This document shows, one piece after another, positions 1-64,000 of a stretch of DNA of 64,000 nt. Below the pieces are notes generated by a model. That model worked only from the letters and a program-made list of their open reading frames with translations. It did not search any database and had not been told where the DNA came from. This stretch comes from Ignavibacteriales bacterium (GTDB lineage Bacteria > Bacteroidota > Ignavibacteria > Ignavibacteriales > Ignavibacteriaceae): positions 1,839,448 to 1,903,447 of the forward strand of contig CP054182.1 in assembly GCA_015709675.1 (NCBI GenBank), written 5' to 3'. Made by a program: the position numbers and the translations under genes. The number at the start of each line of letters is the position of its first letter. Within the stretch, counting starts at the first letter, position 1.

Positions 1-66
1 TTTACTGCTGAGATGTGGTAAAAGGTTTTAATTCAGCAAATTATTCAGAAACAGAAGGCAGGACAG

Positions 67-531
67 ATGAAAGCACCAGGAAATACCGTAAAAGAAATTC
101 TGGCTAACATTCCGGAAGAGAGAGCAGAGGCATTTAACAAACTGCATGAAGTTATTGTTAAAAACCTGCCAAAGGGATTTGAACCGGGGATGAGTTATGG
201 CGGGCTGGGGTATGTTGTCCCTCATTCGTTGTATCCTGTCGGCTACCATTGCAAGCCAAGTGAACCGCTGCCTTTTGCGGGTATTGCCTCACAAAAGAAT
301 TCCATCAATTTTTATCACATGGGAATCTACGCAGATCCTGATCTGCTGAAATGGTTTGTTGATGAATATCCTAAACACTGCAAACAGAAATTAGATATGG
401 GTAAAAGCTGCATCCGGTTCAAGAAGATGGATGATATACCTTATAAACTCATTGGAGAATTAATGAAGAAAATGAGTGTGAAGGATTGGGTAACAATGTA
501 TGAGAAAAATTATAAGAAAAAGGGGAAATAG
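67..531 (+). CDS. DUF1801 / YdhG-like domain protein
   Basis: A 154-residue soluble protein that reads as a DUF1801 (YdhG-like) member: an N-terminal helix beginning TVKEILANIPEE, a central 'GMSYGG' and aromatic-rich strand region, and a lysine-rich C-terminus (KKKGK). The family has an SCP2-like alpha/beta fold and no assigned reaction. The ATG is preceded by an AAGGCAGGA purine stretch at good spacing, so the start looks secure. It stands alone, followed by a repeat-rich noncoding stretch and a gene on the other strand. No signal peptide or membrane segment is seen, so it is probably cytoplasmic. Confidence 0.8.
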   Translation: MKAPGNTVKEILANIPEERAEAFNKLHEVIVKNLPKGFEPGMSYGGLGYVVPHSLYPVGYHCKPSEPLPFAGIASQKNSINFYHMGIYADPDLLKWFVDEYPKHCKQKLDMGKSCIRFKKMDDIPYKLIGELMKKMSVKDWVTMYEKNYKKKGK

Positions 532-868
532 AATATTGTTTGTATTGAGTGCTATGCCGGTTTGGTGAGAAGTTCAGCACTGTAAATACACGCCGCGGCG
601 TATATCTACGAAGACCTTGCGACGAAAAACTCTTTTACAAGATACCGGTGGAATTACAAATTGGTAAAAAGCTAACAGGTCATCCGCGCTGCGGGTTTGA
701 ATAATTGGGGTTTGATGGTTTCCTATTAATAGGTCACCCGCGCTGCGGGTTCGATGTCTGACATTATATACAAAATGATGATTCCGGAGGAATCACAAAA
801 TGGTAGAAAAGCGATAAGGCCCCCAATCTTTCCTGATTCCAGAGGAATCACAAATTGAATGCAGCCCG
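532..868. repeat. Intergenic patch of short hairpin repeats
   Basis: This stretch has no gene but several small perfect hairpins. ATCCGC-GCT-GCGGGT-type units lie at about 682-697 and 736-750. GATTCC-GGA-GGAATC-type units lie at about 780-813 and 835-861, and a diverged copy at about 642-671. The second type is followed by a conserved tail (CACAAAATGGTAGAAA or similar). A CGCCGCGGCG palindrome lies at 591-600. The same two families recur at the far end of the window (63714-63991). Confidence 0.75.
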
Positions 869-1351
869 TTAAAACTTCTTCGCTGAGCTAAAGCTGTCCA
901 GATCATAGGAGATTCTGGTATCAGGCATGGGGAGACGCCTGATCTTCACATTTGCCTTGCTGAAAAACTCCTCTGCCATGGTGTTATGGTAATCAGAAAA
1001 AATCACTACTTCAATAATTCCGGCAGTAATTAATGCTTTTGCACAGTTGGTGCAGGGCATATTGGTAACATAGGCAACTGCATTCTTTGTACTTACGCCG
1101 TTTGCAGAACATTGCAGAATGGCATTCATTTCAGCATGAATTGTCCTGATGCAGTGCCCTTCGTGAATCATACAGCCCACATCCTCGCAGTGTGCGTCAC
1201 CGGGAATTGAACCGTTGTAGCCGGTGCTGAGGATTTGTTTGTTTCGTACCAGGACGCAGCCGCAATGCATACGGGGGCAGGTTGCACGTTCGGAAACGAG
1301 CATGGCTACTTTGAGAAAATATTCATCCCAACTGGGTCTGTGCTGATTCAT
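869..1351 (-). CDS. Deoxycytidylate (dCMP) deaminase, ComEB family
   Basis: A 160-residue zinc-dependent deaminase predicted to convert dCMP to dUMP for thymidylate synthesis in the cytoplasm. The catalytic motifs are clear: HAEMNA supplies the zinc-binding His and the proton-shuttling Glu, and PCTNC supplies the two zinc Cys. The upstream segment with GDAHC, GCMIHEGHC and IRT is typical of the ComEB/dCMP deaminase branch and marks it apart from cytidine deaminases. Its length is normal for the family. It lies 76 bases downstream of the ferredoxin gene on the same strand, but a terminator hairpin sits between them, so it may have its own promoter. Confidence 0.9.
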   Translation of the reverse strand: MNQHRPSWDEYFLKVAMLVSERATCPRMHCGCVLVRNKQILSTGYNGSIPGDAHCEDVGCMIHEGHCIRTIHAEMNAILQCSANGVSTKNAVAYVTNMPCTNCAKALITAGIIEVVIFSDYHNTMAEEFFSKANVKIRRLPMPDTRISYDLDSFSSAKKF

Positions 1352-1374
1352 AGTGATAGAGTTTCAGATGATGG

Positions 1375-1410
1375 AAAAACAAAAAAGCCGTTTGTAGCAA
1401 ACGGCTTTCC
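1375..1410 (-). terminator. Rho-independent terminator after the ferredoxin gene
   Basis: An 11-bp stem (AAAGCCGTTTG with CAAACGGCTTT, loop TAG) at 1384-1408 is followed on the minus strand by a run of T residues. It lies just past the ferredoxin stop codon and upstream of the dCMP deaminase start. Confidence 0.85.
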
Positions 1411-1427
1411 TGCAATGAATTATATTC

Positions 1428-1760
1428 TTATCTGCCGAGAGAATCTAAATGATCTTTACGGGCAAGCAGTGTATCCTTATCCTCAACATGTTTTGGATCA
1501 GGTACGCAGCAATCAACCGGGCAGACAGCAGCACACTGTGGTTCGTCGTGGAATCCGACGCACTCGGTGCATTTGTCAGGGACGATATAATAAAAGTCGC
1601 TGGAGAAAAATCCTTCAGCGCCGGAAGGAGCTGCATCCCCATCGCCGTAGCTTTTGCCGGCGAGTTCCCATTCGCGTCCGCCTTCGTAGATGGCAGTATT
1701 GGGGCATTCAGGTTCGCATGCACCGCAGTTGATGCATTCTTCAGTTATCATGATAGCCAT
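1428..1760 (-). CDS. 2[4Fe-4S] dicluster ferredoxin
   Basis: A 110-residue soluble electron carrier. The N-terminal motif [12 protein letters not shown] is a full Cx2Cx2Cx3CP cluster site. The second site is CTEC, then eight residues, then CAAVCP, an enlarged loop seen in the YfhL/Chlorobium-type 2[4Fe-4S] ferredoxins. Between the clusters is a longer acidic and Gly-rich insert (about residues 30-55). The C-terminal part ([19 protein letters not shown]) is a short helix as in that family. The gene has its own terminator downstream. The redox partner cannot be read from the context. Confidence 0.9.
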
Positions 1761-1878
1761 AGTAGTTTCCTTTTTATCAAGTTGTCGTAAAGAGTTTCAA
1801 TAATCTCATTTCAATATAATTTTAAGCATGATTCAGGTTCAAGAGAATAAAGCGGTTTGTCATCTTTTTTGGGATGAA

Positions 1879-2601
1879 TCACCAGCTTCCGCTGGCTCCG
1901 CCTCCTCCGAAACCGCCCCCGCCGCCACTGAATCCGCCAAAACCGCCTCCGCCCCCTCCTCCGCCAAAGGAGCCGCCGCTAAAACCTCCGAAGCCTCCGA
2001 CGTAAATGCCTCTTCTTCTGCGTCCTCCCCCGGTTAAAAGACTAATTAAAATAAATAGAATAAAGAAGATTATTCTCCCAATCGGGAATTCATCGTCTTC
2101 ATTTTTAACGGATTTTACGTCATATTCGCCGGCGATAGCACGGATAATAGAATTAATACCAATTTTAATGCCACCGTAATAGTCCCCCTGCTTGAGATAA
2201 GGAACCACCTCCCGCCTTATAATGTAACTCGCCGTAGCATCCGGGAGTGCACCCTCAAGACCATAGCCCACTTCAATGCGGAGCAGCCGGTCTTTTTTGA
2301 CTATAACGAAGAGCACTCCGTTATCATTACCTTTTGTGCCGATTTTATTCTTCTCGGCAGTCTGGAAAGCAAAATCTTCAATCGGGTATCCGTCCAGAGA
2401 CGTCATCATGAAAACCACCACCTGGTTGGATGTGGAATCAAAATGAGTTTTAACTATTCCGGTCAGTTCATTGATTTCCTGCGGGGAAAGCGTTGATGTG
2501 TGGTCGGTAACCCATTTATCAATTAATGGGAATTCAACCTGAGCCCGTAGGAACGGGCTCAGGAGAATGAAAAGAACAATCAGCCGTGTTGGTTGTATCA
2601 A
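1879..2601 (-). CDS. TPM-domain (YgcG family) membrane protein with Gly-rich tail
   Basis: A 240-residue protein with a signal peptide (about residues 1-20), a TPM domain (about 25-165), one transmembrane helix (IGRIIFFILFILISLL, about 175-192), an arginine cluster (GGGRRRRG), and a tail made almost entirely of glycine, phenylalanine and serine ending GASGSW. This is the usual YgcG/TPM architecture. Proteins of this type sit in the envelope and are often co-encoded with LemA, as here: the start codon overlaps the lemA stop by four bases (ATGA). The biochemical function is not established. The tail makes the opposite strand look open; those frames are shadows. Confidence 0.85.
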   Translation of the reverse strand: MIQPTRLIVLFILLSPFLRAQVEFPLIDKWVTDHTSTLSPQEINELTGIVKTHFDSTSNQVVVFMMTSLDGYPIEDFAFQTAEKNKIGTKGNDNGVLFVIVKKDRLLRIEVGYGLEGALPDATASYIIRREVVPYLKQGDYYGGIKIGINSIIRAIAGEYDVKSVKNEDDEFPIGRIIFFILFILISLLTGGGRRRRGIYVGGFGGFSGGSFGGGGGGGGFGGFSGGGGGFGGGGASGSW

Positions 2602-3194
2602 AACTCAACTTTCGGAGCGTTTTCGCTTCCGGGGGCTGACTGGAAATACTGCTTGTCACGGAAACCCATCAGTCCTGCAATAAGGACAACAGGGAAACGT
2701 TTAACAGCCGTATTATACAGTTTTACTACATCGTTATATTTATTTCTGGCAACGGTAATCCGGTTTTCGGTACCTTCAAGCTGTGCCTGAAGCTGCTGGA
2801 AACTTTCATTAGCTTTCAGATCAGGGTAATTTTCAACCGTGACCAAAAGCCGTGAAATAGCACTTCCGAGCTCACTCTGCGCCTGCTGGAAGCGGGCGAA
2901 GCTCTGAGGATCATCAAGCACTTCCTTTGTTACGGTCATCTGGCTGACTTTAGCGCGTGCTTCAGTAACTGTTGTCAGAACTTCTTTCTCGAAATCCGCG
3001 TATCCTTTTACAGTATTGACCAGATTGGGAATCAGATCAGCACGCCTCTGATACTGATTTTCAACCTGACCCCAGGCATTATTTACCTCTTCATTCAATG
3101 CTACGAACGAATTGTATGAGGAGATTCCCCACATGAAGCCCATAACCAACAGTACGACGAAGACGATTCCGCCAATAATGAACCATTTTTTCAT
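2598..3194 (-). CDS. lemA: LemA family protein
   Basis: A 198-residue LemA protein: one N-terminal transmembrane helix (about residues 4-24), then the family signature NSFVALNEEVNNAWGQVENQ with RRADLIPNLVNTVKGYA following, and a long helical coiled-coil region to about residue 170. The family forms a helical bundle anchored in the inner membrane with its bulk outside. Translation is coupled to the downstream TPM gene by an ATGA overlap. An AAGGAG ribosome-binding site precedes the ATG, so the start is well supported. Confidence 0.92.
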   Translation of the reverse strand: MKKWFIIGGIVFVVLLVMGFMWGISSYNSFVALNEEVNNAWGQVENQYQRRADLIPNLVNTVKGYADFEKEVLTTVTEARAKVSQMTVTKEVLDDPQSFARFQQAQSELGSAISRLLVTVENYPDLKANESFQQLQAQLEGTENRITVARNKYNDVVKLYNTAVKRFPVVLIAGLMGFRDKQYFQSAPGSENAPKVEF

Positions 3195-3258
3195 CTTCTT
3201 AACTCCTTGTGATTAAATGAATAAAATACTTATATATACACACAACAGACCGTGAGGG

Positions 3259-4620
3259 TCAGTTTGTCAGGCTTCGCGAAGGGGCGGGTATCCGGCCGCC
3301 TCTGGTTACAAAGCCTGAAGAATTCAGAGTGCTGACAGGCATTATCGGGGCTCTGCCGAGCAGGCCTCCGTAATCAACGTAATCACCCACGCCTTTTCCT
3401 TCGGCAGGGATGATTCTGACAGCGGTTGTTTTGTCATTAATGATGCCTATTGCTGCTTCATCCGCGATGATTCCTGCGATGGTTGTTGCCGGAGTAGAAC
3501 CGGGAACAGCTACCATATCCAGTCCGACAGAGCAGACAGCAGTCATGGCTTCAAGCTTTTCAATACTGAGATGTCCTTTTTCAACCGCGCGGATCATTCC
3601 CTGATCTTCGCTCACAGGAATAAAGGCACCGCTCATACCGCCGACGGATGAACTTGCCATCAGACCTGCTTTTTTAACACAGTCATTCAGCATTGCAAGC
3701 GCGGCAGTTGTTCCGGGGGCACCAACATCCTCGACACCCATGGCGATTAATATATCAGCAATGCTGTCTCCCTCTGCAGGGGTAGGAGCAAGTGATATAT
3801 CCACGATGCCAAAGGGGATGCCGTGTTTTTCAGCCACTTTTCTTCCGAGCAGTTCGCCTGCACGGGTAATCTTGAAAATTGTTTTTTTAATGGTTTCGGC
3901 AAGATCCTGGAATCCTGAACCTGCGCATGCTTTCACAGCATCAAGTACCACACCCGGACCGCTAATGCCCACATTAAGTGTTACTTCCGGCTCGGTAACT
4001 CCGTGAAACGCGCCCGCAACAAAAGGATTATCTTCAACTGCATTACAAAATACTACCAGTTTAGCGCAGCCAACTGAATCAGCATCTGCGGTTCTAGATG
4101 CTGTTTCCTTTATTGCTTCCGCCATCATCATAACAGCATCCATATTTATACCGGCTTTGGTTGAACCGATATTAACACTGGAACAGACTTTTTTAGTTGC
4201 GGAGAGGGCAAGCGGAATGGATTTGATAAGAGCAAGATCGCCTTTGGTAAAACCCTTTTGCACGAGTGCTGAGTAACCGGCTATATAGTCAATCCCGATT
4301 TCAGCTGCCGCGCGGTCAAGAGCAACGGCAATCTCTACTGCCTCATCGCTACCGAAACCGTCGCAGAGCAATGCAACCGGAGTTACTGAAACACGTTTAT
4401 TTGCAATTGAGATGCCATAGGTGCGTTCAACATCAGATGCAAGCGCAACATGTCTTGATCCGAGCATTGTTATTTTATCGTAAACTTTTCCGCAGACCAC
4501 CTTGCTATTGCGGTCGGCGCAATCCCTGAGACTTATTCCCATCGTGACGGTGCGGATATCAAAATGCTCCACCTCAGTCATTTTGATGGTTTCTAATATT
4601 TCTTCAAACTCGTAATTCAA
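3259..4620 (-). CDS. UPF0210 / PFL family protein
   Basis: A 453-residue cytoplasmic protein of the UPF0210 (DUF711) family, full length. Recognisable segments are [11 protein letters not shown] near the start, [17 protein letters not shown] in the middle, and [17 protein letters not shown]-type glycine-rich motifs with [15 protein letters not shown] later. The fold resembles the glycyl-radical enzyme (pyruvate formate-lyase-like) barrel, but no activity is known. The gene lies 29 bases after a small ACT-domain gene; this pairing recurs in many bacteria and suggests that the ACT protein regulates it or binds the same ligand. Confidence 0.88.
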
Positions 4621-4649
4621 CCGTTAACCTGTGAGTGCAATTTCTGTAA

Positions 4650-5075
4650 TTAAATACGGTGCATATATCTGAAAACATCCTCATGCTGCAGATATATCTT
4701 CACCTTAAGACGGGTGCCAAGTTCAGATAGTTCATCCTGAATTGTTTTAAAATCCTTTGATGAAGCTGAAAAATCAATTACCATAATCATGGTGAAAAAT
4801 TCCTGCATGATTTTCTGGGAGAGGTCAAGGATATCACAACCGCTGTTTCCCAGCAGAGAGGATACTGCTCCGACAATACCGGGAGAATTGACACCAAAGG
4901 AGGTGAGAATTGCTCTCTGGGATGAACCGGCGGAACTTGTATGACCATTCCGGGGCAGCGGTGAATTCTGCAGTTTTTGAGAAATATATTTTTTTACCTC
5001 TTCCGGGTTGGCTTTTTCACCGAGAGCAGAGATTGCCTCTACTGCCCACTCCCGTATCTGTTCTTCATTTACCAT
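4650..5075 (-). CDS. ACT-domain regulatory protein (UPF0237-like)
   Basis: A 141-residue protein with an ACT domain in its C-terminal two thirds: AILTSFGVNSPGIVGAVSSL starts the first strand and helix, and MIMVIDFS and LKVKIYLQHEDVFRYMHRI form later strands. ACT domains bind small ligands, often amino acids. About 45 extra residues at the N-terminus form a small helical segment (EEQIREWAVEAISALGEK) plus a Ser/Gly linker, not part of a minimal UPF0237 protein. It overlaps the upstream TPR gene by seven bases and precedes the UPF0210 gene closely. Confidence 0.8.
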   Translation of the reverse strand: MVNEEQIREWAVEAISALGEKANPEEVKKYISQKLQNSPLPRNGHTSSAGSSQRAILTSFGVNSPGIVGAVSSLLGNSGCDILDLSQKIMQEFFTMIMVIDFSASSKDFKTIQDELSELGTRLKVKIYLQHEDVFRYMHRI

Positions 5076-5905
5076 TCGGGTTTTAATCCGTTATAATTAT
5101 TCTGATAAAAGGACAAAATGCTGTTTTTTATCCGGGTATTATGATTTTGCCCGAAAATTTCAGCATTTTCCAAATTTCCATTATAAAACCGGAAAAATAG
5201 GAAATTTCCGGTCATGATGCCATCAAATATTCGGTCTGCCGTAAAAGCAGTTGCTGCCGTGTAGCCCCATAGCCCGCACCAGAAGAGAGAAAGAAGCCCG
5301 GATGAGTATTCACCGAGGTAAATCTGCGGTAATCCCGGCAGAAATGCTGAAATGATTTTCATTACCTCAGGATTGACCAGATCCGCTTCACCGAGCCGGC
5401 AAAGTGCAGCAAGGGAGTCACCGGGGGAGAGGGAGTCCAGTATCGCAGCAGCGGATGCAAGGTTTCCCGCAAAAAGCCCGGCAATGCCGTTCCAGTAACG
5501 AATTTCATCCCGGCGCTCAGGGGATCGCGCAGACGCCAGGTTCAGGATTTTTTGCGCCGTTGCCGGAGATCCTTTCAGGATTTCATTCTTTGCGTGCTCT
5601 ATGAGGGCCGCTGCCTCATCACGCGTATTTTGGGCTGAATTCCTTGCGTTGAGAAAATAAGGGGACGCCAGACGATAGAAACCTCCTTTTTTGTATGCAG
5701 CCGCAATCATCAGGTTCGCTTCATGATGCAATGCCGAATCTGGCGCAAAAAAGAGATACCGTTTAAGTTCGGTAATAGCATGGAAATACTCTGCTCTGGT
5801 ATATAGTTCTTTCCCTTTCCGGAAAAGTCCGCTCGCATCCACGCCGGTCTGAGAAAATGTATTCACCTGACAGAGAAGCATCAAAACTGCAATTACGGAT
5901 CGCAT
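5069..5905 (-). CDS. TPR-like exported protein with C-terminal membrane segments
   Basis: A 278-residue protein not assignable to a named family. It has a signal peptide (MRSVIAVLMLLCQVNTFSQ), then TPR-like helical repeats (about residues 28-165; for example GKELYTRAEYFHAITELKRY), then a hydrophobic C-terminal region with FLPGLPQIYLGEYSSGLLSL and a second segment TGNFLFFRFYNGNLENAE. The same arrangement occurs in the gene just upstream, so the two look like diverged paralogues. They overlap by 13 bases and follow a YidD-like gene, which suggests a shared envelope role. The function is unknown. Confidence 0.65.
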   Translation of the reverse strand: MRSVIAVLMLLCQVNTFSQTGVDASGLFRKGKELYTRAEYFHAITELKRYLFFAPDSALHHEANLMIAAAYKKGGFYRLASPYFLNARNSAQNTRDEAAALIEHAKNEILKGSPATAQKILNLASARSPERRDEIRYWNGIAGLFAGNLASAAAILDSLSPGDSLAALCRLGEADLVNPEVMKIISAFLPGLPQIYLGEYSSGLLSLFWCGLWGYTAATAFTADRIFDGIMTGNFLFFRFYNGNLENAEIFGQNHNTRIKNSILSFYQNNYNGLKPEW

Positions 5906-6741
5906 GGCAGCTCCAGACTGAAACCAAGGAACCAGTTATTACGGATGATGAAATCACCGGTTTCAGACTTTAGATCAAAAAGGGTTTTTTCATTCCTGAG
6001 TTTTGCTGAAATGAATGAGCCGTATATATTTCCGAAATAAAAACCCGCACCGGCTGCGCCGAGGATATACCCGCGCGTTGTGTGATCATGTTCGAAACTT
6101 GTCCATGCCAGATAGCCAAATAGTGAGGTCAGAATAAATGCGGTAACGCCGTCTCCGGTTTCACCGGTGTAGATTTTCCCTGAGCCGGGGACGATCATTG
6201 AGAGCAGCCCTGCCAGATAAGGTGATTTCAGAGAAACATTTTCGTGACGCTCTCGTAAACCGGTAAGTTCCTGCTTTGCTTGCTCACCCAGACCTGAAGG
6301 AAGTTCCGGCTTTATGCTATTGATAAAGAAATTGCTTTCTTTTATAACTGAGGAGGCCGGATGGGTGCTTAGAGTGCTGAGCAGTTCAATTCTTGCGGCG
6401 AGTTCAGGCGGCGGGAGTTTCCGGTCAAACCTTGATATATATAATCCGTAGAGAAAAGCGGAGCCGGCGGATTTTAGTTCTTCGGTGGTGAGTGACTCCA
6501 CAGAAGCGGTAATCTGATCAATGTTGCCGGAACGCCACTGGGAGAGTATCCATTTAAGAAGCGCGAGTGAGTCGCTGCTGCTTTTGAATGCTTCCTGGTA
6601 TTCAAGCCCGGCACGGAAGAAGTCCCCCGAACAATAGAGATGATCAGCGAACCGGATACGTGCTTCAGGGGTGTAAAAAGAGGAATCCTGACCTGACATA
6701 CTGACAGTTAACAGAATCAGGGAGAAAAGCAGCGGTTTTAT
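5893..6741 (-). CDS. TPR-like exported protein, probable AUA start
   Basis: The first ATG of this frame is at 6699, giving 268 residues (MSGQDSSFYTPE...) without an export signal. The open frame continues upstream and encodes a clear signal-peptide core (KPLLFSLILLTVS, then MSGQ). No ATG, GTG or TTG occurs between the preceding in-frame stop and 6699. An ATA at 6741-6739 sits eight bases after a GGAG box and overlaps the YidD stop as ATAA, the analogue of the usual ATGA overlap; I took it as the start. The mature part has TPR-like helices and a C-terminal membrane region (SIVPGSGKIYTGETGDGVTA). It resembles the downstream gene. Function unknown. Confidence 0.6.
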   Translation of the reverse strand: MKPLLFSLILLTVSMSGQDSSFYTPEARIRFADHLYCSGDFFRAGLEYQEAFKSSSDSLALLKWILSQWRSGNIDQITASVESLTTEELKSAGSAFLYGLYISRFDRKLPPPELAARIELLSTLSTHPASSVIKESNFFINSIKPELPSGLGEQAKQELTGLRERHENVSLKSPYLAGLLSMIVPGSGKIYTGETGDGVTAFILTSLFGYLAWTSFEHDHTTRGYILGAAGAGFYFGNIYGSFISAKLRNEKTLFDLKSETGDFIIRNNWFLGFSLELPCDP

Positions 6742-7289
6742 TTCTTCTTCTCCATCAGGTATATATATTCAGGGAACCAGGGGTTTGCATTGCCGCTGCC
6801 GTCAAGCAGATAAACGTAATGCGGATCAAAGTATTTTCCCTTCGTAATAAGGGGATAATGCTCTCTTCTGTTAACCACATTTGCATCCCTGGTAAATCGG
6901 TCAAAAAAGAGGATAGTACCTGTAATGAGCCCTGTTTCCTTTATACCGTGCATCAGGAATGAAGAACAGGAGGGGTGGAAAGGGCACTTGTTTCCGTCCG
7001 GCTCTGATATGGCAAACCAGTAGGTGTATATCAGAGGTATGGTCAGATAATCAGAAAGCGCATTGAACTGAAGATTATATTCCTTTCCGGTCGGTTTCAG
7101 TTCACTTTGGTAAACGGGATCTTTTGCGGACCAGACGGAGGTTTCTTCCTCCTGAAGATTCTGAGGGAAGGTGAGCGGAGCAAGGCCGATACATAAAAGA
7201 AAAATCAGAATATAAGATTTCCGTAAATGCCGATAAGGCGGGACCGGGGAAATAATCACTGAAGCCATGATTCGCTGAATGATATTCAT
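6738..7289 (-). CDS. Divergent YidD-like protein with N-terminal extension
   Basis: A 183-residue protein whose C-terminal 85 residues match the YidD (Haemolytic) pattern: CPFHPSCSSFLMHGIKETG corresponds to the YidD signature CRFxPTCSxYAxxAIxxxG, and DPHYVY to its end. Classical YidD is about 70-90 residues and assists membrane-protein insertion by YidC. Here there is an extra N-terminus with a hydrophobic helix (ILIFLLCIGLAPLTF, about residues 28-42) and a polar linker. It starts a three-gene cluster with two TPR/membrane proteins and lies 37 bases after the acyl-CoA dehydrogenase gene. Confidence 0.65.
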   Translation of the reverse strand: MNIIQRIMASVIISPVPPYRHLRKSYILIFLLCIGLAPLTFPQNLQEEETSVWSAKDPVYQSELKPTGKEYNLQFNALSDYLTIPLIYTYWFAISEPDGNKCPFHPSCSSFLMHGIKETGLITGTILFFDRFTRDANVVNRREHYPLITKGKYFDPHYVYLLDGSGNANPWFPEYIYLMEKKK

Positions 7290-7326
7290 TCCGCCTGCCT
7301 TATCTGCATTCCGGTATATACGGTAA

Positions 7327-8472
7327 TCAGTTGCCGGAAAGAAGGGTTCGCGCTATGACGATCTTCTGTATTTCTGATGTTCCTTCATAGATTTCGGTAA
7401 TCTTTGCGTCACGCAGATAGCGCTCAACAAGATATTCACGGACGTAGCCGTAACCGCCGTGAACCTGAATAGCCTCAAGAGCATTTTCCACCGCTATCTT
7501 TGAAGCATAGAGTTTCGCCATCGCGGCTTCTTTAGTGTAATTTTTGCCTGCATCCTTTAATGCCGCAGCCTGAAGGGTGAGCATTTTGGCGGCTTCGAAC
7601 TTTACTGCCATATCAGCTATCTTAAACTGAATTGCCTGATGGTTTGCAATTTCGGTGCCGAATGCTTTACGCTGCTTTGCATAGTTCTTTGCCGCATCAA
7701 GCGAAGCGAGAGCTATTCCAAGCGCCTGAGAAGCAATACCGATTCTTCCGCCGTTAAGAGTGTTCATTGCAAAGTTAAATCCTTTGCCCTCTTCCCAGAC
7801 GATATTTTCTTTTGGTACCCGGCAATTGGTAAAGGTGAGCGAGCAGGTGTCAGAACTGCGGATGCCGAGTTTATCTTCTTTTTTTGCAGATTCAAAACCG
7901 GGTGTGCCTCTTTCAACGAGGAAGCAGGTAATGCCTTTGTGGGCTTTTTCACGGTCGGTCTGTGTCATCACGAGGGTATAATCAGCAGTGGTCCCGTTGG
8001 TAATCCAGTTTTTAATACCGTTGATGATATAATGGTCGCCGTCTTTTTCCGCAACGGTGTGCTGATTAGTTGCATCACTGCCGGCTTCTGGTTCAGAGAG
8101 GGCGAACGCACCCAGCTTTTCACCTGAGGCAAGTTTGGTCAGGTAGTTCGTTTTAAGATATTCACTGCCGTATTTTTCCAGACCCCAGCAGACCAATGAA
8201 TTATTTACTGACATAATAACACCCACGCTGGCATCTACCTTGCTGATTTCGGTCATAGCAAGAACGTAGCTGATGGTATCCATGCCTGCTCCGCCATAAT
8301 CAGGGGAGACCATCATACCCATAAAGCCCTGTTCTCCGAGCTTTTTGATGATTTCGTAGGGGAATTCGGCATTAATATCACGCTCAACAGCGGAGGGGGC
8401 TATTTCAGCTTCGGCAAACTCTTTTGCGGTCTGCTGAATCATTAACTGATCTTCGGTCAATTCAAAATTCAT
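7327..8472 (-). CDS. Acyl-CoA dehydrogenase (short-chain/butyryl type)
   Basis: A 381-residue FAD flavoprotein that oxidises acyl-CoA to enoyl-CoA. N-terminal helical domain (1-120), beta domain (GAFALSEPEAGSDATNQ and NYIING-like FAD-binding motifs, 120-230) and C-terminal helical domain are complete. The catalytic base is the Glu of IYEGTSEIQ (about residue 363), placed as in short-chain and glutaryl-type enzymes. QVHGGYGYVREY is the usual adenine/FAD loop. Chain-length specificity cannot be fixed. An electron-transfer flavoprotein partner is expected, but no ETF gene is in the window. Confidence 0.93.
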   Translation of the reverse strand: MNFELTEDQLMIQQTAKEFAEAEIAPSAVERDINAEFPYEIIKKLGEQGFMGMMVSPDYGGAGMDTISYVLAMTEISKVDASVGVIMSVNNSLVCWGLEKYGSEYLKTNYLTKLASGEKLGAFALSEPEAGSDATNQHTVAEKDGDHYIINGIKNWITNGTTADYTLVMTQTDREKAHKGITCFLVERGTPGFESAKKEDKLGIRSSDTCSLTFTNCRVPKENIVWEEGKGFNFAMNTLNGGRIGIASQALGIALASLDAAKNYAKQRKAFGTEIANHQAIQFKIADMAVKFEAAKMLTLQAAALKDAGKNYTKEAAMAKLYASKIAVENALEAIQVHGGYGYVREYLVERYLRDAKITEIYEGTSEIQKIVIARTLLSGN

Positions 8473-8509
8473 AGTGTAATCCTTCTTAGAGGTAAAAGTT
8501 GACAGTGCA

Positions 8510-8556
8510 GGAAATAATTACCCTGGCCCTGAAGGGGGAAGTCAGGCATTATTTCC
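8510..8556. promoter_or_regulatory. Inverted repeat in divergent intergenic region
   Basis: GGAAATAAT (8510-8518) and ATTATTTCC (8548-8556) form a perfect 9-bp dyad, with a smaller CCTG/CAGG pair inside. It lies between the divergently transcribed acyl-CoA dehydrogenase and rlmN genes, so it is not an end-of-gene terminator. An operator or transcript leader structure is possible. Confidence 0.4.
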
Positions 8557-8627
8557 TTAATTTTAGTGCCTGAAAATAAACTTTTATCCTCTTTTAACCA
8601 ATAAACGAATCAGTAAACTTAACACGA

Positions 8628-9701
8628 ATGACAGAACCGGCAGCAGACTCAGCACAGAAAAAAACGGTGCTTAAAGGACTCAACCATCATGAACTTAAGA
8701 CCTGGTTCAGGGAGCAGGGGGAGGCCGCCTTCAGAGGCGATCAGGTTTTTAACTGGATGTATAACCACCGTGTTCTGGAATTTGACCATATGGTCAACCT
8801 TCCGAAAAGTCTTCGCCACAAACTGGAGGAGACCGCAGAAATGCAGACCCTTACTGAGCATCATTCGGTGATTTCCCCTGAATCCGCAACAAAGAAATTT
8901 TTATTCAAGACCAGTGAGGGGAATATTATTGAATCAGTAATCATTCCCGAGGAAAAACGGGTGACCCTTTGTGTCAGCACCCAGGTTGGCTGTCCGCTTG
9001 ACTGCAAATTCTGCGCAACCGGGCTGATGGGGTATAAAAAAAATCTGACCGCGGGTGAGATATTTGACCAGTATCTGATGGCTCAGCGCGGTTATGACCG
9101 GGAGATTACCAACATTGTATATATGGGAATGGGGGAGCCGCTTCTGAATTATAAAAATACGGTGAAGAGTCTGGAGATATTCGGGTCAGAACTTACCACG
9201 GGAATCAGTCTGAGGAAAATAACGGTATCAACTTCTGGTATACCTGCAAAGATAAGGGAACTTGCCGATACCGGCATGAAAGTTAAACTTGCATTTTCAC
9301 TCCACTCCTGCTTTGAAGGAATGCGCAGTAAAATTATGCCTATCAATGATAAATACTCCCTGCATGAAAATCTGGATGCACTGGAATATTACGCTGAAAA
9401 AACCAATACCCGCATCACCTACGAATATGTGATGCTCAAAGGAATAAATGACCGGAAGGAAGATCTGCACGCGCTGATTAAACTGGTGAAAAAAATTCCT
9501 TCAAAGGTGAATATTATTCCTTTTAATTCCCTTGCGCATATGAATCCGGATGGGCTTTCCGCCGAACTTGAACCGACTTCTGAGAGGGATATTCAGATCT
9601 TTGCTGACAAATTGCGGGATAATAATATCACCGTGATGCTAAGAAATACACAGGGTAAAGATATCGCTGCCGCATGCGGACAGCTTGCCGTTAAGTTCTG
9701 A
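8628..9701 (+). CDS. rlmN: Dual-specificity 23S rRNA/tRNA adenine-C2 methyltransferase RlmN
   Basis: A 357-residue radical-SAM enzyme expected to methylate C2 of A2503 in 23S rRNA and A37 in some tRNAs. The radical-SAM motif CPLDCKFC (CxxxCxxC) lies at about residues 124-131, followed by GMGEPLLNY. A conserved C-terminal AACGQL carries the Cys that forms the covalent RNA intermediate. N-terminal helix-hairpin elements (FRGDQVFNWMY) are present. Length is normal. Its stop overlaps the start of the following SpoU methyltransferase by one base (TGATG), so both RNA-modification genes are probably translated together. Confidence 0.96.
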   Translation: MTEPAADSAQKKTVLKGLNHHELKTWFREQGEAAFRGDQVFNWMYNHRVLEFDHMVNLPKSLRHKLEETAEMQTLTEHHSVISPESATKKFLFKTSEGNIIESVIIPEEKRVTLCVSTQVGCPLDCKFCATGLMGYKKNLTAGEIFDQYLMAQRGYDREITNIVYMGMGEPLLNYKNTVKSLEIFGSELTTGISLRKITVSTSGIPAKIRELADTGMKVKLAFSLHSCFEGMRSKIMPINDKYSLHENLDALEYYAEKTNTRITYEYVMLKGINDRKEDLHALIKLVKKIPSKVNIIPFNSLAHMNPDGLSAELEPTSERDIQIFADKLRDNNITVMLRNTQGKDIAAACGQLAVKF

Positions 9702-10252
9702 TGATCAGAAAACTCACTCATGATGAGATTTCTGTAAACCGGCTGAAACCGGATACCCTGGCTGAAGCAAAACGGATGCCTGTTGTGGTTATCGTGGATA
9801 GTGTGCGGAGTATGTATAATACCGGCTCGATGTTCAGGACCTCAGACGGAGCAATGATTGAAAAACTGGTCCTGTGCGGATATACCCCGACTCCTGAAAA
9901 GAAAGAAGTACTTAAAACCGCCCTGGGCTCAACTGAAAGCGTTGCCTGGGAATATATTAAGGATGCAGCCGAAGCAGTGAGAAAATATAAGGCACTCGGC
10001 TACACCGCTGCTGCCCTTGAACTGACAGATACACCGACCAATTATACCTCTCTCACAAAAAACAACTTTCCTTTGGTTTTGGTTGTGGGGAATGAGATTA
10101 CAGGAGTCTCTCAGCAGGTTCTGGATGAGTGCGACATTGCGCTTGAGATTCCGCAGTATGGGATTAAGCAGTCACTTAATGTGGCTGTTGCGTATGGTGT
10201 GGCAGTGTTTGAGCTGCGAAGGGTATTTGATCAATGTACAATGAACAATTAA
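9701..10252 (+). CDS. SpoU/TrmH family RNA 2'-O-methyltransferase
   Basis: A 183-residue SPOUT methyltransferase. All three family motifs are visible: motif 1 around VRSMYNTGSMFRTSDG, motif 2 LVLVVGNEITGVSQQVLDEC, and motif 3 IPQYGIKQSLNVAVAYGVAV, which forms the trefoil knot that binds S-adenosylmethionine. It lacks an N-terminal substrate-binding domain, so the RNA target (tRNA or rRNA) cannot be assigned. It is translationally coupled to rlmN. The last residues (CTMNN) are encoded by a dispersed TGTACA-type repeat, suggesting the original C-terminus was altered. Confidence 0.88.
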   Translation: MIRKLTHDEISVNRLKPDTLAEAKRMPVVVIVDSVRSMYNTGSMFRTSDGAMIEKLVLCGYTPTPEKKEVLKTALGSTESVAWEYIKDAAEAVRKYKALGYTAAALELTDTPTNYTSLTKNNFPLVLVVGNEITGVSQQVLDECDIALEIPQYGIKQSLNVAVAYGVAVFELRRVFDQCTMNN

Positions 10253-10661
10253 CAATGTACATCCAGGATATATCAATATCTGATACCTGAATCGTACAGA
10301 CAGATGATAATCTGTCTCATGATCCGGAATTTTTTAACACAAAGGAAAGAAAGTTTACCGCAGAGCTCGCAAAGAAAATACCACCCCGATGGCCCGTCTA
10401 TAGAAAAGAAAGTCAAGAGAAAACAGTAATCCTGTAAAGAATTTTACAAAATTCAGTCTCTGACTTGGGGTTTCACAAGCCACGTTCTTGAAAATGCCAA
10501 CCAAAATGTACCAACTCAGAGTTTCCCCCTTGGGTTCATGGGTTCTTCAACTGCTTTCTTTATTCGCTTTTACTTTATAAGTTTTTCTATGCGTCTATTT
10601 GAGCCATGCCAATGTTTCAGGCTGCTACGATAAATTCCAGAATTAAACCGGAAGAGGATTA
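10233..10661. other. Gene-free stretch between the SpoU gene and the IS110-like element
   Basis: No coding gene was recognised. The left edge carries a CAATGTACAATG...CAATGTACAT repeat that runs into the end of the upstream gene. The middle contains a low-information stretch around 10330-10390 of the kind left by decayed dispersed repeats. The right edge holds the first copy of the direct repeat that bounds the IS110-like element. Confidence 0.5.
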
Positions 10662-10806
10662 ATCGCGGATATGTGCTATAAAGAAATTATTCTTTTGCAA
10701 CGGGCCATTGTGAATGCTCTCTTCCTTAATACTCTAGTAAGCGTGTTTACTGTCTCCATGAGAATGTTCTTTGCCGGTAAACAGAATGGTATCTAATTGG
10801 ATATGT

Positions 10807-11865
10807 TTACTTCTTGGATTTCACCTTTGTTTTTTTACTGATAAATGGTTTTTCTGTTTTGAGAATGCCAAAAGTAACCCTTGCAACATACCGTGCTACA
10901 GCATTCCTTGCATTGTGCTGGCTTACACCTCTTTTTAGCAGATCCTTGTAAAGAGCCGATAATTCATTCTCACCGTTAATGCAAGTTGAAGCAGCAACCT
11001 TAAATGCCTGTTTGAGGATTCTGCTGTATCGACCTTTCCTGTGCCCGTAAGTCTTTCCTCCGCTCTGTTTAACGTGAGTAACCAATCCGGAGTAGGCAAG
11101 AAATTTTCCAACACTGTCGAAGCGTTTAACATCTATAACCGTTCCGAGGATGGTTACTGCACCAATTATACCGATACCAGGTATGCTCATCAGGTTTTTC
11201 AGAGTTTTGTTTTTCTTACACAGCCCGGTGAAGAGAACTTCAAAATCCTTCTTCTGCTTCTCATACTGCTGAATATCTTCTTCCAGTTGGTTGAGGATAA
11301 ACTTTGTACTTTCTTTCTCTGCTTTAGAAAGATTCCGGGTTTTCCGGGAAAGTCCGTCCTGCCCAAGAAATGCTGTTTTCTGATTCTGGAGCCTTACCCC
11401 TCGTTTTATCAGATCACTGTAAGCGCTGATATATTTTCGCAACTCAAATTCTTCTTTCTTTGCATGGTAAGTTTCCTTGAGCATGCCGTTATAAAGCAAG
11501 GTGCTGAGTTTTTGAGCATCAATAGGATCAGTCTTTGGCCCCTGGGTTAACAGTCGGTTCTGATAAGGATCACAGATAACCACTTTTGCAGCGTAATCGT
11601 ACAAATTGACAAAGAGCCAGTGAGCCGGAGAGCTTTCCTCTAAGGCAATAATGGTTTTACCGGACAGACTCTTGAGCAGTTGCTGAAGCTGCTTCAGAGA
11701 GCTTGGGTGCTCGGTTACCCGGATACGGTTCTGATAGGGTGCTCTTATCATTGCAATTGCCATGGTGCTTTGCGACCAGTCAACGGCAAGATAATTATCG
11801 TATCCTGCATATTTGTTGACCACTGAATAACTTTTGCCGGTCAGTTGTTTTTTTATAAGTTTCAT
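10807..11865 (-). CDS. IS110-family transposase (DEDD recombinase)
   Basis: A 352-residue, apparently intact transposase. The N-terminal RuvC-like domain has the expected acidic residues in AVDWS (about residue 29), IALEES (about 97) and DPIDAQKL (about 135). A coiled helical middle follows (about 150-215). The C-terminal transposase_20 domain starts at LMSIPGIG and includes FLAYSGLVTHVKQSGGK, where the Ser of QSG fits the conserved nucleophile. An AAGGA box precedes the ATG. Related enzymes are guided by a bridge RNA encoded in the element's noncoding end. The gene is uninterrupted, so the element may still be mobile. Confidence 0.92.
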   Translation of the reverse strand: MKLIKKQLTGKSYSVVNKYAGYDNYLAVDWSQSTMAIAMIRAPYQNRIRVTEHPSSLKQLQQLLKSLSGKTIIALEESSPAHWLFVNLYDYAAKVVICDPYQNRLLTQGPKTDPIDAQKLSTLLYNGMLKETYHAKKEEFELRKYISAYSDLIKRGVRLQNQKTAFLGQDGLSRKTRNLSKAEKESTKFILNQLEEDIQQYEKQKKDFEVLFTGLCKKNKTLKNLMSIPGIGIIGAVTILGTVIDVKRFDSVGKFLAYSGLVTHVKQSGGKTYGHRKGRYSRILKQAFKVAASTCINGENELSALYKDLLKRGVSQHNARNAVARYVARVTFGILKTEKPFISKKTKVKSKK

Positions 11866-11972
11866 GAGCGGTTTCCTTAGTTTAATGAGATGTCAACTGT
11901 TATGGTGAATAAAATTCACTTTTACTACACCTTAAATTAAGTGAAACCGCTTTTCTAATTTATCGCGGATAT
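11866..11972 (-). ncRNA. Candidate IS110 bridge-RNA region
   Basis: The noncoding end upstream of the transposase folds on the minus strand. AGCGGTTTC (near 11950) pairs with GAAACCGCT just before the start codon, extended by TTAAT/ATTAA. This encloses a GTGAAT-TTT-ATTCAC hairpin. In IS110-group elements the bridge RNA lies at this position, but the region is only about 100 bases, shorter than described bridge RNAs. The 145-base 3' flank (10662-10806) is the alternative, as in the IS1111 group. No guide loops have been matched here. Confidence 0.4.
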
Positions 11973-12119
11973 TAAACAGATGCAAAAGCAGCGCGGATTT
12001 TCGCTGGTTGGAAATGAATGAAGCTTTACCATAATAAGCTCCCGAAACTTTTCTATTTTCTGCTTAAACCCCACCGTCCTCAGTGTCCCCACCATCCCCG
12101 GAAATGCAGCTTTCTTTCA

Positions 12120-12716
12120 CTAAGACCTTGCGAATTTAATCAGAGGTGTGATATCTTCTCTGTCTGCCGACCTGAGAGCATCAAGATATACTGTTCGTGC
12201 GGTTCCTTGTGCGATCAAATCTTTCGCTCCCCAGGAAAATACCGGTTCATCGTATATCTTGTTGATGATTATATCTGCCATGAGCCGGCTGTGCCTGCCG
12301 TTTCCATTCGGAAAACAATGTATAGAAACCAGGCGATGTTTGAATCTGACCGCTGTTTCATCGGGAGTGAATGTCTTATGCTCATACCAGAATTTGACAT
12401 CATCAAGCAGTTTGCGCATTTCCGTTGCAATCTGCCACTTATCCACCCCGATGTTTTTATTTGTTTCACGGTATGATCCGGCCCAATTCCAAACTTCTCC
12501 ATACATCCTCCTGTGCAGTTCCCGGGTGAATGCCTCGCTAAAAACATGATCAGGCCTGAATGAACGATTTAAGGACCAAAGCATTGCCTGCATGATATTT
12601 CTATGTTCAAACTCATCAAGCTCGCCTCTTGTTGAAATTGAAGGGATTAACAAACCCTCTTTCTCATCCTCATCAAGCGGAGTCTGACCATGAAGGGTGT
12701 TGAAATCTAATCCCAT
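12120..12716 (-). CDS. Mobile mystery protein B, Fic/DOC-type
   Basis: A 198-residue Fic-fold protein matching the 'mobile mystery protein B' family, which is always paired with protein A, as here. The Fic core motif is at about residue 145-160: HCFPNGNGRHSR. Compared with canonical HxFx(D/E)GNGRxxR, the acidic metal-binding residue is Asn, so AMP transfer may be absent or altered. Upstream MYGEVWNWAGSYR is the typical Fic strand-helix region. The start overlaps the protein A gene by ten bases. The function of the pair is unknown; a toxin-antitoxin-like or mobile-element role is only inference. Confidence 0.85.
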   Translation of the reverse strand: MGLDFNTLHGQTPLDEDEKEGLLIPSISTRGELDEFEHRNIMQAMLWSLNRSFRPDHVFSEAFTRELHRRMYGEVWNWAGSYRETNKNIGVDKWQIATEMRKLLDDVKFWYEHKTFTPDETAVRFKHRLVSIHCFPNGNGRHSRLMADIIINKIYDEPVFSWGAKDLIAQGTARTVYLDALRSADREDITPLIKFARS

Positions 12717-13165
12717 AGCGCTTTTGGCAATTCCCGTTTAATCTGTTCCGAACTTTCACGTATAGCATTTTGCATTTGCTCAGATGAAATACCCTGTCCC
12801 TCAAGCTGCATAGTTACAGAAGTCCGCTGAACAATTTCAAGGGCAAGTTCCTTAGATCGCCGGTCAATCAGATCATTAATTGAGTTATCAATGGGAATAA
12901 ATCCGTAGACCAGTTCCATGTTAAGAGCTTTGGCGGCTTCCCGGAGAGTCCTGATGCTTACGGACCCTTCACTCTCTCTGGCTTCCATATCCACCACCCC
13001 CTGACGTGTAATGGCGAGTTTCTTGCCAAGCTGACTGGCACTCATCCCAAGTGCATTGCGGATTGCATGAATCCATCCTTTTTCTGGAAAATTCACTTTT
13101 CTCAGCACAGATAATGTCTGCAATTTCTGATTAAGGTGCTGAATTTGAATTGATCTTTTATTCAT
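12707..13165 (-). CDS. Mobile mystery protein A, HTH regulator
   Basis: A 152-residue protein from the ATG at 13165. The frame stays open to a TTG at 13192, but the ATG is the more ordinary start. A Cro/XRE-type helix-turn-helix sits at about residues 33-90: IRNALGMSASQLGKKLAITR then GVVDMEARESEGSVSIRTLREAA. The C-terminal helical part (SKELALEIVQRTSVTMQ) is characteristic of the mobile mystery A family. It is co-transcribed with and overlaps the Fic partner. Three dyads upstream (13206-13278) are plausible binding sites for this protein, implying autoregulation. Confidence 0.85.
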   Translation of the reverse strand: MNKRSIQIQHLNQKLQTLSVLRKVNFPEKGWIHAIRNALGMSASQLGKKLAITRQGVVDMEARESEGSVSIRTLREAAKALNMELVYGFIPIDNSINDLIDRRSKELALEIVQRTSVTMQLEGQGISSEQMQNAIRESSEQIKRELPKALWD

Positions 13166-13205
13166 TTTGAGTACGCGTAAAAATATAGCCAAAATGTAAA
13201 GTAAT

Positions 13206-13286
13206 AACTTGACAAAAGCAAGTTAAAAAGACAAGTGATAGCTTGTCAAATATTATAAGAAAAGCAAGTTATAGCTTGTCAAATAT
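13206..13286 (-). promoter_or_regulatory. Promoter with three CAAG/CTTG operator dyads for the mobile mystery operon
   Basis: Three related dyads lie upstream of the A gene: AACTTG-N7-CAAGTT (13206-13224), GACAAG-N6-CTTGTC (13230-13247) and CAAG-N6-CTTG (13265-13278). GCTTGTCAAATAT is directly repeated at 13241-13253 and 13274-13286. On the minus strand TTGACA (13282-13277) and TATAAT (13257-13252) make a promoter with a 19-base spacer, so dyads overlap the -35 and the start region. This is a repressor layout; the A-protein HTH is the likely binder. Confidence 0.65.
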
Positions 13287-13306
13287 CCTGGATTCTGGGT
13301 TGGCTT

Positions 13307-13984
13307 TTAAATTTTCTTAAAACCCTCGCTAAGCCGGTCGGTGAAAAATTCTTCGCCGTTATCCTTGGTGTGGATAACCAACAGCCCGGCACGGACCATT
13401 TTGACCAGTGTGCGGGAAGCACGGCGGTGGGAGATATTGCATTTTTCGCTGAAGGACTGTACGGAGATGTAGGCATTTTTACTGAGAAGATCAAATGCCT
13501 TTTTTTCAAGATCCCCGATGGTGTATTTGATAAGCGGCTTGCCGGAAATTTCAGCTCTCATGATGCGGAGCATTTCCTTGCTGGCGGGTATGCTCTTATC
13601 CTCAACCCGGATATATACCTGTGCAGTCAGTATATCTAGTTCATCTTTATAATCGGTAATACGGTGAGGTTTAAACGGGGACTCTTCAATTTCCGCAACG
13701 ACCAGTTCTTTGCCGTCTATTTCAAAATAATGGATTTCATGGGCAATGGGAGGGGTGCAGTATTTTTCTGCTGCTTCGGTGATCATGCTGCTTTCACTCT
13801 TTTCGCTTTCGACACCGATGACACGTTTATTGTCATCCACCCCGAATATCATATAGCCCCCTTTTGTGTTGGCAAAGGCAATCATCTCTTTGGCGATTTT
13901 TTCAGGGCTGGAAAATTTCTGCTTGAACTCTATATAGAGATTCTCCCCCTCCTCTATCATATCAAGAAGGTCAATCCGTCTCAT
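13307..13984 (-). CDS. AlbA_2 (Schlafen-like) DNA-binding domain protein with C-terminal wHTH
   Basis: A 225-residue protein. Residues 12-130 match the AlbA_2 domain: ENLYIEFKQKFSSPEKIAKEMIAFANTKGG is its opening and YMIFGVDDNKRVIGV its glycine-rich strand pair; PFKPHR and VYIRVEDKSIPAS complete it. A winged helix follows at about 155-220 (SVQSFSEKCNISHRRASRTL). Many relatives are transcription regulators, and no ATPase domain is attached here. The start overlaps the mtgA stop by four bases (ATGA), so it belongs to the mtgA transcript; its target is unknown. Confidence 0.8.
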   Translation of the reverse strand: MRRIDLLDMIEEGENLYIEFKQKFSSPEKIAKEMIAFANTKGGYMIFGVDDNKRVIGVESEKSESSMITEAAEKYCTPPIAHEIHYFEIDGKELVVAEIEESPFKPHRITDYKDELDILTAQVYIRVEDKSIPASKEMLRIMRAEISGKPLIKYTIGDLEKKAFDLLSKNAYISVQSFSEKCNISHRRASRTLVKMVRAGLLVIHTKDNGEEFFTDRLSEGFKKI

Positions 13985-14706
13985 TTCTCCGGAAAGAGAA
14001 CAACTGAATTATATCTGCCCCTGATAATGCCTGCCCTGCGGGTGACATACCGGGAGTTTTCATTCGGCTTGTAGCGCAGGGGAGCAGGTATTACCGCTGC
14101 CATTCTTGATGCCTGATTTACATTCAGATTTGCTGCATCTGTGTCAAAATAGATATTGGCCGCTTTCTCTGCACCGAAGATACCGTCGCCCCATTCAATA
14201 ATGTTGACGTAGTTTTTCATGATGCCTTGTTTGGAGACTTCCTTTTCCATCCTTGCAGTTACCATCAGCTCTTTTACTTTTCTGATAACGCTTCTGTTTG
14301 TGGTGAAGTAGGCATTTTTTGCAAGCTGCATGGTTATGGTGCTTCCGCCGCGTTTCCGTTTGGAGCTGCGTTTGTTTCCTTTCATCGAAAGCTCAAGCTG
14401 ATTCCAGTCAATGCCGCGGTGGACAAAGAACGCGTCATCTTCCATTGCGATAATGGATTTAAGGAGAACAGGACTTATATCAGCAAGCGAAGTTCTGCTT
14501 TGAGAAGGATAATAGAGGAGAAAGTTTTCAGCCGCACGCTGATCCATGAGAGAGGAAATCCGGATGGTATGGAAATCGAGGAACGGCACCTGAAATACCG
14601 GAATGGCTGAATAGAAAATAAGAAGCAGATAGAGCAGGATAGTTTTGATCCTGTGTTTTTTATAATACTCCCTTAGCCGGTCCCAGCATTCAGTAAGTTC
14701 AAACAT
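13981..14706 (-). CDS. mtgA: Monofunctional peptidoglycan glycosyltransferase MtgA
   Basis: A 241-residue membrane-anchored enzyme that polymerises lipid II into glycan strands. One N-terminal transmembrane helix (about residues 20-40) is followed by a complete GT51 domain. Motif 1 is AMEDDAFFVHRGID with the catalytic Glu; motif 2 is GGSTITMQLAKN; motif 3 carries RKVKELMVTARMEK, and NIIEWGDGIFG is motif 4. No transpeptidase domain follows, so it is monofunctional. It lies nine bases after a TPR lipoprotein gene and overlaps the AlbA_2 gene. Confidence 0.93.
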   Translation of the reverse strand: MFELTECWDRLREYYKKHRIKTILLYLLLIFYSAIPVFQVPFLDFHTIRISSLMDQRAAENFLLYYPSQSRTSLADISPVLLKSIIAMEDDAFFVHRGIDWNQLELSMKGNKRSSKRKRGGSTITMQLAKNAYFTTNRSVIRKVKELMVTARMEKEVSKQGIMKNYVNIIEWGDGIFGAEKAANIYFDTDAANLNVNQASRMAAVIPAPLRYKPNENSRYVTRRAGIIRGRYNSVVLFPEK

Positions 14707-14715
14707 CGGATGTGA

Positions 14716-16923
14716 TCAGCCGCTCAGACGACAGAGTAACCGGAAAGACGGATAATTATAGCGGGTACCGACCGGAGAATTTAACTGAAGCTGCCACTGA
14801 TTGCTCCGGTATATAAAGGCCTGTTCCCCGGTCTTCTTTTCAGGATCTTCACCGCTTTCTTCTTCCTTTTTCTCCTCATCCTGCTCTTCTTTCATTTCTT
14901 CAGGAGCGGCTTCCGGTTTTTGGGGAGTAATCACTGAGTCCTTTTTAACAGGTTCTTTCAGGCGGTTGAGTGAATCCTGCACCTGCTGGCGTATCCGTTC
15001 CTTTTCGCTGCGGACAAACTGAACGGCCGGTGTTACTTTCTGTGCATACGGTGACGCCGGATATTTCGCGATGAGCGAATCATAGACCGTCAGAGCTGAA
15101 TCGGGTTTTTTCATTTCCCGTTCGAGGATAAATCCGTATGTATATAATGATTTGGAAGCCAGCGGAGATTCCGGATACGTGCTGAAAATCTTATAAAGCT
15201 GCTGAAGGGCATCCTGATACTTGCCCCCGAGAAAATGTTCCTCAGCGGCAACATAGATCTCTTTTGCAGGATCAAAATCAAAATCAATAACCGGCTTGCC
15301 GATCTTCGGGGCTATGATGTTAATGATTTTGTCCTCAGTAAAGGTGCTGTATATATAACGGTAGATACTGTCCGCTGAAATTGAATCACCATCCACCAGA
15401 TGGCAGCCGGCCAGGGCATAAAGAACCTGCGGAGCATAGGGGTTTTTCGGGTATTCGTCAAGAATCTGGCGGTAATAGTAAAACGCGGAATCTATGATGT
15501 TAAAGTCGTTAAAAAAGAGATTGCCAAGATCAAATGCTGACCGGGCTGCAACCACCATCAGTGAGTCACCCGAGAGGATTGGTCTGACAGGGGGGATACC
15601 CTGTTTCTGGCCGGGTTTAACGGTCACCGGTTTAACGGGCTCATTTAATTCAGGTTCAATCGTTCTCTCCCGTTCTCGCGGCTGTGTTGTAGTGGGATTA
15701 ACGTTTGGATCAGTAGTCTCAGTCTCTGCAGTTGAGTCTGCTGAGGCATAAAAGGCGATTGAGTCCGTTACAAATGCCGCGGAATCGGTGGCGTAGAGAA
15801 AGTTCCTCTGATTAAGTCGGTGATTGTTTCTTAGTGTTATATATTTATTAAAAAGATCAGCTTTAAACCGGATGAGAGGGAGATATTCCACAGTGGCAGT
15901 TGAACTGAGTGCCTTGCTGTAATAAACGGCGGCGCTGTCATAATTTGCTAAGCTGTTTTCGTAGAGGTACCCTATTTCATAACGGATATTGCCGAGCTGA
16001 ACTGATTGTGCATAAGCGGTATCAGCTTCATAAAAAACGGCCAGAGCCCGTTCTTTCTGTCCGAGCTCCGAGTAGGTTTTACCCATCTCAAGATCTATAT
16101 AATCATATTTATCCGAGTATTTAACTTCACCGCGCAATTCAAGAAGTGCACGGAGGGCATCTGTAGGGCGGTCAAGATTTCTGAGGGCTGCGGCATAGCG
16201 GATAAGAGAGTTAATTTCGAACTCATAAACCGGTTCAAAGTCGAGCACCCGCTTATACGAATCGGCTGAATTGGTAAAATCTCCGCGCTGGAAATAGATA
16301 TCACCCATCTTGTAAAGCACTTCAGCATTAAGAACGTCATCTTCCGAGAACTTTACGAGTTCATTGGCTGCCTTAAATGCTTCATCATAGTTTTCAATGG
16401 AGATAAGGTACTTTAACTCTTCAAAATTGGCTGCTGCAAGTATTTCGTCTTCTGTTTCAGGGTCTGCTTTAAGTCCGTTGAGCAGATCAAGCGCCTGTGT
16501 ATAATTTTTTTGCTGCATCTGTGTTTTAGCCAGCCAGAGTTTCGCTTCAGGAATCAGGTCGGATGATTCACCCATCGCGATCAGTTCCTCAAACTTTCTC
16601 ATTGCCTTAATATATACCTTCTGATAATAGAAGGATTTTCCTATCATCAGAAGTGCATCATCAACAAATGAACTTTGAGCATCAAACTGGAGGATGCGTG
16701 AGCATTTTTCAATTACCTTGGTCAGACTGGTATTGGCTGAGGAAGGAATCTGCGGTTCAAGCAGAGCAAGGTTGTCTTTCTTCTGCTCTTTGATAACGGT
16801 TTCCGCCTGCTCAAATGCCAGGCTTGCGTTATAATAGAGATTAAAATATGCCGTAAAATCATACCAGACTGAACAGCCGGGCACGGCCAGCAGAAGAACA
16901 AAAAGGACTAAGGATTTTTTCAA
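14716..16923 (-). CDS. TPR-repeat lipoprotein, possibly SprE/PorW-like
   Basis: A 735-residue protein with a lipoprotein signal (MKKSLVLFVLLLAVPGC, lipobox Cys at 17), then YFNLYYNASLAFEQAE and about ten TPR-type helical repeats spread over residues 60-350 and 470-650 (for example ALYKMGDIYFQRGDFTNSADSY-like units). A linker rich in Thr, Pro and Arg separates the two TPR blocks (about 385-445), and a Lys/Glu-rich segment (about 660-700) precedes the C-terminus. A TPR lipoprotein starting with an FNxYYN motif recalls SprE/PorW of the type IX secretion system, but this is a resemblance only. Confidence 0.6.
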   Translation of the reverse strand: MKKSLVLFVLLLAVPGCSVWYDFTAYFNLYYNASLAFEQAETVIKEQKKDNLALLEPQIPSSANTSLTKVIEKCSRILQFDAQSSFVDDALLMIGKSFYYQKVYIKAMRKFEELIAMGESSDLIPEAKLWLAKTQMQQKNYTQALDLLNGLKADPETEDEILAAANFEELKYLISIENYDEAFKAANELVKFSEDDVLNAEVLYKMGDIYFQRGDFTNSADSYKRVLDFEPVYEFEINSLIRYAAALRNLDRPTDALRALLELRGEVKYSDKYDYIDLEMGKTYSELGQKERALAVFYEADTAYAQSVQLGNIRYEIGYLYENSLANYDSAAVYYSKALSSTATVEYLPLIRFKADLFNKYITLRNNHRLNQRNFLYATDSAAFVTDSIAFYASADSTAETETTDPNVNPTTTQPRERERTIEPELNEPVKPVTVKPGQKQGIPPVRPILSGDSLMVVAARSAFDLGNLFFNDFNIIDSAFYYYRQILDEYPKNPYAPQVLYALAGCHLVDGDSISADSIYRYIYSTFTEDKIINIIAPKIGKPVIDFDFDPAKEIYVAAEEHFLGGKYQDALQQLYKIFSTYPESPLASKSLYTYGFILEREMKKPDSALTVYDSLIAKYPASPYAQKVTPAVQFVRSEKERIRQQVQDSLNRLKEPVKKDSVITPQKPEAAPEEMKEEQDEEKKEEESGEDPEKKTGEQAFIYRSNQWQLQLNSPVGTRYNYPSFRLLCRLSG

Positions 16924-16995
16924 ATTTCTCTGAATTCCGGAAATAAAAGGTTTAAAATAAAAGAACCCTCATGAGCAGGAAAGGTAATAAAGCGG

Positions 16996-17358
<363 letters not shown>

Positions 17359-17369
17359 TTAAACCGGAG

Positions 17370-20300
17370 TTATTTGCCGTGACAAGCTTTATACTTTTTA
17401 CCGCTTCCGCAGGGGCAGGGGTCGTTTCTGCCGACCCGTTCTTCAACGCGAACCGGCTGATTGCTCCGCTGTGCTGCCGCAGCACCAGGACCACGTTCCA
17501 TTTCGAAAGCGCTCTTTGATTCAAGAAGCTGCTTACGCGCCTGTGATGTTCTTCTTGCACGCTCTCTCTCTTCAACCTCGGATGGCATCTGAGGGAAGAA
17601 TTTGAAGCAGAATGACACAACCTCATTTCTAATTTTGGTATTCAGTTCAAGGAACATTTCGAAGGCTTCATTCTTATATTCAACAAGCGGATCCTTCTGG
17701 GCATAGGCACGGAGTCCGATACCTTCCTTCAGGTCATCCATATCGCGCAGATGTTCTTTCCAGCGTGTATCTGTTACCGTGAGGAAAGCGTAGCGCTCGA
17801 TGCGCGCCATATTATCGGCACCAAGGGTTTCTTCCTTGCGGGCGTAAAAATCTCTGGATGCTTTGCTGAGAGCGTCTATATATCCTGCTTTACCGAGTTT
17901 CTGGAAATCTTCAGGAGTAATTTTCACGTCAATGAGCATATTCTGAACGAATTCCTGACGAATGAGTTCAAGATCACCATTATCAGCATGTTTGTTTACT
18001 AACTCGTCAATATACTCATCGAGCATTTCAAAGACCTGATCTTTAAGCCGTTCACCCTCAAGTGCCCGTTTTCTTCTCTGATAGACAATGCTTCTCTGCT
18101 GATTCATCACGTTGTCATATTCAAGCAGACGTTTTCTGATCGCGAAGTTATTCTCTTCAACACGCTTCTGTGCTCGTTCAACCGATTTGGTAATCCATGG
18201 ATGCTGGATGACTTCACCTTCATCCATCTTCATCCTCTCCATTACGGAAGCCATTTTATCGCTTCCGAAGAGGCGCATCAGATCATCCTCGAGTGAAAGA
18301 TAAAATTTGGAAGTACCCGGATCACCCTGTCTTCCTGAACGGCCGCGCAGCTGGCGGTCAATACGGCGGGACTCATGACGCTCTGTGCCAAGTATATATA
18401 AACCTCCGCGGTCTTTCACACCGGCACCAAGTTTAATATCGGTTCCGCGGCCCGCCATGTTGGTCGCGATGGTTACCGCCCCTACCTGTCCGGCACTGGT
18501 AACAATCTCTGCTTCCCGCTGATGCTGCTTCGCGTTAAGTACATTATGGGGAATATTTTTGCGCTTAAGCATTCTGCTCAGTGTTTCCGAAACTTCAACT
18601 GAGGTAGTACCAACCAGAACCGGTCTTCCCTCCTTACGGAGTTCTTCAACATGCTCTATGATGGCGTTATATTTTTCACGCTTTGTTTTATATATCGCGT
18701 CATCAAGGTCTTCGCGGGTTACCGGGCGGTTGGTAGGGATGACCACTACTTCAAGCTTATATATCTCAAAAAATTCACCTTCCTCAGTTTCCGCGGTACC
18801 GGTCATGCCTGCCAGTTTTTTATACATGCGGAAGTAGTTCTGCAGGGTGATGGTAGCTAAGGTTTGTGTGTCCTTTTCTACATGGACATTCTCTTTTGCT
18901 TCTATTGCCTGGTGCAAGCCGTCTGAATAGCGTCTTCCGGGGAGCACACGGCCGGTGAATTCATCCACAATGGCAATCTTGCCTTCATCGGTAACTACAT
19001 ATTCATCATCACGGTCATAAAGTGTATATGCCCGCAGGAGCTGATGCACGGTGTGGATGCTGTCGCTGCGCTGTCCGTACTGCGCGTAAAGTGCTTCTTT
19101 CTTTTTTGCTTTTTCTTCTTCGGAAAGGGAATGATCGTTTTCCAGTTTCGCGAACTCAGTACCGAGATCGGTCATAACGAAGAATTCTTTTCCTTCGCGT
19201 GTTGCCTTGCTCAGTTCTTCCCGCCCTTTCTCAGTAAGATCAATGGTGTGATTTTTTTCATCAATAACGAAATAGAGTTCGTCATCAATGATATACATAT
19301 TCTTTCCTTTTTCGCGGAGGAACTCCAGTTCAACTTCCTGCTGAAGTTTCTTATAATGGGGCTCAGAAAGCATTCTGACCAGCTGACGGTTTTTTGGGAG
19401 TCCGCGGTACGCTCTCAGCAGCAGTTTACCGGCTTCATACTCTGAATCTTTGTCGTCTTTGGAAAGAAGATCTTCGGCTTCCTTAACCAGTTTTGCGACA
19501 AGGTTGGACTGCAGCCGGACAAGTTTTTCTACCCCGGGCTTAAACTCATTAAACTTATGATCATCAACATCAACCTGGCCTGAGATAATGAGAGGGGTAC
19601 GGGCCTCGTCAATAAGAACGGAGTCAACTTCATCCACTATTGCGTAGTTATGAATACGCTGCACCAGAAATTCGGAATCAATTGCCATGTTATCGCGGAG
19701 GTAATCAAAACCGAATTCGTTATTGGTTCCGTATATAATATCACAGTTATACTGCATTTTCCTTCTGTCAGGAGGCATATTTGAGGTGATGCATCCGACA
19801 GTGAGACCGTGGAATTCAAAAATTTTACCCATCCACTGGGAGTCACGCTGAGCCAGGTAATCGTTTACAGTTACAAGGTGTACACCTCGTCCGGTCAGAG
19901 CGTTAAGGTAAAGAGGGAGAGTAGCTACAAGAGTTTTACCTTCACCGGTTGCCATTTCCGCAATTTTACCCTGATGAAGCACAACGCCGCCCATGAGCTG
20001 AACATCGTAGGGAACCATCTCCCAGGGGAGTTTATGTCCCATCACATCCCATGCGGTACCGACTAATTTTTTACAGGTGGCCTTTACGACAGCGTACGCT
20101 TCTGGAAGCAGTTCATCGAGAACTTCTTCATAGAGCTCATCAAGCTGTTTATTCAGTTCATCCAGCTGGCTGTGGGCATCCTCCCGGTCAAACTCCTCAT
20201 TAGATCTGAGACGTGCGTGCATATCCTCAATTTGGCCGCGGAGCTCAGCGGTTCTTTCGCCGATGATATTCTTAAATTCCTGGGTTTTGGCTCTCAGTTC

Positions 20301-20420
20301 ATCATCAGAGAGCTGTGAAATGGATTCATAATGAGCATTAATTTCATCCACGAGGGGCTGAAGAAGCTGAACGTCTTTAGACTTTTTATCGCCGAAAATC
20401 TTCTTGAGAAACTGGATCAT
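17370..20420 (-). CDS. secA: Preprotein translocase ATPase SecA
   Basis: The 1016-residue motor ATPase that pushes unfolded preproteins through SecYEG. Walker A is MATGEGKTLVA (about residue 160), the DEAD-like box is VDEVDSVLIDEARTPLIISG, and the second nucleotide domain has TNMAGRGTDIKLG and RQLRGRSGRQGD. The pre-protein cross-linking, helical scaffold and wing domains are present. The C-terminus ends with the zinc-binding linker NDPCPCGSGKKYKACHGK, which binds SecB or ribosomes in other species. The length exceeds E. coli SecA (901) because of insertions, as is common in Bacteroidota relatives. Confidence 0.97.
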   Translation of the reverse strand: MIQFLKKIFGDKKSKDVQLLQPLVDEINAHYESISQLSDDELRAKTQEFKNIIGERTAELRGQIEDMHARLRSNEEFDREDAHSQLDELNKQLDELYEEVLDELLPEAYAVVKATCKKLVGTAWDVMGHKLPWEMVPYDVQLMGGVVLHQGKIAEMATGEGKTLVATLPLYLNALTGRGVHLVTVNDYLAQRDSQWMGKIFEFHGLTVGCITSNMPPDRRKMQYNCDIIYGTNNEFGFDYLRDNMAIDSEFLVQRIHNYAIVDEVDSVLIDEARTPLIISGQVDVDDHKFNEFKPGVEKLVRLQSNLVAKLVKEAEDLLSKDDKDSEYEAGKLLLRAYRGLPKNRQLVRMLSEPHYKKLQQEVELEFLREKGKNMYIIDDELYFVIDEKNHTIDLTEKGREELSKATREGKEFFVMTDLGTEFAKLENDHSLSEEEKAKKKEALYAQYGQRSDSIHTVHQLLRAYTLYDRDDEYVVTDEGKIAIVDEFTGRVLPGRRYSDGLHQAIEAKENVHVEKDTQTLATITLQNYFRMYKKLAGMTGTAETEEGEFFEIYKLEVVVIPTNRPVTREDLDDAIYKTKREKYNAIIEHVEELRKEGRPVLVGTTSVEVSETLSRMLKRKNIPHNVLNAKQHQREAEIVTSAGQVGAVTIATNMAGRGTDIKLGAGVKDRGGLYILGTERHESRRIDRQLRGRSGRQGDPGTSKFYLSLEDDLMRLFGSDKMASVMERMKMDEGEVIQHPWITKSVERAQKRVEENNFAIRKRLLEYDNVMNQQRSIVYQRRKRALEGERLKDQVFEMLDEYIDELVNKHADNGDLELIRQEFVQNMLIDVKITPEDFQKLGKAGYIDALSKASRDFYARKEETLGADNMARIERYAFLTVTDTRWKEHLRDMDDLKEGIGLRAYAQKDPLVEYKNEAFEMFLELNTKIRNEVVSFCFKFFPQMPSEVEERERARRTSQARKQLLESKSAFEMERGPGAAAAQRSNQPVRVEERVGRNDPCPCGSGKKYKACHGK

Positions 20421-20463
20421 TCCTTAGGGGCCTTGTTATTAAATTCTATTTATTGGCAAACTA

Positions 20464-20471
20464 CAAATATA
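20464..20471 (-). promoter_or_regulatory. Putative TATATTTG -7 promoter box for secA
   Basis: On the minus strand CTTATATTTGTAG matches the Bacteroidota -7 consensus TAnnTTTG and sits about 45 bases upstream of the secA ATG. The same string occurs upstream of glyQS and prmA. A -33 TTG at the ideal distance is not obvious. Confidence 0.5.
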
Positions 20472-20603
20472 AGAAGCAAAAGGATACCCTCTCCGTCAAA
20501 AATCAGTCCGTCAGAACTCATTCAGAAAGGATAATTCCAAAATTTCATCCAAAAGGAGGGGAAATGCACCGCTTCTTCAGGGTCTTAGACGCTCCGACTT
20601 TCT

Positions 20604-20611
20604 TATATTTG
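20604..20611 (+). promoter_or_regulatory. Putative TATATTTG -7 promoter box for glyQS
   Basis: CTTATATTTGCAGG on the plus strand mirrors the secA box. It lies 35 bases before the glyQS ATG, which is itself preceded by a TAAGGA ribosome-binding site. Confidence 0.5.
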
Positions 20612-20645
20612 CAGGATTATTGAAAAAAAGTAAGGAAATTCCGGG

Positions 20646-22139
20646 ATGTCGCAGAAAAATGCGAATGACACATTAGAAAAAATCGTCTCTTTAGCCAAAC
20701 GCAAAGGTTTTGTTTTCCAATCCAGCGAAATTTACGGCGGTCTGAACGGCTGCTGGGATTACGGTCCATTGGGAGTTGAGCTCCTAAAAAACCTGAAAGA
20801 GGAGTGGTGGAAATTTATGACCTACCGGGACGATGTTGAGGGGCTTGATGCTTCTATTCTGATGCATCCCCGAGTCTGGGAGGCCTCAGGGCATGTGGCA
20901 AACTTTACGGACCCGATGATAGACTGCAAGCAGTGCAAAGCCCGGTTCCGTTTGGACCATCTCTCAGAGAATATTCCGGTAAAAAAGAGAAAGAAAGTTC
21001 TTGAAACCGTGCTTGAAAGGCTGCCTGAGGCATATAAAGCAGAAGCTGAAGCCGTGGTGAAAGATAAGTCAGAAGAGCAGGATGGCACGGCTCTTCTTGA
21101 AAAGATTTTTGAAGATAAATCTGCCGCGGAAATAGTCATCAGTGAACTTACCTGTCCGCAGTGCGGAAACAAAGGCACCTTTACTTTGCCCCGGCTTTTT
21201 AATCTGATGTTTAAAACTTTCATCGGGCCGGTTGAAGACAGCGGTGCTGCTGTATATCTCCGTCCCGAAACCGCACAGGGAATATTCGTAAATTTCCTGA
21301 ATGTGCAGAATGCTTCACGTCAGAAAGTGCCTTTCGGTATTGCTCAGATAGGCAAGGCATTCCGGAATGAAATTAACACCAAGTATTTTCTTTTCAGAAC
21401 CCGTGAGTTCGAACAGATGGAAATGCAGTTCTTTGTAAATCCTAACAAGGACAAAGAATGGTATGACTACTGGAAGGCAGAGCGTCTTCAGTGGTATATA
21501 AACCTTGGTATGAGCAGGGAAAATCTCCGCTACCACGATCATCCTGCGAACAAACTTGCGCATTACGCCAAAGAAGCAACAGATATTGAATTTAAGTTCC
21601 CGTTTGGCTGGGGTGAGATTGAAGGCATTCATAACCGGACGAATTTTGACCTGAGCCGCCATAAAGAATATTCAGGAAAATCACTTGAGTATTTTGATGA
21701 TGAGAGCAAGGAAAAGTATACTCCGTTCATTATTGAGACATCAGCAGGTGCAAGCCGCGGATTTATGGCATTTCTCATCAACGCATATAATGAAGAAGTG
21801 GTAAACGGCGAGCAGAGAGTGGTGCTCAGATTCCATCAGCGTCTGGCTCCTATTAAGGCAGCTATACTCCCGCTGGTTAACAAGGACGGTATGCCTGAGA
21901 TCGCCCGCAAGATTGAATCAGATATACGCCGCAACTTTAAGGTATTTTATGATGATAAGGGGGCAGTCGGCCGCCGTTACAGAAGAATGGATGAAGCGGG
22001 AACCCCCTATTGCATCACCATAGACACGCAGACTACCGAAGACGGCAGTGTGACTGTGCGTGAGAGGGATTCCATGCAGCAGGAGCGGATTGACGCTTCA
22101 CGGCTGAATGAATATCTGGCCGGAAGACTGTTAAGCTGA
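20646..22139 (+). CDS. glyQS: Glycyl-tRNA synthetase (dimeric, class II)
   Basis: A 497-residue homodimeric-type GlyRS that charges tRNA-Gly. The class II motifs are present: motif 1 in the ESWHVANF-like region (ASGHVANFTDP), motif 2 FRNEINTKYFLFRTREFEQMEM, motif 3 GASRGFMAFLI. YGGLNGCWDYGPLG near the N-terminus is the glycine enzyme signature. A zinc-ribbon-like insertion uses CKQC and CPQC pairs (about residues 97-180) with a Lys/Glu-rich helical stretch between. The C-terminal anticodon-binding domain begins at LAPIKAAILPL. It is the alpha-2 type, not the bacterial alpha2-beta2 enzyme, as is usual in Bacteroidota/Chlorobi relatives. Confidence 0.96.
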   Translation: MSQKNANDTLEKIVSLAKRKGFVFQSSEIYGGLNGCWDYGPLGVELLKNLKEEWWKFMTYRDDVEGLDASILMHPRVWEASGHVANFTDPMIDCKQCKARFRLDHLSENIPVKKRKKVLETVLERLPEAYKAEAEAVVKDKSEEQDGTALLEKIFEDKSAAEIVISELTCPQCGNKGTFTLPRLFNLMFKTFIGPVEDSGAAVYLRPETAQGIFVNFLNVQNASRQKVPFGIAQIGKAFRNEINTKYFLFRTREFEQMEMQFFVNPNKDKEWYDYWKAERLQWYINLGMSRENLRYHDHPANKLAHYAKEATDIEFKFPFGWGEIEGIHNRTNFDLSRHKEYSGKSLEYFDDESKEKYTPFIIETSAGASRGFMAFLINAYNEEVVNGEQRVVLRFHQRLAPIKAAILPLVNKDGMPEIARKIESDIRRNFKVFYDDKGAVGRRYRRMDEAGTPYCITIDTQTTEDGSVTVRERDSMQQERIDASRLNEYLAGRLLS

Positions 22140-22187
22140 AACTAATACCAGTAACCAGAAGTATAAAGAAGTAAAGCCCCGGAGAAG

Positions 22188-23330
22188 ATGATTATGATTA
22201 AACGGTATATCTTTCTGTTCCTTCTGCTGACCTCCTCAGGATTCAGCCAGGATGCTAAGTTTGATTCCCTCGTGACCGGAGGAATCATGCAGATATATAA
22301 TATACAGTTTCAGGAAGCTGAAGTTACTTTCAGAAAAGTAATAGCCGACTATCCGGAGCATCCCGCCGGCAGGTTTTTCCTTGCGATGATTGACTGGTGG
22401 AAGATTCTTCTTGACCTTGATACCGAGATTTATGATGAGGGCTTCTACGAAAAGCTGGAAGATGTCATCTATTTCTGTGATGATGTCCTTGACCGGGATG
22501 AAAACAATGTTGATGCGCTCTTCTTTAAGGGAGGAGCAATTGGTTTCCGGGGACGGCTCCGCTCGCTGCGTGAAAGCTGGCTGAAGGCTGCTGATGACGG
22601 CCGTGAAGCGCTTCCGATTGTGCAGCGCGCGTCCAAGCTGAATCCCGCCAACAAAGATGTGCAGCTTGGATTTGGTATATATAACTACCTTGCCGCGGTC
22701 ATACCCGACCGTTATCCGATTCTTAAACCTGTAATGCTTTTCTTTCCTTCAGGCAATAAAGAGCTGGGTTTGAGGCAGCTTAATGAAACGGCGGATTTCG
22801 GAAAATACGCAAAGTTCGAGGCAATTTATTTTTTGATGACTCTGCATTATCAGTTTGAAAATGACTCCTATAAAGCGGATGAATACGCAAACCGGCTGAT
22901 ATCCATGTTCCCGGAGAATCCGGTCTTTCTGAGATGGAAGGGAAGAATCTTAGTGAGAAAAGGGGAAGGTGAAAAGTATTTCGAGATTTTCAAAAGAGTG
23001 TATGAAGGGGCAAATGACTCGCTTCCCGGCTATAATACCCGCGCAAAAAGAGAAGCGGCATATTATGCAGGTTTATATAAGCGGAATATCTCGCAGCCCG
23101 ATTCAGCACTTGTTTACTTTGAAGAGTGCGAACGGCTTTCACGCCAGCTTGATAAAAAAGAGCCGTCCGGATTCCTGATAAATACGGTATTATATCTTGG
23201 CATGATGAACGATGCGGTCGGCAACCGGGATAAGGCAGTCGAATATTATAACGAAACACTCCGGATGAAGGAATACGGTTCCTCACATCAGTTTGCGAGA
23301 CAGTATTTAAAAGAGCCTTACAGGTATTAA
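22188..23330 (+). CDS. Exported TPR-repeat protein of unknown function
   Basis: A 380-residue protein with a signal peptide (MIMIKRYIFLFLLLTSSGFSQ) and helical repeats of TPR type through most of its length, for example MQIYNIQFQEAEVTFRKVI, AGRFFLAMIDWWKILLDL and DKAVEYYNETLRMKEYG. A central segment YNYLAAVIPDRYPILKPVM includes a hydrophobic stretch. Similar periplasmic TPR proteins are common in this phylum and have no assigned role. It lies 48 bases after glyQS on the same strand and may be co-transcribed. Confidence 0.65.
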   Translation: MIMIKRYIFLFLLLTSSGFSQDAKFDSLVTGGIMQIYNIQFQEAEVTFRKVIADYPEHPAGRFFLAMIDWWKILLDLDTEIYDEGFYEKLEDVIYFCDDVLDRDENNVDALFFKGGAIGFRGRLRSLRESWLKAADDGREALPIVQRASKLNPANKDVQLGFGIYNYLAAVIPDRYPILKPVMLFFPSGNKELGLRQLNETADFGKYAKFEAIYFLMTLHYQFENDSYKADEYANRLISMFPENPVFLRWKGRILVRKGEGEKYFEIFKRVYEGANDSLPGYNTRAKREAAYYAGLYKRNISQPDSALVYFEECERLSRQLDKKEPSGFLINTVLYLGMMNDAVGNRDKAVEYYNETLRMKEYGSSHQFARQYLKEPYRY

Positions 23331-23864
23331 TTAACGTGCAAGGCACGATGAACATTATTGCCTGATAGATTTACGTTTGTTAAGCAAGGCTGAGTGCCGC
23401 TGAATCTGAATGGGGGATTCACATGTTTCCTTTCGAGAATATCACCCGATATTTGACACTTCTGCAGAGAGGGGATTCTGCAGAAGTCATCAAACTAATC
23501 TGTTTATTTGATTTAATTATTCACATTGACAGATTCCTGATTTATTGCTATTTTTTCCCGATCATAATGTAAAAAGTCGGTTTTCCGATACACTGAAACA
23601 TTGCCTGAGAGGGGATGATTTTATCCCTAAGCCTGGAACAGAGAATACTTTAACCCGGGCTGTTAAGATGAGTGAGTTAAACCGGTAGAATTGGCATTCC
23701 TTCTCTTGAAACTGAGATATGAATAACTATATTACCTGTTGAAAAATTCAACATTTTCAGGCCCTGACCGGTCAAAATGGTGAAACCCAGATTCCGGTTC
23801 ACGGCGCACATGAACAACATATTGTGTATTCAATACTTTTTTGATTTAATTCAATATGTTATAA
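23331..23864. other. Gene-free region upstream of the giant kinase
   Basis: No gene was recognised in this 534-base stretch. It contains a perfect 9-bp dyad, CTTCTGCAG and CTGCAGAAG (23459-23467 and 23478-23486, loop of ten), and a short CTGACCGGTCA palindrome near 23763. Neither has a T tract, so they are not typical terminators; regulatory sites for the signalling operon are possible. The kinase start at 23865 has no strong ribosome-binding site. Confidence 0.5.
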
Positions 23865-26800
23865 ATGAAAACTCACGTCCAAGGCAGACGGAAAAACGGT
23901 ATCTCCTCTGCAAAAGCTGAGGACCAGAAAATCAGGGTGTTTCAATACACCTCCCCGGCCGATTCAGTAAGGGAATTATTAGACTCTTTACCGCATTTTT
24001 CCCCGGCTTCTGATCAGGCAATTCTGCTTATATGCAGGAAGCAGTTAGTTACTGATTTACCCGGGCAACTTCCTTCAGGAATCAAACTGGGTGTGGATGC
24101 TGAAATACTTTCCGGGGCAACTGTTTATATTATTAAAGACTCTGACGGGTTTCAGGTCAGGGAAGGGAAACTTAGACTCACTTCAAAATCCACTTCCGAA
24201 AAGAATTCAAGATCATCACCGGAAAAACTCAGTAAAAGGGCAGAAACTCCTGCATTCTTCTCAGAGCTATCCAAATTTATACTCTATGAAAGTAGTGACT
24301 GGCTTCTGCTCGGTTCTGACCGACGGATAGAGTTTGCAGCTTCTTCAGCGGCAAAACTTCTCGGCTCTCCGGCAGAAAGTTTTTTGCACAAAGAAATAGA
24401 ATCACTCTTTCAGAAACAGGCAGTCTCATCACTCAGACAATGTATTAAGGGAAGCATAACATCGGGGAGAAAAACCAGGGGAATATTCCCTCTGAAGAAT
24501 ACATCTGAATCAAAGGAAGCCAAATATCTTGAATGTGTATTTCAGCGATTCTCAGCCGGCTTCAATGACAGTAAATTAATCGTAACTCTCCGGGACAGCA
24601 CTAAAGAAAAGATCGCAGAAAAAACTTACGAAGAGACACTGATAAAACTGAGGGAAAGAGTAAAAGAACAATCCTGTCTATACAGTATATCCTCTCTCGC
24701 CACGCAGAATCTGACAACCGGAGAACTTCTCAGTTCGGTTGTCTGTCTGATTCCTTCGGCGTTTTATTACCCAGAACGGACGTTTGCCCGGATACGGCTC
24801 GGCGGACAGGAGTATACATCAGAAAACGGCCCGGCAGCAGGCAAACACTTCAGGACAGAAAAAATTCTTGATGATAAAAAGCGGCTCTCCATTGAAATAT
24901 ATCTCAGGCAGGATAAATCCCCGAAAGAAAAAATTGATTTTCTTCCTGAAGAAAAGAAACTCATCGAATCAATAGCCTCAACTCTGGCTCTTATTCTGAA
25001 TCAGCTGTTCACGGCACAGCAGATGATTGAAAACCGGGACAGACTTACCAGTGTAATTGAAACTGAACCGGCATGCGTAAAAATCGTCTCGGCAAACGGT
25101 AAGCTCATCCACATGAATAACTCCGGTCTGAAGATGATTCAGGCAGAAAAAGCCGGTAAAAAATTATTCGGGACAGATGTATCTGCTCTTATTCTTGAAG
25201 AGGATAGACATATATACCGCAGCCTGCACAAAAACGCGCTGCGGGGACAGAAAGGTGAAGCGCGTTTCAGAGTTAAAGGACTTCGCGGTAAGATAGTCTG
25301 GATGGAGAGCAGCTCTGTTCCTCTCAGGGATGCACAAAACAGAATAACTTCCGTTCTGAGCGTGACGAGGGATATTACTGAACAGGTAAAGTCAGAAATA
25401 GAAATCAGGCTGCTGAATAAGGAACTGGAACTTCTTCTTCAGTCAAGCGGTGAAGGACTCTTCGGAATCAATCTTGAAGGCAATTGTACATTTATTAACG
25501 ATGCTGCTTTACGTCTTCTTGGTTATAAGAGAAAAGACTGTATCGGCAAAAATATGCACCAGCTGATTCATCATCACCGGATTGACGGCTCGTTATATCC
25601 GGAAGAAGAATGTCCGATATATCATGAAAATATCGGAAGCATCCGGACGGAACATACTGATGAAGTATTCTGGAAAGCGGACGGAAGTCCTGTGCCTGTG
25701 AGATTCTTTTCGAATCCGATTATTGATGAAGGCAAAGTAACCGGAGTTACTGTTACTTTTAACGATATCTCGGAACAGAAGCGGAAAGAACTTGAAATAA
25801 TCACCATAAAGAATAACACCGAAGCTTTAATTAACAGCACGGACGATCTGATCTGGTCAGTTGATAAAAACCACAAACTGATTGCGTGTAATGCTGCATT
25901 CCGGCAGCTGATAAGCAGAGTATCATCCGACGACATTAAACCTGGTGATCCGGTACTAAAGAAAATGGGATGCACGCCGGCAGAAAAGAAAATCTGGACA
26001 GGTTACCTGGAGGAAGTCTTCCGGGGCAAAGGTGTTGCGGTAGCCGCTGAAAAGGTAATCAGCAGGGATGATGCAATCCGTTCCCTGAACATGAATCCGA
26101 TATACAGTCCTTCGGGAAAAATTTTTGGTGCGGCCTGTTACAGCAAAAACCTGACGGAGGATATCAGGCGTGAAGAGATGCTCGAAAAAACCAGAAATTC
26201 CCTCAAAAGAGTTTTTGATCAGTCAATTGATGTGATTTGCACAGTGAATGAAGAGGGCTGTTTTGAACTGGTCAGCAGCGCTTCAGAACAGGTTCTGGGA
26301 TATCTTCCTCAAGAACTTAGCGGAAAACATTATTCTCAATTTGTGCATCCGGCTGATCTGAAGAGGACTGATGCAATTGTTAAAAAGATAATTTCCGGAA
26401 AAATCATCAGGAATTTCGAAAACAGATATATCCGGAAGGATGGTTCTGAGATTCTTGTTAACTGGTCAGCAGCATGGGATGAAGATGATAAACTGATGTA
26501 TTGCGTTGCACGGGATGGTACTGAGGTGAGAGAAGCTCAGGAGAAAATACTTCTGAGTGAAAGCCGGTTCCGGAATCTGGTGCAGGAAGCAACGGATTTA
26601 CTTGCTATCCTTACTCCTGACGGAATCTATCAGTATGTCAGCCCGACAACCATAAAACTGCTTGGCTGGACACCTGAGGACTTCATCGGAAAAAATGCGT
26701 TCGAGTTCATTCATGAGGATGATAAAGAACGGACGTTGAATCAGTTTAAGAAACTTTCCGGTTCAAGAAAGCTGAAGTTTGAACCGTTCAGGTTTAAGCA

Positions 26801-29800
26801 TAAAGACGGTTCATGGAGATGGATTGAAACGACGGCGACAAATCTTCTTGATGAACCCTCAGTCATGGGTATAGTGGCGAACTCACGGGATGTGACTGAT
26901 GAGGTGATTTACCGGGAGGAACTTAAAAAGTCGGAAGAAAAGTACCGTATGCTTTTCCGTAGCAGTCCGTTTCCGAAATGGCTTTATGATATCGAGACTT
27001 TCCAGATGCTGGACGTAAATGAAACAGCGCTCAGGCATTACGGGTACAGCAGGGAAGAATTTCTTAACCTTACGATTCTTGATATTCGTCCTGATTCTGA
27101 GGTTTCCAAAGTTATTGAAGCACACAGGAATTTATCGGATAAACCCGGCAGGATTGATTTCGGACAGTTTGTCCATAAGAAAAAAGATGGTACACTTATT
27201 CAGGTTACCGTTACCGGGCACAGGATTGAATATAATAACCGTAACTGCATTATGGTGGTAATCATGGATACCACCGAAATTGAACGCACAATTAAACTGC
27301 TCAAGGAAAAAGAGCAGCAGCTGCGGTTTGCACAGAAAATGGCAAAGCTGGGATATTGGAGTATCTCCGTTGCTGACGGAAAAATAACCTGGTCAGATGA
27401 CGTTTATGATATATGGGGTTTGGATAAAAACACGTTCGAGCCCACAATTGAAAATGTCATGGAACTGATACCTGAGGGAAGCAGAACAAAAGGTATGCTG
27501 GAGTATTATCAGTTTTTTAACAGCGGGGAGCCATTAGATACGGTGCACAGAATAATAATGAAGGATGGTTCCGTTAAATGGCTCCGGCAGATTGGTGTGC
27601 ATCTGACGGATAACGACGGAAATCCTCTTGCGATCGCGGGAACCGTGCAGGATATAACTGAGCAAAAACTGAATGAACTGCACCTTGCGGAAATCAATGA
27701 ACGGTATATTCATGTTACAAAGGCAACTTCTGACGCAATATGGGACTGGAATCTTCTGACAAATAAAATATTCTGGGGTGAGGGTTTTCATACCATATTC
27801 GGCTATGACTCTGAAAACGCCGAGCAGGATTTTTCCTCATGGAACAGCCGTGTTTATCCTGATGACATAGAGCCGGTATCCAAAAGCCTACACGATGTTA
27901 TTGAGGGAAGTGGATATATATGGGTGGAAGAATACCGATTTCTGAAAGCAGACGGTACTGTTGCTTTTGTGTTGGACAAGGGGATTGTCATCAGGGATGC
28001 AGACGGCAAGGCTGTGAGGATGGTAGGAGCCATGCAGGATATCACCAAACAGAAACTTGAGATGCAGCATCTGCGGCTTCTTGAGTCTGTAATTACCAAT
28101 GCCAATGACAGTGTGATGATTACCGAAGCTACATCTTCGGGCAAAGAGGGGAGAAAAATATTATATGTTAATAAGTCTTTCTCCAGGATGACCGGCTACT
28201 CTGCTCAGGAAATAATCGGTAAAACTCCTGCAATATTTCATGGCCCGAAAACCGATAAAAAGATAGTCAGCCAAATTTCGGAGAAACTCAGGAGATTTGA
28301 ACCGGGTGAATTTACTCTGATTAATTATAAAAAAAGCGGAGAGGAATACTGGCTTAATCTTTCACTCAGTCCGGTTTCTGATGAAAAGGGAAACTTTACC
28401 CACTGGATTGCAATTGAAAGGGATGTGACTGAAAGAAGAGATGAAGAACTTCAGAAATGGATATTTGCTGAGATAAGCGGACAGTTCGGCAAGGAAAAAA
28501 ATCTGAAGAACTCCATCCACTCCGTTCTTGAATTATTTGTGAGGCATACCGGGCTTACATTTGCCGAGGTCTGGCTGCTGCATTCCGATAAAAAGAAGAT
28601 GATCCTTACTTCTCAATATTCTGATGACGCAAAGATCGAAATTGAGTTTTTCAGGCCGAATACCATTAAATCACTTTCGTATGGAGAAGGACTTCCCGGC
28701 AGAGTATGGGCAAGCGGGGTTATTGAATACTGGGAAAATCCTGATTCAATCAGGGAATTCCCAAGATTTGAATTTGCGATGAATGCAGGGATAAAAAACA
28801 TTTTCGGTATTCCGCTGATTGCCAATAATGAAGTAATAGGGGTGTTTCTTGCGGGAATTCCGAATGTACCTGAGCGAAAACATTTCTTCGCGAACATCTT
28901 TTCCAATCTGACGGTGCATCTCGGAACTGAAATAAAAAGAAAGCAGCTTGAAGAAGATCTCAGACAGATTTTTGACACCGCGCCTGATATTATCTGTATT
29001 GCCAACGGAAACGGATTTTTTACCAAAATTAACCCGGCAGCATGTGAATTACTCGGATATACGGAGCACGAGTTATTGTCAATTCCTCTCTTTAACTTTG
29101 TGCACAAGGATGATCTCACCAAAACAGCGGAAACGCTGCAGGGGCTTATTGACGGTGAACCGGTAATTTATTTTGAGAACAGATATATAACAAAATCCGG
29201 ATCGGTGAAATGGCTCGCCTGGACGGCCGCTCCCGCTTCTGAATCCGATCTGGTTTTTGCAGTGGCAAAGGATATCACCGATAAAAAGAATCTTGAAGGA
29301 AGTTTTGAAAAAGCCATGAAACTGGCAAGGATGGGGAGCTGGGAGTATGATATACCTTCTGATAAACTGTACTGGTCCCAGATTACAAAAGAGATTCACG
29401 AGGTGCCTGAAAAATTTGAACCTGATATCGCTTCGGCAACAGGATTTTACCCGGAAGGAGAAGACCGTGACAAAATAATCAGATCCATGAGGATTGCACG
29501 GGAGAAAGGCGAACCGTGGGATATTGAACTCCGCATTGTAACAGCCAAAGGAAAAGAAAAATGGGTAAGAACCATTGGGGAGGCAGAATTTGCAGGCAGT
29601 CAGTGTATAAGACTTTACGGAAGTTTTCAGGATATAGATGCAAGAAAACGTGCTGAACGGGATTTCCAGAAAACACTCATTGAGAAAAATGAAATTCTTG
29701 AGAGTATTGAAGATGCATTCTTTGCGGTTGACCGTAACTGGAAGATTACCTACTGGAACCGTATGGCTGAAAAAGTACTCGGAAAAACCAAGGAGCGGGT

Positions 29801-31157
29801 TCTTGGCAGAAATCTATGGGCTGAGTACTATGACGCGATAGGAACGCCATTCTATAGTAATTATCATGACGCGATGAATGAAAACAAGCCGCGGCATTTT
29901 GAGGCGTATTATGAGCAGCTTGATGCCTGGTTTTCTGTTTCAGTTTTCCCTTCAGAGCGTGGTCTTTCTGTATATTTTAAGGATATTACTGAAAAGAAAA
30001 AAGCAGAAGAGGAGATACGGCTCAGTAATGAACGCTACAGGATGGTTACCGCGGCAACAAACGATGCTATCTGGGATTGGGATATAAAAAACAAAAAGGT
30101 CTTCTGGGGTGAAGGTTTTGAACGGATCTTCGGGCTGAATCTGAAATTGATCCCTGATACCATTTCAGGAAGGAAAAACTTTACACATCAGGAAGACTGG
30201 GATGATCTGGATCTGGAAATTGACCGGGCGATAGCCAATCCTGAAGTTTTGCATTGGGATTATGAATACAGAATACAAAAGAGCAGCCGTACGTTCGCGT
30301 TTGTCTATGACCGGGCGATTATTATCCGTGATGAAAACGGTGAAGCAGTAAGGATGGTTGGCGCTGTGCAGGATCTGACTGAGCGTAAAAAGTATGAAGA
30401 ATCTCTCAAAATGCTGAATGAAAATCTTGAGCAGTATGCCAGAGAGCTTTCCATTTCCAATAAAGAGCTTGAACAATTTGCTTATGTGGCTTCACATGAT
30501 CTTCAGGAACCGCTCAGAATGATAACCAGTTTTCTTTCACAAATCGAAAAGAAATATTCACCTATCATTGATGAAAGGGGTAAAACTTATATAAAATTTG
30601 CCGTGGACGGAGCAAAACGAATGCGTCAGATAATTCTCGAACTGCTTGACTTCTCCCGCGTTGGCAGAACGGAAGAAAAACTTGAGGAGTTCTCGGTTTC
30701 TGAAGTTATTGATGAGATACGAGCACTTTACAAGAAAAGCATAGAAGATAAGAATGCGCGTATTGAGTATGGAAATCTTCCGTTTATCGTTGCGTACAAA
30801 ACCCCTGTCCGGCAGGTGCTGCAAAACTTAATTAGCAATTCACTCAAGTACAGCAAAAAAGATGTACCGCCTGAAATCACAGTTACCGTTGAGGAAATGG
30901 ATATACACTGGCAGATTTCAGTTGCCGATAATGGCATTGGCATTGACCCTGAGTACTTTGAAAAGATATTCATCATTTTTCAGAGACTGCACAGCAAAGA
31001 TGAATATTCCGGAACCGGAATGGGGCTTGCCATCTCCAAAAAGATTGTCGAAAATCTGGGAGGGAAAATCTGGCTTAACTCTGAGGAGGGGAAAGGTGCT
31101 GTATTTTATTTTACTCTGAGAAAGCAAAATAAAAATGAAATTCTGGAACAGCTATAA
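23865..31157 (+). CDS. Giant multi-PAS/GAF sensor histidine kinase
   Basis: A 2430-residue protein with no signal peptide or membrane helix, so probably cytoplasmic. By eye it holds about fourteen PAS domains and two GAF domains (about residues 270-385 and 1535-1690), then a kinase core. The domain linkers carry the usual DITE/RDVTE motifs with coiled-coil ends. Dimerisation motif VASHDLQEPLRM has the phospho-accepting His at 2211. The ATPase domain has N box NLISNSLKYS, G1 VADNGIGIDPEY and G2 GTGMGLAISKK. Residues about 20-107 resemble a decayed CheB methylesterase domain without its Ser/His. The gene leads an operon with another kinase and three receivers. Ligands of the PAS domains are unknown. 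Confidence 0.9.
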   Translation: MKTHVQGRRKNGISSAKAEDQKIRVFQYTSPADSVRELLDSLPHFSPASDQAILLICRKQLVTDLPGQLPSGIKLGVDAEILSGATVYIIKDSDGFQVREGKLRLTSKSTSEKNSRSSPEKLSKRAETPAFFSELSKFILYESSDWLLLGSDRRIEFAASSAAKLLGSPAESFLHKEIESLFQKQAVSSLRQCIKGSITSGRKTRGIFPLKNTSESKEAKYLECVFQRFSAGFNDSKLIVTLRDSTKEKIAEKTYEETLIKLRERVKEQSCLYSISSLATQNLTTGELLSSVVCLIPSAFYYPERTFARIRLGGQEYTSENGPAAGKHFRTEKILDDKKRLSIEIYLRQDKSPKEKIDFLPEEKKLIESIASTLALILNQLFTAQQMIENRDRLTSVIETEPACVKIVSANGKLIHMNNSGLKMIQAEKAGKKLFGTDVSALILEEDRHIYRSLHKNALRGQKGEARFRVKGLRGKIVWMESSSVPLRDAQNRITSVLSVTRDITEQVKSEIEIRLLNKELELLLQSSGEGLFGINLEGNCTFINDAALRLLGYKRKDCIGKNMHQLIHHHRIDGSLYPEEECPIYHENIGSIRTEHTDEVFWKADGSPVPVRFFSNPIIDEGKVTGVTVTFNDISEQKRKELEIITIKNNTEALINSTDDLIWSVDKNHKLIACNAAFRQLISRVSSDDIKPGDPVLKKMGCTPAEKKIWTGYLEEVFRGKGVAVAAEKVISRDDAIRSLNMNPIYSPSGKIFGAACYSKNLTEDIRREEMLEKTRNSLKRVFDQSIDVICTVNEEGCFELVSSASEQVLGYLPQELSGKHYSQFVHPADLKRTDAIVKKIISGKIIRNFENRYIRKDGSEILVNWSAAWDEDDKLMYCVARDGTEVREAQEKILLSESRFRNLVQEATDLLAILTPDGIYQYVSPTTIKLLGWTPEDFIGKNAFEFIHEDDKERTLNQFKKLSGSRKLKFEPFRFKHKDGSWRWIETTATNLLDEPSVMGIVANSRDVTDEVIYREELKKSEEKYRMLFRSSPFPKWLYDIETFQMLDVNETALRHYGYSREEFLNLTILDIRPDSEVSKVIEAHRNLSDKPGRIDFGQFVHKKKDGTLIQVTVTGHRIEYNNRNCIMVVIMDTTEIERTIKLLKEKEQQLRFAQKMAKLGYWSISVADGKITWSDDVYDIWGLDKNTFEPTIENVMELIPEGSRTKGMLEYYQFFNSGEPLDTVHRIIMKDGSVKWLRQIGVHLTDNDGNPLAIAGTVQDITEQKLNELHLAEINERYIHVTKATSDAIWDWNLLTNKIFWGEGFHTIFGYDSENAEQDFSSWNSRVYPDDIEPVSKSLHDVIEGSGYIWVEEYRFLKADGTVAFVLDKGIVIRDADGKAVRMVGAMQDITKQKLEMQHLRLLESVITNANDSVMITEATSSGKEGRKILYVNKSFSRMTGYSAQEIIGKTPAIFHGPKTDKKIVSQISEKLRRFEPGEFTLINYKKSGEEYWLNLSLSPVSDEKGNFTHWIAIERDVTERRDEELQKWIFAEISGQFGKEKNLKNSIHSVLELFVRHTGLTFAEVWLLHSDKKKMILTSQYSDDAKIEIEFFRPNTIKSLSYGEGLPGRVWASGVIEYWENPDSIREFPRFEFAMNAGIKNIFGIPLIANNEVIGVFLAGIPNVPERKHFFANIFSNLTVHLGTEIKRKQLEEDLRQIFDTAPDIICIANGNGFFTKINPAACELLGYTEHELLSIPLFNFVHKDDLTKTAETLQGLIDGEPVIYFENRYITKSGSVKWLAWTAAPASESDLVFAVAKDITDKKNLEGSFEKAMKLARMGSWEYDIPSDKLYWSQITKEIHEVPEKFEPDIASATGFYPEGEDRDKIIRSMRIAREKGEPWDIELRIVTAKGKEKWVRTIGEAEFAGSQCIRLYGSFQDIDARKRAERDFQKTLIEKNEILESIEDAFFAVDRNWKITYWNRMAEKVLGKTKERVLGRNLWAEYYDAIGTPFYSNYHDAMNENKPRHFEAYYEQLDAWFSVSVFPSERGLSVYFKDITEKKKAEEEIRLSNERYRMVTAATNDAIWDWDIKNKKVFWGEGFERIFGLNLKLIPDTISGRKNFTHQEDWDDLDLEIDRAIANPEVLHWDYEYRIQKSSRTFAFVYDRAIIIRDENGEAVRMVGAVQDLTERKKYEESLKMLNENLEQYARELSISNKELEQFAYVASHDLQEPLRMITSFLSQIEKKYSPIIDERGKTYIKFAVDGAKRMRQIILELLDFSRVGRTEEKLEEFSVSEVIDEIRALYKKSIEDKNARIEYGNLPFIVAYKTPVRQVLQNLISNSLKYSKKDVPPEITVTVEEMDIHWQISVADNGIGIDPEYFEKIFIIFQRLHSKDEYSGTGMGLAISKKIVENLGGKIWLNSEEGKGAVFYFTLRKQNKNEILEQL

Positions 31158-32487
31158 ATACACTGTTATAAAGAATTGCACTGAATCGGTAACGGAAGAA
31201 TACACCAACCGGTATTGGGGTAATGTGCTGTTCAGTAATCTGATTCTTTATCTTCTTCCGTTCAGCATCATTGCTATCATACCCGGTGTTATTTTCAGTT
31301 TTCTCACGGGATTTATTATGATGGGAATAATTGACTGCCTTATTCTGATTTTTCTGATTCACCTCGCTTTGTATCCGGGATTCTCAGTTGAAACCAGAAA
31401 AAATCTTCTCATATTATGCTGTTACTTTGCTTCAGCAGTTTTGATACTGATGATTGGCGTTCGCGGACCCGGTCTGACCTATCTGGTGATTACCACAGTA
31501 ATCTTTGTCCTGATTTTTCCTGGAAAGAATGCTTATCTGCCTTCCTGGGTGAATACGATAATAATTGCCGCTATGACAGGACTGATTCTTCTGGGTGAAT
31601 TCAAATGGGATTATCAGGAAGTTCCGGAAGCAGGGCACTGGATTGCGGTAGCATCAAATAATATATTTCTGAGCTTTGCACTTTCAGCGTTTGTACCGAA
31701 AATATTTCTGGGCATTCAGAACGCGATAGACAATCAGCTGCGGCTTAAATCGCAATTAGAGGAAAAAGAACGGTCACTCTCCTTAGCACTTGCTGAAGTG
31801 GAATCAAAAAACCAGGAGATAGCGGAGTTTGCAGTTATCGCTTCACACGATCTGAAAGAACCTCTCAGAACCGCGGTATCGTTATCGGAATTAATCATAA
31901 AAAAGTATTCTGCAAATCTTGAACAGCAGATTATCAAATTGCTAAATCTAATTATTTCCAGCGCGCGCAGAGGTATTTCGCTTACTGAAGATTTACTGGA
32001 TTATTCCAGAATCTACCGTGAAAGCGGTGAAAGCACTCTGATAGATACCAATAAACTGGTACATGAAGTAGTCCGTCATTTTAAAACTACCGGGGAAAGT
32101 CGGGATATTCAATTTACCATATCTGATCTGCCCCATGTATACGGAAGGGAAAATGCACTGCACAGGATGTTCTATAATCTGATTGGCAATAGTATTAAAT
32201 ATGCCCGGCCTGATGTCAGACCGGAAATCAGCATTTCTGCGCGTGATACCGGTGCTGCAATTGAGTTTTCAGTTTCGGATAACGGTATTGGCATAGAAAA
32301 AGAGCATCTTGGTGATATTTTTCGTATATTTAAAAGATTACACACACGTGAGGAAATAGATGGGACTGGTGTAGGACTCGCTGCATGCAAAAAGATTGCT
32401 GAACAGCATGGTGGTGCTATCTGGGCGGAGTCTCAGCGCGGATGCGGTACGGTTTTTTATTTTACCATAGCAAAAAAGAAGGAATAA
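31135..32487 (+). CDS. Membrane sensor histidine kinase
   Basis: A 450-residue kinase with about six hydrophobic segments between residues 30 and 205 (first LFSNLILYLLPFSIIAIIPG, last NNIFLSFALSAFVPKIFLGI), a coiled coil (about 205-235), a dimerisation domain with IASHDLKEPLRT (His 238), and an ATPase domain with NLIGNSIKYARP, VSDNGIGIEKEH and GTGVGLAACKK. No periplasmic sensor domain of any size is present, so the membrane segments themselves may sense. The start lies 23 bases inside the giant kinase gene, showing tight coupling. Its core resembles that of the giant kinase, so the two may share receivers. Confidence 0.9.
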   Translation: MKFWNSYKYTVIKNCTESVTEEYTNRYWGNVLFSNLILYLLPFSIIAIIPGVIFSFLTGFIMMGIIDCLILIFLIHLALYPGFSVETRKNLLILCCYFASAVLILMIGVRGPGLTYLVITTVIFVLIFPGKNAYLPSWVNTIIIAAMTGLILLGEFKWDYQEVPEAGHWIAVASNNIFLSFALSAFVPKIFLGIQNAIDNQLRLKSQLEEKERSLSLALAEVESKNQEIAEFAVIASHDLKEPLRTAVSLSELIIKKYSANLEQQIIKLLNLIISSARRGISLTEDLLDYSRIYRESGESTLIDTNKLVHEVVRHFKTTGESRDIQFTISDLPHVYGRENALHRMFYNLIGNSIKYARPDVRPEISISARDTGAAIEFSVSDNGIGIEKEHLGDIFRIFKRLHTREEIDGTGVGLAACKKIAEQHGGAIWAESQRGCGTVFYFTIAKKKE

Positions 32488-32490
32488 GAA

Positions 32491-32919
32491 ATGCAGCCAA
32501 AAAATATACTTCTGGTTGAGGATAACGAAGGAGATATTCTTTTGACTCTCGAAGGCCTGCAGGAATCCAATAAAGATCATAAGGTTGAAGTAGTTAAAGA
32601 CGGCAAGGCGGCCATAGATTATTTAAACCGGATCGGAGAATATGCAAACGCAAATTCCCCGGATCTTATCCTGCTCGATATCAATCTTCCGAAAAAAACC
32701 GGAATTGAAGTTCTTAAATATATAAAAACTTCAGAGGTATTAAAGCATATACCGGTTATCATGCTTACGACCTCTTCTTCCACTAATGATATTAGACAGG
32801 CATATCTGAATTATTCCAATTGTTATATCACAAAACCGGTTGAAGCAGATGATTTTATAAAAGCGGTCAATGAGATTGATAATTTCTGGACAGGACTGGT
32901 AAGTCTGAAACCTGTATAG
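32491..32919 (+). CDS. Single-domain response regulator, Rcp1 type
   Basis: A 142-residue stand-alone receiver. LLVEDNEGD holds the acidic metal site, LILLDINLP carries the phospho-acceptor Asp63, MLTTSSS the Thr/Ser switch and ITKPV the conserved Lys. The EDNEGD start and the extended loop before the Asp are typical of Rcp1-like receivers that serve multi-PAS or phytochrome-like kinases. There is no output domain, so it acts by phosphotransfer or protein binding. It follows the membrane kinase by three bases. Confidence 0.93.
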   Translation: MQPKNILLVEDNEGDILLTLEGLQESNKDHKVEVVKDGKAAIDYLNRIGEYANANSPDLILLDINLPKKTGIEVLKYIKTSEVLKHIPVIMLTTSSSTNDIRQAYLNYSNCYITKPVEADDFIKAVNEIDNFWTGLVSLKPV

Positions 32920-32923
32920 CAAA

Positions 32924-33946
32924 ATGATTAAGGATCCCAAAAAATACAACATTCTTATCGTTGAAGATAATCCGGGAGATTATGTTCTGATTGAGGATTA
33001 TCTGCACGAACTGATGATGAAACCGGAACTTATCCATGTATCAAATTTTTCTGAGGTAAAAAAGCTTACCAGCGAGGAAAAACCACGCGTTGATGTTGTG
33101 CTGCTTGACCTTACCTTGCCGGATAAACACGGGGAAAATCTGATAACCGAAATGCTTGCTCTCTGCGGAGATGCACCGGTTATTGTCCTCACGGGATATT
33201 CTGATTTTTCTTTCAGTATAAAGTCACTCAATCTGGGAGCAGCAGACTACCTCTTAAAGGACGAACTTTCCGCTTCAACCTTATATAAAAGTATCGTTTA
33301 CACCATTGAGCGCAAGCGTTTTCTTATTGATCTGGAAGCCTCGGAAAAAAAATACAGAGACCTCTTTCATCTGAGCCCTACCCCAATGTGGTTCTATGAT
33401 ATTGTGACGCTGCGGTTTCTGGATGTAAATCAGGCGGCGGTACAGCATTATGGTTACAGCAGGGAAGAGTTTCTCTCCATGACCATCAAAGATATCCGTC
33501 CTCCGGCAGATGTGGCAAAACTTGAAGCTGTGCTTTCTGACAGAAGTGTTAAGATAACCTATCAGAATATCTTCCGGCACACAAAGAAGAACGGCGAAAT
33601 TATTCATGTTGATATCTATGGTGCGGCAGTGGAGTTTGGTGACACTCATGCCCGTGTAATTGCCGCGAATGACATAACTGACAGAATTAATTATATATCA
33701 GCCATCGAAAAGCAGAATGAAAAGCTCAGAGAAATTGCCTGGCAGCAGTCTCATATCGCCCGTGCACCGTTAGCCCGCCTGATGGCTTTAACGGCGCTGC
33801 TCAGGGAAGAATTTGTATCTGATGAAGATGGGAAAATGGTTTTGCAGGGAGTATTAAACTCCGCATTTGAACTGGACGATATCATAAAGGATATTGCGGC
33901 TAAATCTGCCGCAATAAACATTGAAAGGCCTGAAAATGAAGTTTGA
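32924..33946 (+). CDS. REC-PAS protein with His-containing DHp helix but no ATPase domain
   Basis: A 340-residue protein: receiver (1-125, VLLDLTLP with Asp62), linker, PAS (about 140-260) and a final helical pair. The last part, WQQSHIARAPLARLMAL, resembles a histidine-kinase dimerisation domain with His277 and the conserved Pro, followed by a second helix (KMVLQGVLNSAFELDDIIKDI). The gene stops there, without N, G1 or G2 boxes. It may accept or relay phosphate as a Spo0B-like intermediate, or dimerise with the neighbouring kinases. The PAS is very close to one PAS of the giant kinase (YDI, DVN, HYGYSREEFL, DIRP motifs shared). Confidence 0.85.
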   Translation: MIKDPKKYNILIVEDNPGDYVLIEDYLHELMMKPELIHVSNFSEVKKLTSEEKPRVDVVLLDLTLPDKHGENLITEMLALCGDAPVIVLTGYSDFSFSIKSLNLGAADYLLKDELSASTLYKSIVYTIERKRFLIDLEASEKKYRDLFHLSPTPMWFYDIVTLRFLDVNQAAVQHYGYSREEFLSMTIKDIRPPADVAKLEAVLSDRSVKITYQNIFRHTKKNGEIIHVDIYGAAVEFGDTHARVIAANDITDRINYISAIEKQNEKLREIAWQQSHIARAPLARLMALTALLREEFVSDEDGKMVLQGVLNSAFELDDIIKDIAAKSAAINIERPENEV

Positions 33947-34337
33947 AGTGATGCTTGTGGATGATGATGATATGGTGCTGTTTGTCATATCAAGATATAT
34001 AAGAAAGTCAGGGCTCTCCCTGAACCCGTTAAACTTCAGGAACGGGCAGGAGGCATTAGATTATATAACTGCACATCAGGATCCGGGAATGAATTTTATA
34101 GTCCTGCTGGATATAAATATGCCGGTCATGAACGGCTGGCAGTTTCTTGAAGCGGTTAAAGATCATGAAGTTGCACAAAGAATCCGGGTTGCCATGGTTA
34201 CTTCATCGGTTGATTTCGAAGACGCAGACCGGGCCAAAACATTTCCGATGGTGGTATCGTATCTCATTAAGCCGGTTGATACTGATATGCTTGCATCATT
34301 AAAGAAGGTCCCGCAGCTTCAAGAGTTTTATAACTGA
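33936..34337 (+). CDS. Single-domain response regulator
   Basis: A 133-residue receiver from the ATG at 33936, which overlaps the upstream gene by eleven bases; an ATG five codons further upstream is possible but less natural, since family members begin MxxxxMLVDDD. LVDDDDMVLF forms the acidic pocket, IVLLDINMPVMNGW carries Asp59, AMVTSS is the switch, and YLIKPVD has the conserved Lys. It has no output domain. It ends the signalling operon and may be a terminal acceptor in a relay from the upstream kinases. Confidence 0.92.
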   Translation: MKFEVMLVDDDDMVLFVISRYIRKSGLSLNPLNFRNGQEALDYITAHQDPGMNFIVLLDINMPVMNGWQFLEAVKDHEVAQRIRVAMVTSSVDFEDADRAKTFPMVVSYLIKPVDTDMLASLKKVPQLQEFYN

Positions 34338-34343
34338 GTATAT

Positions 34344-34492
34344 AAACCTCACCCCCTGCCCCTCTCCTTGGGAAGGAGAGGGGAGTGTGGAAAATGAATA
34401 TGAAAATCCCTCTCCTTGGGAAGGAAAAGGGAGTAAGAATCTGTATTTAGAAGTCTGCCTCCTGTTTAAGGAGAAGGGTTCAGGATGAGGTT
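34344..34492. repeat. Degenerate copy of palindromic CCTCACCC...GGTGAGG element
   Basis: Starts AAACCTCACCCCCTGCC, holds a CCCCTCTCCTT-GGG-AAGGAGAGGGG hairpin (34360-34384) and a second diverged hairpin (about 34408-34434), and ends with a decayed GGATGAGGTT. It lies directly after the signalling operon and may also act as its transcript end. Confidence 0.7.
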
Positions 34493-34548
34493 GATCCTGG
34501 CGGCTGGGGCTAAGAAATAAACGGATTGGTTGTATGTATACAAACCTC

Positions 34549-34644
34549 ACCCCCTGCCCCTCTCCTTGGTAAGGAGAGGGGAGCATAGAATTTCACTTTA
34601 AAAGTCCCTCTCCTTTTTGAGGAGAGGGATTTAGGGTGAGGTTT
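34549..34644. repeat. Intact palindromic element with terminal inverted repeats
   Basis: About 96 bases with inverted ends AAACCTCACCC and GGGTGAGGTTT. Inside are two perfect hairpins, CCCCTCTCCTT/AAGGAGAGGGG and CCCTCTCC/GGAGAGGG. The right end reads into the DUF559 gene: that protein's last codons and stop (ETSP, stop) are repeat sequence. Confidence 0.75.
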
Positions 34645-34990
34645 CTTGCTCCGTTAAAAGCGATTGTATTTTATCCTCCACTGCCTTCATTACCTTATCC
34701 ATATCATTCATAATCTCCTCATTCTTTATCCGCAAAAATCTGATACCGTATGCTTCTATGTGCTTCTGTCTTTCGGCATCGTATTTCTTCTGATCTTCCT
34801 TTTCATGTATTCCTCCGTCAATTTCAATGGCAAGTTTCAGGGAGGGGCAATAGAAGTCAATGACGTAAGAATCCACTGAATACTGTCTGCGGAATTTCTG
34901 CCCCTTGGTATTCCTGCTCCGCAGGAAAATCCACATTAGCTTTTCGAACTCTGTTGTTTTAACCCGCAGGTCACGTCTCCGGTCTTTCAT
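34631..34990 (-). CDS. DUF559 (Vsr-like) endonuclease-domain protein
   Basis: A 119-residue protein from the ATG at 34990 (the frame is open to a TTG at 35017). It has the DUF559 pattern of small PD-(D/E)XK-like nucleases related to very-short-patch repair: TEFEKLMWIFLRSRNTKGQKFRRQ, then YVIDFYCPSLKLAIEIDGGIHE with the presumed metal-binding Asp and Glu, then AYGIRFLRIKNEEIMND. The final four codons and the stop lie inside a palindromic repeat that recurs just downstream. The family's role is not established. Association with such repeats suggests, as inference, involvement in their spread or excision. Confidence 0.85.
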   Translation of the reverse strand: MKDRRRDLRVKTTEFEKLMWIFLRSRNTKGQKFRRQYSVDSYVIDFYCPSLKLAIEIDGGIHEKEDQKKYDAERQKHIEAYGIRFLRIKNEEIMNDMDKVMKAVEDKIQSLLTEQETSP

Positions 34991-35109
34991 CTCTATTTTG
35001 TTAAAATGCAGCGTCAATAATAACCATCCTTCTTATAAAAGTAAACATGCTAAATCATCTGCACAATTCAAAAGACCCGGAACTAATATATATTACTAAC
35101 TCCTGATTA

Positions 35110-35973
35110 CTAATTCCTTCTGAGCGCTATCATTCTCCACTCCTGCAATTCTGTTACCTCAAGCCGGGTTAAGCCGAGCCGGGTGTAGAGATCGGTAACT
35201 TCTTCAACATCATCGCCGAGCAGACCGGAGAGGAGCAGTATGCCTCCGGGTCTGATACGTGAGGTGAGTCCGTCAGCGATTTGCACCAGGATATTTTTCT
35301 GGATATTGGCAAGTATCAGATCGAATTCCGTCTGCGGAATGTCGTCCAGTTCGCAGGTACGTATTTCTACTTTGTCTGAAACATCATTAAGGCGGCAGTT
35401 CTCTATTCCGTTATCGTAACACCAGTCATCGTTATCGAAAGCAATTGCAGAGGCGGCACCAAGTTTCACTGCACCGATGGCCAGGATACCTGAGCCGGTT
35501 CCGGCATCAAGGACTTTCTCTCCGCCCCGGATGTATTTTTTGAGAGCCAGAAGCATCAATTTTGTAGTCTGATGTTCTCCCGTACCGAAGGACATTTTGG
35601 GGTCAATGGTCAGGATCAGTTCATTTCCCTCGGGCGTGTATTCCTTAAATGTTGGTTTAATGACCATATCATCGGAAACCCGTATTACGGAGATGTTCTT
35701 TTCCCACTCTTCATTCCAGTTGCGGTTTGCAAATACCTGGGTCATCACCTGGTAATCATTAAGCTGTCCTGCGGTTTTCAGTTCCTCAAGAGCTTTTTCA
35801 ACGGATTCTTTGCCGGGATCCTGCTCTGCGTCGAAGTAGAGCCGGAGTCCGGAATCCACTTCTTCAATGCCGGCCGGTTCCAGTTCCCACAGATACGCAG
35901 AGATAATTTCAAGATTTTCTGCATCGGGGAGTATGGTATAGACTGTTATGTTTTTCACTATCTTTTCTTTCAT
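35110..35973 (-). CDS. prmA: Ribosomal protein L11 methyltransferase
   Basis: A class I methyltransferase that trimethylates ribosomal protein L11. An N-terminal L11-binding domain (about 1-120, with NRNWNEEWEKNI) is followed by the Rossmann domain: FGTGEHQTTKLML, VLDAGTGSGILAIGAVKLGA (motif I) and LILANIQKNIL, the PrmA form of the catalytic loop. I chose the ATG at 35973 (287 residues). The longer frame opens with a TTG at 35985 that lies inside a TATATTTG promoter box, so it cannot be the start if that box is used. Confidence 0.9.
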   Translation of the reverse strand: MKEKIVKNITVYTILPDAENLEIISAYLWELEPAGIEEVDSGLRLYFDAEQDPGKESVEKALEELKTAGQLNDYQVMTQVFANRNWNEEWEKNISVIRVSDDMVIKPTFKEYTPEGNELILTIDPKMSFGTGEHQTTKLMLLALKKYIRGGEKVLDAGTGSGILAIGAVKLGAASAIAFDNDDWCYDNGIENCRLNDVSDKVEIRTCELDDIPQTEFDLILANIQKNILVQIADGLTSRIRPGGILLLSGLLGDDVEEVTDLYTRLGLTRLEVTELQEWRMIALRRN

Positions 35974-35982
35974 TTTACTCTG

Positions 35983-35990
35983 CAAATATA
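35983..35990 (-). promoter_or_regulatory. Putative TATATTTG box implying a leaderless prmA transcript
   Basis: TATATTTGCAG on the minus strand ends ten bases before the prmA ATG. If it is the -7 box, transcription starts within a few bases of the ATG, leaving no room for a ribosome-binding site. It matches the boxes before secA and glyQS. Confidence 0.45.
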
Positions 35991-36153
35991 CAATCGTTTA
36001 CATCCTTCTGGTCAGGATTGGCTGGTGAAACAGCGGGCGAAAAAGTACCTTAAGTGAATAAAATCAGGGTTTATCTGTCTGTTTCAATTTTTTATTTGAC
36101 GGCTTCTCCTTAAATTTCAAAGGATTATTCATACAAACATCTTACAGACTGTC

Positions 36154-39100
36154 ATGTGCCTGAAATCTGCTGTCCTTCGAAAAATATCCGTGCTAATTCT
36201 TTTATTTATATTTCTTCCCGGCATATTGTTTGCCCAAAAGGGTAAAATTTCCGGTAAAGTGACGGATGCCCGGACAGGTGAAGAATTAATCGGGGTAAAC
36301 ATTCTTGTTGTCGGAACCAATATCGGGGCTGCTTCTGATGTCAGCGGCCGGTATTCGATAATAAACGTAACTCCCGGAATCGTGGAATTAAGTGCGAGTC
36401 TCCTCGGCTACGGAAAAGTTACCGTGAGCGATGTGGAAGTGTTTGTTGACAGAACAACAACCGTCAATATTAAGCTTTCTGAGGAAACCATCCAGATTGA
36501 GCAGGTGGTAGTAAAGGCGGAAAAGCCAAAAATTATAAAAGACCAGACCTCCACCAGCTCTTCCCTGAGCGAGGCGCAGATTAAAACGGCACCTGTTGAA
36601 GGACTGAGAGGACAGCTCGACCTTAACGCTGGTTTCCAGAAGACTGCTACAGGAAACTATACCGTCCGCGGTTCAGGCTCGTATGAAGTGAATTTTCAGG
36701 TGAACGGCGTAGAGCAGGTAAATACCTCAACCGGAGGACCGGCAGGAACCCCAGGTACTGAAAAAGCTGACAACTCCTGGAAGTATGACGTTAACCCGCT
36801 GGGTGTTTCGCAGATGCAGCTTATAACCGGAGGATTTTCAGCTGAATACGGCAATGCACAGGCAGGTGTGGTAAAAGTTGTGTTAAAAGAGGGTACACCA
36901 AAACTGAGCGGTGAGTTCAGAGTGGAATACCGTCCCGCCGGGCAGTATCACTTCGGTGAATATCTGTACGATCAGAATAATTACGAATGGACAAAATGGG
37001 GCAATTTTGATAACTGGTGGGCAAAACGAAATGAAGAAAGCTTTATCCGTGAAATCGGCATACTTGACAAAGTGGGAAGCAATGACCGTTATAACTGGCT
37101 TTATGACCGGCTTAAATCAGGAGGGGCAACTGCATCTGACTCAGCCGCATGGAATGAAGTACTTGACAGGGAAATCCGCTGGGCACACGGCCTCTGGGTA
37201 AAAAACCATTCACCCGCCGATGATAATCCGCTCGGTGTTTACGATTACCGTCAGCAGGCATACACCCGTTATCTCATCGGATTCGGCGGACCGCTGGGCA
37301 AGGAAATGAACTCTCTCAAATTTTACTTCTCCGGTGAATACCGGAAAAATCCGACAAGGCTTCCCACACCGGAACGGAATCTTGTCTACCAGAACTATAT
37401 ATTAAATCTGACTTATACACCCATCCGCGATCATAAGTTCAAACTGATGACCTCTTATCAGAACTATACCGGCGGCATCTGGTCAGGTTCTGATGATATC
37501 CGCTGGGCGGGTATTGCGTTTGTCCCCTCCGGCTCATCAACAAAATATCTGGTAACGGTTGACCCCGTCAGAACCGAGCAGACCGTTTCGCAGAGTTTTA
37601 ACTATGTATATACCATTTCTAATTCATCATTCTTAGAAGCAACACTTACCAATCAGAATGACTCCTACACACTGCCATATAAATATCTGGTTGGCAATAC
37701 TCAGGAAGTTGACAGATTGGACAGTCTTGGTGATACCCGCGGTGCAGTACTCCGTGACGGCTCCTGGTATGAGTCGGCACTCTTCCGCCGTCCGTTTAAT
37801 CTGAGTACGAATTATTATCAGGACTCCCGCAATAACATTCTGAATTTTTCATTCGATTATACCAATCAGATCAGCCAGGCACATCTGCTTAAGACAGGGA
37901 TACGATTTGCGTATTATGATCTTTTTAATCACGCAGTCAACTCGAGTTTTACCGCCAACACGTATCTTATCCGCAGCGGTTACGCGGAATATTACCAGGC
38001 TTATCCGATCAATGCAGCGTTTTATATACAGGATAAGATGGAGTTTGAGGGAATGGTTGCCAATCTGGGACTGCGGGGAGATATATACAATTTCCAGGAA
38101 GAGGTTCCGGCAGACCGGTTTAATATCTTTTATCAGGGAAAAGGAGGTCCTGGCAAACCGGATCAGCCCTATGGCAATCCTGAAACAGTACCTTCAGAAA
38201 CCAAGTTTATCCTGATGCCCAGAATAGGCGTTTCATTCCCGATTGGCGAGAATACCGCCTTCAGAATCCAGTACGGACATTTTGCTTCAATGCCTATCTT
38301 TACGCAGGCGCTCTCACAAAGAACTGACCAGGGCTGGCTGGTGCGAGGCAATCCTAATCTTGACTTTAAGAAGAGCATCAATTTTGAGTTCGGTCTGCAG
38401 CAGATTCTTGACGATGCACAGCGCCTTGATGCAGTACTCTATTACAACGACCGTGTCAGCCAGATAGGCACACAGCGTTATGCATCATTCACGGGAAGTC
38501 TTGGACCGCAGGGAGGTGTAAGAGGATATACAACTGACGATATACCGCTCTATCCTTACACGACCTATGATAACAATGCATTTGGCGCTTCAGTAGGTGT
38601 TGAGTTTTCCATAGAAAAAATCAATGTTGAGAACTGGAGATATAAGGTAAGCTATTCCCTCTCACAGACCACCGACGGCAACTACGGCTCTGAATTTATT
38701 TACCCGGATAATACCCGTGCTGAGCAGAGAAACTTCACCGGTGAATTCCTCAGTTCAAGCGACCGGACGCATTCCCTTCGTGCTATTGTTCAGTATGTGC
38801 TCCGGAATGAAGAGGGGCTGCGTATGTTCGGATTTAAACCGTTCCAGAACTCGACATTCAGCCTTACCTATTCAGCACAGTCAGGTCTTCCTTTCACGTA
38901 TATCACCACGTTCGATCTTTCAGATATACGGAATAACAGAAGATACCCGCTTGAATCGGTATTTGATTTCAGTTTTAACAAAGATATCTATTTTGGCGGA
39001 ACCAGAATACTGCTTGGCATGAGAGTGATGAACCTTTTCAATAACAGATGGCTTACACCGCTTTCAGGAACTGACCTGAACTTCTGGGTAGAAAAAGGAA

Positions 39101-39222
39101 TTACCATGGACAATCCGGCTGATAAATCGGAAATTGAACTTACGAGCTACCGGATTGCAGCATTTAAGACATATAAGAATATACCCCGTCAGGTATTCTT
39201 CTCATTAGGAATCGGGTTCTAA
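36154..39222 (+). CDS. TonB-dependent outer-membrane receptor with carboxypeptidase-regulatory-like domain
   Basis: A 1022-residue protein: signal peptide (about residues 1-30, ending FLPGILFAQ), a carboxypeptidase-regulatory-like beta-sandwich (GKISGKVTDARTGEELIGVN onward, about 30-120), a plug domain (about 135-260; YTVRGSGSYEVNFQVNGV), and a large barrel to the end (FSLGIGF, with terminal Phe). This is a SusC/CarbopepD_reg-type TonB receptor that imports a substrate or moves ligands across the outer membrane. No TonB or SusD gene is close. It heads a tight operon with a T9SS-tailed protein, barrels and GHL10 enzymes. Confidence 0.9.
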   Translation: MCLKSAVLRKISVLILLFIFLPGILFAQKGKISGKVTDARTGEELIGVNILVVGTNIGAASDVSGRYSIINVTPGIVELSASLLGYGKVTVSDVEVFVDRTTTVNIKLSEETIQIEQVVVKAEKPKIIKDQTSTSSSLSEAQIKTAPVEGLRGQLDLNAGFQKTATGNYTVRGSGSYEVNFQVNGVEQVNTSTGGPAGTPGTEKADNSWKYDVNPLGVSQMQLITGGFSAEYGNAQAGVVKVVLKEGTPKLSGEFRVEYRPAGQYHFGEYLYDQNNYEWTKWGNFDNWWAKRNEESFIREIGILDKVGSNDRYNWLYDRLKSGGATASDSAAWNEVLDREIRWAHGLWVKNHSPADDNPLGVYDYRQQAYTRYLIGFGGPLGKEMNSLKFYFSGEYRKNPTRLPTPERNLVYQNYILNLTYTPIRDHKFKLMTSYQNYTGGIWSGSDDIRWAGIAFVPSGSSTKYLVTVDPVRTEQTVSQSFNYVYTISNSSFLEATLTNQNDSYTLPYKYLVGNTQEVDRLDSLGDTRGAVLRDGSWYESALFRRPFNLSTNYYQDSRNNILNFSFDYTNQISQAHLLKTGIRFAYYDLFNHAVNSSFTANTYLIRSGYAEYYQAYPINAAFYIQDKMEFEGMVANLGLRGDIYNFQEEVPADRFNIFYQGKGGPGKPDQPYGNPETVPSETKFILMPRIGVSFPIGENTAFRIQYGHFASMPIFTQALSQRTDQGWLVRGNPNLDFKKSINFEFGLQQILDDAQRLDAVLYYNDRVSQIGTQRYASFTGSLGPQGGVRGYTTDDIPLYPYTTYDNNAFGASVGVEFSIEKINVENWRYKVSYSLSQTTDGNYGSEFIYPDNTRAEQRNFTGEFLSSSDRTHSLRAIVQYVLRNEEGLRMFGFKPFQNSTFSLTYSAQSGLPFTYITTFDLSDIRNNRRYPLESVFDFSFNKDIYFGGTRILLGMRVMNLFNNRWLTPLSGTDLNFWVEKGITMDNPADKSEIELTSYRIAAFKTYKNIPRQVFFSLGIGF

Positions 39223-39227
39223 AGATT

Positions 39228-41312
39228 ATGAAACAAAGACTCATTATACTTATCGCAATACTTACCGGATTACTGTCCGCTGATATATACGCTCAGATAG
39301 AGACTCCGGCACTCAGTTTTAACCGCGGCAAACTCTGGCAGAGCGTATTCAACGGAAAAAGCGGCCCCAGTTTTAATAACTGGAGAAGAATCGGTATCGG
39401 ACTTGACTGGCCGGGCTTTGAGCCAAGCTGGATAAACGAAAACATAGGAGGCGCTCCCTCCTATATGCTTACCGGCGGTCTGATTGTCGGTGCTAAACGT
39501 ACTGCTGACTCGGTTCTGGTTGTTGAAGACTGGTCAATCTCCGGAGCAACTATTTCCTCCGAAACAGGCGCGAAATATCTTCTTACAAAGCATAACTTCA
39601 AGTATAAAAACGGAGATAACTACTGGCTGGTTTCAAGTCCGCTTGAAGGAGAAGAGGTGATTGAAACTTCATGGGAATATAATAAACTCTACACCGATGA
39701 GTTTGGCATTACCCGCCAGTTACCGGTGAGAGTTACCCGCTCGAGCCATCAGTGGAGCGGATCAGCGCGGAATGAAAATTATGTTATTCATGAATATGTG
39801 ATAAAAAATATATCGCCTGAGCTGAAATCTCACTTTTCCGCGCTTGGTGATACCCTCAGAGTGGCAACAATTGCGGATACTCTGCTTGAGTTTTACGCAA
39901 TGTTTAACTATGCACTGCATGCAAACTCCCGCTCATGGACGGTACTTTTCCCCCAGGAAACTCCTGGCGCACGCAATACCTGGTTTTTCTATGACGCGGC
40001 AAGACGCATGATCTGGGGAAGAGCTGCTGATTATCTGAGAACAAGCAAGATAGAACCTGATTTTGGTTTCTCAAACTCACAGGGACGTATTACCAACGGC
40101 AATCCATCAGGTGAGTGGCTTGCCCCCGGATATGTTGGTCTGCGATTGCTTTACTCATCACGGAATTCCTCCAATCAGACAACCACGGTCAGGTCATACG
40201 GGTTTTCAGCCGCCGATGACGCATTTGACTTTGGCGGACCTCTCTCAAATAAAAATACTGAAGAAGCCCAGTATGAACTGATTAAAAACCTTTCTTCAGC
40301 ACAGAATTATGTTCAGCTTCCAACTGATACCGTATATATGCGCCGCTCAAGAATGTGGTCAATGATGAATCTGGGCCCGTGGGATATACTGCCCGGGGAC
40401 TCAATTGTGATTGCTGTTGCCGAACTGGTTGACGGCGCGAGCTATAATTCAGCGCTTGATCCTTCTGCCTCAAGCATAATAGGAGCAGGAGGTCTGCGGC
40501 TGTTCCAGAATTCTGCTGATAAAGCCAAGTTCACGTATGATCAGAAGGTTAAGGGAAACGGATTTAATCATCCGGATCCTCCTCCTGCTCCCGCCTTTAC
40601 AGTTGATTTCTATAAAGGGAGAGAAGGATTTGTGGCCAACGAAATCATCTGGAATAATTCGAAGGAATCGGTTCCTGATCCCGATGATGGCACTCCAGAT
40701 CTGGCAGGATACAGAGTGTACCGTTCGGATTACCTGCCGATCGGTCCCTGGGATTCAGTGGGAACCGTTCTCAAAGGCGATCCGGCTGTATACAACGCAG
40801 CTACCGGTGAATACCGCTTTATTGATTCAACCGTTGATATCGGCTCTTCTTATTATTATGCCCTCACGGCTTTTGACAACGGAAGGCCTTCATGGAATAT
40901 TGACCCGACGGCACGATTCACCGAAACCGGAAGCACCGGTGCGGTTCCGGCTCTCGAGTCATCAATCTACGCCAATAAGAAGATTGTGAAATTCACTGCT
41001 ACGCTTCCTCCGCTTCAGACTCTGGATAAGGTGCTGGTTGTGCCGAACCCGTTTGTTATCGGCGCGGGGTCATCGCTGCCGGGTGAAAGCGATCAGCTGC
41101 AGTTTGTGAATATCCCTAATCCCTGCACCATCAGAATATATACGGTGAGAGGTGATCTGGTAAAAACCATTGAAGTGCCTGAAGGTACCGGCGCGGTGGT
41201 CTCCTGGGATCAGGTGACTGATTACCGTCTCTTCATAGAAAGCGGGGTATATATTTATCATATAGATTCCCCGGTGGGTACAAAAACCGGAAAGTTTGCG
41301 GTGGTAAGATGA
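39228..41312 (+). CDS. Secreted protein with FnIII-like region and T9SS-type C-terminal domain
   Basis: A 694-residue exported protein (signal peptide MKQRLIILIAILTGLLSADIYAQ). I do not recognise the main domain, which spans about residues 30-430 and is rich in aromatic residues and turns. A fibronectin-III-like segment (about 450-560; DLAGYRVYRSD, YYYALTAFDNG) is followed by a C-terminal domain (VVPNPF, FVNIPNPCTIRIYTVRGDLV, ESGVYIYHI, GKFAVVR) matching the pattern of type IX secretion sorting tails. It lies five bases after the receptor gene and overlaps the next gene by four bases, so it probably acts with the receptor at the surface. Confidence 0.75.
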   Translation: MKQRLIILIAILTGLLSADIYAQIETPALSFNRGKLWQSVFNGKSGPSFNNWRRIGIGLDWPGFEPSWINENIGGAPSYMLTGGLIVGAKRTADSVLVVEDWSISGATISSETGAKYLLTKHNFKYKNGDNYWLVSSPLEGEEVIETSWEYNKLYTDEFGITRQLPVRVTRSSHQWSGSARNENYVIHEYVIKNISPELKSHFSALGDTLRVATIADTLLEFYAMFNYALHANSRSWTVLFPQETPGARNTWFFYDAARRMIWGRAADYLRTSKIEPDFGFSNSQGRITNGNPSGEWLAPGYVGLRLLYSSRNSSNQTTTVRSYGFSAADDAFDFGGPLSNKNTEEAQYELIKNLSSAQNYVQLPTDTVYMRRSRMWSMMNLGPWDILPGDSIVIAVAELVDGASYNSALDPSASSIIGAGGLRLFQNSADKAKFTYDQKVKGNGFNHPDPPPAPAFTVDFYKGREGFVANEIIWNNSKESVPDPDDGTPDLAGYRVYRSDYLPIGPWDSVGTVLKGDPAVYNAATGEYRFIDSTVDIGSSYYYALTAFDNGRPSWNIDPTARFTETGSTGAVPALESSIYANKKIVKFTATLPPLQTLDKVLVVPNPFVIGAGSSLPGESDQLQFVNIPNPCTIRIYTVRGDLVKTIEVPEGTGAVVSWDQVTDYRLFIESGVYIYHIDSPVGTKTGKFAVVR

Positions 41313-42247
41313 AAAACATACTCTCTTTTATACTTATTATACTTTTGACAGTACCTGCAGTTCCGCAGGAGTTCAAGAAAAACGCGACATCAGGATTTAC
41401 CTTTCTCACTATACCGGTAACGGCAAGAACAGCGGGACTGAGCGAGGCATCCATAGCCCTCAGTGATAACGGAAGCAATTCGGTATTCGTTAATCCGGCA
41501 GGACTAGGATTCTCTGAAACTGCTCACTCCCTTGCGCTTTCCTATTCTTCATACATCGCGGATATTAACCATTACGCATTCAGCTACGCGTTTAACTCTG
41601 ATATCGGTGTGATTGCCGTGGGTATGATGCAGATGGATTTCGGCGATATGTCCCGTACGGTAAAATCGTCAGGCCAGAAATTCTTTGAAGAAACCGGAAA
41701 GTTTGGTGCATCAGGCACGGCAATCTTTGCAGGTTATTCACGCCGGCTTACTGATAAGTTTGCTTTTGGCCTTGCGGTTAAATATGTCAAAGAGTCCATT
41801 GATATTTATTCAGCGGATAACTTCCTGCTTGACGGCGGTGTTCTCTATTTCACGGGACTTTCCAGTCTGAGAATAGCAGCCACAATCAACAACTTTGGTA
41901 CAGATTCCAAATATATCAATGATCCCTTCAAAATGCCTTCTTCAATCAGACTTGGGGCAGCTTCTGAAGTATACGGCTCAATGGAGTCTGATCTGCGTGT
42001 AACTCTTATAGCCGAAGCAGTTCATCCGAATGACGGGGATGAACGCCTGAACACCGGATTTGAGATCGGATATAATAAAATGTTTTTCCTCCGGGGGGGA
42101 TACAAGTTCTTCTATGATGAGGAAACTTATTCGGTGGGGATCGGGTTTAACTCTGATTTCTCTCAGACCATTTCGGCAGATTTTTCCTATGCTGATTACG
42201 GACGGCTTGGGGGCACTCTCCGCTTTTCATTGCAGTACGGATTGTGA
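41309..42247 (+). CDS. PorV/PorQ-like (UPF0164) outer-membrane barrel protein
   Basis: A 312-residue protein: signal peptide (MKNILSFILIILLTVPAVPQ), then the family opening FLTIPVTARTAGLSEASIAL and SVFVNPAGLGF, then a beta-barrel with many amphipathic strands. PorV-like proteins assist T9SS substrate release and attachment, and paralogues are often specific to nearby cargo. It overlaps the preceding T9SS-tailed gene by four bases, which fits a cargo-barrel pairing. The end (FADYGRLGGTLRFSLQYGL-type strand) is typical. Confidence 0.82.
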   Translation: MKNILSFILIILLTVPAVPQEFKKNATSGFTFLTIPVTARTAGLSEASIALSDNGSNSVFVNPAGLGFSETAHSLALSYSSYIADINHYAFSYAFNSDIGVIAVGMMQMDFGDMSRTVKSSGQKFFEETGKFGASGTAIFAGYSRRLTDKFAFGLAVKYVKESIDIYSADNFLLDGGVLYFTGLSSLRIAATINNFGTDSKYINDPFKMPSSIRLGAASEVYGSMESDLRVTLIAEAVHPNDGDERLNTGFEIGYNKMFFLRGGYKFFYDEETYSVGIGFNSDFSQTISADFSYADYGRLGGTLRFSLQYGL

Positions 42248-42255
42248 GGTATAAA

Positions 42256-42978
42256 ATGAAAAAAACTCTTTTACTCGCAATTGCTTGTTTTATGCTTGCC
42301 GAAACAGTTCACGCCCAGGTTACTTCAATATCATTTTATTCTGACTATTCAGCTGGGCTTTCAAAAAGAATTAAGGTAACTGAGGCAGATGCTGTCGGCG
42401 GCGGACTGATACTGAAGTATAATGTGATGGACTGGTTCAGTCTTAATCTTACGGCAGGATATACACTCTACAGTGTTTCTCAGGATTCAGCACTGCAGAA
42501 GTGGAACTGGGATTTCTGGGAAATCCGGTACCGGAACCGTGTTGCGGCTGACCTGGCTGAAAACCCCGGTTCAGCAGCATCATTAGTTCCTGTTCAGAAA
42601 ATGGATATACTTCCGGTACTTCTTTCTTTCAGCAGGGAGTTTGAACTGACGGATAATCTTAAGATTTCACCGGAAATTGGCGGAGGAGTATATTTTTATA
42701 CCAGAAGGATGTATCTTGCTGAATCCTGGCAGAGGCGTTTTGATTCATACGGGCTTACCTATGAATACAGCTACCGCAACTTTGCCACGAATAAATACGG
42801 CAATCCGGCGGTTATTTTTGCCGGAGCCGGTGTGAGATATATTATCACTGAAGGATTTTCACTTGAAGGAAGCGTTAAGTATCAGCAGATTCTTAAGACG
42901 GAGGGGTCAATGGGCTACAATGAGTTTATTTTTGAAAATGCCCTGAGCACCGGCCTGGCGCTTGTTTTCAGTTATTAA
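42256..42978 (+). CDS. Outer-membrane beta-barrel protein, unknown
   Basis: A 240-residue exported protein from the ATG at 42256, which has GAGGT seven bases upstream; the frame is open to a GTG at 42244 that overlaps the previous stop, but the ATG fits the signal peptide (KKTLLLAIACFMLAETVHAQ). The rest consists of alternating hydrophobic/polar strands typical of an eight-strand barrel (KYNVMDWFSLNLTAGYTLYS, GAGVRYIITEGFSLEGSVKY). No named family is recognised. It is part of the receptor operon. Confidence 0.65.
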   Translation: MKKTLLLAIACFMLAETVHAQVTSISFYSDYSAGLSKRIKVTEADAVGGGLILKYNVMDWFSLNLTAGYTLYSVSQDSALQKWNWDFWEIRYRNRVAADLAENPGSAASLVPVQKMDILPVLLSFSREFELTDNLKISPEIGGGVYFYTRRMYLAESWQRRFDSYGLTYEYSYRNFATNKYGNPAVIFAGAGVRYIITEGFSLEGSVKYQQILKTEGSMGYNEFIFENALSTGLALVFSY

Positions 42979-42981
42979 TAA

Positions 42982-43710
42982 ATGAAAAGCAGAAGCATGA
43001 AGCGGATTTTATATATACTTATAACAGCGGTCACACTTTTTACTGCTGATACTTATGCACAAAAGATTCAGTTCATCGCGGGAGCGGAAGGTTCACTCTT
43101 CATTCCGGCAGGATCTCTTGCAGACCGGTTCAAGCCGGGCATGGGGTTCAGTCTCCGGTTTGGTCAGGAAACTTCCCCCGGATGGTACTGGTTTGGTGCG
43201 TTTGAATATATCAACTTTGGAACGGAAAATGAGGAAAAGCTTTCCGTAAAACGTAACCTGAACGTCGCGGGAGTTCCCCAGACGGTTCAGGTTCCGACTC
43301 CCGGTATTGATATGTATCTGACTGCGTACGGTTTATCCGCGAACGCAAAGTCAAATCTGGCGGATTTCGGATTTTTAACGGCGGATATCGAATTCGGATT
43401 CGGTGTTTACCGCTGGGAAGGATTCCGCGGCAGTTTCAGGGATTCAATTTATTACGACACTACCGGGACCGGTGTGAAATCAGGTATTGAATATATATCA
43501 ATTGCCGAAATAAAACAGCTCGACTGGAGCGGAGGAGTGAATGTAGGAATCGGCATAACCATTCCGGTAATCAGTCCCGTTGATTTTTATTTAGGAGCCC
43601 ACTATAAAATGATTATTGGTGAACTCTGGCCGGCTCTTGTGCTTGACATGGAAAATGTAAGTGTCTTTCAGATGTATCAGATAACAGCAGGAATACGAGG
43701 TTCATTTTGA
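42982..43710 (+). CDS. Outer-membrane beta-barrel protein, unknown
   Basis: A 242-residue exported protein with signal peptide (MKRILYILITAVTLFTADTYAQ after a short lead MKSRS) and about eight amphipathic strands (GFSLRFGQETSPGWYWFGAF, NVGIGITIPVISPVDFYLGA). It resembles small OmpA/porin-like barrels but has no clear family motif. It lies three bases after the other small barrel gene, and its stop overlaps the TTG start of the next gene. Confidence 0.65.
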   Translation: MKSRSMKRILYILITAVTLFTADTYAQKIQFIAGAEGSLFIPAGSLADRFKPGMGFSLRFGQETSPGWYWFGAFEYINFGTENEEKLSVKRNLNVAGVPQTVQVPTPGIDMYLTAYGLSANAKSNLADFGFLTADIEFGFGVYRWEGFRGSFRDSIYYDTTGTGVKSGIEYISIAEIKQLDWSGGVNVGIGITIPVISPVDFYLGAHYKMIIGELWPALVLDMENVSVFQMYQITAGIRGSF

Positions 43711-44861
43711 CAAACAGGGTGCTTTTAGTTTTAACAACAATATTTCTTTTTTCCTTCGGATGTCAGGCAGGCAGAATATCATCAGGTGAGGGAAAAAATG
43801 AAGCAGTCCGCGGGGTATGGCTGACAAATGTGGACAGCGATGTGCTCACATCACGCGAAAAAATCCGCGAAGCAGTCGCGCTCTGCAAAGCAAACGGCAT
43901 CAATACCATATTTATGGTTACCTGGAATAAAGCGGTAACCATGCATCCGAGTAAGGTAATGCTCGAGCATTTTGGCGTTGAGCAGGATACTCTCTACTGG
44001 GGACGCGACCCGCTTGCTGAAATGATCGAAGAGGCCCATAAAGAAAATATCAAAGTGTTCGCCTGGTTCGAGTTTGGCTTTTCAACCTCATATAATCTGG
44101 ACGGCGGACACATTATTGCAAAGAAACCGGAATGGGCTGCACTTGATTCAGACGGCAATCTTGTAAAAAAGAATAATTTTGAATGGATGAACGGTTTTCA
44201 TCCAGATGTTCAGAAATTTGCTATTGATCTGGTAACCGAAGTTGTCCGCAATTATAACGTTGACGGCATTCAGGGGGATGACCGTCTTCCCGCCATGCCT
44301 TCTGAGTCAGGATACGATCCTTACACTGTTGCATTATATAAAAAGCAACATAATGGTCAGGAACCTCCTGCCGATTACGCCGATCCTGCGTGGATTGAAT
44401 GGCGCTGCAATCTGCTTACTGATTTTATGGGCAGAATGTATAAAGCGGTTAAAGAAATTAAAAAAGATGTGATTGTTTCTGTTTCTCCTTCAATTCATCC
44501 TTTTGCCAAAGAAGAATATCTTCAGGACTGGACAACCTGGATGCGCAAAGGATATGTTGAACTGGTGAATCCGCAGCTTTACCGCTATAACATAAATGCC
44601 TATCAGAAACTCCTTGATGACTTATATAGCGGACAGATAGACAAGAAAGACCTCCACCGCTTCTATCCCGGTATTCTGGTTAAGCTTGGCAAGTACTATC
44701 CTTCGGAAGAGTTTCTTTTGCAGATGATAGAGGCAAACCGCAAGGCAGGCCTCAAGGGAGAAGTATTCTTCTTCTATGAAGCTCTGAAGCGTTATCCGGG
44801 ACTCTTTAAGGAGAAAATATATACTGATGATGTTGAATTTCCCGATTTATTGCACAGGTAA
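43707..44861 (+). CDS. GHL10 family glycoside hydrolase-like lipoprotein
   Basis: A 384-residue protein with a lipoprotein-type signal (VLLVLTTIFLFSFGC). It matches the GHL10 family (PF02638, as in E. coli DigH, which cleaves denuded peptidoglycan strands): RGVWLTNVDSDVL opens the barrel, FAWFEFGFSTSY and GGHII follow, and VDGIQGDDRLPAMP contains conserved acidic residues. It begins with TTG at 43707, with GAGG six bases upstream and overlapping the previous stop (TTGA). No T9SS tail is present, so it is probably membrane-anchored. The next gene is a paralogue with a different export signal. Confidence 0.82.
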   Translation: MTNRVLLVLTTIFLFSFGCQAGRISSGEGKNEAVRGVWLTNVDSDVLTSREKIREAVALCKANGINTIFMVTWNKAVTMHPSKVMLEHFGVEQDTLYWGRDPLAEMIEEAHKENIKVFAWFEFGFSTSYNLDGGHIIAKKPEWAALDSDGNLVKKNNFEWMNGFHPDVQKFAIDLVTEVVRNYNVDGIQGDDRLPAMPSESGYDPYTVALYKKQHNGQEPPADYADPAWIEWRCNLLTDFMGRMYKAVKEIKKDVIVSVSPSIHPFAKEEYLQDWTTWMRKGYVELVNPQLYRYNINAYQKLLDDLYSGQIDKKDLHRFYPGILVKLGKYYPSEEFLLQMIEANRKAGLKGEVFFFYEALKRYPGLFKEKIYTDDVEFPDLLHR

Positions 44862-44867
44862 GGTAAT

Positions 44868-46742
44868 TTGAGAAAAGCCCTTTGGATTATTTGTTTTCTT
44901 CCTATTCTGCTCACTGCACAGCAAAAGACTGAGTTCCGTGCTGTCTGGATAACCAATGTTGACAGTTATGTTTTGTTCAGCGATAAGAACATAACCGATG
45001 CCGTGAACTATCTGGCTGAACGCGGATTTAACGTGATTTTTCCCGTTGTCTGGAATAAAGGATATACGCTGTATCCCAGCCAGATTATGCAGGAAAAGTT
45101 TAACGTGCCCATCTGGCAAACCTTTGCCGGAAGGGATCTGCTGAAGAAACTGATTATCGAGGCACACCGGGTTGGCATCGAAGTAATACCCTGGTTTGAA
45201 TTTGGCTTTTCTTCATCATACTCTCTTAACGGAGGGCATATTATTAACAAATATCCCTCATGGGCAGGCAGGAAAAATGACGGAAGTCTGCTGGTAAAAA
45301 ACGGCTTCGACTGGATGGCAGGTACCAATCCAGAGGTGCAGGATTTTATGATAAGCATCATTACCGAAGTGCTTGATAATTATGATGTTGACGGTGTTCA
45401 GGGGGATGACCGCCTTCCTGCAATGCCGGTTGAAGGGGGATATGATTCAACAACCGTTGCCATATATAAATCAGAAAACGGAGGCGCCAATCCTCCGGCG
45501 AATTTCTGGGATGCTTCCTGGAAGCGCTGGCGCGCAAATAAACTGAATAATTTTTTCAGGAGAATGAAAGACTCCGTGAAAGTGCGCGGTGAGCATCTGA
45601 TTGTTTCCGCGGCGCCATCCAATTATCCCTGGGGTTATGATGAATATCTGCAGGACAGCAAAACCTGGGTTGACTCCGGCATCGTCGAGAATTTTATACC
45701 GCAGCTTTACCGCTACGATTATACATCATACGCAAATGAGCTGATTAATGCCTCAAACCTTGTGCCTGCATCAAAGAAACATATTTTCTTCCCTGGCATG
45801 CTTACCAAAGCAGGAAGTTATATAATTTCCCCATCGTTCTTTATTCAGTCGATGAACCTGAACAGAACACGCGGCATGAAAGGGGAGTGTTTCTTCTTTT
45901 ACGAATCATTCCCAGCCAATAACAGTCTGCTTGGTGATACACTGCGCACGTTATATTACAATGAACCTGCTCTGGTGCCCTACCGCAACGGTAATGTTTT
46001 CCGTCCTGCAGCCCGGATTATTAACGAAGATGATGAATTAAATACCCAAAGGCAGGGGAACTGGCAGCGTGTTCCGGTACAGGGCTTCAATCCGCAGATA
46101 TACTGGACCAATGACACCGCTGATGCATGGTTCGATTATTATATTGAAGCGAAAGCCGCGGCGTGGTATGATATCTATGTATATAATGTTCCGAATTTTG
46201 CGTTTACACAGTTTGCCAAATATACAATTTATGATACCAACGGAGAACAGACCGTTATTTTTAATCAGCAGAATTCCGCAAACGCAACGTGGGTAAAAAT
46301 CGGAGAGGCATATCTGAACCCCGGACGGTCGCGGGTGCTGCGTGTTGATAATACACAGATGGAGCCGGGCAAGTATCTGCTGGCTGATGCAACCATGATG
46401 ATGGTAAACCGGAAAAAATCGCCCGATGCAGTTTTCACCTCTGTTGAGGATGAATCACCCGGGATAAAGCAAATACCCGGCTCATTTCAGGTGTATGATG
46501 CATACCCTAATCCGTTTAACCCGGCAACCAATATCCGTTTTTCACTTCCGCATGCAGGACTCGTAAAAGCTGAATTATTCAATTCACTTGGACAGCGTAT
46601 TTCAGTTCTTACTGAAGATTTCCATGAAGCCGGTGAGCATACACTCAGAGTTGACGTACCTGACTTGACATCAGGAGTTTATTTTGTAAATTTCACAGGT
46701 AAAGATTTTCAGAAATCCGTAAAAGTATTGCTGCTTAAATAG
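44868..46742 (+). CDS. GHL10 family glycoside hydrolase-like protein with T9SS sorting domain
   Basis: A 624-residue protein. After a signal peptide (KALWIICFLPILLTAQ) comes a GHL10 domain (about 20-370) closely matching the preceding gene (RAVWITNVDSYVL, FEFGFSSSYSLNGGHII, DGVQGDDRLPAMPVEGGYD). A beta-sandwich region (about 380-520, WQRVPVQGFNP and DYYIEAKAAAWYDIYVY) resembles a golvesin-type carbohydrate-binding module. The C-terminus is a classical type A sorting domain (YPNPFNPATNIRFSLP ... VYFVNF ... KSVKVLLLK). It starts with TTG seven bases after the previous gene. The product is probably a surface-released glycan hydrolase, perhaps on peptidoglycan or an exopolysaccharide. Confidence 0.85.
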   Translation: MRKALWIICFLPILLTAQQKTEFRAVWITNVDSYVLFSDKNITDAVNYLAERGFNVIFPVVWNKGYTLYPSQIMQEKFNVPIWQTFAGRDLLKKLIIEAHRVGIEVIPWFEFGFSSSYSLNGGHIINKYPSWAGRKNDGSLLVKNGFDWMAGTNPEVQDFMISIITEVLDNYDVDGVQGDDRLPAMPVEGGYDSTTVAIYKSENGGANPPANFWDASWKRWRANKLNNFFRRMKDSVKVRGEHLIVSAAPSNYPWGYDEYLQDSKTWVDSGIVENFIPQLYRYDYTSYANELINASNLVPASKKHIFFPGMLTKAGSYIISPSFFIQSMNLNRTRGMKGECFFFYESFPANNSLLGDTLRTLYYNEPALVPYRNGNVFRPAARIINEDDELNTQRQGNWQRVPVQGFNPQIYWTNDTADAWFDYYIEAKAAAWYDIYVYNVPNFAFTQFAKYTIYDTNGEQTVIFNQQNSANATWVKIGEAYLNPGRSRVLRVDNTQMEPGKYLLADATMMMVNRKKSPDAVFTSVEDESPGIKQIPGSFQVYDAYPNPFNPATNIRFSLPHAGLVKAELFNSLGQRISVLTEDFHEAGEHTLRVDVPDLTSGVYFVNFTGKDFQKSVKVLLLK

Positions 46743-46781
46743 AAAGGAACTTTTGGACCTTCTGAAGGGGCAGAGAGTAAG

Positions 46782-47807
46782 TTGAAAAGCCAGATGAATC
46801 TCTTCACGAAACGGCTTATCCTCTCGCTGCTTCTCCTTATCCTTCTCGGTTTAGGGGGAACCCTCGGATATTACATAATATCCGAAGGGGAGGCATCGCT
46901 TACTGACTGCTTTTATATGACGGCTATTACCGTCACGACCATTGGTTACGGAGAAATTATCCCTCTTGATAGCAGCCCCGGAGGAAGAATTTTTACCGTA
47001 ATACTTGCCCTCTTTGGCGTTGGCTCTTTTACCTATATAGTTACCAACCTTACTGCACTCCTTATTGACAGAGATGTTTTTCTTTCCTATTCAAAGAAGC
47101 GGACACTCAAAATGATTTCAAAACTGAACAAACATTTTATCATCTGCGGTACCGGAGATATAGGGCTGCAGATTGCAAAGGAACTTAAAGCAACTGACCG
47201 TCCCTTTGTGCTTATTGATAAAGATATCCATAAAACAAATCATCTGATAGATATAAAAGATTTTATCACTCTGGAGGGAGATGCAACTGAAGATAATATA
47301 CTTATCAGCGCGGGTATCGAAAAGGCGAAAGGAATTTTTGCGGTAACCGGTGACGATAATTATAATCTGGTGATTACCTTTACCGCAAGGCAGCTTCACC
47401 CGGAAATCCGGATTATTTCCAAAGTAAGGGATATTCAGCAGATCGAAAAAATAAAAAGGGCCGGGGCTGACTCAGTTATATCTCCCTACATGATTGGAGG
47501 CCTTCGGATAGTATCTGAAATGGTGCGTCCTGCAGTGGTAAGTTTTCTGGATAGCATGATGCGGGATAAAAATGCCAATCTACGGGTTGAGGAAATTGAC
47601 CTTACTCCGGTAAGCAAAGGGAAAACCCTTGAGGAGATGGATCTTTACTCCCGTGAAGATATTCTGCTGCTTGCTCTGAGAAAAGACGGCGAGATACAAT
47701 TCAACCCTCCGAGAGCCACCGCTCTCGAAGGGAATGAAATTCTTATTCTTATGGTATCACCCTCCGGCAGGAAAGAACTGAAGGAGAGGTTCGGTCTGGC
47801 TACCTGA
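46782..47807 (+). CDS. Two-TM potassium channel with RCK (TrkA-N/TrkA-C) domains
   Basis: A 341-residue K+ channel: TM1 (RLILSLLLLILLGLGG), pore helix with filter VTTIGYGE, TM2 (FTVILALFGVGSFTYIVTNL), then a cytoplasmic RCK Rossmann domain (HFIICGTGDIGLQIAKEL, about residues 112-240) and a TrkA-C domain (about 255-340, ILLLALRKDGEIQFNP). This is the MthK/Kch-type layout, a tetrameric ligand-gated channel. The frame opens with TTG at 46782; an ATG four codons later (46794) is an alternative. It ends flush against the convergent DedA-like gene, with no bases between the two stop codons. Confidence 0.9.
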   Translation: MKSQMNLFTKRLILSLLLLILLGLGGTLGYYIISEGEASLTDCFYMTAITVTTIGYGEIIPLDSSPGGRIFTVILALFGVGSFTYIVTNLTALLIDRDVFLSYSKKRTLKMISKLNKHFIICGTGDIGLQIAKELKATDRPFVLIDKDIHKTNHLIDIKDFITLEGDATEDNILISAGIEKAKGIFAVTGDDNYNLVITFTARQLHPEIRIISKVRDIQQIEKIKRAGADSVISPYMIGGLRIVSEMVRPAVVSFLDSMMRDKNANLRVEEIDLTPVSKGKTLEEMDLYSREDILLLALRKDGEIQFNPPRATALEGNEILILMVSPSGRKELKERFGLAT

Positions 47808-48422
47808 TTACAGCAGGAATTTAATTACTACGAACCCGCCGATCAGCAGTACCGTAAACGCTATTGCCAGCCAGTCAAAATATTTATCAATAAAGTTCTT
47901 AATGTGCTCGCCGTATTTCCAGAGGAGAAATGCTACCAGGAAAAACCGTGCGCCTCTTGAAAGTATTGAAGCGAAGATGAACATGGGGAGATTTACGTTA
48001 AAGGCACCTGAAGCAACGGTAAACACTTTATAGGGAATAGGAGTAAAACCGGCCGTGAAAATAATCCAGAAATCATACAGCTTGTAAAGCGCTTCAATTT
48101 CGAAGAATAATTTTTCAGTAAAGCCGGGGACATTATTAAAGAAAAACATTGCAAGCCAGGTAAACTCCATATCCAGATTCCACCAGGCAAAATGGCCGAT
48201 GGCATAACCAAACATGCCTCCCAGGACTGAGCCGATGGTACAGGTAAGCGCAAATTTAAAGGCTTTTGTCCTGACGCTCAGCACAAGTGCAATCAGTAAC
48301 GCATCCGGCGGAATGGGGAAAAAGGAAGATTCTGCAAATGCGAGAAGGAAAAGGGCTATGGGTCCGTAGGGTGTCTGTGCCCAGTGCAGCACCCAGTCAT
48401 AGAGTTTTCTGACTATTTTCAT
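47808..48422 (-). CDS. DedA/YqaA family (VTT domain) membrane protein
   Basis: A 204-residue inner-membrane protein of the YqaA subgroup. FLLAFAESSFFPIPPDALLIAL is the family signature near the N-terminus, followed by GSVLGGMFGYAIGHFAWW and a second half FTAGFTPIPYKVFTVASGAF, the usual repeat of the re-entrant helix. Four to five membrane segments are seen. Relatives act as lipid carriers or transporters; the substrate is not known here. The final helix (AIAFTVLLIGGFVVIKF) ends the protein. The start at 48422 fits the first helix (LYDWVLHWAQTPYGPIALF). Confidence 0.88.
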   Translation of the reverse strand: MKIVRKLYDWVLHWAQTPYGPIALFLLAFAESSFFPIPPDALLIALVLSVRTKAFKFALTCTIGSVLGGMFGYAIGHFAWWNLDMEFTWLAMFFFNNVPGFTEKLFFEIEALYKLYDFWIIFTAGFTPIPYKVFTVASGAFNVNLPMFIFASILSRGARFFLVAFLLWKYGEHIKNFIDKYFDWLAIAFTVLLIGGFVVIKFLL

Positions 48423-48849
48423 GCGTAATTATCGTAAACAAAATGCCAAAATTACCGCAATGGAGGTGCATAAACAATGGAAATCAACGTGTGTACAGAT
48501 TTAACAGCTTGCACGGATTAAACTGACGATTTTTTTTGGAACAAGCCGCGGCTTGCCCTACACCTTTTTGCAACGATCTGCATGGATGAATACAAATAAT
48601 GATCGCAGATTAAGCGGATAACATGGATTATTGATCGCAGGTTAAATTTACCCTCTCTGGAGAAGTTACGGTCTGTCCGGAACGGTCGAGATCCGTGCAT
48701 TATAAATCGTACATTGTACATTAAAATGTACACTGCCGGTTTCAGAATTAGACACTATTTTAGGAGTGAGCTTTATTTTTCTTTATAATAAAGGATTTTT
48801 CAGGCACAATTTTTGCTCGATACCCTTTAGTACAATGGAGCCAAGAGTC
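48423..48849. other. Gene-free stretch with dispersed palindromes
   Basis: No gene was recognised. It includes a perfect 14-bp palindrome CAAGCCGCGGCTTG (48542-48555), two imperfect copies of a GATCGCAGATTAA-type repeat (about 48600 and 48633), and TGTACATT-AA-AATGTACA (48715-48732), which recalls the TGTACA repeat beside the SpoU gene. Confidence 0.6.
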
Positions 48850-50034
48850 ATGAAAACATATATTTATCTGCTGGTTTTACCGCTGCTTTTTACCGGCTGC
48901 TACACGCAGCTTGCTGTTGAAGAAAGCGATGATTACACCTACTCCCGGAACACTTACGAACCGGAGCGGTATGGTGATGAGGAGTCCTATGTGGAATCCG
49001 ACACGGTTTATGATGATGAGACCACCATTGTAAACAATTATTATTTTGACGGAAATTTTGGGTCATACCGCCGGTATTTCGGAGGGTATTACCCTTCGTC
49101 CACCATTATCATTGGCTACCACTATTCACCTGTCTGGTATTTCCACAGCGGGTGGAGCTATTTCTGGTGGGATCCCTGGTACCCGACCTTCTGCGGATTT
49201 GACTGGTATCCGGGGCTATACTCGTATTGGGGTCCGCATTACTACTACCCATACTGGGCTTATAACTATAGCTCCTACAATTATTACGGCTACAGCGATG
49301 GATACCGCTACAGAACCGATGATCTTGCGCGGCTCCGCAATAATGACGGTCTGAGGAACAGTTATACTTCCCGTGATGGTTTTAAGGGGAGAAGAAACAA
49401 CAGCGTGGATGTTGATGTTACCAGAGACCGGAATGCCTTTGATACAGGACGCCGTGACAGGGATACCCGTGATGGTATTACTACCCGTGACCGCAGCCGT
49501 GATGTAAGAAATAATGATACCTGGAATAATACCCGCGATGACCGCCGTACCGATCTGAATGAAAATAAACGGCGCCGTGATGAGGAAACTAAAATCCGCC
49601 GTGACTATAAGGATAATGAGCGGAAATCAGATATCAAGGATAAAAAACGTGATTCCCGTGATAACGAAAACAACAGGAAGTCACCGACGGTTAACCCCCG
49701 GAAGCGAGAAAACAATAATGAGAATAACACCAACCGTAACAATAATGTAACGCCTGAACGGAAGCGCGAAAACAATAATGAGAGCAACCGCAGGAATAAC
49801 TCAGTAAATACTGAACGGAAGCGTGAAAATAACCGTAATGACGGCACGATCAATAAAGAACGGAATTCATCGCGGAATGACAACAGGAGCTCAAACCGCT
49901 CCTATTCACCTCCTTCACGGAATAATGATAACAGCAGCCGCTCATCTTCTGGCAACAGATCCGGCGGCGGAAATAACAGCAGATCATCTGGCGGCGGAAG
50001 CAGCCGTGATGATAATTCATCAAGGAGAAGATAA
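48850..50034 (+). CDS. Lipoprotein with aromatic-rich centre and Arg/Asn-rich tail
   Basis: A 394-residue protein from the ATG at 48850, directly before a lipoprotein signal (KTYIYLLVLPLLFTGC). An ORF start at 48766 would put 28 residues ahead of this signal and is rejected. Residues about 85-185 are extremely rich in Tyr and Trp (runs such as WSYFWWDPWYPTFCGF), and from about 185 to the end the chain is low-complexity Arg/Asn/Asp/Ser with repeated RDR, NNN and KRENN patterns, ending SSRRR. I do not recognise a family. An adjacent gene has the same GCYT lipobox and a similar tail, so the two may form one envelope structure. The tail creates a false open frame on the other strand. Confidence 0.7.
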   Translation: MKTYIYLLVLPLLFTGCYTQLAVEESDDYTYSRNTYEPERYGDEESYVESDTVYDDETTIVNNYYFDGNFGSYRRYFGGYYPSSTIIIGYHYSPVWYFHSGWSYFWWDPWYPTFCGFDWYPGLYSYWGPHYYYPYWAYNYSSYNYYGYSDGYRYRTDDLARLRNNDGLRNSYTSRDGFKGRRNNSVDVDVTRDRNAFDTGRRDRDTRDGITTRDRSRDVRNNDTWNNTRDDRRTDLNENKRRRDEETKIRRDYKDNERKSDIKDKKRDSRDNENNRKSPTVNPRKRENNNENNTNRNNNVTPERKRENNNESNRRNNSVNTERKRENNRNDGTINKERNSSRNDNRSSNRSYSPPSRNNDNSSRSSSGNRSGGGNNSRSSGGGSSRDDNSSRRR

Positions 50035-50036
50035 TT

Positions 50037-50549
50037 TTGAAATCACTGATTGTATATATCGCGTTTTTACTGCTTATACCATTCACCGGATGCTACACGG
50101 TTCTTCTGACGACGGAGAACACCTACGAGGAAGAACTGATACGCCTTGAGTCAGGTGATGAAGCGGAGGAAATGAGTTACGAAGACGGCTGGATATATGC
50201 TCCCCGCGTAGAGGAGCAGGCAACCTGGTTTGACTATTACAACCTTCCCTGGTGGTATGTGAATCCAATGGTTTCGAAAGATATTAATCCCAATCGCATT
50301 GATGGCGGTACTTTTGACCGTCTGCGTGAGACCGGTGGCGGCAGCGGCGGCGGGGGCGGTGCTACACGATCCAGCAACGGAGGCGGCAATTCTACTTCCG
50401 GCAACACATCCCGTGAAACTGAAAAGAAAAATGTTAACGCTGATGAGGGGAATCAGAACAATAACAATTCATCCAACCGCAGCAGCGGGGGAGACAAGAA
50501 AAACCTGCGCAACGATGACGGAAACCGTACAACTCCTAAACGAAGATAA
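50037..50549 (+). CDS. Small lipoprotein with Gly/Asn-rich tail
   Basis: A 170-residue protein starting with TTG at 50037, supported by AAGGAG upstream (50022-50030 region). Lipoprotein signal SLIVYIAFLLLIPFTGC, then an acidic segment, a short aromatic stretch (WFDYYNLPWWYVNPM), and from about residue 100 a low-complexity tail of Gly, Ser, Asn, Lys and Arg ending TTPKRR. The lipobox context GCYT and the basic Asn-rich tail match the upstream gene. It lies three bases after that gene and overlaps the next by one base. No family is recognised. Confidence 0.65.
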   Translation: MKSLIVYIAFLLLIPFTGCYTVLLTTENTYEEELIRLESGDEAEEMSYEDGWIYAPRVEEQATWFDYYNLPWWYVNPMVSKDINPNRIDGGTFDRLRETGGGSGGGGGATRSSNGGGNSTSGNTSRETEKKNVNADEGNQNNNNSSNRSSGGDKKNLRNDDGNRTTPKRR

Positions 50550-51976
50550 TGATCATGAAAAAAAATATATATCTGATACTCATATTGCTTTTTGCCGGAA
50601 ATCAGATTTCTGCACAGGGGCTCAGTGACGGGCTCCGCCTTTCAGCATTCGGCACCAATTCAGGTGTCCGTGCACTCGGCATGGGCAACAGCTATACAGC
50701 CCTTAGTGATGACGGTACCGGTATGTTTTATAATCCGGCCGGCATAGGTCTGGTAAAAAAACTTGAATTCACCGGTAACCTGGACTATTTCAGCTATAAT
50801 AACGATGTTACATTCCTCGGCAATAAAAGCAAGTATAATAACAGTGCGACCAATCTGAGCAGTCTTTCATTTATTTTTCCTTTCCCTACGCTCAGGGGAA
50901 GCTTTGTGGTAGGGGCAGGTTACAGCACATCTCATTTATATACCGGAGGACTCAGCTTTGACGGCTTTAACCCAGGTTCATCTCTGATTGCTGACCTTGC
51001 CATTGACACGGATGTGCCTTATGATCTCTTTATGACAGATGAGGACGGCAATACCATCCTTAACAGCAATCTGAATCAAAGCGGCAATACTCTGGAGTCA
51101 GGTTCACTGGAAAATTATGCTTTCACTGCCGGCGTGGAAGTATATAAAGATATTTTTGTTGGCGGCACTCTTAATATATCTTCAGGTACCTATAAGAATT
51201 CCCGCGATTTTTATGAGGATGATACCCGGGGGTTCTATGATACAACTATCGTAGCTCCGGGTTATACCTTCACCCGTGACTTTGAAACCTTCTTTCTGAA
51301 CCGCACCCTTGACTGGGAGATGCAGGGATGGGATTTCAAACTCGGCGTGCTTTATCAGATTAACAAGATGGCTCGTTTCGGGCTTAAGATCCAGTTCCCG
51401 AAATATTATACGGTTAAGGAGAAGTTTTACGCAAGCGGCTACTCAGACTGGGGTAACGGCACACGTCGTACTCTTGATGAAGCTGACTATGAATTTAGTA
51501 CCGAATATGATATAACCACACCTTTTGAGTTTTCCGTGGGGGGAGCGGTCAATCTGACCGGGCTGATTCTTTCCGGTGAAGTGACCCTTACTGATTATAC
51601 TCAGATGGAATTCAGCAATGGTATTGGTATTTCTGAGGCCGAACTGGTGAATATAAACAAAAGGGCAAAGGAACTCCTGACTGCGGTTATGAACTATAAT
51701 GTCGGGGCCGAGTACCTGATACCCACAACCAACTTCCGTATCCGGGGCGGTTACTTTGTGCAAAAATCCCCTTATGACGGTGATGATGCTGCCTATGACC
51801 GGAAATATGTTACCCTTGGCGGCGGATTCCTTGTAGATGGTATCATTTCACTTGACCTGGCATTTGTAAGAGGGTTTTATGACAATTTCGGAGACAATTA
51901 CGGCAGTAATCTCTCCCGAACCCAGCAGAGTATTACCACAAACCGCCTGATGCTATCATTCGGCTACCGTTTTTGA
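50549..51976 (+). CDS. OmpP1/FadL-like outer-membrane protein
   Basis: A 475-residue exported barrel (signal peptide KKNIYLILILLFAGNQISAQ). The start of the mature part, GVRALGMGNSYTALSDDGTGMFYNPAGIGLVKK, is the FadL/PorV-type opening (GMG...A..D....FYNPAG). Many amphipathic strands follow, ending LMLSFGYRF with a terminal Phe suited to BAM assembly. FadL-like proteins carry hydrophobic compounds; PorV-like ones assist T9SS. Which role applies here is open. It forms an operon with the two lipoproteins and is followed by a clear terminator. Confidence 0.8.
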   Translation: MIMKKNIYLILILLFAGNQISAQGLSDGLRLSAFGTNSGVRALGMGNSYTALSDDGTGMFYNPAGIGLVKKLEFTGNLDYFSYNNDVTFLGNKSKYNNSATNLSSLSFIFPFPTLRGSFVVGAGYSTSHLYTGGLSFDGFNPGSSLIADLAIDTDVPYDLFMTDEDGNTILNSNLNQSGNTLESGSLENYAFTAGVEVYKDIFVGGTLNISSGTYKNSRDFYEDDTRGFYDTTIVAPGYTFTRDFETFFLNRTLDWEMQGWDFKLGVLYQINKMARFGLKIQFPKYYTVKEKFYASGYSDWGNGTRRTLDEADYEFSTEYDITTPFEFSVGGAVNLTGLILSGEVTLTDYTQMEFSNGIGISEAELVNINKRAKELLTAVMNYNVGAEYLIPTTNFRIRGGYFVQKSPYDGDDAAYDRKYVTLGGGFLVDGIISLDLAFVRGFYDNFGDNYGSNLSRTQQSITTNRLMLSFGYRF

Positions 51977-51998
51977 TGGAATAATATTTTAAGGAAAA

Positions 51999-52034
51999 GG
52001 GACAGTCAGGATATGGCTGTCCTTTTTTATTTTT
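51999..52034 (+). terminator. Rho-independent terminator after the FadL-like gene
   Basis: GGACAG (52000-52005) and CTGTCC (52017-52022) form the stem, followed by TTTTTTATTTTT. It lies 23 bases past the stop of the FadL-like gene and before rsgA. Confidence 0.85.
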
Positions 52035-52064
52035 GTATATCTGAAAATAATCCAAAGGTGAGCC

Positions 52065-53030
52065 GTCAAAGCCAGAGTCTATAAAATTGAAAGCAAGGAT
52101 ATCTATGTAAAACCTGAAGGGGGGGAGGATTTTATCAGATGCAGCCTTCGCGGAAAATTCAAGATTGAAAACCGGCTGAAAAAGGATAAAATGTTTATCC
52201 TTGATGTGATTGCAGTTGGGGATTATGTTTCCATAAGTATGGAAAAGGACGGTACCGGGGTTATTGAGGAAATTCTGACCAGAGATAACTACCTTTCCCG
52301 CAAAGCACCCAAACTGAAAGGGGGCTCTTACCGCGGGGAACGCTTCGAGCAGATTATTGCTGCCAATATCACTCAGGTGATTGTGGTGTTTTCAACCGTT
52401 TCGCCCTCCTTTAATAACCGTTCCCTTGACCGCTTTCTGGTTGCCGCTGAAAGTTCTCAGATTAAGCCAATGATCGTCATTAACAAAATGGATCTGTTGT
52501 TCCCTGAAGAGCGCAGAGTGTTTGAGGAAATCAGGGATATATACACAGACCTGAATTACCCGGTTTTTCTTACTTCGGCAGTAACCAATGAGGGGATTCC
52601 CGAGCTGCGGGAACAGCTTGAGAGTGAATGTTCGTTTGTCTGGGGACACTCCGGAGTCGGCAAGTCATCACTCTTTAACGTATTGTATCCCGGATTAAAC
52701 TTCCAGACCGGGGAAGTAAGTAATTTTTCGAATAAAGGAATTCACACCACGGTAACGGTCAGTCTGCACGATGTTAATACGTCAACACAGATCATTGACT
52801 CCCCCGGAATCCGGGAGATAGATCCTTACGGCATCACCAAAGAGGATTTATGTCATTATTTCAGGGAGTTTGAACCATACTTCGGCCAGTGCCGGTTTAC
52901 CCGGTGCACCCACACACACGAACCTGACTGCGCAATCCGTGACGCGGTTGAATCAGGCGAAATCACCGCCGACCGGTATGAGAGCTATACCAATATATAT
53001 CAGACTATGGAAGAAGATTTGTATTTTTGA
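52065..53030 (+). CDS. rsgA: Ribosome small-subunit-dependent GTPase RsgA; 5' end lacks a canonical start
   Basis: A circularly permuted GTPase for 30S maturation. Motifs: INKMDLLFPEE (G4), FLTSAVTNEGIPEL (G5), WGHSGVGKSSLFN (G1), GIHTT (switch I region), IDSPGIRE (G3), and a C-terminal zinc domain with CRFTRCTHTHEPDCA. From the first ATG (52191) the protein is 279 residues and begins inside the OB domain. In-frame codons upstream encode KARVYKIESKDIYV and RCSLRGKFKI, clearly the missing OB strands, back to a stop at 52059. No ATG, GTG or TTG occurs there. I set the start at the GTC at 52065, just after an AGGTGA box, as a best guess. Confidence 0.85.
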   Translation, partial: VKARVYKIESKDIYVKPEGGEDFIRCSLRGKFKIENRLKKDKMFILDVIAVGDYVSISMEKDGTGVIEEILTRDNYLSRKAPKLKGGSYRGERFEQIIAANITQVIVVFSTVSPSFNNRSLDRFLVAAESSQIKPMIVINKMDLLFPEERRVFEEIRDIYTDLNYPVFLTSAVTNEGIPELREQLESECSFVWGHSGVGKSSLFNVLYPGLNFQTGEVSNFSNKGIHTTVTVSLHDVNTSTQIIDSPGIREIDPYGITKEDLCHYFREFEPYFGQCRFTRCTHTHEPDCAIRDAVESGEITADRYESYTNIYQTMEEDLYF

Positions 53031-53429
53031 ATTTCATAAACAACGAAATCCCCGCGGGAAAATGGAAATGTCTTTGGTAGAGACGATGCAAATGCCACGA
53101 GGATTTTAAATAACACGATTTAATGCAATTGCGTCGTCTCAGGGGCGAATATGGGAGGGATTTGTAATATTGACATTCCGATATATTTGATTTTCAATAA
53201 TAATGATGTTTGAATCTGGCATTCATGAGACACTGCAATCGCCGTAAGGGATTTTCCAATTATCTATGTCTGATGCGGCGATTGCAATGTCTCTACGAAA
53301 ATAATCCGTCGTAGAGACGTCGCAAATGCCACGAGGATTTTTTATTAACAAGAATTATTGCATTTGCGGCGTCTCAGGGAAGAATATGGGAGGGATCGTC
53401 TCAGGGAAAACAGAAAAGAGGTGTATGGT
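53031..53429. repeat. Three copies of a GAGAC...GTCTC inverted-repeat element
   Basis: Arms: 53080-53095 with 53125-53140 (two mismatches), 53227-53244 with 53276-53293 (one mismatch), and 53314-53329 with 53360-53375 (one mismatch). Copies one and three share the start GAGACG..GCAAATGCCACGAGGATTTT and the trailing AGAATATGGGAGGGAT-like sequence. A truncated trace (GATCGTCTCAGGG) follows at about 53394-53406. No gene is seen. Confidence 0.75.
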
Positions 53430-53960
53430 TCAGCAGAGATGATGTCTTATTGATGACCTGCACTTCTTGCAGTAAAACCCTCCGCGCAGATCAACTTCTT
53501 CGATGATGGAGGATGAATGCATCACGCATTCCCAATCCTTGCAGTGCAATAACCCGAAATTGTGCCCCAGTTCATGCAGGACTTCTTTCTGCAGCCGCTG
53601 TTCGTAAAGATCCCGGTTTGCCTCACCGCTGTAAAGCTCCTCATGCAGCCGGAAAGATGAGACGATGGCAAGGTTTCCGTGAAGCTGTGCCTCGCCAAAA
53701 ACATAACTGAGCACCGGGGTGGCAAGATCAACACCGGTCAGGATAAGCTTCTTTTCGCGGGAGTCTTTTGAATGGTTCAGATATTTCAGCAGGATTTTGG
53801 ATGATATATACTGCCCACGTTCCGGTGAAAATGCATCACTGATATCCGGCTGAAAGTCAGAGATATGCACACCTCCCCTGAAGGTATCCATCAGAATCAT
53901 TTCAACCTTGAGCACTGACCTCCGGTCAGGGAACTGCAGGGGGAAGAGCCGGAAACTCAC
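53430..53960 (-). CDS. Archaemetzincin-family zinc metalloprotease
   Basis: A 176-residue protein with the extended metzincin zinc motif HELGHNFGLLHC (HExxHxxGxxHC), followed by CVMHSS (the Met-turn) and four further Cys in this order: C in KDWEC, then YCKKCRSS, ending RHHLC. This pattern (HExxHxxGxxHC x4 CxM x17 CxxC) defines archaemetzincins. No signal peptide is present, so it is probably cytoplasmic. Its start is 14 bases after the sigma-54 activator stop, so it is likely the last gene of that operon. The substrate is unknown. Confidence 0.88.
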   Translation of the reverse strand: MSFRLFPLQFPDRRSVLKVEMILMDTFRGGVHISDFQPDISDAFSPERGQYISSKILLKYLNHSKDSREKKLILTGVDLATPVLSYVFGEAQLHGNLAIVSSFRLHEELYSGEANRDLYEQRLQKEVLHELGHNFGLLHCKDWECVMHSSSIIEEVDLRGGFYCKKCRSSIRHHLC

Positions 53961-53974
53961 CTTCTTCCTTCAGT

Positions 53975-55327
53975 TCAGCGCGGTTTTTCTAAATGATAAC
54001 GGTTAAGTTTATTATAGAGCGTAACACGGTCTATGCCGAGAACTTTTGATGTTTTTGAGATGTTCCACCGGTTCTCATTCAGCACTTTCATGATATGCTT
54101 TTTCTCAACCGATGCCATACTCTTGTCATCTTCGTCCATATTCAGATCTTCTTCTCTCAGGTGGAAGGGGAGATCTTCGAAGGTGATTTCATCAGTTTTT
54201 GAAATAACCACAGCGCGTTCAATCGCGTTTTCAAGCTCACGCACGTTCCCCGGCCATGTATAATTCTTGAGGAACAGAAGTGCTTCCTCTGAAATCTTTT
54301 TCTTCCGCTTGTTCATGGAATTACAGAAGCGTTCAAGGAAGTAATAGGCAAGTTGTTCCACATCATCAGTACGTTCACGGAGCGGCGGTATAAATACGGT
54401 AAAAACGTTCAGGCGGTAATACAGATCCTCACGGAATTTTCCTTCCTTTACGCAGTTTTCAAGAGGCTCATTGGTAGCGGCTATTACTCTGAAGTCACTG
54501 GTAATCAGTTCATTGCCGCCTACACGGGTGAACTGTTTTGTCTCAATCACTCGGAGCAGTTCTATCTGCATCTTTGGGCTGATGGTGCCTATTTCGTCAA
54601 GGAAGATGGTGCCCTCATGTGCCATTTCAAACTTCCCTTTGCGGCGGAACTGCGCACCGGTAAATGCTCCTTTTTCATGGCCGAAGAGTTCGCTTTCCAG
54701 CAGGGACTCTGCCAACGCTCCGCAATTCACGGTGATGATGGGGAAGTATTTCCGTTTACTGTTAAGATGAATCGCCTTGGCAACAAGTTCTTTCCCTGTT
54801 CCGCTTTCACCACGGATGAGAACCGTAGTATCTGTGGGTGCAACGGTTTTAATCAGTTCATATATCTTCTGCATCTGAAGACTGTCACCCACCAGGTTAT
54901 CCGGCCGCAGCACAACATCAATGTTGTCCTTGAGCACTTCATTTTCGCGCAGCAGCTTTTTTTGATCTACTGCCCGTTTAACCACATGAGACAGCTCATC
55001 CGGATCAACCGGTTTGGTTATATAATCATAAGCACCGGCCTTAAGAGCTTTAATGGCAGTTGGCACCGAGGCAAATGCGGTTATGAGTATTATAATTGCA
55101 GAAGGATCTTCCGCCTTCAGTTTCTCAAGAAGTTCAAGTCCGCTGATGCCCGGCATTTTAATATCCGCAAGGATCAGGTCATACTTGCCTTTCTCAAATT
55201 TCTTTAAAGCAGTTTCTCCGTCCTCTGCAGTTTCGACGTCATAATCATCCTCAATGAACCACTGCTTGAGTGATTCACGGACAATCTGTTCATCGTCAAC
55301 GATCAGAATTCTGGGCTGTATAGTCAT
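53975..55327 (-). CDS. NtrC-family sigma-54-dependent response regulator
   Basis: A 450-residue activator: receiver (1-120, LILADIKMPG with the phospho-acceptor Asp near 54), AAA+ domain (about 140-380) with Walker A RGESGTGKELVAKAIH, the sigma-54 contact loop EKGAFTGA, Walker B GTIFLDEIG and the arginine-finger region, and a Fis-type HTH at the end (WNISKTSKVLGIDRVTLYNKL). It overlaps the kinase gene by four bases. It needs sigma-54; a matching -24/-12 element lies before the first gene of this cluster (60317-60331). Confidence 0.95.
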   Translation of the reverse strand: MTIQPRILIVDDEQIVRESLKQWFIEDDYDVETAEDGETALKKFEKGKYDLILADIKMPGISGLELLEKLKAEDPSAIIILITAFASVPTAIKALKAGAYDYITKPVDPDELSHVVKRAVDQKKLLRENEVLKDNIDVVLRPDNLVGDSLQMQKIYELIKTVAPTDTTVLIRGESGTGKELVAKAIHLNSKRKYFPIITVNCGALAESLLESELFGHEKGAFTGAQFRRKGKFEMAHEGTIFLDEIGTISPKMQIELLRVIETKQFTRVGGNELITSDFRVIAATNEPLENCVKEGKFREDLYYRLNVFTVFIPPLRERTDDVEQLAYYFLERFCNSMNKRKKKISEEALLFLKNYTWPGNVRELENAIERAVVISKTDEITFEDLPFHLREEDLNMDEDDKSMASVEKKHIMKVLNENRWNISKTSKVLGIDRVTLYNKLNRYHLEKPR

Positions 55328-56949
55328 GATAGTTCCACCGGTAAAATGATTTCAATAGTTGTTCCGTTAACAGAAGTTTCCTTCACTGATATAGTACCCC
55401 CGTGACTGGTAATAATGCCGTAGACAACGGCAAGTCCGAGCCCGGTTCCTTTTTGTTCCTTTTTGGTCGAGTAGAACGGCTCAAATATATAGGGGAGGTC
55501 TTTATCCTCAATTCCTTTACCCTGGTCAGTGATGGATATATAGAGTTTTCCGTGAGAAAATGCTGTGGTAATCGTTATGCTGCCTCCCGGCCCCATTGCT
55601 TCCACGGCATTCATCAGAAGAGCCACAAGCGCCTGTTCAATTTTCTGCGGGTCACAGGTTACCTGAGGCAAAGAGGGAGCATAATTCCGAATAATGGCTA
55701 TTTTATTAATCTGAAAATGATGATTAATAAGCAGCAGCGCTTTTTCTATCAAATGCGTGATATCTGCCGGCTGCCGGACTTCCTCCTGCTGGCGGCTGAA
55801 AAGCAGAAGGTCTTTCACTATTCTACCGCAGCGGGCTGATTCATCTCCTATTACTTCCAGGAAGGAGATAATCTCTTTATGTTCATCTTTGCTCTGCTTT
55901 TCAAGCTTTTTCTTGATAACTCTTGCGTAGGTGAGTATTCCCTCAAGAGGGTTATTCAGTTCATGCGCCACGGTAGCTGAGAGCTTTCCGAGAGAGGCAA
56001 GCTTTTCAATCTGTGTAATCTGCTCATATATCTTTTTAAGCTCGGCATTTTTCTGCTCAACTTTTTCATTAAGTGTTTCAGACCACTCATGCAGTTCCAT
56101 GTAAGCAGTATTAAGCTTTTCGGTCATCTGGTCAAATTCACCCGAAACTGTTCCGAACTCATCATTTGAAGAGAGATTGATTTTATAATTTAAATTTCCT
56201 TGGCTGACCTGCTTGATTCCTTCTACCAGTTTATGTATCGGCCTGTTTATATACTGCATGATAAAAAGGAAGGTGAGGCCTGAAAGCAATATGGTAATTA
56301 CCAGAGCGCTGTAGATAATATTCTTATTATTCTCGGCAATGGTCTGGTTCATCATTTCAGTCGGGACTATCACATCCACCACACCGAGCAGACTTCTGTC
56401 CTTCTCATGCGCGTGGCACTCAGCCGTGTAGCAGTCCTTCTCATTATTTATAGGATGAATCAAACCAAGCATCTGCCGGCCGTCCTCAGAGGTGAAAAGC
56501 CGGATAAGCTGATCGGATGGAAGCGCGCTTACAATTTCTCCGTTGGGGAGGTGGCACACGATGCATGCTTCTGCATTGGGATCAGCCATTTTGCCGATTT
56601 CTGATGAATCGGTGGAAAAGACAATCTCACCGTTTTTGTTGTAGATTCGTATCCGGTCAACACCGGGCTGCTGCCCGATGGTATTTATTATTTGATGGAC
56701 ATCCTCTTTCCTGTTAAGGAGCATTCCGTACCGGGTTGAGCCGACAACTATTTCGCTCAGCTCATAGCTATTTCTGCTCAGAGAAACGGACAGATTCTCC
56801 CTGAGCTGGGAGGTTGTAAACCACGTGTAGGCGGTCAGGAACAGGATGAGTGTTCCTGATATTAATAAAATAAGTTTAACGCTAAGGCGATGCAATGTTA
56901 CTGCACTATTGTTACTGCGTGTTACCAATAATTGTGCCGAATAAATCAA
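55324..56949 (-). CDS. Sensor histidine kinase with CxxCH haem-type motifs in its sensor domain
   Basis: A 541-residue kinase (TTG start at 56949; a later in-frame TTG is possible). TM1 (LILLISGTLILFLTAYTWF), an extracytoplasmic domain (about 45-215), TM2 (IYSALVITILLSGLTFLFIM), HAMP, dimerisation domain VAHELNNPLEGIL, and ATPase domain (AVEAMGPGGSI, ITDQGKGIEDKD, GTGLGLAVVYG). The sensor domain contains CIVCH at about 129-133, a c-type haem attachment motif, and CYTAECH at about 173-179, a Cx4CH variant. It is paired with the NtrC-type regulator by an ATGA overlap. Redox or gas sensing through bound haem is likely but not proven. Confidence 0.88.
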   Translation of the reverse strand: MIYSAQLLVTRSNNSAVTLHRLSVKLILLISGTLILFLTAYTWFTTSQLRENLSVSLSRNSYELSEIVVGSTRYGMLLNRKEDVHQIINTIGQQPGVDRIRIYNKNGEIVFSTDSSEIGKMADPNAEACIVCHLPNGEIVSALPSDQLIRLFTSEDGRQMLGLIHPINNEKDCYTAECHAHEKDRSLLGVVDVIVPTEMMNQTIAENNKNIIYSALVITILLSGLTFLFIMQYINRPIHKLVEGIKQVSQGNLNYKINLSSNDEFGTVSGEFDQMTEKLNTAYMELHEWSETLNEKVEQKNAELKKIYEQITQIEKLASLGKLSATVAHELNNPLEGILTYARVIKKKLEKQSKDEHKEIISFLEVIGDESARCGRIVKDLLLFSRQQEEVRQPADITHLIEKALLLINHHFQINKIAIIRNYAPSLPQVTCDPQKIEQALVALLMNAVEAMGPGGSITITTAFSHGKLYISITDQGKGIEDKDLPYIFEPFYSTKKEQKGTGLGLAVVYGIITSHGGTISVKETSVNGTTIEIILPVELS

Positions 56950-57016
56950 TCAAAATGATTGATTTTTCAACAATTTTAGGGGTTTTTCAGGAGTGCCGAG
57001 TCTAAAAACTGAGAAA

Positions 57017-57700
57017 CTAAACTGCCTCTGCGCCCAGAATAGCAGCTGTCCGGATGAAATCTTCTGAACCCATGAGCTCATACGAGTACTGGAAAGCGGG
57101 CTGCATCGGATTTGCGTCTGTTTCCTTAGCCATTGCGCCAAGCCGGTTCAGGAATTCACCAACAATGTGCATCTTCTGCGAGAGGTATTCTTTCTTGGAA
57201 AGAAGGAGATCGTGAGTCAGTTCAGGGACTTCTGCAACAAGCTGCCACTGATTTTCAACAGCGGAGTCTTCCTCGGGGGTAAAGAGGATATTATGCGCGG
57301 GAAGTGGAATCCTGAATCTGTATTCAGGGGAGGTAAGCAGAAAGTATGGGGAAGTCTGCAGCTTCCCCGCACTTTGCAATACGGAAAGATTGAAGTTCAA
57401 AAACAGAAGGCGCATCAGATCACTCAGACCGGCCAGATATGAGTTGGAAATTATGTGTCTGAGGACCACATGATTCTTCAGATATAAACAACTTTCAGAG
57501 AAGAACAGATTCCTTAAAAAAGTACGGGTCAGTTCCAAAGTTGTCAGGTGTCCGTTATCATGATATTCATCGCCGCTGACTTTGCTTTTTAAGGCCAGCT
57601 CAATCGGGCAATCTTTGCACCGGAAATTGCGTTCACACAGCCGAAAACTGATAACACCGCAGTCTGACCAGAGACAGGATTTTACGGTTTGAGTTTTCAT
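57017..57700 (-). CDS. Cys-rich N-terminus protein linked to the GcvH-like/HybAB cluster
   Basis: A 227-residue protein of unknown function. The first 31 residues carry five Cys: CLWSDCGVISFRLCERNFRCKDC (Cys 9, 14, 22, 28 and 31), a likely metal site or redox centre. A similar W...GV...C....C..C start occurs, from memory, in proteins tied to GcvH-like domains in Deltaproteobacteria. The rest is hydrophilic with a mid-chain Leu-rich segment. No membrane helix is seen. It lies between the HybB-like gene and the sensor kinase, transcribed the same way, so a regulatory or assembly role is inferred. Confidence 0.55.
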   Translation of the reverse strand: MKTQTVKSCLWSDCGVISFRLCERNFRCKDCPIELALKSKVSGDEYHDNGHLTTLELTRTFLRNLFFSESCLYLKNHVVLRHIISNSYLAGLSDLMRLLFLNFNLSVLQSAGKLQTSPYFLLTSPEYRFRIPLPAHNILFTPEEDSAVENQWQLVAEVPELTHDLLLSKKEYLSQKMHIVGEFLNRLGAMAKETDANPMQPAFQYSYELMGSEDFIRTAAILGAEAV

Positions 57701-57731
57701 GACGCACCTTCTGTTTTTATTTACTTACTGA

Positions 57732-58850
57732 TTAATGGTGTGCAGAAAATACCGGGAAGTTCTTTACTGCAAACTTAAACGTCATCATCCCAAGCACTAC
57801 AATCATCAGAGTTATTGATATTTCGCCGATTGACGGGAAATAATTTGTACCGGTATATACTGATATTGAGGTAACACCGACGTTCATTCTGTTCATCAGG
57901 AATCCCATAATCACAAAGGTGATTCCTGTGTACAGATAAGTCCGGTTTCTTCTGCGATGTTTGCTCAGCAGAATGGCTGCCGGAATTATCACGCCGACCA
58001 GCATTTCAGCCAGGAACATATTTGCGAGGAAATCTCCCGCGAGGATATACGAGATATTGCCATTAATGCTCAGTTCGGTTATTTTCATGACAAAGTAAAT
58101 GCCAAGTGTTGAAACGCTTATAAGACCGCAGGTTGAAAGCAGCGGTAATTCGAGTTCTTTTCCGAAAGCACGTGAACTCAGATACGATTCAAAAACCACC
58201 ATGGCAAATCCGGTTGCGATGGCTGTCAGGTAGAAATATACCGGCAGCATCGGGGTGTACCATAACGGATGCATCTTTTGCGGAACGATAAGAAAGAGTG
58301 ATCCTAATGACGACTGATGCAGCGTTGAAAGAATTACTCCGAGTATCATTACCGGAAGCGCTATCTTGTTCAGTATTTTCTGAAGCGTATGAAGATTATA
58401 TCTCTCAACAATCACCGGACTGAATTCAAGAAACAGCACGGTTGTATAGAGCATAACGCACCAGGCCACTTCAAACATCACTGAGCGGGGGTTCCACATG
58501 ATAATTGCATGCCAGATATTCCAGGGTTTGCCGAGGTCAACCATGAGCGCAACTACTACCAGAACATAACCCAGAAATGCCGTCAGTATTGCAGGTCTTG
58601 TGAGCGGTTTAAAGCGTTCGATATTAAAGATATGGGTGACCGCACAGATGGTGAATCCGCCTGCGGCAAGCCCTACTCCGCATAGTATATCAAACCCGAT
58701 CCAAAGTCCCCACGGAGATACATCCGAGAGGTTTGCAATTGCTCCGATACCCTGCGTGAAGCGGATATAAGTGTAATAGAGACCAGTGATGATAATAAGC
58801 CCACCGACTATTCTCCAGAACGTAAACAGAGATAATATCTTAGTTTTCAT
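57732..58850 (-). CDS. HybB/NrfD-type quinone-reactive membrane subunit
   Basis: A 372-residue protein with about ten membrane helices. SPWGLWIGFDILCGVGLAAGG is the HybB/NrfD/PsrC-family signature, in the form typical of hydrogenase-2 HybB, and helices continue to about residue 365. The family passes electrons or protons between membrane quinone and a ferredoxin-like partner. No catalytic hydrogenase or molybdopterin subunit is encoded nearby. The ATG overlaps the ferredoxin gene stop (ATGA). The gene opposite the cluster's start is menF, so menaquinone is the likely quinone. Confidence 0.9.
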   Translation of the reverse strand: MKTKILSLFTFWRIVGGLIIITGLYYTYIRFTQGIGAIANLSDVSPWGLWIGFDILCGVGLAAGGFTICAVTHIFNIERFKPLTRPAILTAFLGYVLVVVALMVDLGKPWNIWHAIIMWNPRSVMFEVAWCVMLYTTVLFLEFSPVIVERYNLHTLQKILNKIALPVMILGVILSTLHQSSLGSLFLIVPQKMHPLWYTPMLPVYFYLTAIATGFAMVVFESYLSSRAFGKELELPLLSTCGLISVSTLGIYFVMKITELSINGNISYILAGDFLANMFLAEMLVGVIIPAAILLSKHRRRNRTYLYTGITFVIMGFLMNRMNVGVTSISVYTGTNYFPSIGEISITLMIVVLGMMTFKFAVKNFPVFSAHH

Positions 58851-59614
58851 TTTGAGTCTCCTTCACCGATATGGTTCTTTTCTTTTGCTATCTGATTTTT
58901 TCTCTTGGTCAGCCAGTACATTCCGGTAAGGAATACGCTTCCGGCTCCTACTACTGCCGGTATTTTATCCAGTGCCTGCTGGGTAAGCTGCGGCAGAGGA
59001 CTATTCGGCAGGTTGGTTGCCAATCCGAGCTGATCAAAGGAAACAGGTGAAAGTATAAGAACATTGGTTCCGCCGGCTTCAGTCATACCGTATACTTCAG
59101 GATAATATTTATCGGGGTTTTCTTCGATTCTTCTCTTGGCTTCAATCTTGAGTTCTTCAAGATCTCCAAAAAGCGTTGCACCGGTCGGGCAAGCTTCAGC
59201 ACACGCGGTCTGTTCGCCGTTCTTTACGCGGTCGTAACACATAGTGCATTTATGGATGACAGGTGTATTGCTGAACCATTCGTAACGGGGGATATGGTGC
59301 GGGCAGGCCTGCATACAATAGCGGCATCCCATGCACTTATCACCGTCGTAAACAACCGGTCCTTCAGGGGTTTTAACAATTGCGGCGATCGGGCAGACCG
59401 ATGCACATGCAGGATCACTGCAGTGCATGCACATTCTGCGCATATAATCACCGTCATGATCCTCAAGAACCGTGTAGGTATGCTGTGAAAGATGATCGGT
59501 CAGGAAATCTTCTTTTGGCTCTTTTAATCCATTTTTCACTTTGCATGCAGAATAGCACTCGCCGCAGCCAACACATTCTGTAACATCAAAGAGTAATCCA
59601 TATTGAGTTGCCAT
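58847..59614 (-). CDS. HybA/PsrB-type four-cluster [4Fe-4S] ferredoxin with C-terminal TM helix
   Basis: A 255-residue protein from the ATG at 59614 (MATQYGLLFDVTEC), preceded by a TGAGG box; a GTG at 59629 is a weaker alternative. Four cluster motifs occur: CVGCGECYSAC, CMHCSDPACASVC, CMGCRYCMQAC and CTMCYDRV with CAEACPTGA. A hydrophobic helix (VVGAGSVFLTGMYWL) anchors the C-terminus. There is no Tat signal at the N-terminus, so the clusters may face the cytoplasm. It carries electrons to or from the HybB-like subunit next to it. Confidence 0.9.
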   Translation of the reverse strand: MATQYGLLFDVTECVGCGECYSACKVKNGLKEPKEDFLTDHLSQHTYTVLEDHDGDYMRRMCMHCSDPACASVCPIAAIVKTPEGPVVYDGDKCMGCRYCMQACPHHIPRYEWFSNTPVIHKCTMCYDRVKNGEQTACAEACPTGATLFGDLEELKIEAKRRIEENPDKYYPEVYGMTEAGGTNVLILSPVSFDQLGLATNLPNSPLPQLTQQALDKIPAVVGAGSVFLTGMYWLTKRKNQIAKEKNHIGEGDSK

Positions 59615-59625
59615 TTTCGTATTCC

Positions 59626-60279
59626 TCACATTTTAAGGAAGTCGTTTTCGAATGATCTGAGGTCTTCTTCACTGAGCTGACCGGCTACACCTTCCATGAT
59701 GTTTCCGCCGTCCATCATCGTGAGACCGAGTTCAGGATGACCGTTAAAGCTGAATGAGAGGAAGTCCTTAAATCTTGAGAATTCAGTTTTCAGCCATTTT
59801 GCTGCCTTTTCGGGACGGATGACAGAGCTGAATGAAGAGATTGCGTTATCGGGAACCAGCATTACTGCCCAGTTTTTGTCATAAATATCATCGTGCACGG
59901 GGCCTTCGATATTATTTACGTTCTGAACGGTACCGTCAACGGGTGATTTCAGTATCAGGCTCTTGCCTTTATTAAAGCTCAGCTTCATAATAGGGTCGCC
60001 CTTCTTCACGATATCGCCGGCATTCTTGAGGGCGTGCATTTTTACTCTGCCAAGTGACTTTGCCAGGAATTCATCTATGCCAAGATAAACGCCTTCCTTA
60101 GCTTCTCTTAACCAGAGGTGATTTTTTGCTACCGAGTAGTTAGCGGGGATAACAAGTGTTGATTTGTCGAATACCTCTTCCGAAGCAATCGCGGGGTGCA
60201 CTTTCTGTTGTCTCCTGAGAATCAGGAAATCTGCAAGAATGAAGAGTGCGAAAGTTAATATTACTAAGATAGTGACCAT
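59626..60279 (-). CDS. Membrane-anchored GcvH-like (lipoyl-fold) protein
   Basis: A 217-residue protein: an N-terminal TM helix (TILVILTFALFILADFLIL) then a GcvH-like beta-sandwich (about 55-150): NHLWLREAKEGVYLGIDEF matches the GcvH start, and GDPIMKL ... SPVDGTVQNVN the core. In GcvH the lipoylated Lys sits in ESVKA, seven residues before SPV; here the region is FNKGKSLILK, so Lys are near but the acidic ESVK context is absent. The C-terminal half (AAKWLKTEF...) is extra. A canonical glycine-cleavage role is unlikely: no gcvPT is present and the protein is membrane-anchored. It starts the HybAB-like operon. Confidence 0.75.
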   Translation of the reverse strand: MVTILVILTFALFILADFLILRRQQKVHPAIASEEVFDKSTLVIPANYSVAKNHLWLREAKEGVYLGIDEFLAKSLGRVKMHALKNAGDIVKKGDPIMKLSFNKGKSLILKSPVDGTVQNVNNIEGPVHDDIYDKNWAVMLVPDNAISSFSSVIRPEKAAKWLKTEFSRFKDFLSFSFNGHPELGLTMMDGGNIMEGVAGQLSEEDLRSFENDFLKM

Positions 60280-60630
60280 TTTTGTTTCTCCTAAGAAGTT
60301 GTTTGCCCTATATTATGCATAAAGCGTACCAAAGAAGGCCGAAATAAAACAAGTTCATAAACCCTTATAAATCAATGGGTTACGAATGAACTTTTTTCAC
60401 CTCTTGAAATGTTCTACAGTTGTGTGTAAATAAATTCTACACCCCATTTTGAGGAAATTTCAATAATGTGGGTTTTTGAACATTATTGAGGGTTTTCGAC
60501 TGTTGAGTTTATTTACAGCCCATTGATGAAAATTTATACAGGTTTTTAAGGCATTTATGGCCAAAGAAGTAACTGCCTTTTGTATCAGTTTTGCAAGCTC
60601 GGTATATTTAATGATTGTTTTTTTTACTTT
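60280..60630. promoter_or_regulatory. Divergent regulatory region between the GcvH-like operon and menF
   Basis: Besides the sigma-54-like element, two strong dyads occur. AAGTTCAT (60351-60358) pairs with ATGAACTT (60386-60393), with an inner AACCC/GGGTT. CAATAATGT (60461-60469) pairs with ACATTATTG (60480-60488). The second is about 170 bases upstream of the predicted start site, a distance suitable for an activator-binding enhancer. No gene is seen here. Confidence 0.5.
60317..60331 (-). promoter_or_regulatory. Putative sigma-54 promoter of the GcvH-like/HybAB operon
   Basis: On the minus strand TGGTACGCTTTATGC matches TGGCACN5TTGC with GG and GC at the correct 10-base separation. It lies about 38 bases before the GcvH-like ATG, leaving room for a leader with an AGGAG site. 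An NtrC-type activator is encoded in the same cluster. Confidence 0.6.
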
Positions 60631-61974
60631 ATGACATTCACAAGAGACGAAGCCTACACCGGCAGTCAGGCCGGCCAAATCAGAAATAAGCTGAAAGAGA
60701 TTCTCAGCAGGACGGAATTCCGTATCATCCGCAGTATTTTTGCCGGGGCGGATTATCTGTCACTGCCCGGTATGGATAAAGAGAATGATTTCATTTACCG
60801 TGATGCTGCTTCAGGGAGTGTAATTACTGCTTCAGGCAGAACGGTAACCCTGCGGAATTTTAATCCGGAGGAGCTTGCTGATATTTTTGCCTCTCTCACG
60901 TCAGATATTTTGCCCCCTGAGATGCGGTCTCTTCCGCTCTTTCTCGGTATAAGCAGCTTTGATGATGCCTCAGGTGATCCCTTCTGGAAAGAACTCCCCT
61001 GGTCTGAGTGGTATATACCCGCATATCTGAAAATCCGTACTGAACATGAGCTTACGGAAGTGCATATTACCCTTCAGGCGGAATATGGCGGTACTGATCA
61101 GGAAGTTTTTGCTGAGTTCATCAATCCGCTTCCTTCAGAGCAAATGTTTTTTCCCGAAAAGGAGCTGGCTGAGTGGTCGGAAAAAGTTGAATTTATAAAA
61201 GATCAGATTGTTCACGGAAGTGTTTCTAAGGTAGTTCTTGCAAGAAGAATTACGGGACTGCTCCCTCAGCCCTCCGCGCCTGAAGAGGTTTTTACGGAGA
61301 TGATGACCGAAAATCCTCATGATACCGGATATTTTTACCGCTGCATGGATGCTGTGTTTATGGGCGCAACTCCGGAAAAACTTCTTTCCGTAAAGGATGG
61401 CCAGATATATACCGAAGCCATTGCGGGGAGCATCAAACGGAACGGTATTTATAATGAACAGGAGATGTCTGAAGTGCTGAGCACTTCGGAGAAGGATCTT
61501 GATGAACATATTCTGGTACGTGATTTTCTGCTGGATAATCTGCGCGCCTTCTCCAGTGAAATTCAGTATGATAAAACCCCGACCATAAAGAAACTCAGAA
61601 ATCTTTTTCATCTGAAAACGATGATTGCCGGCAGTATGAAATCCCCCGGGCTTTCATCAGCACTGCGCCTGGTAAGCAGAATTTTCCCCACTCCGGCAGT
61701 CTGCGGTACCCCGAAAGAAAAAGCTGCTGAGATTATCCGTGAAATTGAGGCGGCTCCGCGCGGTTATTATGCAGGTATCATGGGGTATTTTACTCTTAAC
61801 GGTAACTGTGACTTTGCGGTTACCATCAGATCTATTCTGCTGCGAGGTAATGTGTTCGCAGCTTATGCCGGATGCGGAATCGTAAAGAACTCAGATCCGG
61901 TATTGGAGTTTGAAGAAAGCACGGTGAAGCTGAAAACAGCCACCGCGCATCTGCTGTATGCAAATCAATCGTAA
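60631..61974 (+). CDS. menF: Isochorismate synthase MenF
   Basis: A chorismate-binding enzyme (447 residues from the ATG at 60631; the frame is open to a TTG at 60580 without supporting features). It converts chorismate to isochorismate, the first step of menaquinone synthesis. The C-terminal synthase domain has VSKVVLARRITG (the conserved Lys), MGATPEKLLSV, EAIAGSIKRNG, LDEHILVRDFLL, PTPAVCGTPKE and YYAGIMGYF with GCGIVKNSDP. The 17-base overlap with menD supports its assignment over entC/trpE. Confidence 0.92.
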   Translation: MTFTRDEAYTGSQAGQIRNKLKEILSRTEFRIIRSIFAGADYLSLPGMDKENDFIYRDAASGSVITASGRTVTLRNFNPEELADIFASLTSDILPPEMRSLPLFLGISSFDDASGDPFWKELPWSEWYIPAYLKIRTEHELTEVHITLQAEYGGTDQEVFAEFINPLPSEQMFFPEKELAEWSEKVEFIKDQIVHGSVSKVVLARRITGLLPQPSAPEEVFTEMMTENPHDTGYFYRCMDAVFMGATPEKLLSVKDGQIYTEAIAGSIKRNGIYNEQEMSEVLSTSEKDLDEHILVRDFLLDNLRAFSSEIQYDKTPTIKKLRNLFHLKTMIAGSMKSPGLSSALRLVSRIFPTPAVCGTPKEKAAEIIREIEAAPRGYYAGIMGYFTLNGNCDFAVTIRSILLRGNVFAAYAGCGIVKNSDPVLEFEESTVKLKTATAHLLYANQS

Positions 61975-63697
61975 TATTTTTTTTTCTGAAGCCCTGATTA
62001 GTTTCCTGGCTTCAAAAAAAATCAGGCATGCAGTCCTTTCTCCCGGCTCAAGAAACACTCCCCTTACTTTTGCCGCTGCCGGCAATAAAAAGATTTCAAC
62101 ATATTCTTTAATAGATGAACGGGCTGCAGGTTTTTTTGCCTCCGGTCTTGCACGCAGCACAAAAAAACCGGTTATCCTGATCTGCACCTCAGGAACTGCC
62201 GCGGCGGAGTATCTGCCGGCAGTTATTGAATCATTCTTTCAGAAAATACCCCTTATCGTTATAACCGCTGACCGGCCTGCTAAACTACGTGGAACAGGAG
62301 CCAATCAGACGATTTATCAGAACAATATATACGGAGATCATGTCATTAAGGCATGGGATGTTCCACAGCCGGAGCCTGATCAGCGCTATGCAAGAAAATG
62401 GTCCGGAGTTTTGGGTGAACTTTCTGATTTGATTGACCGGGGGCTTAACGGGCCGGTGCATCTGAATCTTCAGTTTGATAAACCATTTGAACCGGATGCT
62501 TTTACGGATAATCTCGCTGCAGCAGAAATACGTATGCTGAAAAAATCACTGCGGATTACCAGCAAGTCAGGAAAAAAGCTTCCTCCTGCCTATAAAATGT
62601 CTTCTGAACTGAATAAGAAAATTACCTCTGTATTCCATTTTGTAATTTTCTGCGGTCCGGATGCGGTAAAAAGCAAAGAAGATTCAGCATATATCGGCCG
62701 GCTGGCTGATGCATTTGGAGCACCGGTTTTGTGTGATGCATTCTCCGGCATCAGCAAGCAGCATCAGAGCAGGCATACATTTCATTCATTTCATTTATAT
62801 GCCGGAAATCTTATAAGTGAAATAAAACCTGATATCATCTTTCAGTTTGGAAATCTTCCTGTTTCAAAAGCGGGGGAGGAAATTCTTTCGATGAAAGGTG
62901 TTACAAGAGTTGTTGTCAACAGGGAAGGGGAGAAGAGGGGAGATTACGGTAACACGGCAATTGTCTGCACGGCTGATATAGCGTCATTTGCTAAAGAGAC
63001 CATCAGAGCAGCAAAGAATAAGAAATTCTCTGATACAAGTTATTATGAACGGATACATGCACTTGAGCAGGCGGCGGAAGAAGCCAAACGTCACAGTCTG
63101 GAGAGTATTCTGTTTACTGAAGCGGAAATCATTAAAACCGTTGCTGAAAACTGCACTTCCCGCAATCTGCTGATGATTGGGAACTCAATGCCCCCAAGGG
63201 ATCTGGATTATATATCCGGTCTTATCAGAGGCAGTTTGAACCTGTTTCATAACCGCGGGGCAAGTGGTATTGACGGGATTATTGCATCCGCCGCGGGGAT
63301 AGCAGCCGGAAGTGTATCAAGAACGTTTCTGATAATCGGGGATGTATCATTCTTTTATGACCTTACCTCACTGCAGATTATTAAACAAAACAATCTGAAT
63401 CTGACCATTGTGCTTCTGAACAACGGAGGAGGAAAGATCTTTGAGATGCTGCCGGTTAAAAGATTCCCAGAGATGATTCGGCAGTATTATCATACACCGG
63501 CAGGAGTAAATTACCGTAAACTGATTTCCGCTTTTGATATCCGTTATGACAATCCGAAATCAGTTAGCGAACTTACAGAAGTCTTGGGCAGGAGAATTAC
63601 GGGATGCAATGTGATTGAGTGTAAGACTTCGATTAAAGATACCATCCGCCTGAGAAAAGCAGCGGAAGAAAAGTTTTCTTCGAATCTTATAGTGTAA
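61958..63697 (+). CDS. menD: SEPHCHC synthase MenD
   Basis: A 579-residue thiamine-diphosphate enzyme that joins isochorismate and 2-oxoglutarate to give SEPHCHC. N-terminal ThDP-binding domain: AVLSPGSRNTPLTFA and CTSGTAAAEYLPAVIE (with the glutamate that activates the cofactor), and VITADRPAKLRGTGANQTI. C-terminal domain: MIGNSMPPRD, NRGASGIDGI and the metal-binding IIGDVSFFYDLTSL with LLNNGGGKIFEMLP. Complete and normal length. No other men genes follow in the window before the repeat region. Confidence 0.96.
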   Translation: MQINRNIFFSEALISFLASKKIRHAVLSPGSRNTPLTFAAAGNKKISTYSLIDERAAGFFASGLARSTKKPVILICTSGTAAAEYLPAVIESFFQKIPLIVITADRPAKLRGTGANQTIYQNNIYGDHVIKAWDVPQPEPDQRYARKWSGVLGELSDLIDRGLNGPVHLNLQFDKPFEPDAFTDNLAAAEIRMLKKSLRITSKSGKKLPPAYKMSSELNKKITSVFHFVIFCGPDAVKSKEDSAYIGRLADAFGAPVLCDAFSGISKQHQSRHTFHSFHLYAGNLISEIKPDIIFQFGNLPVSKAGEEILSMKGVTRVVVNREGEKRGDYGNTAIVCTADIASFAKETIRAAKNKKFSDTSYYERIHALEQAAEEAKRHSLESILFTEAEIIKTVAENCTSRNLLMIGNSMPPRDLDYISGLIRGSLNLFHNRGASGIDGIIASAAGIAAGSVSRTFLIIGDVSFFYDLTSLQIIKQNNLNLTIVLLNNGGGKIFEMLPVKRFPEMIRQYYHTPAGVNYRKLISAFDIRYDNPKSVSELTEVLGRRITGCNVIECKTSIKDTIRLRKAAEEKFSSNLIV

Positions 63698-64000
63698 GGG
63701 ATTAACAAATAATCTATGACCGCGTTGCGGTCAGGGGGGCGTTATGGGGATCTGATGTTTCTACCAATCTATGACCACTCTGTGGTCATAGGGAAATTTG
63801 AACCCGGAGGGTTCACAGCTTGGTAGAGCCGATTGCCCGCCCACAACCAGATTGAACCCGGAGGGTTCACAGCTTGGTAGAACCGATTGCCCACCCACAA
63901 CCCACCCGAATCCGGAGGATTCGTAAATTGAACGTGCAATGATGTTATATATCGGTTGAATTTTTTAAATCTATGACCGCTCTGCGGTCAGGGCGGTGTT
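63698..64000. repeat. Covarying hairpin repeats after menD
   Basis: Six units: TGACCGC-GTT-GCGGTCA type at 63714-63734, 63769-63791 (TGACCAC/GTGGTCA) and 63971-63991; GAACCC-GGA-GGGTTC type at 63800-63848 and 63854-63903, which share CACAGCTTGGTAGA and a GATTGCCC.CCCACAACC tail; and CGAATCC-GGA-GGATTCG at 63907-63923. Stem changes are compensated on both sides. No gene is present. Confidence 0.8.

Follow-up and report, generated by a model that had tools for sequence, protein, structure and literature searches.

REPINs are inverted doublets that occur in many copies. In the REP/REPIN-RAYT systems, as set out in the available portions of PMC3733652 and PMC8266576, short tagged hairpins are present in many copies, a small gene lies between inverted copies and some copies reside inside genes, all of which resembles the arrangement described here. 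A second resemblance is to the Rickettsia palindromic elements (RPEs), which, according to the accessible text of PMC10969869 and PMC2229807, are palindromic, about 100-150 nt long and located in frame in conserved protein genes; the latter source, in the same portion, poses the question of how such small mobile sequences move. DUF559 is a widespread protein family of unknown function, and the available part of PMC12308824 places it alongside a transposase in recombining repeated segments of Legionella. In searches of the open-access PMC literature, no accessible text connected DUF559 with such repeats or with in-frame insertions. We analysed a window of 64,000 nt (the whole stretch of DNA under consideration) from an Ignavibacteriales genome and followed one of its loci into other genomes, where hairpins and DUF559 genes often form a package which, as judged from sequence, appears to be a form of mobile DNA not described in that literature.

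The complete palindromic element of the window spans 34542..34644 of the forward strand (103 nt) and has paired ends, AAACCTCACCC and GGGTGAGGTTT, around two hairpins in the manner of a REPIN-like doublet. Hairpin 1 (34557..34581, forward strand) has the stem CCCCTCTCC and the loop GGAGAGGGG, and hairpin 2 (34606..34628, forward strand) has the stem CCCTCTCC and the loop GGAGAGGG, followed by ATTTA and the tag GGGTGAG. Folded as single-stranded DNA, the element reaches -31.8 kcal/mol with a z-score of -7.1, which none of 200 shuffles equals. A degenerate tandem copy of about 150 nt (34344..34493, forward strand) lies upstream; it starts with the same AAACCTCACCC end, its right arm is decayed and its right end reads GGATGAGGTT, it aligns to the complete copy over 93 nt at 81% identity with a spacing of 198 nt in a repeat search, and its DNA fold has a z-score of -3.6. 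The DUF559 gene (PF04480), which encodes a Vsr/EDxHD-like nuclease of 128 codons with a TTG start, occupies 34631..35017 on the reverse strand and overlaps the terminal repeat of the element at 34631..34644; since the codons E-T-S-P and the stop correspond to 34631-34645, the stop and the final codons lie inside that repeat. A sequence-only reading made earlier had described a two-hairpin element with palindromic ends, a degenerate neighbouring copy and a DUF559 gene ending inside the element, and all of these are borne out, although the span it assigned to the feature (34344-34990) merges two tandem copies with most of the gene.

On the 5' side of the window gene no second element end was seen by eye or by repeat search, the element being on the 3' side only. 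At other places in the genome, the complete element is represented by partial copies only, the best of which are at 1452984-1453026 and 627523-627564 (each 95%), and copies are present in many further genomes of the window's family. Twelve copies of the small elements were aligned, the alignment being too ragged for a pair count, and an Rfam scan at the window returned only matches below the family thresholds. An empty counterpart of the window locus was looked for in G249, the only congener found, whose contig starts between the counterparts of prmA and the DUF559 gene. A 95-codon open frame at 34299-34586, which consists mainly of element sequence (MLPSPYQGEGQGVRF...) and has no Pfam match, is probably spurious. 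The neighbouring region 23865-34337 holds a 2430-residue frame that by eye resembles a multi-PAS histidine kinase; after it come a second kinase-like frame and three that look like response regulators, likewise judged by eye.

The window protein matches DUF559 (PF04480) with an E-value of 6e-30 and 103.7 bits against a curated cut-off of 20.6, and PF03852, the Vsr domain, is not among its matches at an E-value of 0.001. The residues E25, D54, E65, D67, H71 and D80 are conserved, those invariant across 25 aligned DUF559 domains including E25, D54, E65, H71 and D80, and on our reading of the alignment they appear to constitute an EDxHD motif. A profile search with DUF559 retrieved 3hrl (E-value 4e-33) and the homing endonuclease I-Bth0305I (3r3p; E-value 2.6e-6). 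The same two structures rank first in a Foldseek search with the AlphaFold2 model (pLDDT 84; I-Bth0305I at an E-value of 1.3e-4), with weaker matches to PvuRts1I, AbaSI and Vsr (1cw0; TM-score of 0.57 on the query, E-value 0.26). The NCBIfam vsr model matches two of the seven DUF559 inserts that were scanned alone (see below), far under its cut-off.

The genome that holds the window (4.21 Mb, one contig) has three PF04480 matches, namely the window gene, one at 840097 and a weak one at 650171. The second DUF559 gene (G000:C1:840097-840417; L002, L242) is preceded by four tagged hairpins in tandem and followed by one in inverted orientation. These repeats are of a different family, ACTCACCC...CCCTCTC on one side and inverted GAGAGGG...GGGTGAGTT on the right, which gives most of the motif matches listed for this genome. 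The stretch inspected around the weak match at 650171, where a true Vsr gene is placed at 649895-650113, has no such repeat. Another true Vsr gene, at G000:C1:1981154-1981366, lies about 550 nt from a repeat of the second family, possibly by chance, because Vsr loci in general are without such repeats. The tag-hairpin unit GAGAGGG-N3-8-GGGTGAG, hereafter the motif, occurs 31 times in this genome, its reversed control not at all, and was found in 52 of 148 genomes of the window's phylum. The reversed pattern has 26 matches in seven of the 148 genomes; G123, in which the true pattern is absent, accounts for 14 of these matches. At an E-value of 1e-8, DUF559 is present in 33/52 genomes with the motif versus 30/96 without it (Fisher p 2e-4). 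The genome-level co-presence is thus moderate; 19/52 motif genomes have no DUF559 match at this E-value. G022 and G086 have 26 and 24 motif matches, respectively, without DUF559 at that E-value, and their repeats may be either orphans or served by another enzyme. Y1 transposase genes are found in 91 of the 148 genomes.

At the level of individual loci, DUF559 genes adjoin such hairpins far beyond chance, and they do so in many bacterial groups. The set considered comprises the best 80 of 579 confirmed DUF559 loci on genome contigs; the query behind it included repeat-bearing members, and the flanks had no role in the search. The exact motif lies within 250 nt of DUF559 at 48 of these best 80 of 579 loci, where the 85 matches amount to 2.17 per kb, roughly 120-fold more than the 0.018 per kb measured at 7-10 kb, against one match of the reversed motif. 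A slightly looser motif was found at 49 of the best 80 of 579 loci, representing 11 of 16 taxon labels (one label being an unresolved genus), with 25/42 loci in Pseudomonadota, 9/9 in Chloroflexota and 5/12 in Bacteroidota. In a motif-free test, the best inverted match between the 250-nt flanks of the domain was compared with that of up to 40 equally spaced pairs of segments from the same locus, and the flanks beat all of their own controls at 51 of the 66 testable loci among the best 80 of 579, where about 1.6 would be expected. The same test was passed by 12 and failed by 7 of 19 loci of the phylum, mostly embedded in longer frames (L055 was omitted as identical with L079), and passed by 13 and failed by 6 of 19 stand-alone loci hand-picked from the DUF559 list of the phylum, a twentieth having been dropped for too short a flank. 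Altogether, 70 of the best 80 of 579 loci have the motif or inverted flanks, the other ten comprising seven that failed and three that were not testable; among close relatives of the window DUF559, one of three has inverted flanks. Matches in direct orientation are likewise above chance (37/66 and 5/19), as is expected because the hairpins are themselves palindromic. Thus, the association with similar repeats that the sequence-only reading had put forward is strong, and these flank measurements exclude that the repeats lie far from DUF559 genes elsewhere.

A typical flank arm is a hairpin carrying a G-rich tag; one flank may read CCCCCTCCGACGGAGGGGGTAAGGGGGTGGGT, for example, and the opposite flank an inverted near copy of it. 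Some copies (L274, L262) have a second small hairpin between stem and tag, whose sequence differs between the two sides while its pairing is kept. We compared gene families of the window's phylum by the same inverted-flank score at a threshold of 14, with 30 loci per family before those too short were dropped. Inverted flanks were found at 17/25 of the best DUF559 matches (5/30 dropped) and at 13/27 Y1 transposase loci (3/30 dropped), there with sequences other than the motif, and at none of 28 true Vsr genes (2/30 dropped); the off-centre controls gave 1/50 for DUF559, 0/54 for Y1 and 0/56 for Vsr. Therefore, the test detects flanks of other sequence around Y1 genes and none around Vsr genes. 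The looser motif within 300 nt was present at 5/25 DUF559, 0/27 Y1 and 0/28 Vsr loci. The strict motif was dropped as sole criterion, 5/25 of the DUF559 loci being recovered by even the looser motif versus 17/25 by the motif-free test, because the copies in this phylum have variant tags such as GCCTCCCC, GCCCCACC and GGGGTGGGT.

The position of the window gene, with its end inside the repeat, recurs. Outside the 25 embedded loci discussed below, the motif lies within 250 nt 3' of the domain at 18 of the remaining 55 of the best 80 of 579 loci, and at 15 of these 18 it begins before the stop codon; four of the 15 overlapping frames (L096, L123, L133, L141) extend for at least 90 residues. G132 has the layout of the window, with three tandem 206-nt units, the 3' end of DUF559 in the third and two further copies beyond. 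The E. coli gene ycjD also ends within a repeat; translated from two strains, its product terminates in ...LSPSPQPSP or ...RSPSP. A 40-nt piece of the ycjD repeat is found in 4959 of 5426 genomes, at a median of 15 places, with none for the reversed control. Both the 15 of 18 judgeable loci and ycjD exclude an overlap unique to the window, which the sequence-only reading would have taken as grounds for giving up its proposal. The form of the terminal repeat of ycjD (L301, L304, L305; sapF-fabI) varies among E. coli strains. E. coli EC21, where ycjD is not annotated, was considered as an empty ycjD site and rejected: an efflux gene cluster fills the interval between sapF and fabI, which is therefore a replacement and not an empty site.

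Hairpin-DUF559-hairpin units are also present in frame within LeuRS (at two sites), MetH, RecG, PriA, HrpA, ValS, MetG, BioA and HsdR. Among the DUF559 places listed for the phylum, 23 are inside open frames of at least 600 codons, and at 25 of the best 80 of 579 loci the open frame extends for 80 residues or more in both directions from DUF559; the motif or inverted flanks were found at 23 of the 25. The residues that border an embedded DUF559 are the translated hairpin, such as PSPSGRGxGGEG before the domain and LTPTPLPEGEG after it. An NCBIfam scan of 16 of the 25 embedded loci placed nine above the curated cut-off of a host family, namely HrpA (L072, L077), MetH (L076, L082), ValS (L081), PriA (L085, L129), MetG (L098) and BioA (L136), five below the cut-off and two (L075, L094) with DUF559 only. 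All seven scanned frames of the phylum exceeded the cut-off, as MetH, LeuRS (L062 and L063 at one site, L054 at the other), RecG (L067, L068) and HsdR (L057). The long frame of L070 reads as a C-terminal fusion and has no element peptides. One of the hosts, valine-tRNA ligase, carries its in-frame DUF559 element in a Rickettsiales genome (L081:9281-12490), which invites comparison with the RPEs. Judged from the sequences, and with the structures of the host proteins as background, the insertion sites are probably loops or linkers. Insert and host form one open frame, and the seven inserts (149-186 residues), scanned alone against Pfam and NCBIfam with E-values up to 1, matched only DUF559, related nuclease or chance-level models and no intein model; no group I or group II intron was detected at Rfam thresholds in seven loci. 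The inserts evolve under constraint, with the nuclease frame and its key residues maintained: their dN/dS is 0.10-0.31 in seven of eight pairs, values that are rough because synonymous sites are near saturation. The constraint on the hosts is stronger (dN/dS of 0.025-0.095 in the four of eight pairs where it could be computed, with dS near saturation).

Occupied and empty sites can be compared at RecG and LeuRS. In the genus of G084 (61 genomes), three RecG genes are filled, 55 are empty with the break at the identical place, two are partial and one has no match. All 27 empty loci fetched have a five-residue loop without the repeat, e.g. KLWKKNDVPPHVLVMTATP, where the filled site reads KLWGKASPNPSRRGE...LPSGEVGGAVPPHVLVMTATP. 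The four filled genes, one of them from another genus (G103), are spread over a quick 31-row RecG tree, which requires four changes, two of them forced by starred branches, gain and loss not being distinguished. G179, for instance, is filled and its close relatives G159 and G170 are empty; flank divergence between G179 and its empty near relatives is flat, with no co-conversion tract, which neither supports nor refutes homing by gene conversion at RecG. Inspection by eye showed no target-site duplication at either RecG or LeuRS, where one of 1-2 nt would escape notice. Empty sites in relatives, which the sequence-only reading had suggested looking for, thus exist for the DUF559-bearing form at both RecG and LeuRS, and the view that the repeats are never polymorphic is excluded for that form only.

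In the family of G080 (41 genomes), the LeuRS site is filled in two, matched on either side in 36 and not reached in three. The 30 LeuRS loci fetched comprise the two filled ones, 23 with a short loop, G229 with a longer loop without a hairpin, and four further cases. The insert of G122 (L195), 136 residues long, looks unrelated; it matches a nuclease weakly and Pfam does not identify it as DUF559, and therefore some sites may simply tolerate insertions. G215 (L209), which stops short of this site, carries a DUF559 insert at the second one in LeuRS. At the site itself, G238 (L194) and G228 (L208) carry, in frame, a tagged hairpin without the gene, CCCCTCTCCTCTGGAGAGGGCCGGGGTGAGGC and GTCCTCTCCTCCGGAGAGGATTTAGGTGAGGC, respectively, oriented like the right end of the G080 insert; these may be remnants or short-form insertions. 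This LeuRS loop is a hot spot for insertions. Both as a tandem array and as scattered copies, the end sequences of the G080 insert, GCCCCACC...GGTGGGGC, are found again at other places in G080, and in the two genomes examined in this respect, G080 and that of the window (at its second DUF559 gene), short copies share their ends with the gene-bearing copy.

We consider it probable that these units are a family of mobile elements in which a Vsr/EDxHD-like nuclease, with catalysis predicted from homology, propagates the hairpins that flank it. The autonomous form would consist of a hairpin with its G-rich tag, the DUF559 gene and a second tagged hairpin in inverted orientation, and the short forms would be hairpins without the gene, either single and tagged or in two-hairpin doublets as in the window. 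DUF559, a putative minimal nuclease of the Vsr/EDxHD type with a PD-(D/E)XK-like fold, most likely recognises the tagged hairpins in extruded or single-stranded form; it would cut at the tag, thereby releasing or priming a copy for insertion elsewhere. Thus it is presumably the nuclease that does the moving, with hairpin cleavage as the step, and the short gene-less copies would be moved by it in trans. Many copies are located at gene ends, with the last codons of the nuclease gene inside the repeat, and others are inserted in phase in conserved proteins and presumably translated with them. This account fits because hairpins and gene are found together at filled sites and are both absent from most unfilled ones, and because gene-less hairpins occur at a known insertion site in LeuRS. 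Of the sequence-only reading, in which a Vsr-like nuclease recognises or mobilises the hairpins, the association, the 3' overlap and the empty sites stand, but it overlooked that the gene is carried in frame inside conserved protein genes. A broader claim, that DUF559 proteins including E. coli YcjD mobilise a multi-phylum class of elements, which persist unspliced in essential enzymes and leave gene-less coding hairpins, strikes us as quite possible while falling a little short of probable.

Some observations count against the mobile-element reading: the ten of the best 80 of 579 loci with neither motif nor inverted flanks, the 19 of 52 motif genomes without DUF559 and the window gene itself, with an element on its 3' side only. 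The phylum loci that fail the motif-free test (7/19 and 6/19), the close relatives of the window DUF559, of which one in three has inverted flanks, and the RecG site, where neither a target-site duplication nor a co-conversion tract was seen, likewise weigh on that side. The same 19 genomes would suit a relationship in which the repeats are the target, DUF559 being a free-standing homing-type nuclease that inserts in or beside pre-existing hairpins spread by other means. Its homology to the EDxHD homing endonuclease I-Bth0305I is in keeping with such a role, as are the gene-less hairpins in two LeuRS relatives, which may be a pre-insertion state or, equally, a remnant. We nevertheless regard it as unlikely, given that each of the 27 empty RecG loci fetched has its five-residue loop only, that only a plain short loop is present at 23 of the 30 fetched LeuRS loci and that the inserted units contain no other recognisable domain. 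It is distinctly improbable, in our view, that DUF559 is a resident Vsr-like enzyme of DNA repair whose gene end merely happens to coincide with hairpins serving as terminators or as binding sites for proteins. True Vsr genes do not have inverted flanks (0/28), the same hairpins flank DUF559 in mid-frame in other proteins, and the RecG site is filled in some congeners and empty in others, though the hairpins do overlap the 3' ends of genes and the accessible text of PMC12907096 links VsrA of Caulobacter, a DUF559 protein, to solitary 5mC methylation.

Ordinary REP repeats spread by Y1 transposases (RAYT/TnpA-REP), with DUF559 as a passenger, would look similar, as they too have tagged hairpins, inverted doublets and a gene between inverted repeats, and Y1 genes are frequent in the same genomes (91/148); with the motif at 0/27 Y1 loci and Y1 inverted flanks of a different sequence, we hold this to be very improbable. 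It is scarcely credible that the in-frame copies are inteins or self-splicing introns with an EDxHD homing endonuclease, even though the available part of PMC9403480 reports DUF559 domains in Thermosynechococcus inteins, since no intein model was found in seven inserts (Pfam and NCBIfam, E-values up to 1) and no group I or II intron in seven loci (Rfam thresholds), and insert and host read as a single open frame.

If DUF559 is what drives this large family of palindromic repeats, a class of mobile DNA that has so far stayed hidden would become testable in E. coli K-12, and the question on the movement of small sequences posed in the available text of PMC2229807 would gain a concrete candidate enzyme. 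Should the broader claim be true, coding palindromes of the Rickettsia type could be gene-less relatives of the units, giving a candidate enzyme for a long-standing puzzle. The in-frame copies show that a nuclease-bearing element can reside in RecG, LeuRS or MetH with the host frame intact, as an alternative to intein splicing. For annotation, stretches such as PSPSGRGxGGEG or LTPTPLPEGEG in annotated proteins are likely element sequence, a DUF559 within a tRNA synthetase is an insertion and not a domain of the enzyme, and frames built from element sequence, like that at 34299-34586, may be annotated as genes in other genomes.

In comparison with the known systems, the REP-RAYT layout of tagged hairpins inverted around a small gene is found at most, not all, DUF559 loci. 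The enzymes differ, RAYT being an HUH/Y1 tyrosine transposase and DUF559 a Vsr/EDxHD-like nuclease by homology, and so do the tags, which are GTAG or CGTC and unpaired in REP sequences and GGGTGAG or a variant such as GGGGTGGGT here; moreover, Y1 genes are not linked to the DUF559 motif (0/27), and the DUF559 gene itself occurs in frame in other proteins. In-frame palindromes of the RPE type, compared by description, have counterparts in the DUF559 units and in the gene-less LeuRS form. However, RPEs, as described in the accessible text of PMC10969869 and PMC2229807, come without a nuclease or a named mobilising enzyme, whereas the DUF559 units bring their own nuclease domain and do so in many bacterial groups. 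The nuclease domain is homologous in sequence and fold to that of I-Bth0305I, but DUF559, with 128 residues only, lacks a separate DNA-binding domain and showed no intron or intein in the inserts and loci scanned, and its units have hairpin ends and many unrelated insertion sites. Vsr has a distantly related fold, but Vsr genes of the same phylum have no hairpin flanks (0/28). As in MITEs with an autonomous partner, short and gene-bearing copies share their ends within one genome, in both of the genomes examined.
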